DNA of 14,196 nucleotides from an uncultured Sphingomonadales bacterium (GTDB lineage Bacteria; Pseudomonadota; Alphaproteobacteria; Sphingomonadales; Sphingomonadaceae): contig CAITOD010000096.1 in the NCBI GenBank assembly GCA_903893935.1, positions 1 through 14,196 on the forward strand, read 5' to 3'. Each line of letters begins with the position of its first letter. The first letter of the stretch is position 1. A model generated the notes under the pieces. That model saw only the letters and a list, made by a program, of their open reading frames with translations, searched no databases and had not been told where the DNA came from. Shown piece by piece: positions 1 to 14,196 of the stretch. A program made the translations under genes and the position numbers.

Positions 1-444
1 CTGGCGCGCCAGTTCCTGTGGGCCGGCGGGCTCGATTATGCGCATGGCACCGGCCATGGCGTGGGCAGCTTTCTGGCCGTACACGAAGGGCCGCAGCGGA
101 TTGCCAAAGCCCACGGCGGGCAGGCGGGTACCGGGCAGGCGCTGCTGCCGGGGATGATCGTGTCGAACGAGCCGGGCTATTACCGCACCGGGGCCTATGG
201 CATCCGCATCGAAAATCTGGTGCTGGTCGAACCGCGCGCGATCGAAGGCGCAGAGGGTGACTTCCTGGGCTTTGCCACGCTGACCCATGCACCGATCGAC
301 CGCCGGCTGATCGCCACTGCCATGCTCGATGCGGCCGAGCGCGGCTGGATCGATGCCTATCATGCCGATGTGCGCACGATCCTGTGGCCTTTGCTCGACC
401 ACGCCGACCGCGCCTGGCTGGAAGCGGCGACCGCGCCCTTGTGA
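1..444 (+). CDS. Aminopeptidase P family (M24B) peptidase, C-terminal part
   Basis: The reading frame is open from base 1, so the N-terminus lies outside the window; 147 residues remain. The family removes an N-terminal residue that precedes proline, using a two-metal centre. Visible are the HGTGHGVGSF stretch (window residues 15-24, with His19 as the likely metal-ligand histidine), VHEGP (27-31), SNEPGYY with Glu57 and IRIEN with Glu71. These correspond to the His/Glu/Glu ligands of the pita-bread fold. After the catalytic core there is a tail with YHADV and a closing WLEAATAPL, which resembles the M24 C-terminal extension of the long (about 600 residue) eukaryote-like aminopeptidase P rather than the short PepP. 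The Asp ligands should be upstream of the window. The stop is TGA at 442-444, followed by a 68-base gap. Family assignment is firm; substrate range is not visible. Confidence 0.93.
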   Translation: MARQFLWAGGLDYAHGTGHGVGSFLAVHEGPQRIAKAHGGQAGTGQALLPGMIVSNEPGYYRTGAYGIRIENLVLVEPRAIEGAEGDFLGFATLTHAPIDRRLIATAMLDAAERGWIDAYHADVRTILWPLLDHADRAWLEAATAPL

Positions 445-474
445 AGCATCGATGTTCCCTATACGTTCCGTTCA

Positions 475-491
475 GGCCGAATCGTTCGGCC
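475..491. promoter_or_regulatory. Short palindrome upstream of the VOC gene
   Basis: GGCCGAA and TTCGGCC form perfect 7-base arms around a TCG centre, 7 bases upstream of the Shine-Dalgarno sequence of the next gene. No T-run follows, so it is a poor intrinsic terminator for the peptidase. It could be an operator or an mRNA hairpin in the leader. A weak -10-like CTATAC lies at 459-464 just before it, but no well-spaced -35 box is seen. Confidence 0.35.
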
Positions 492-512
492 AGGATTTGG
501 GAGGCACTTGCA

Positions 513-893
513 ATGATCGGCTATGTCACTCTGGGGACCAGCGACCTTGCGCGCGCGGCAAAGTTCTATGACGCTATCGCTGCCGAACTCGGCACCGGGC
601 GCATGTTTGAAAACGAACAATTCATTGCCTGGGGAACACCCGGCGGCGCGCCGGGTATCGGGCTGACGTATCCCTTTGACGGTCAGCAGGCGAGCGTCGG
701 CAATGGCGTGATGGTGGCACTCGATGCGCGCGATGCGGCGCAAGTCGACCGTATTTACGCGCTTGCCCTGGCCAATGGCGGCCGCGACGAAGGCGCGCCC
801 GGTCCGCGTGGCGAAGGCGGCGGATTCTATGCGGCCTATTTTCGCGACCCTGATGGCAACAAGCTGAATGCCTATGTCATGGCGGCGGGCTGA
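513..893 (+). CDS. VOC superfamily (glyoxalase/bleomycin-resistance fold) protein
   Basis: This is a 126-residue protein of one vicinal-oxygen-chelate unit made of two beta-alpha-beta-beta-beta halves. The first half opens with IGYVTLGTSDLARAAKFYD and the second closes with FRDPDGNKLNAYVM, both typical of this superfamily. The start at 513 is set by a clear GGGAGG at 499-504, 8 bases away; the frame is open further upstream but no site there is better. The usual first metal ligand, a His in the opening strand, is Tyr4 here. The Glu that usually follows DPDGNKL is Asn. Metal-dependent chemistry is therefore doubtful, and a binding or non-metal role is possible. Members of this short single-domain group are often of unknown function, so I name only the fold. 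It probably has its own transcript, as it is 68 bases from the peptidase and 239 bases from the next gene. Confidence 0.85.
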   Translation: MIGYVTLGTSDLARAAKFYDAIAAELGTGRMFENEQFIAWGTPGGAPGIGLTYPFDGQQASVGNGVMVALDARDAAQVDRIYALALANGGRDEGAPGPRGEGGGFYAAYFRDPDGNKLNAYVMAAG

Positions 894-898
894 CACTC

Positions 899-916
899 TG
901 GCGCGGTTTGGCGCCA
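899..916 (+). other. Small hairpin after the VOC gene
   Basis: TGGCGC (899-904) and GCGCCA (911-916) form a 6-base stem with a 6-base loop, 5 bases past the VOC stop codon. There is no T-run after it. It may help end or stabilise the transcript but is not a convincing intrinsic terminator. The rest of the 894-1132 gap holds three GCGACAA heptamers and no clear sigma-70 promoter. Confidence 0.3.
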
Positions 917-1132
917 TGCGCGACAAAGTGCGACAATAATCTGCCGGTTGCGGGATAGTTGGGCGACAAACGCGGCCTATATCCTGATGCGGAAAGTCGT
1001 GAGGCAGTTGCACGCCGCCCCCAAGCACGACCCGTCAGGCACTCCCCCCCCAGCCTGGCGCGTGGCACTGGCTTGCGGCTTTCCATTCGCGCGGCTCCGA
1101 TCATCGGGCCCCGGGTTCTCCAAGGAGGAACC

Positions 1133-1825
1133 ATGCAATTGAAGACTGCATTGCTTGCCGGTCTTGCATCGGCGCTGTTGACGGCTACCCTGCCGGTGAT
1201 CGCCGCGCCGGGGCCGACGCCGGCGCCGCCGCCACCGATCACCTTTGCCCAGGTCAAGGCGGCCGCCGACAAAGCGTGGGATCGGCTCGATGCCAATCAC
1301 GATGGGCGGATCGATGCCGCCGATCACGATGCGCGGTTGCTCGAACGTTTTGCCGAATGGGACACCAACCACGACGGCATGATCAGCAAGGACGAATTTC
1401 TGGCGCGGATGCACGCACGCGAAGCACGCTGGCGTGAACGCGGCGCGGAGCGCGAAGACGGGCCAGGGCGCGAAGGATGGCGCGAGCATGGTCGCGAAGC
1501 ACGCGATCACGATGGACCGGGCAAGCATCCGGGCGGTTTCGCCGAAATGATGATCGTGCGCGCCGCGATGCGCGATGCGCAGCAAAGCGGCGTGATCACG
1601 CGTGCGACGTTCGAGGCAGCGCTCAAGGCCCGGTTCGATGCGATCGACACCAACCACGATGGCAAACTGACGCACGAGGAATTGCGTGCGGCACGCGGGC
1701 ATGGTCGCGGGGCCTGGCGCGAGCGTGGCGACTGGCACCATGGTGGTGACCAAATGATGCCCCCGCCGCAGTCGACGCCGCAGCCCGCGCCGCCTCCGCC
1801 AGTGCCCGGTGGTACCGGGCAGTGA
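1133..1825 (+). CDS. Exported EF-hand (calcium-binding type) protein
   Basis: This is a 230-residue protein with a signal peptide (basic MQLK, hydrophobic stretch to about residue 22, likely cleavage near VIAA-PG), so it should act in the periplasm or outside the cell. Three clear EF-hand loops are seen: DANHDGRIDAAD (53-64), DTNHDGMISKDE (77-88) and DTNHDGKLTHEE (172-183). The first ends in Asp where Glu is usual. A degenerate fourth loop at 148-159 (DAQQSG start) sits 24 residues before the last one, the same spacing as the first pair, so the protein probably holds two EF-hand pairs. Between them, residues 95-135 are rich in Arg, Glu, Gly and His. Both ends are proline-rich. The start is fixed by AAGGAGG at 1122-1128. 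It leads a unit with the response regulator and kinase. Calcium binding is a family inference; a role in feeding the sensor is a guess. Confidence 0.9.
   Translation: MQLKTALLAGLASALLTATLPVIAAPGPTPAPPPPITFAQVKAAADKAWDRLDANHDGRIDAADHDARLLERFAEWDTNHDGMISKDEFLARMHAREARWRERGAEREDGPGREGWREHGREARDHDGPGKHPGGFAEMMIVRAAMRDAQQSGVITRATFEAALKARFDAIDTNHDGKLTHEELRAARGHGRGAWRERGDWHHGGDQMMPPPQSTPQPAPPPPVPGGTGQ
1803..1821 (+). other. Perfect hairpin at the end of the EF-hand gene
   Basis: TGCCCGGT (1803-1810) and ACCGGGCA (1814-1821) form an 8-base GC-rich stem with a GGT loop. It lies inside the last codons of the EF-hand gene, directly before its TGA at 1823-1825. No T-run follows. In the mRNA it would sit between the EF-hand and response-regulator cistrons and could set their relative levels, through RNA processing or partial attenuation. 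It would also bury a GTG at 1822 that would otherwise be a possible start for the response regulator. Confidence 0.45.
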
Positions 1826-1869
1826 GACGTGCACTGGAACCTGCGCGGCGTTCGGATATGGTCGGGGGG

Positions 1870-2601
1870 ATGACAACCCCCGAACGCACCGAAATCCTGC
1901 TGGTCGATGACGAGGCCGATTTGCGCGAAACGCTGGCGGATTATCTTGGCCGCCAGGGTTTCACGGTCACCCAGACGGCCAGTGCGGCCGAAGCGCGCGC
2001 GCGGATTGCGGGCAGTCATTTCGACCTCGTTTTGCTCGATATCATGATGCCGGGCGAAGACGGTCTGTCGCTGTGCCGCCACCTGACCGAAACCCGCCAG
2101 ATGCCGGTGATATTCCTGACCGCGCGTGGCGAGCCGACCGACCGGATCGTCGGGCTGGAAATCGGCGGTGACGATTATCTGGTCAAGCCGTTCGATCCGC
2201 GCGAACTGGTGGCGCGCATCCGCAGCGTGATGCGCCGCGCCGGCCGCGCGCCGGCCGAGAGCCCCGAAGCGCCGGTCTATGAATTCGAAGGCTGGCGCCT
2301 CGATCCGCTCAAGCGCCGGTTGGTCGATCCCGAGGGCGCAGTGGTGGCGATATCCTCGGCCGAATTCCGCCTGCTGATGGCGTTTCTCGAACATCCGCGT
2401 CAGGTGCTCGACCGCGATCGGCTGCTCGACATGGTGCAGGGCCGCGAGGCGCATCTGTTCGATCGCGCGGTCGACAACCAGATCAGCCGGCTGCGCCGCA
2501 AGATCGAACCCGACAGCCGCAACCCGCAATTGATCCAGACGGTCTGGGGTGGCGGCTACATGCTCGCGGCCGAAGTGCGCAAAACCGTCAGTCGCGATTG
2601 A
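1870..2601 (+). CDS. OmpR/PhoB-family response regulator
   Basis: This is a two-domain transcription factor of 243 residues. The receiver domain (about 8-124) shows the acidic pair D13-D14, the phosphoacceptor D57 in LLDIMMPGEDG, T84 in FLTARGE and K106 in YLVKPF, so all key residues are present. The winged-helix DNA-binding domain (about 137-237) ends with the typical NQISRLRRKIE and TVWGGGYML segments. I chose ATG 1870 because the product then starts 8 residues before ILLVDDE, normal for this family. In-frame alternatives are ATG 1858 and GTG 1822, and none has a good Shine-Dalgarno sequence (only a G-run touching 1870). It lies 44 bases after the EF-hand gene and 3 bases before its kinase, so the pair is co-transcribed. 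Targets are unknown; autoregulation of the unit is likely but no binding site is recognised. Confidence 0.93.
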   Translation: MTTPERTEILLVDDEADLRETLADYLGRQGFTVTQTASAAEARARIAGSHFDLVLLDIMMPGEDGLSLCRHLTETRQMPVIFLTARGEPTDRIVGLEIGGDDYLVKPFDPRELVARIRSVMRRAGRAPAESPEAPVYEFEGWRLDPLKRRLVDPEGAVVAISSAEFRLLMAFLEHPRQVLDRDRLLDMVQGREAHLFDRAVDNQISRLRRKIEPDSRNPQLIQTVWGGGYMLAAEVRKTVSRD

Positions 2602-2604
2602 GCG

Positions 2605-4020
2605 ATGTGGTGGCGCAGCCTGCAAGGCCAGATGATGCTGGCCATCGCCGCGGCGCTGCTGGTGGCGCAGGGGCTGTCGGCATGGTTCATCTGGCACGAA
2701 GTACACGAGCGCCAGGTCGCCACGCTGATCAATGGCGCGGCGATGCGCCTGATGGACGATACGATCCGGCCCGCGTCAGACGCCAGTGACGTCCATTACG
2801 CGCGCGCGCTGCCGCCAGTGGGGCACCCCGACGAAAGCTATCGCCTGCCGCACGGGTTGCATGTTCATCTCGATGCCACTTCACCCGAACAGCCTGGCGA
2901 CCGGCATCTGACCGAACTCGAAACCGCGTTGCGCGACACGCTGGTGGCGCAGGGCGAAATGCCGGGCCCGCTGCTGGTCGTCCAGCGCGACGCCGATCGC
3001 GATCCGCTGCTGCACCCGGCGCTGCCCGAACTGCGCGTGCGCTTTCGCCTGCCCGATGACAAGCCGCTGCCGCCGCTGGTGCTGGCGGCGGGGCGGCGCT
3101 CCGATGGAACCTGGGTGACCGTGCGCAGTTTCAACCCGTCGAACGACGCCGCCGTGCTGCTGCGTTTGCTCCGCCAGACTTTGCTGACGTACGTGCTGCT
3201 GGTGGGGGTGGTCGCGCTGATCCTGCGGCGGATCACGCGGCCGCTGCGCGCGCTCACCGCGCGGCTCGAACGGTTTGCTGCCGCTCCGGCGGTTGACGAT
3301 CCGTTGCCACCGCAAGGCCCCGCCGATATCCGCGCGCTGATTGTTGCGCACAATGCGATGGAAGCGCGATTGAGTGCACTGCTCGATGAAAAGGACGTCA
3401 TGCTGGGCGCGATCGGCCACGATCTCAAGACCCCGCTGGCCACGCTGCGCGTGCGGATCGAGGCGGTCGAAGACGATGGCGAGCGCGCGCGGATGGCGGC
3501 GACAATCGAGGAGATCAACCGCTCGCTCGACGATATCCTGTCGCTGGCGCGCGTCGGCCGGCCGTCGGACCCGATCGAGGCGAACGAACTCTCCGCTCTC
3601 GTGGCCGATATCGTCGGCGAGTACGAGGATATGGGCGACGACGTGACAATGGTCGAGGCGGCACGGCTGGTAGCACCCGTGCGGGCGACGTGGTTGCGCC
3701 GCGCCTTGCGCAATCTGGTGTCGAATGCCTTGCGCTATGGCCAGCGCGCGCGGGTAACGCTGGCGCGCGACGCACGCTGGGCGGTGCTGACGGTCGAAGA
3801 CGACGGCCCGGGCATTCCCGAAGACGCCATCGGCCGGATGATGGAGCCGTTCACCCGGCTCGATCCGTCGCGCAACACCGGCACCGGGGGCGCAGGGCTG
3901 GGCCTGACGCTGGCGCGCGCAATTGCCGATCAGCACGGCGGCTCGCTCAATCTCGCCAATCGCCGCGAAAACGGCTGCGTGGTCGGGTTGCGGGCGACGC
4001 TGCGCTTGCCGCTGGCCTGA
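2605..4020 (+). CDS. Membrane sensor histidine kinase (EnvZ-like architecture)
   Basis: This is a 471-residue inner-membrane kinase that should phosphorylate the adjacent response regulator. Order of parts: transmembrane helix 1 (about 9-31), a periplasmic sensor region (about 32-190) without a recognisable fold, transmembrane helix 2 (about 190-207), a HAMP linker starting at RRITRPLRAL, a dimerisation domain with phosphorylated His272 in IGHDLKTPLATLR, and an HATPase domain. The latter has the N box NLVSNALRYG (Asn374 the likely key residue), G1 box DDGPGIP (about 399-405) and G2 box GTGGAGLGL (about 426-434). All catalytic motifs are intact. The start ATG lies 3 bases after the regulator's stop, in the same frame and without a Shine-Dalgarno sequence, so it relies on translational coupling. 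The stimulus cannot be read from the sequence. The EF-hand protein upstream makes calcium or another periplasmic ion worth testing. Confidence 0.93.
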   Translation: MWWRSLQGQMMLAIAAALLVAQGLSAWFIWHEVHERQVATLINGAAMRLMDDTIRPASDASDVHYARALPPVGHPDESYRLPHGLHVHLDATSPEQPGDRHLTELETALRDTLVAQGEMPGPLLVVQRDADRDPLLHPALPELRVRFRLPDDKPLPPLVLAAGRRSDGTWVTVRSFNPSNDAAVLLRLLRQTLLTYVLLVGVVALILRRITRPLRALTARLERFAAAPAVDDPLPPQGPADIRALIVAHNAMEARLSALLDEKDVMLGAIGHDLKTPLATLRVRIEAVEDDGERARMAATIEEINRSLDDILSLARVGRPSDPIEANELSALVADIVGEYEDMGDDVTMVEAARLVAPVRATWLRRALRNLVSNALRYGQRARVTLARDARWAVLTVEDDGPGIPEDAIGRMMEPFTRLDPSRNTGTGGAGLGLTLARAIADQHGGSLNLANRRENGCVVGLRATLRLPLA

Positions 4021-4074
4021 CGTGGACCGGTTCGTCGATTCCATTCGGCGTTTGGTCGATGTTGCGCAGCAAAA

Positions 4075-4104
4075 TTGATTGCCATTGCAACGATCGCCTT
4101 GCTA
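4075..4104 (+). promoter_or_regulatory. Possible promoter of the M1 peptidase gene
   Basis: In the 139-base gap after the kinase, TTGATT (4075-4080) lies 18 bases before TTGCTA (4099-4104), about 55 bases upstream of the start codon. The -35 box is fair and the -10 box poor compared with the TATAAT consensus. The surrounding sequence is locally less GC-rich than the genes on either side. This is a weak call; nothing else in the gap stands out. Confidence 0.3.
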
Positions 4105-4159
4105 GGGCGACGGATCTCAGGGCTCCCCGGCAATGCGGGCGGCCATTTCAAGGTTATCC

Positions 4160-6853
4160 ATGCTTCGATCATCGTTTCGCGTGTTTTCGGCGCTGGCGCT
4201 TGCCGGTTCCGCGCTTGCTCTGCCGGTATATGCCCAGACCGCACCACTATCGTTTCCGGCCGACGGCACTCTGCCGCACACCGCAATTCCCAGCCACTAT
4301 GCGATCGCCATCCGGCCCGATGCAGGCGCGCTGACGTTTGCCGGAACCTTTGCCATCGATATCGATGTACCCGGTGCGACCGATGCGCTGGTGCTCAACG
4401 CCAACGATCTTGTGGTGTATTCGGCCAGGCTCATTGCCGAGGGCGGCAGCGCCACGCCGCTCGCTATTGGCTATGATGCGACGGCCGAAACGCTGCGACT
4501 GGGCACCGGCAGTGCGATAGCGCCCGGCCATTACCGCATCGAGGGCGATTACACCGGCAAGATCGGGACCCAGGCCGACGGTCTGTTCGCGCTCGATTAC
4601 ACCGGCAACGACGGCAAGCCGACGCGCGCGCTGTTCACCCAGTTCGAGCCGAGCGCCGCCCGCCAGTTCGCACCGATGTTCGACGAACCTTCGTACAAGG
4701 CGACATTCGATCTGTCGGCGGTGGTCCCGGCCGACCGCATGGCGGTGAGCAACATGCCGATCGCCAGCGAAGAGCCGGCGGGCGCGGGGCTGAAGAAAGT
4801 CACGTTTGCCACGACGCCGAAGATGGCTTCGTACTTGCTGTTTTTCGGCACCGGCGATTTCGAACGCATGGCCAAAATGACCAGCGCCGGGGTCGAGGCG
4901 GGCATTGTTGCGCCCAAAGGCAGCGGTGAGCAGGCGCGTTATGCGCTGAACGAGCTGGCCGGGCTGATCCCTTATTACAACGACTATTTCGGCGTGAATT
5001 ACCCGTTGCCCAAAATCGACAATATTGCCGGGCCGGGCCAGTCGGAATTTTTCTCGGCGATGGAAAACTGGGGCGCGGTGTTCACGTTCCAGCGCGACTT
5101 GCTCGATGACCCCAGGACCACCTCGCCACGATCGCGCGAATTCATCGAATCGGCGCAAGCGCACGAAGTCGCGCACCAGTGGTTCGGCGATCTGGTGACA
5201 ATGGCGTGGTGGGACGACTTGTGGCTGAACGAAGGCTTCGCCAGCTGGATGGAAACCAAGGCGACCGACCATTTCCATCCTGACTGGTTCGCCACGCTGT
5301 CGCGCGTTTCCGGGCGCGAAGCGGCGATGAACCTCGATGCGTTCCGCACCACGCATCCCATCGTGCAGCATATCCGCACGGTTTCCGAGACCAACCAGGC
5401 CTTCGATGCGATCACCTATCAAAAGGGTGAGGCGGTGCTCGCCATGCTCGAGGCTTATGCCGGGGCTGACACCTGGCGCGCGGGCATTCGCGCCTATATG
5501 GCCGCGCACAAGTTCGGCAACAGCCACACCGCCGACTTGTGGAACGCGGTCGAAGCGGCGGGTGCCACCGGGCTGACCACGATTGCCGCCGATTTCACCA
5601 CACAGCCGGGGATTCCGCTGGTGCGGGTGGTCGATGAGCAATGCCTGAACGGCAAGACCCGGCTCAGCCTCGATCAGGCCGAATTCACCCGCGATCGGGT
5701 GGGTGAACCGTCCATCCGGCGCTGGCATGTCCCGCTGCTGGTCGCGGTGGGCAATGCAGCGCCAGCGCGCACGATCATGACCGATGGCAAAGCCATGCTC
5801 ACGCTCGACGGGTGCGGGCCGGTGGTGATCAATGCCGGGCAGCTCGGCTATTACCGCTCGCTCTATACGCCGGAGGGCCTCGCCGAACTGACCGGTGCGC
5901 TGCCGCGTCTGGCGCCGATCGACCAGCGCGGGCTGATCGCCGATCAGCTCGAACTGGCCTATGCCGGCTACCAGCCGCTCGCAAGGCCACTCGACCTGCT
6001 GGTTGCGCTGCCGGCCGATGCCAATCCGCGCGTGGTGCAGGAAGCCGTCAACCGGTTCGACGGGCTCTATACCCGGCTTGCGGGCGATCGCGCCGGTCAG
6101 AAAGCGCTGGCGGCGCGCGCGATTGCGCTGTGGCAACCCCGCCTCGCAGCGCTCGGCTACGATCCGCGTGCGAGCGATTCGCTGCCCGATGCGGGCTTGC
6201 GCGCCACGCTCGTCGCGGCGCTCGGGCATATGGGCGAACCCGGCGTGGTGGCCGAGGCGCATCGCCGGTTCGCCGCACTCGGCCGCCACCCGCATGCGCT
6301 CGATGGCGGGCTCAAACAAGTATGGCTCGAAATTGTCGCGCGCGACGCGACCGTGGCGGAATGGGAAAAGCTCGAAAAAATGGCGCTTGCGAGCACTTCG
6401 CCGGTGGCGCGATCCGATCTGTTCCAGCAATTGGGCGCCGCGCGCGATATAGCGCTGGCGCGCCGCACGCTGGCGCTCGCGCTCAGCGATGTTCCCGACA
6501 AGACCTTTTCGGCCGCGATGATTGCTGCGGTTGCCGAAGAACACAGCGACCTCGCGTTTGACTTCTTCGTTGTGCATCGCGACGCGGTCATCGCGCGGAT
6601 CGATAGCTCGGGCCGCACCCGGTATGTCGAATCGCTGGTGACGCAATCGAGCACGCCGGCGATGATCGGGAAGCTCTCGGCCTACGCGCAGGCGCTGCCC
6701 GCCGACGCGCGCAACCCGGTCCTGAGCGCAATCAGCCGGCTGAAGAACCGGCTGGCCGTGCGCGACCGCGTGGTCCGCGAAACCGATGCGTGGCTGAGGG
6801 TGGCTGGGTTAAGCGCGGCTGGGCCAAGCGCGGCCGGGCCGAAGGCGAGCTGA
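4160..6853 (+). CDS. Exported M1 family zinc aminopeptidase (aminopeptidase N-like)
   Basis: This is an 897-residue metallopeptidase that removes N-terminal residues from peptides, probably in the periplasm. Start ATG 4160 follows AAGG at 4150-4153 and gives a signal peptide with likely cleavage after PVYA (about residue 25). An upstream in-frame ATG at 4133 would spoil that N-terminus. The zinc site is complete: H335-E336-x-x-H339 in HEVAHQWFGDL and Glu358 in WLNEGFASW, 19 residues after the second His. The substrate-binding GxMEN-type motif reads SAMEN (299-303) instead of the common GAMEN. The proton-donor Tyr is Y420 in AITYQKGEA. From about 555 to 875 an alpha-helical ERAP1-like C-terminal domain follows. 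The end carries a short repeat, LSAAGPSAAGP. The length is normal for aminopeptidases with that domain. It is a separate transcription unit or the start of one running into pabB. Exact substrates are unknown. Confidence 0.93.
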   Translation: MLRSSFRVFSALALAGSALALPVYAQTAPLSFPADGTLPHTAIPSHYAIAIRPDAGALTFAGTFAIDIDVPGATDALVLNANDLVVYSARLIAEGGSATPLAIGYDATAETLRLGTGSAIAPGHYRIEGDYTGKIGTQADGLFALDYTGNDGKPTRALFTQFEPSAARQFAPMFDEPSYKATFDLSAVVPADRMAVSNMPIASEEPAGAGLKKVTFATTPKMASYLLFFGTGDFERMAKMTSAGVEAGIVAPKGSGEQARYALNELAGLIPYYNDYFGVNYPLPKIDNIAGPGQSEFFSAMENWGAVFTFQRDLLDDPRTTSPRSREFIESAQAHEVAHQWFGDLVTMAWWDDLWLNEGFASWMETKATDHFHPDWFATLSRVSGREAAMNLDAFRTTHPIVQHIRTVSETNQAFDAITYQKGEAVLAMLEAYAGADTWRAGIRAYMAAHKFGNSHTADLWNAVEAAGATGLTTIAADFTTQPGIPLVRVVDEQCLNGKTRLSLDQAEFTRDRVGEPSIRRWHVPLLVAVGNAAPARTIMTDGKAMLTLDGCGPVVINAGQLGYYRSLYTPEGLAELTGALPRLAPIDQRGLIADQLELAYAGYQPLARPLDLLVALPADANPRVVQEAVNRFDGLYTRLAGDRAGQKALAARAIALWQPRLAALGYDPRASDSLPDAGLRATLVAALGHMGEPGVVAEAHRRFAALGRHPHALDGGLKQVWLEIVARDATVAEWEKLEKMALASTSPVARSDLFQQLGAARDIALARRTLALALSDVPDKTFSAAMIAAVAEEHSDLAFDFFVVHRDAVIARIDSSGRTRYVESLVTQSSTPAMIGKLSAYAQALPADARNPVLSAISRLKNRLAVRDRVVRETDAWLRVAGLSAAGPSAAGPKAS
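6811..6840 (+). repeat. 15-base tandem repeat at the 3' end of the M1 gene
   Basis: Two adjacent 15-base units (6811-6825 and 6826-6840) differ by a single base and encode the repeated SAAGP tail. A third, more diverged unit (6796-6810) precedes them. It looks like local slippage extending the C-terminus and probably has no function. Confidence 0.55.
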
Positions 6854-6870
6854 CCGGCGGCTTTTGCATC

Positions 6871-6899
6871 GCACCCGCCTTGCCGCTAAGGGCGGGTGC
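6871..6899 (+). other. Strong hairpin in the pabB leader
   Basis: GCACCCGCC (6871-6879) and GGCGGGTGC (6891-6899) form a perfect 9-base stem with an 11-base loop, between the M1 stop (6853) and the pabB start (6903). Two T-A pairs can be added with one bulged G. No T-run follows, so it is not a standard terminator. The right arm and the AAGGG beside it (6888-6892) are the only Shine-Dalgarno-like bases before pabB, so folding should hide the ribosome site. Confidence 0.5.
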
Positions 6900-6902
6900 A
6901 CA

Positions 6903-8726
6903 ATGAACCGGTCGCCTTTCCTTCTGCTCGATGACGCGCGCGGCGCAGCCGCTTCGCCGTCGCGGCTCTACCGCGATCCGCTCGACGTGGTGGTTGCGCG
7001 GCGCCCGGACGAAGTGGCGCCCGCGCTTGAACGCATTGCGGCGACCCCCGGTCAATGGGCGGGCGTGATTGCCTATGAAGCCGGGCTGACGCTTGAACCG
7101 CGGTTGCAGCCCTTGGCCGCAAGTCGCAGCGGCGCGGCCGGGCCGCTGGTGTGGTTTGCGCGCTTTGCCGGGTGCACGCTGCTGGACGATCGCGCGGTCG
7201 ATGACTGGCTGGCCGGCGAAGGCAATGGCGCCGCCACGCTCGGCCCGCTTGAGCCGCTGGTATCGCCGGGCGGCTATGCCCGCGCGTTTGGCCGCGCGCG
7301 CGAAGCGATCCATGCGGGTGATATCTATCAGGTCAATCTGACGTTCGGGCTGGGCGGCACCTGGCGCGGCGATCCGCTCGCGCTCTACCGCGCTTTGCGC
7401 CGCGATTCGCGCGCGGGCTTTGGCGCGGTGCTGTGGGACGGGTCGCACTGGACGCTGTCGGCTTCGCCCGAGCTGTTTTTCGAACTCGATGGCCGCGACG
7501 CCGCGGTGCGCCCGATGAAAGGCACCGCGCCGCGCGGAGGCACGCCCGACGAAGACGCGGCACAGCGCGCAGGCCTTGCCGCCAGTCTGAAAGACCGCGC
7601 CGAAAACCTCATGATTGTCGATCTGATGCGCAACGATCTGTCGCGGCTGGCCGAGCCGGGCAGCGTGACGGTTGCCGAACCCTTTGCGATCGAAAGCTAC
7701 CCGACCGTCCACCAGATGGTCACCACGGTGCACGCGCGGCTGACCCCCGGCAAAGCGGCGACCGATCTCTTGCGCGCGATTTTCCCGTGCGGATCGGTCA
7801 CCGGCGCGCCCAAGATCCGCGCGATGGAATGGATCGATGCGATCGAGCGCGATCCGCGCGGCAGCTATTGCGGCGCGATCGGGCATATCGATGTCGATGC
7901 CGGTGCAATGCCCGATGCCGATCGGGCTGGCCGCGCGGTGTTCAATGTGGCAATCCGCACAGTGCGGCTCGCCCCCGATTTCCCCGGGGCAAAAGCCGGG
8001 CGCGCGATTATGGGGGTGGGGTCGGCGGTCGTGGCCGATTCGACCGTGCTTGGCGAATGGCGGGAATGCATGCTCAAAGGCAGTTTTGTGCGGTTGTCTG
8101 CCGGCCAGGCTGATCTGATCGAGACTATGGCGTTCGATCCCGCCAAAGGCATCGCGCTGATCGAGCTGCATCTCGAACGCTTGCGCGACAGCGCGAGCGC
8201 GCTTGGCTTTGCATTCGACCGGCACGCGGCGCGCAACGCGATCCAGGCGCTGTGCTTCGATCTCGATGCGCCCGCCAAAGTGCGCTTGCTGCTGGCGCGT
8301 TCGGGCGCAATCGCGCTCGAAACCGCGCCGCTGCCCGCGATTCCCGATCGCCTGCTGACATGCGCGGTGCTGCCACTGCCGGTGGCGCAAGACGATTGGC
8401 GGTTGCGTCACAAGACCAGCGAACGCGGTTTCTACGAGGCAGCGCTGCGCGCCGCCCGCGCGGCGGGGGCGGATGAGGCGCTGCTGTTGCGCGACGACGG
8501 GCTGATCACCGAAGGCAGCTTTACCAATGTGTTTGTCCGCCGCAGCGACGGCCGGCTGATCACGCCGCGTGCCGCCATCGGGCTGTTGCCCGGTGTCTTG
8601 CGCCGCAATCTGATCGAGGCCGACAAAGTGGTCGAAGGCGATGTCACGCTGGCCGATCTCGCCGAAGGTTTCCTGCTGGGCAATGCGGTGCGCGGGCTGC
8701 TGCCCGCCCGTTTGCTGGACCGGTAA
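6903..8726 (+). CDS. pabB: Fused aminodeoxychorismate synthase component I / aminodeoxychorismate lyase
   Basis: This is a 607-residue fusion for p-aminobenzoate synthesis, the aromatic part of folate. Residues about 1-400 are the PabB part, which turns chorismate plus ammonia into 4-amino-4-deoxychorismate. It shows IYQVNLTF (141-148), RPMKGTAPRG with Lys206 (the PIKGT-type lysine that separates this enzyme from anthranilate synthase), the ENLMIVDLMRNDLSRL segment, GSVTGAPKIRAMEW (297-310) and GEWRECMLKGSF (384-395). Residues about 405-607 are a PabC-type class IV aminotransferase-fold lyase, which releases pyruvate. Its PLP lysine is Lys504 in LRHKTSERGFYEA and it has the LITEGSFTNVF motif (534-544). 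ATG 6903 is preferred over an in-frame ATG at 6864, which lies before the hairpin and would add residues atypical for the family. The glutaminase partner PabA is not in the window. The downstream aminotransferase follows within 2-20 bases. Confidence 0.94.
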   Translation: MNRSPFLLLDDARGAAASPSRLYRDPLDVVVARRPDEVAPALERIAATPGQWAGVIAYEAGLTLEPRLQPLAASRSGAAGPLVWFARFAGCTLLDDRAVDDWLAGEGNGAATLGPLEPLVSPGGYARAFGRAREAIHAGDIYQVNLTFGLGGTWRGDPLALYRALRRDSRAGFGAVLWDGSHWTLSASPELFFELDGRDAAVRPMKGTAPRGGTPDEDAAQRAGLAASLKDRAENLMIVDLMRNDLSRLAEPGSVTVAEPFAIESYPTVHQMVTTVHARLTPGKAATDLLRAIFPCGSVTGAPKIRAMEWIDAIERDPRGSYCGAIGHIDVDAGAMPDADRAGRAVFNVAIRTVRLAPDFPGAKAGRAIMGVGSAVVADSTVLGEWRECMLKGSFVRLSAGQADLIETMAFDPAKGIALIELHLERLRDSASALGFAFDRHAARNAIQALCFDLDAPAKVRLLLARSGAIALETAPLPAIPDRLLTCAVLPLPVAQDDWRLRHKTSERGFYEAALRAARAAGADEALLLRDDGLITEGSFTNVFVRRSDGRLITPRAAIGLLPGVLRRNLIEADKVVEGDVTLADLAEGFLLGNAVRGLLPARLLDR

Positions 8727-8746
8727 GCGTGGCCGAGGGCGAACAC

Positions 8747-9907
8747 GTGAGCGCCGCTTTACGGCGGATTGCGCCGTCGCGCACCAATGCGATGACCGAT
8801 CGCGCGTTTGCGCTGCGTGCGGGCGGCCGCGACGTGATTTCGCTGTCGGTGGGCGAGCCCGATTTCGCCACGCCCGATCATGTCAAGGCGGCAGTGGTCG
8901 CAGCGCTTGCCGCCAACGACACGCGCTATACCGCGGTCGCCGGTACGCAGGCGCTGCGCGAAGCGGCGACGCTGCATTTCGCGCGCGACCTTGGCCTTGT
9001 CGTGCCGTCGAGCCAGGTGATCGTTTCGGCGGGCGGCAAACAGGCGATCTTTCACGCGCTGCTGGCAACGCTCGATCCGGGCGACGAAGTGCTGATCCCC
9101 GCGCCGTGGTGGGTCAGCTATCCCCAGATCGTGCGCTTTGCCGGCGCCGAAGTGGTGGCGCTGCCCACCACGCCGGCCACGGGCTATCGCGTTGCGCCCG
9201 ATCAGCTTGCCGCCGCGATCACCCCGCGCACGCGCTGGCTTCTGCTCAACAGCCCGGGCAATCCGACCGGCGCCACGTATCCGGCGGCCGATCTGGCCGC
9301 GCTTGCCGACGTCTTGCGCCGCCATCCGCAAGTCCTGGTGCTGAGCGACGATATCTATGCACCGCTGCGCTATACGCCGGGTGCGCATGCCACCATGGCC
9401 GTGGTCGCGCCCGATCTGGCGCCGCGCGTGCTGACCGTTTCGGGCGTGTCGAAAAGCCATGCGATGACCGGGTTTCGCATCGGCGTGGCGGCGGGTCCCG
9501 CCTGGCTGATCGATGCGATGGGCAAGCTGCAATCGCACAACTCGGGCAATGCCTGCTCGATTGCGCAAGCCGCTGCGGTTGCCGCCTTTACCGGGCCGCA
9601 GGATTTTCTGACCGACTGGCGCGACCGCTTTCGCGCGCGGCGCGACCGCGTGGTCGCCGCGATCAACGCGCTGCCCGGCCTTTCGACCCCGGTGCCCGAT
9701 GGCGCGTTTTATTGCATGATCGACGCCACGCCGCTGATCGACCGGTTCGGCGATGACGAAGCGCTCGCCATGCATCTGCTCGACCACGGCGTGGCGGTGG
9801 TGGCGGCCTCGGCCTTTGGCGGGCACAACGGGTTTCGCATCAGCTTTGCCGCCGATGATGCCATACTGGACTGCGCAATCGCGCGAATCGCGAAGGCGCT
9901 CTCATGA
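8747..9907 (+). CDS. Class I pyridoxal-phosphate aminotransferase (aspartate aminotransferase-like, I-gamma group)
   Basis: This is a 386-residue PLP enzyme that transfers amino groups between an amino acid and a 2-oxo acid in the cytoplasm. Family marks are SVGEPDFATPDHV near the N-terminus, NSPGNPTGATY with Asn172, DDIYAPLRY with Asp201 and Tyr204, the Schiff-base Lys236 in VSGVSKSHAMTGFRIG, QSHNSGNACSIAQ (262-274) and the carboxylate-binding Arg364 in NGFRISFA. The usual MTGWRIG reads MTGFRIG. The start is probably GTG 8747, with GAGGG at 8735-8739 seven bases upstream. GTG 8729, two bases after the pabB stop, is an alternative adding six residues. Aspartate is the likeliest donor, but this group also contains enzymes for aromatic and other amino acids, and the position behind pabB does not settle it. 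The stop codon overlaps the next gene by 4 bases. Confidence 0.9.
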   Translation: MSAALRRIAPSRTNAMTDRAFALRAGGRDVISLSVGEPDFATPDHVKAAVVAALAANDTRYTAVAGTQALREAATLHFARDLGLVVPSSQVIVSAGGKQAIFHALLATLDPGDEVLIPAPWWVSYPQIVRFAGAEVVALPTTPATGYRVAPDQLAAAITPRTRWLLLNSPGNPTGATYPAADLAALADVLRRHPQVLVLSDDIYAPLRYTPGAHATMAVVAPDLAPRVLTVSGVSKSHAMTGFRIGVAAGPAWLIDAMGKLQSHNSGNACSIAQAAAVAAFTGPQDFLTDWRDRFRARRDRVVAAINALPGLSTPVPDGAFYCMIDATPLIDRFGDDEALAMHLLDHGVAVVAASAFGGHNGFRISFAADDAILDCAIARIAKALS

Positions 9908-10581
9908 TCGATGCTGCAACTGCCGAACTCACTATCCTGTTCGAAGACGCCGAGGCGCTGGTGATCGACAAGCCCGCCGGGCTGCCGCTCGACCGGCCGC
10001 GCGCCGGGGGCATCTCGCTCGAAGAACGGATCTATGAATTGCGCCTGGGGTTTGCGCGGTCGCCCTGGCCGGTGCACCGGCTCGATCAGGATACCTCGGG
10101 CTGCCTGCTGCTGGCGCGCCACCCGCGCGCGCTCAAACGCTTTTCGGCGGCGTTCGAAGCGCGCGAAGTCGGCAAGCGCTACTGGGGCGTGGTCGCGGGG
10201 CTGGTCGCCGACGATCGCGGCACGATCGAGCTCAATCTGTCCAAAGTCAGCAGCGAACGTGATGGCTGGCGGATGATCCCGGCGCGCGCGGGCAAAGCGG
10301 CGGTGACGCACTGGCGCGTGCTCGATCGCCAGGGCGCGCTGACACTGGTCGAATTCACCCCCGAAACCGGGCGCACACACCAGATCCGCGTGCATGCGGC
10401 ATCCGGCCTCGGCCATGCCTTGCTGGGCGACCCGGTCTATGGCCGCAAGCTGCCCGGCAAGCGCACGATGCTCCACGCCGCGCGGCTCGAAGTACCGCGC
10501 GCCGGCAAAGCGCCGATCGTGGCGCACGCCCCGATGCCCGCCGATTTTCTGGCTTTGGGCTTTTCCGAGCCCGCGCCGTGA
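9904..10581 (+). CDS. RluA-family RNA pseudouridine synthase
   Basis: This 225-residue enzyme should isomerise uridine to pseudouridine in rRNA or tRNA. The catalytic motif HRLDQDTSGCLLLAR (58-72) contains the nucleophile Asp61. YWGVVAG and the C-terminal ETGRTHQIRVHA segment are also typical. It lacks an N-terminal S4 domain, so it is of the short RluA/TruC size rather than the RluC/RluD type. Which base it modifies cannot be told. ATG 9904 overlaps the aminotransferase stop (ATGA), and its own TGA overlaps the next start (GTGA), so translation of the three genes is coupled. A DKPAG motif at 22-26 fits the start of the family's catalytic domain. Confidence 0.92.
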   Translation: MIDAATAELTILFEDAEALVIDKPAGLPLDRPRAGGISLEERIYELRLGFARSPWPVHRLDQDTSGCLLLARHPRALKRFSAAFEAREVGKRYWGVVAGLVADDRGTIELNLSKVSSERDGWRMIPARAGKAAVTHWRVLDRQGALTLVEFTPETGRTHQIRVHAASGLGHALLGDPVYGRKLPGKRTMLHAARLEVPRAGKAPIVAHAPMPADFLALGFSEPAP

Positions 10582-10994
10582 GCGGGGCCGACGCGGTGAT
10601 CGCGCGGGCGCTGAGCCTGGTGAGCGAGAGCTTCATCACCGCGACCGGTCCCGGCGGGCAGAATGTCAACAAAGTCGCCACTGCGGTGCAATTGCGCGTC
10701 AATGTCTATGCGCTGCGGCTGAGCCCCGAAGTGTTCGCGCGGCTGAAAACGCTGGCGGGCAGCCGGATGACCGCGGCGGGCGACGTGGTGCTGACCGCGC
10801 GCCGCTTCCGCACCCAGGAAGCCAACCGCGCCGATGCGCGCGAACGGCTCTCCGCGCTGTTGCGCGAAGCGCTGACTTTGCCCGAGAAGCGCGCCCGGAC
10901 CCGGCTCAACCGCGTGGGCAAAGTCGAACGGCTGGCGGGCAAGAAGATCCGCAGCACGATCAAGGCCGGACGGGGCAAAGTGCAGTTCGATTGA
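10578..10994 (+). CDS. arfB: Alternative ribosome-rescue peptidyl-tRNA hydrolase ArfB (YaeJ)
   Basis: This is a 138-residue release-factor-like protein that frees ribosomes stalled on mRNAs without a stop codon, by hydrolysing the peptidyl-tRNA. The catalytic GGQ is in TATGPGGQNVNKVATAV (21-37, Gln28). It lacks the stop-codon recognition domains of RF1/RF2. The C-terminal tail (about 104-138) is strongly basic, with RTRLNRVGKVERLAGKK, as needed to occupy the empty mRNA channel. Length and layout match ArfB exactly. The GTG start at 10578 overlaps the pseudouridine synthase stop (GTGA), so it is expressed by coupling. It is the last gene of the pabB operon and is followed by an inverted repeat. 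Confidence 0.93.
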   Translation: MSGADAVIARALSLVSESFITATGPGGQNVNKVATAVQLRVNVYALRLSPEVFARLKTLAGSRMTAAGDVVLTARRFRTQEANRADARERLSALLREALTLPEKRARTRLNRVGKVERLAGKKIRSTIKAGRGKVQFD

Positions 10995-11019
10995 GGCACT
11001 TCTATCATCCCCCCTACCT

Positions 11020-11052
11020 CCGTTCGTGCTTCGACCGGCTCAGCACGAACGG
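11020..11052. repeat. Perfect inverted repeat (REP-like) between convergent genes
   Basis: CCGTTCGTGCT (11020-11030) and AGCACGAACGG (11042-11052) form perfect 11-base arms around an 11-base loop. The loop plus inner arms contain the tcgaccggctcag core that I recognise from widely dispersed palindromic repeats in sphingomonads and some other proteobacteria. C- and G-runs on both sides (11009-11014 and 11051-11056) can lengthen the stem. It lies between arfB (plus strand, ends 10994) and a lipoprotein gene (minus strand, ends 11090), so it may also end both transcripts. Only one copy is present in this window. Confidence 0.6.
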
Positions 11053-11089
11053 GGGGTGGAGACAGGAATTGGGGGGCAGGCACCCGCGC

Positions 11090-11290
11090 TCAATGCGCCG
11101 CGCCGGTCGCGCCCGCGACCGCATCGGCGGGCACGGTGGCGTCGACCAGCGGCGGGGCAGGGCGCTTGTCCAGTTCGGCGGCGGCGGCGTCCAGCTGGCG
11201 GGCTTCGCCTTTGGTGACGCCGCCGGGGCCTGGGTCGCTGTCGCTTGAACAGGCGGCAAGCAGCAGCGTGAGGATCAGCGCAAGGCGCAT
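11090..11290 (-). CDS. Small predicted lipoprotein (66 aa)
   Basis: The N-terminus MRLALILTLLLAAC is a lipoprotein signal peptide with lipobox LAAC and Cys15 as the lipidated residue. The mature part is about 52 residues, with SSDSDPGPGGVTKGEARQLD, then a short helix-forming LDAAAAELDKRP and an Ala/Pro/Val tail. It resembles small uncharacterised lipoproteins of sphingomonads; I know no function for it. ATG 11290 lies one base after the TGA of the upstream gene (TGA, C, ATG on the minus strand), so the two are translationally coupled. Frames are open further upstream, but only this start yields the signal peptide. Asp at the second position after Cys, the usual inner-membrane retention signal, is absent (Ser follows), so outer-membrane sorting is possible. 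Confidence 0.75.
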   Translation of the reverse strand: MRLALILTLLLAACSSDSDPGPGGVTKGEARQLDAAAAELDKRPAPPLVDATVPADAVAGATGAAH

Positions 11291-11291
11291 G

Positions 11292-11612
11292 TCACTGGCT
11301 CTTGCTGCTGTCCCCGCCGCTCTGTTGTTCGGCTTCGGCGGCGGCGGCGCGCGCGGCTTGCGCGACCGAGGCGGCGTCTTCGGCGTCGTTGGTCGCCGCG
11401 ATGCGCGCCGATTGCGCGGCATTCGAGGCGTCGGCATCGGGGTCGCGCGCGGGCGGCGGTGCGGCAAGCGAGGGCGGACCGGCGGGCAAGTCGGCCGCGG
11501 GCATTTCGACGCTGCCGGGCGTTGCATCATCGCTCGCATGGTCGTGGTGGCCGCAGCCGGTCAGCAGCATCAGGGCACCGGCCAGCAAGGCGGCGGGGGC
11601 AAATTTGGTCAT
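11292..11612 (-). CDS. Predicted lipoprotein (106 aa), Ala-rich
   Basis: This is an unrecognised small lipoprotein. MTKFAPAALLAGALMLLTGC is a signal peptide with lipobox LTGC and Cys20 as the lipid site. A His-containing GHHDH follows directly, then a Pro/Ala/Asp-rich linker (about 28-62), then an Ala/Glu-rich segment (about 63-97) likely to form a helix, and a polar end. The start is supported by GAGGA five bases before the ATG and by a well-formed promoter about 40 bases upstream. The low-complexity composition makes function prediction impossible. The His cluster could bind metal but this is speculation. It is the first gene of a two-lipoprotein unit, transcribed away from the methionine operon. 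Confidence 0.72.
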   Translation of the reverse strand: MTKFAPAALLAGALMLLTGCGHHDHASDDATPGSVEMPAADLPAGPPSLAAPPPARDPDADASNAAQSARIAATNDAEDAASVAQAARAAAAEAEQQSGGDSSKSQ

Positions 11613-11653
11613 CGAAGTCCTCGTGCAAGGCGCGCCATCGCGCGTGACGCCCG

Positions 11654-11682
11654 TTCTAGCCAGCACCCGGCGCGATGTCCAA
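11654..11682 (-). promoter_or_regulatory. Promoter of the lipoprotein pair (minus strand)
   Basis: On the minus strand TTGGAC (11682-11677) and CTAGAA (11659-11654) are separated by exactly 17 bases, close to a sigma-70 consensus. Transcription would begin near 11647, giving a leader of about 35 bases with a Shine-Dalgarno GAGGA before ATG 11612. It is divergent from the methionine operon promoter and separated from its nearest operator by about 30 bases. Confidence 0.55.
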
Positions 11683-11710
11683 CAGGCTTGCAGAGGGACA
11701 ATCGTATGTT

Positions 11711-11732
11711 GATATAACAAAAGCTTTATATC
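11711..11732. promoter_or_regulatory. Second, weaker operator-like site upstream of the methionine operon
   Basis: GATATAA (11711-11717) and TTATATC (11726-11732) are perfect 7-base arms with an 8-base centre. Aligned with the central 22 bases of the main palindrome, 15 positions agree, including ATATAA and TTTATAT. The centres of the two sites are 30 bases apart, near three helical turns, so both could be bound on one face of the DNA. I read it as a second binding site for the same regulator. Confidence 0.55.
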
Positions 11733-11734
11733 AC

Positions 11735-11764
11735 TTGCATCATATAAAGATGTCTTTATATGAT
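11735..11764 (+). promoter_or_regulatory. Promoter of the regulator-metF-metH operon
   Basis: TTGCAT (11735-11740) and TATGAT (11759-11764) are 18 bases apart. An alternative -10, TATATG at 11757-11762, gives 16. The main palindrome occupies exactly this interval, so a bound repressor would block RNA polymerase. The predicted transcription start falls at about 11771, the first base of the start codon. A weaker upstream promoter (TTGCAG 11688-11693 with GATATA 11711-11716, spacer 17) is also possible. Confidence 0.55.
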
Positions 11765-11766
11765 GC
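11737..11766. promoter_or_regulatory. Perfect 30-bp palindromic operator
   Basis: GCATCATATAAAGA (11737-11750) and TCTTTATATGATGC (11753-11766) are perfect 14-base arms around TG. It is sharply AT-rich against GC-rich surroundings and ends 5 bases before the regulator's start codon. An ATAAAGA/TCTTTAT core is, as I recall it, the kind of site described for SahR, the ArsR-type regulator of the methionine/SAM cycle in Proteobacteria. The placement implies autorepression. Confidence 0.8.
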
Positions 11767-11770
11767 TCAC

Positions 11771-12757
11771 ATGAGCACTGTGATCCCCCTGCTTGAAACG
11801 CTGCGCGCGCTGGCCGATCCCACGCGCCTGCGGATCATGCGGCTGCTCGCCAGCATGGAACTGGCGGTGGGTGAACTGGCGCAAGTGCTCGGGCAAAGCC
11901 AGCCGCGCGTGTCGCGCCATGTCAAGATCCTGTGCGATGCGCGGCTGGCCGAACGCCGCCGCGAAGGCGCCTGGGTGTTCCTCCACGCGGCCGCCGCACC
12001 TTGCGGCGCCGGGCCGCTGGTCGATGCGGTGACCGCGCTGCTCGCCACCGCCGAACAGGCCGATCCGGCGTTTGCCGGGCAATGCGCCGAAGACCGCGCG
12101 CATCTCGATGCGATCCGCGCCGCGCGCCAGGCCCATGCGCAGGACTGGTTCGCGCGCCATGCCGCCGATTGGGACGAATTGCGCAGCCTGCATATCGCCG
12201 ACGGCCCGGTCGAAGCCGCCCTGGCCGAGCTGCTCCATGCGGCGGCGGGCGAGGGGCTTGGCCGTCTGCTTGATGTCGGCACCGGCACCGGGCGCATGGC
12301 CGAACTGTTCGCCGATCACGCCAGCCAGGTCACCGCGCTCGACCGCAGCCCCGAAATGCTGCGGCTCGCGCGCACCCGGCTGCAGCATCTGCCCGCGGGC
12401 AAAGTCGAGCTGGTGCAGGGCGATTTCGCGCAATTGCCGTTTGGCGCGGCGAGCTTTGATACCGTGCTGTTCCACCAGGTGCTGCACTTTGCGCAAGCGC
12501 CCGAAGCGGTGCTGGCCGAAGCCGCGCGCGTCACCGCGCCCGGCGGGCGAATCGCGATTGTCGATTTTGCCGCGCACGATCGCGAGGATTTGCGCACCCA
12601 GTATGCGCATGCGCGGCTCGGCTTTGCCGATGCGCAGATCGCCGCGCTGTTCGCCGATGCCGGGTTCGTGCCGCTGGCCGAGCGCGCGCTGGCGGGCAAG
12701 GAACTGATTGTGAAGCTGTGGACCGCCGAGCGCCGGCCCGGTCGCCAGCAGGCCTGA
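11771..12757 (+). CDS. ArsR-family regulator fused to a SAM-dependent methyltransferase domain (SahR-like)
   Basis: This is a 328-residue two-domain protein. Residues 1-75 are an ArsR winged helix (LLETLRALADPTRLRIMRLL, then recognition region GQSQPRVSRHVKIL at 41-54). The ELCVCDL-type metal site is absent (ELAVGELAQVL instead), so it is not a classical metal sensor. Residues about 110-315 form a class I methyltransferase: motif I LLDVGTGTGRMAEL (166-179), acidic ribose-binding Asp191 in ALDRSPEML, QGDFAQLPF (217-224) and a UbiE-like FHQVLHF and APGGRIAIVDF. ATG 11771 gives the normal ArsR N-terminus; upstream in-frame ATGs at 11750 and 11675 lie in or before the operator. There is no Shine-Dalgarno sequence. 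It heads an operon with metF and metH. I infer that it represses this operon and that its methyltransferase domain reads SAM or SAH; whether it methylates anything is unknown. Confidence 0.85.
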   Translation: MSTVIPLLETLRALADPTRLRIMRLLASMELAVGELAQVLGQSQPRVSRHVKILCDARLAERRREGAWVFLHAAAAPCGAGPLVDAVTALLATAEQADPAFAGQCAEDRAHLDAIRAARQAHAQDWFARHAADWDELRSLHIADGPVEAALAELLHAAAGEGLGRLLDVGTGTGRMAELFADHASQVTALDRSPEMLRLARTRLQHLPAGKVELVQGDFAQLPFGAASFDTVLFHQVLHFAQAPEAVLAEAARVTAPGGRIAIVDFAAHDREDLRTQYAHARLGFADAQIAALFADAGFVPLAERALAGKELIVKLWTAERRPGRQQA

Positions 12758-12763
12758 CATGTT

Positions 12764-13678
12764 ATGAGTATGCCAATGACCACGCCAGACAGCACCGATG
12801 CCCCGCTGTTCGCCGGATTGGCGGGCGATATCGCCGTCAGTTTCGAATTCTTCCCTCCCAAGACCGAGGCGATGGAAGCACAATTGTGGGATGCGATCGC
12901 AGCACTGGCCCCGCTCGATCCGGCCTTTGTTTCGGTTACCTATGGCGCGGGCGGTTCCACGCGCGAACGCACGCATGCGACGGTGGCGCGGCTGGTGCGC
13001 GAAACCGCGCTGGTGCCCGCAGCACACCTTACATGCGTCGGCGCCAGCCGGGGCGAAATCGGTGAAATTGCCGACCGCTATTGGGAAGCCGGCGTGCGGC
13101 ATATCGTCGCCTTGCGCGGCGATCCGCCGCCCGCAGCCGGGGGGCGTTTCGTGCCGCATCCCGATGGCTATGCCAGTGCCGCCGAACTGGTCGCCGGGCT
13201 TGCCGCGCGCCACCCGTTCGAACTGTCGGTCGCGGCCTATCCCGAAAGCCATCCCGAATCGCCCAGCTTCGAAGCCGATCTTGATAATCTCAAGCGCAAG
13301 CTCGATGCCGGGGCGACGCGCGCGATCACGCAGTTCTTCTTTTCGGCCGAAACCTGGTTCCGCTTTGTCGATCGCGCGCTGGCGGCGGGGATCACCGCGC
13401 CGATCCTGCCCGGCATTATGCCGGTCACCAATCTCGCGGGCATTCGGCGCATGGGCGGCAACACCACGGTACCGGCCTGGCTCGATGCGATGTTCGCCGG
13501 GCTCGATGATCGCCCGGGCCCGCGCGCGCTGGTCGCAGCCGTTGTCGCAGCCGACTTGTGCCGCCGTCTCTACGAAGGCGGGGTGCGCGATTTCCACTTC
13601 TACACATTGAACCGCGCCGAGCAGGCTTATGCGATTTGCCAGCTGCTCGGCCTGCGGCCGAGGGAAACCCAGGAATGA
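12764..13678 (+). CDS. metF: Methylenetetrahydrofolate reductase
   Basis: This 304-residue flavoprotein reduces 5,10-methylene-tetrahydrofolate to 5-methyl-tetrahydrofolate, the methyl donor for methionine synthase. Motifs include SFEFFPPKT with Glu28, the folate-contacting [16 protein letters not shown] (55-70), LRGDPP with Asp120 (FAD/folate contact), AYPESHPES (158-166), ITQFFFSAE (188-196) and a C-terminal [11 protein letters not shown]. Length matches bacterial MetF, which lacks the eukaryotic regulatory domain. It starts 6 bases after the regulator stop with no clear Shine-Dalgarno sequence. In-frame ATGs at 12770 and 12776 are equally possible, and the residues before about 14 are poorly conserved. 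The end overlaps the metH start by 4 bases (ATGA). It is presumably controlled with the regulator gene by the palindrome upstream. Confidence 0.95.
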
Positions 13679-14196
13679 CTTTGACCCCCAGCGCCGCGCG
13701 CGCCGCTTTCGTCGCGGCGGCCCATGAGCGCATCCTGATCACCGACGGCGCGTTCGGCACCGAAATCCAGCGCTGCGGCCTTGCCGAAGCTGATTACGCC
13801 GGCACGCTCGGGCTTTCGCACGATCAGAAAGGCAACAACGACATTCTCGTGCTGACCGCGCCGCACGTGATCGAGGCGATCCACCGCGCCTATTTCGCCG
13901 CCGGCGCCGATCTTGCCGAAACCAACACCTTTTCGGCCAATCGCATCAGCCAGGCCGATTACGGCGCCGAACATCTGGTGCGCGAGATCAATCTGGCGAG
14001 CGCGCGGCTGGCGCGCAAAGTGGCCGACGAATTTACCGCCGCTGACGGCCGCCCGCGCTTTGTCGCCGGCGCGATCGGCCCGACCCACAAGACGCTGTCG
14101 CTCAGCCCCGATGTCAACGATCCCGGCTTTCGCGAAATCAGCTGGGACCACCTGGTCGATGTCTATGCCGAACAGGCGCATGCGCTGGTCGAAGGC
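13675..14196 (+). CDS. metH: Methionine synthase, homocysteine-binding N-terminal domain (partial at window end)
   Basis: This is the first 174 residues of an open frame that runs off the window. It matches the homocysteine-binding barrel at the N-terminus of cobalamin-dependent methionine synthase: [51 protein letters not shown], then [17 protein letters not shown]. The last two segments are MetH-like rather than BhmT-like. The zinc-binding cysteines would lie beyond the end. ATG 13675 overlaps the metF stop, with GAGGGA at 13660-13665 nine bases upstream. In sphingomonads I recall this domain often being a separate gene of about 350 residues, followed by a second gene with the pterin- and cobalamin-binding domains. 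Which form is present here cannot be seen. Confidence 0.92.

Follow-up and report, generated by a model that had tools for sequence, protein, structure and literature searches.

The window, i.e. the whole stretch of 14,196 nt analysed here, carries near its end the genes sahR, metF and metH, preceded by a palindromic region in which two operators and a promoter are predicted (Table 1). The sahR product joins an N-terminal ArsR-type HTH (PF01022, 48.6 bits; NF033788, 80.4 bits against a cut-off of 55) to a C-terminal SAM-methyltransferase-like domain (PF08241, 95.3 bits, residues 167-263), and an intact nucleotide motif, LLDVGTGTG, is present; among the 60 of 66 matches to solved structures that were listed, each spans one half of the protein only. 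This is the layout of SahR, in agreement with the SahR-type regulator that a preliminary description of this DNA had proposed beside the palindrome. The methionine-cycle operon postulated there was also recovered, since profile matches identify the genes as sahR-metF-metH, and this order is kept in relatives: metF is next after sahR in 78/78 and metH follows in 74/74 of those with enough sequence (best 80 of 189). The assignment of metH, which lies in the ORF 13558-14196, is based on TIGR02082 and NF007024 matches from residue 47 or 56. On the minus strand, divergent to sahR, are two small lipoprotein-like genes (11292-11612 and 11090-11290); a Pfam search with both gave no match, and small lipoprotein-like gene relatives are found in a good part of the 80 related loci (best 80 of 189).

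Table 1. Genes and predicted regulatory elements of the sahR region, in window coordinates
Feature	Position	Strand	Remarks
Distal SahR operator, predicted	11712..11731	.	30 bp upstream of the proximal operator; one Novosphingobium clade
Inferred -35 element TTGCAT	11735..11740	+	In the gap between the operators; fixed TTG/TTT offset before the core
Proximal SahR operator, predicted	11742..11761	.	20-bp core ATATAAAG-N4-CTTTATAT; identical 20-mer before ahcY in the same genome
Inferred -10 element TATATG	11757..11762	+	Within the proximal operator's right arm; spacer of 16 bp
Predicted transcription start	11769..11771	+	Coincides with the sahR ATG or lies within about 3 nt of it; from -10 placement and no Shine-Dalgarno
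sahR	11771..12757	+	ArsR-type HTH and SAM-methyltransferase-like domain, 328 aa
metF, methylenetetrahydrofolate reductase	12764..13678	+	TIGR00676 over its cut-off
metH, methionine synthase, 5' part	13696..14196	+	Cut by the window end; start codon approximate

The sahR start is located 5 nt past a palindrome whose 14-nt arms (11737-11750 and 11753-11766), as noticed earlier, are 100% complementary around a 2-nt centre. It is the longest perfect inverted repeat of the window when spacers of 0-10 nt are allowed; maxima in 40 dinucleotide shuffles of the window ranged from 8 to 13. The term "perfect 30-bp palindrome" used in the preliminary description is thus correct for the window sequence, but it overstates the conserved unit, since the outer pairs are not kept across loci. 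This was seen in a comparison of 81 sahR loci, namely the window and 80 named relatives (best 80 of 189), in which pairs 3 to 10 from the core centre are complementary in 70 to 81 of the loci, the two central pairs in just 31 and 49, and, outside the core, the nearest pair in 45 and those beyond it in 34 at most. Further consecutive pairs outside the 20-bp core number 0 or 1 in 73 of the 81 upstream regions, while the window has 5. Because pairing falls off in this way outside the core, the conserved SahR operator would measure 20 bp, perhaps 22 bp, and a literal operator of 30 bp was discarded. The SahR motif given in the accessible part of PMC4239095 is likewise a 20-bp palindrome. In the whole window, only 11742-11761 and 11712-11731 match the 20-bp operator consensus at 13/20 or better.

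With up to 3 mismatches, the core is present in the genome of origin at the proximal site, at the distal site (3 mismatches) and as an identical 20-mer on another contig (C451:3547-3566), and nowhere else. The latter copy is located 76 nt before the start of ahcY, which runs off the contig, and has a Redoxin gene on its other side. The intergenic region concerned (L034 1501-1520, corresponding to G000:C451:3547-3566) is divergent, and the Redoxin (peroxiredoxin-like) gene could be co-regulated by SahR. No metK was found in the search of this genome, which is 82% complete; the core therein marks sahR-metF-metH and ahcY, and metK only in relatives.

Upstream of sahR, a core of at least 14/20 is present in 81/81 loci (window and best 80 of 189), while 6/6 further genomes of the genus and 23/23 SahR-bearing genomes from other families of the order reach at least 18/20. 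Within the family it was found at 14/20 or better in 122 of 129 genomes, 7 being without it; SahR is encoded in 131 genomes besides the own one, and the 129 are those counted after setting aside G096, G108 and the second copies in G132 and G197. These last two genomes (loci L314 and L340) have two SahR-like genes each, of which the first copy is without a core. In two other loci (L376 of G101 and L378 of G179) a diverged palindrome-like element such as ATATAAGCGATTGCTTATAT replaces the usual core, perhaps indicating a shifted specificity. In part of the family (L306, L309, L313, L320 and L326) the core is followed, on the side of its right arm and ahead of the start codon, by an extra half-site resembling CCTTATAT or CTTTATAT, an 8- to 9-bp direct repeat of the half-site.

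The scan of related genomes upstream of SAM-cycle genes, suggested in the preliminary description, locates the core at sahR-metF-metH, at ahcY and, in the genus, at metK, so that the palindrome is conserved before orthologous operons. In the genus, one core is found before ahcY (at least 17/20) in 35/36 genomes examined, own included, and before metK (at least 16/20) in 26/27; the sole exception for both genes is G019, which has neither SahR nor operator and where metK adjoins ahcY. In other families of the order the ahcY core (at least 16/20) is present in 22/23, the exception, G060, being also without SahR; the metK core (at least 15/20) is found in just 15/23, and metK adjoins ahcY directly downstream in 4 of the 8 misses. 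For ahcY the sample consisted of 35 genus relatives (all 36 but G020) and 23 other genomes (all 24 but G051), for metK of 27 among the 36 genus relatives and 23 other genomes (all 24 but G043).

The operator is restricted to SahR-bearing genomes, save for two drafts. Of 19 genomes lacking a complete SahR match, 17 do not contain the pattern ATAAAG-N4-CTTTAT, several of the 17 showing weak matches to one SahR domain alone. The two exceptions are the draft genomes G112, whose sahR is split over two contig pieces, one of them beside a site, and G081, which gives no SahR match at 1e-8 and has two sites, one at 4 bases from the edge of a contig, the other preceding what by eye resembles an ahcY start. 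All of 30 SahR-bearing genomes, chosen by hand and not at random, have 1 to 4 sites; the reversed control pattern gave one match in 3 of the 30. One match, in G003 (L401), extends into the end of a different reading frame and was set aside.

A strict consensus promoter scan found no promoter at the locus; the -35/-10 pair of Table 1 was inferred because of its conserved placement. In 77 of the 81 loci the script located, at a fixed distance upstream of the core, a TTG or TTT that gives a spacer of 16 or 17 bp to the TATAT of the right arm; the remaining four (L045, L047, L048 and L054), in which an additional TTG borders the core, fit this spacer by eye. An ATG or GTG is found 5-13 nt past the core in 78/81 loci (window and best 80 of 189), and only 3 of these 78 sahR starts show a Shine-Dalgarno-like pairing of -5 kcal/mol or better, compared to 16 of 23 ahcY starts, the control start having been found in 23 of the 25 loci given. 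At the family level, 103 of the 122 genomes with a core have their first in-frame start 7-13 nt downstream of it. Outside the family but within the order, 22 of 23 genomes have the core starting 36-94 nt upstream of the residue-1-aligned position, and G050 has it at 20 nt; therefore most of them have room for a leader. From the placement of the -10 element and the lack of a Shine-Dalgarno, the sahR mRNA, which would be autorepressed, is probably leaderless. In Zymomonas mobilis, a member of the same order, leaderless transcripts account for 119 of 2,675 TSS-gene pairs, according to the portion of PMC7566282 available.

The second site that the preliminary description had placed at 11711-11732 is genuine, at 11712-11731; its perfect arms measure 8 nt (11710-11717 and 11726-11733), one more than the 7 claimed. 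The match to the core at 15 of 22 positions holds on recount by eye, and the proposed distance of 30 bases is exact, the distal site starting 30 bp before the core at 11742-11761, in register. A second site of at least 14/20 is present in 41 of the 81 sahR loci (window and best 80 of 189 relatives); elsewhere in these 80 loci, away from sahR and the stretch shortly before it, none of 410,988 positions reaches 14/20. All the 41 loci fall inside one clade of 45 on the SahR protein tree (support 99/92), and the 4 clade loci without it are L061, L077 and L082, which group together, and L069. If gained once in the clade, the site would then have been lost about twice; the tree alone cannot separate gain from loss. 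A second site at 14/20 or better within 300 nt is absent in 129 other genomes of the family. Likewise, no second core was found upstream of ahcY and metK in the Novosphingobium genomes examined, the next best match being 11/20 or less; in the genus, the double site is only at sahR-metF-metH, while ahcY and metK have a single one. Outside the family, a second site (15/20) lies 16 bp upstream of the core in G040 (L189) and G052 (L190), and an extra site (16/20) 16 bp downstream of it in G057 (L194); thus extra sites exist elsewhere, arranged differently from the 30-bp one. In these three upstream regions the SahR-like cores overlap, sharing an ATAT end at the 16-bp spacing.

Taken together, these data make it quite probable that the palindrome is an autoregulatory SahR operator, with repression relieved by S-adenosylhomocysteine (SAH), a leaderless start and a second site specific to one clade. 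Novichkov et al. (2014; cited in PMC8877191) reportedly described the SahR regulon, with Desulfovibrio SahR released from DNA by SAH. In the mechanism proposed here, SahR, presumably a dimer, would act as an ArsR-family repressor with a SAM-methyltransferase-like sensor domain. Bound to the proximal 20-bp site it would probably cover the promoter spacer and the -10 element, and at the distal 20-bp site probably the stretch just upstream of the -35 element; since the -35 would then lie in a 10-bp gap between two bound dimers, RNA polymerase may be kept off. Upon accumulation, SAH would fill the sensor domain and SahR would leave the DNA, allowing sahR-metF-metH to be transcribed together with ahcY and, in relatives, metK, both from single-site promoters; the sahR transcript would probably start at or within about 3 nt of its own ATG. 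The second site most likely strengthens or steepens the repression of the sahR-metF-metH promoter alone. Some observations count against this explanation as a whole, namely the empty promoter scan, the 7 coreless loci among 129 of the family, the metK core in only 15/23 outside the genus and the failure to find metK in this incomplete genome; as to the second site, so do its 26-bp variants, out of phase with 30 bp, and its absence from 4 of 45 clade loci.

The distance between the two sites is 30 bp in 39 of the 41 loci and 26 bp in the other two (L057 and L071). Among the 41 loci, the tree requires 2 changes in spacing and 9 in the core-to-start distance, which argues for constraint on the spacing, and the exact 30 bp fits cooperative binding, while 26 bp would place the dimers on about opposite faces of the helix; as the two distances are more than a third of a helical turn apart, strict phasing does not hold in all loci. 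A more elaborate reading, in which the double operator would produce a cooperative, sharp shut-off of sahR-metF-metH against a gradual SAH response of the single-site ahcY and metK, with the leaderless message limiting SahR translation, is offered only tentatively and is, as a whole, rather unlikely. The alternative is that the two sites are bound independently, the distal one giving a second chance of occupancy or being a weakly used spare, with no cooperativity. This is a serious possibility, if somewhat short of an even chance: the 26-bp spacing is tolerated, the site has been lost in part of the clade, and the distal site matches the consensus less well (on average 14.5 of 16 outer positions, compared to 15.5 for the proximal sites of the same loci); however, the near-constant 30 bp and its few changes on the tree speak against independent binding.

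It is improbable that the distal site acts on the divergent small lipoprotein-like gene, whose start is at 11612 on the minus strand, instead of on sahR. This start is about 100 bp from the site, and relatives of the second small gene accompany 32/40 double-site loci and 8/40 single-site ones; however, the four clade loci devoid of the distal site (L061, L069, L077 and L082) are still accompanied by relatives of one small gene or of both, as are some single-site loci from outside the clade, and it is the distance to the proximal site, with the sahR -35 in between, that is kept. The distribution of the small genes thus weakens this reading. Control by another ArsR-type or unrelated regulator, with sahR a mere neighbour, has a very low probability: the sites track the presence of SahR across genomes and mark exactly the SahR targets published in PMC4239095, as far as its accessible part lists them. 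Still less credible is an RNA hairpin (attenuator or riboswitch) in a sahR leader, which the perfect 14-bp stem might suggest, since the half-sites are kept as sequence with poor pairing at the centre (31 and 49 of 81), the core recurs 76 nt before ahcY on another contig and the predicted transcription start is downstream of the palindrome; the RNA element was rejected also because an Rfam search of 10900-12900 gave four matches, all below gathering scores, and a terminator search at the locus found none.

The regulator, its motif and its regulon are already known. According to the accessible part of PMC4239095 (Leyn et al. 2014), the core regulon of SahR comprises sahR, ahcY, metH, metH2, metF and metK; the system described here has in common with it the regulator layout, the 20-bp palindromic operator and the targets sahR, metF, metH, ahcY and metK. 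It differs from what that part reports in the second operator 30 bp upstream, at one promoter and in one clade, and in the probable leaderless sahR. The same source describes SamR of Xanthomonadales, a distant homologue that is also linked to metH and has a palindromic operator; however, the SamR site is a 24-bp palindrome with the common consensus ATC-N10-GAT, a pattern to which the core sequence does not conform, and ahcY is outside the SamR regulon there and inside the regulon here. In Ensifer aridi (PMC8877191, available part) a SahR motif is similarly predicted in the sahR promoter and upstream of ahcY, metH and metK, and the expression of sahR is highest in the sahR mutant, i.e. it is autoregulated; unlike here, a double site or a leaderless start is not mentioned in the text available.

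A comparable arrangement is the acuR-acuI-dddL operon of Rhodobacter sphaeroides, for which the accessible part of PMC3017554 reports that the repressor gene is the first one, that the operator overlaps the promoter and that the mRNA is leaderless, with no Shine-Dalgarno. The sahR locus shares this layout, with the repressor gene first, an operator overlapping the predicted promoter, no Shine-Dalgarno and a start codon a few nt after the inferred -10. Differently from SahR, AcuR belongs to the TetR family, has acrylate as co-inducer and is described with one inverted repeat; moreover, its leaderless start was determined by 5' RACE, while that of sahR is deduced from sequence. No mention of a double SahR operator or of a leaderless sahR was found in the literature searched, the RegPrecise lists being outside this search. 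The combination of double operator and leaderless layout thus looks like an undescribed variant, although RegPrecise may list both sites.

The locus provides a previously unannotated promoter tied, with strong comparative support, to a known metabolic sensor. It also represents a natural experiment: within one cell, the same repressor appears to act on a promoter with two sites and on promoters with one, and the extra site has been lost or displaced in sister species. This makes it possible to test how steep repression evolves and how leaderless repressor messages are used in Sphingomonadaceae; if the cooperative reading is true, the clade, including the loci that lost the site and the two with a 26-bp spacing, would constitute a natural series for the evolution of steepness in a metabolic repressor.
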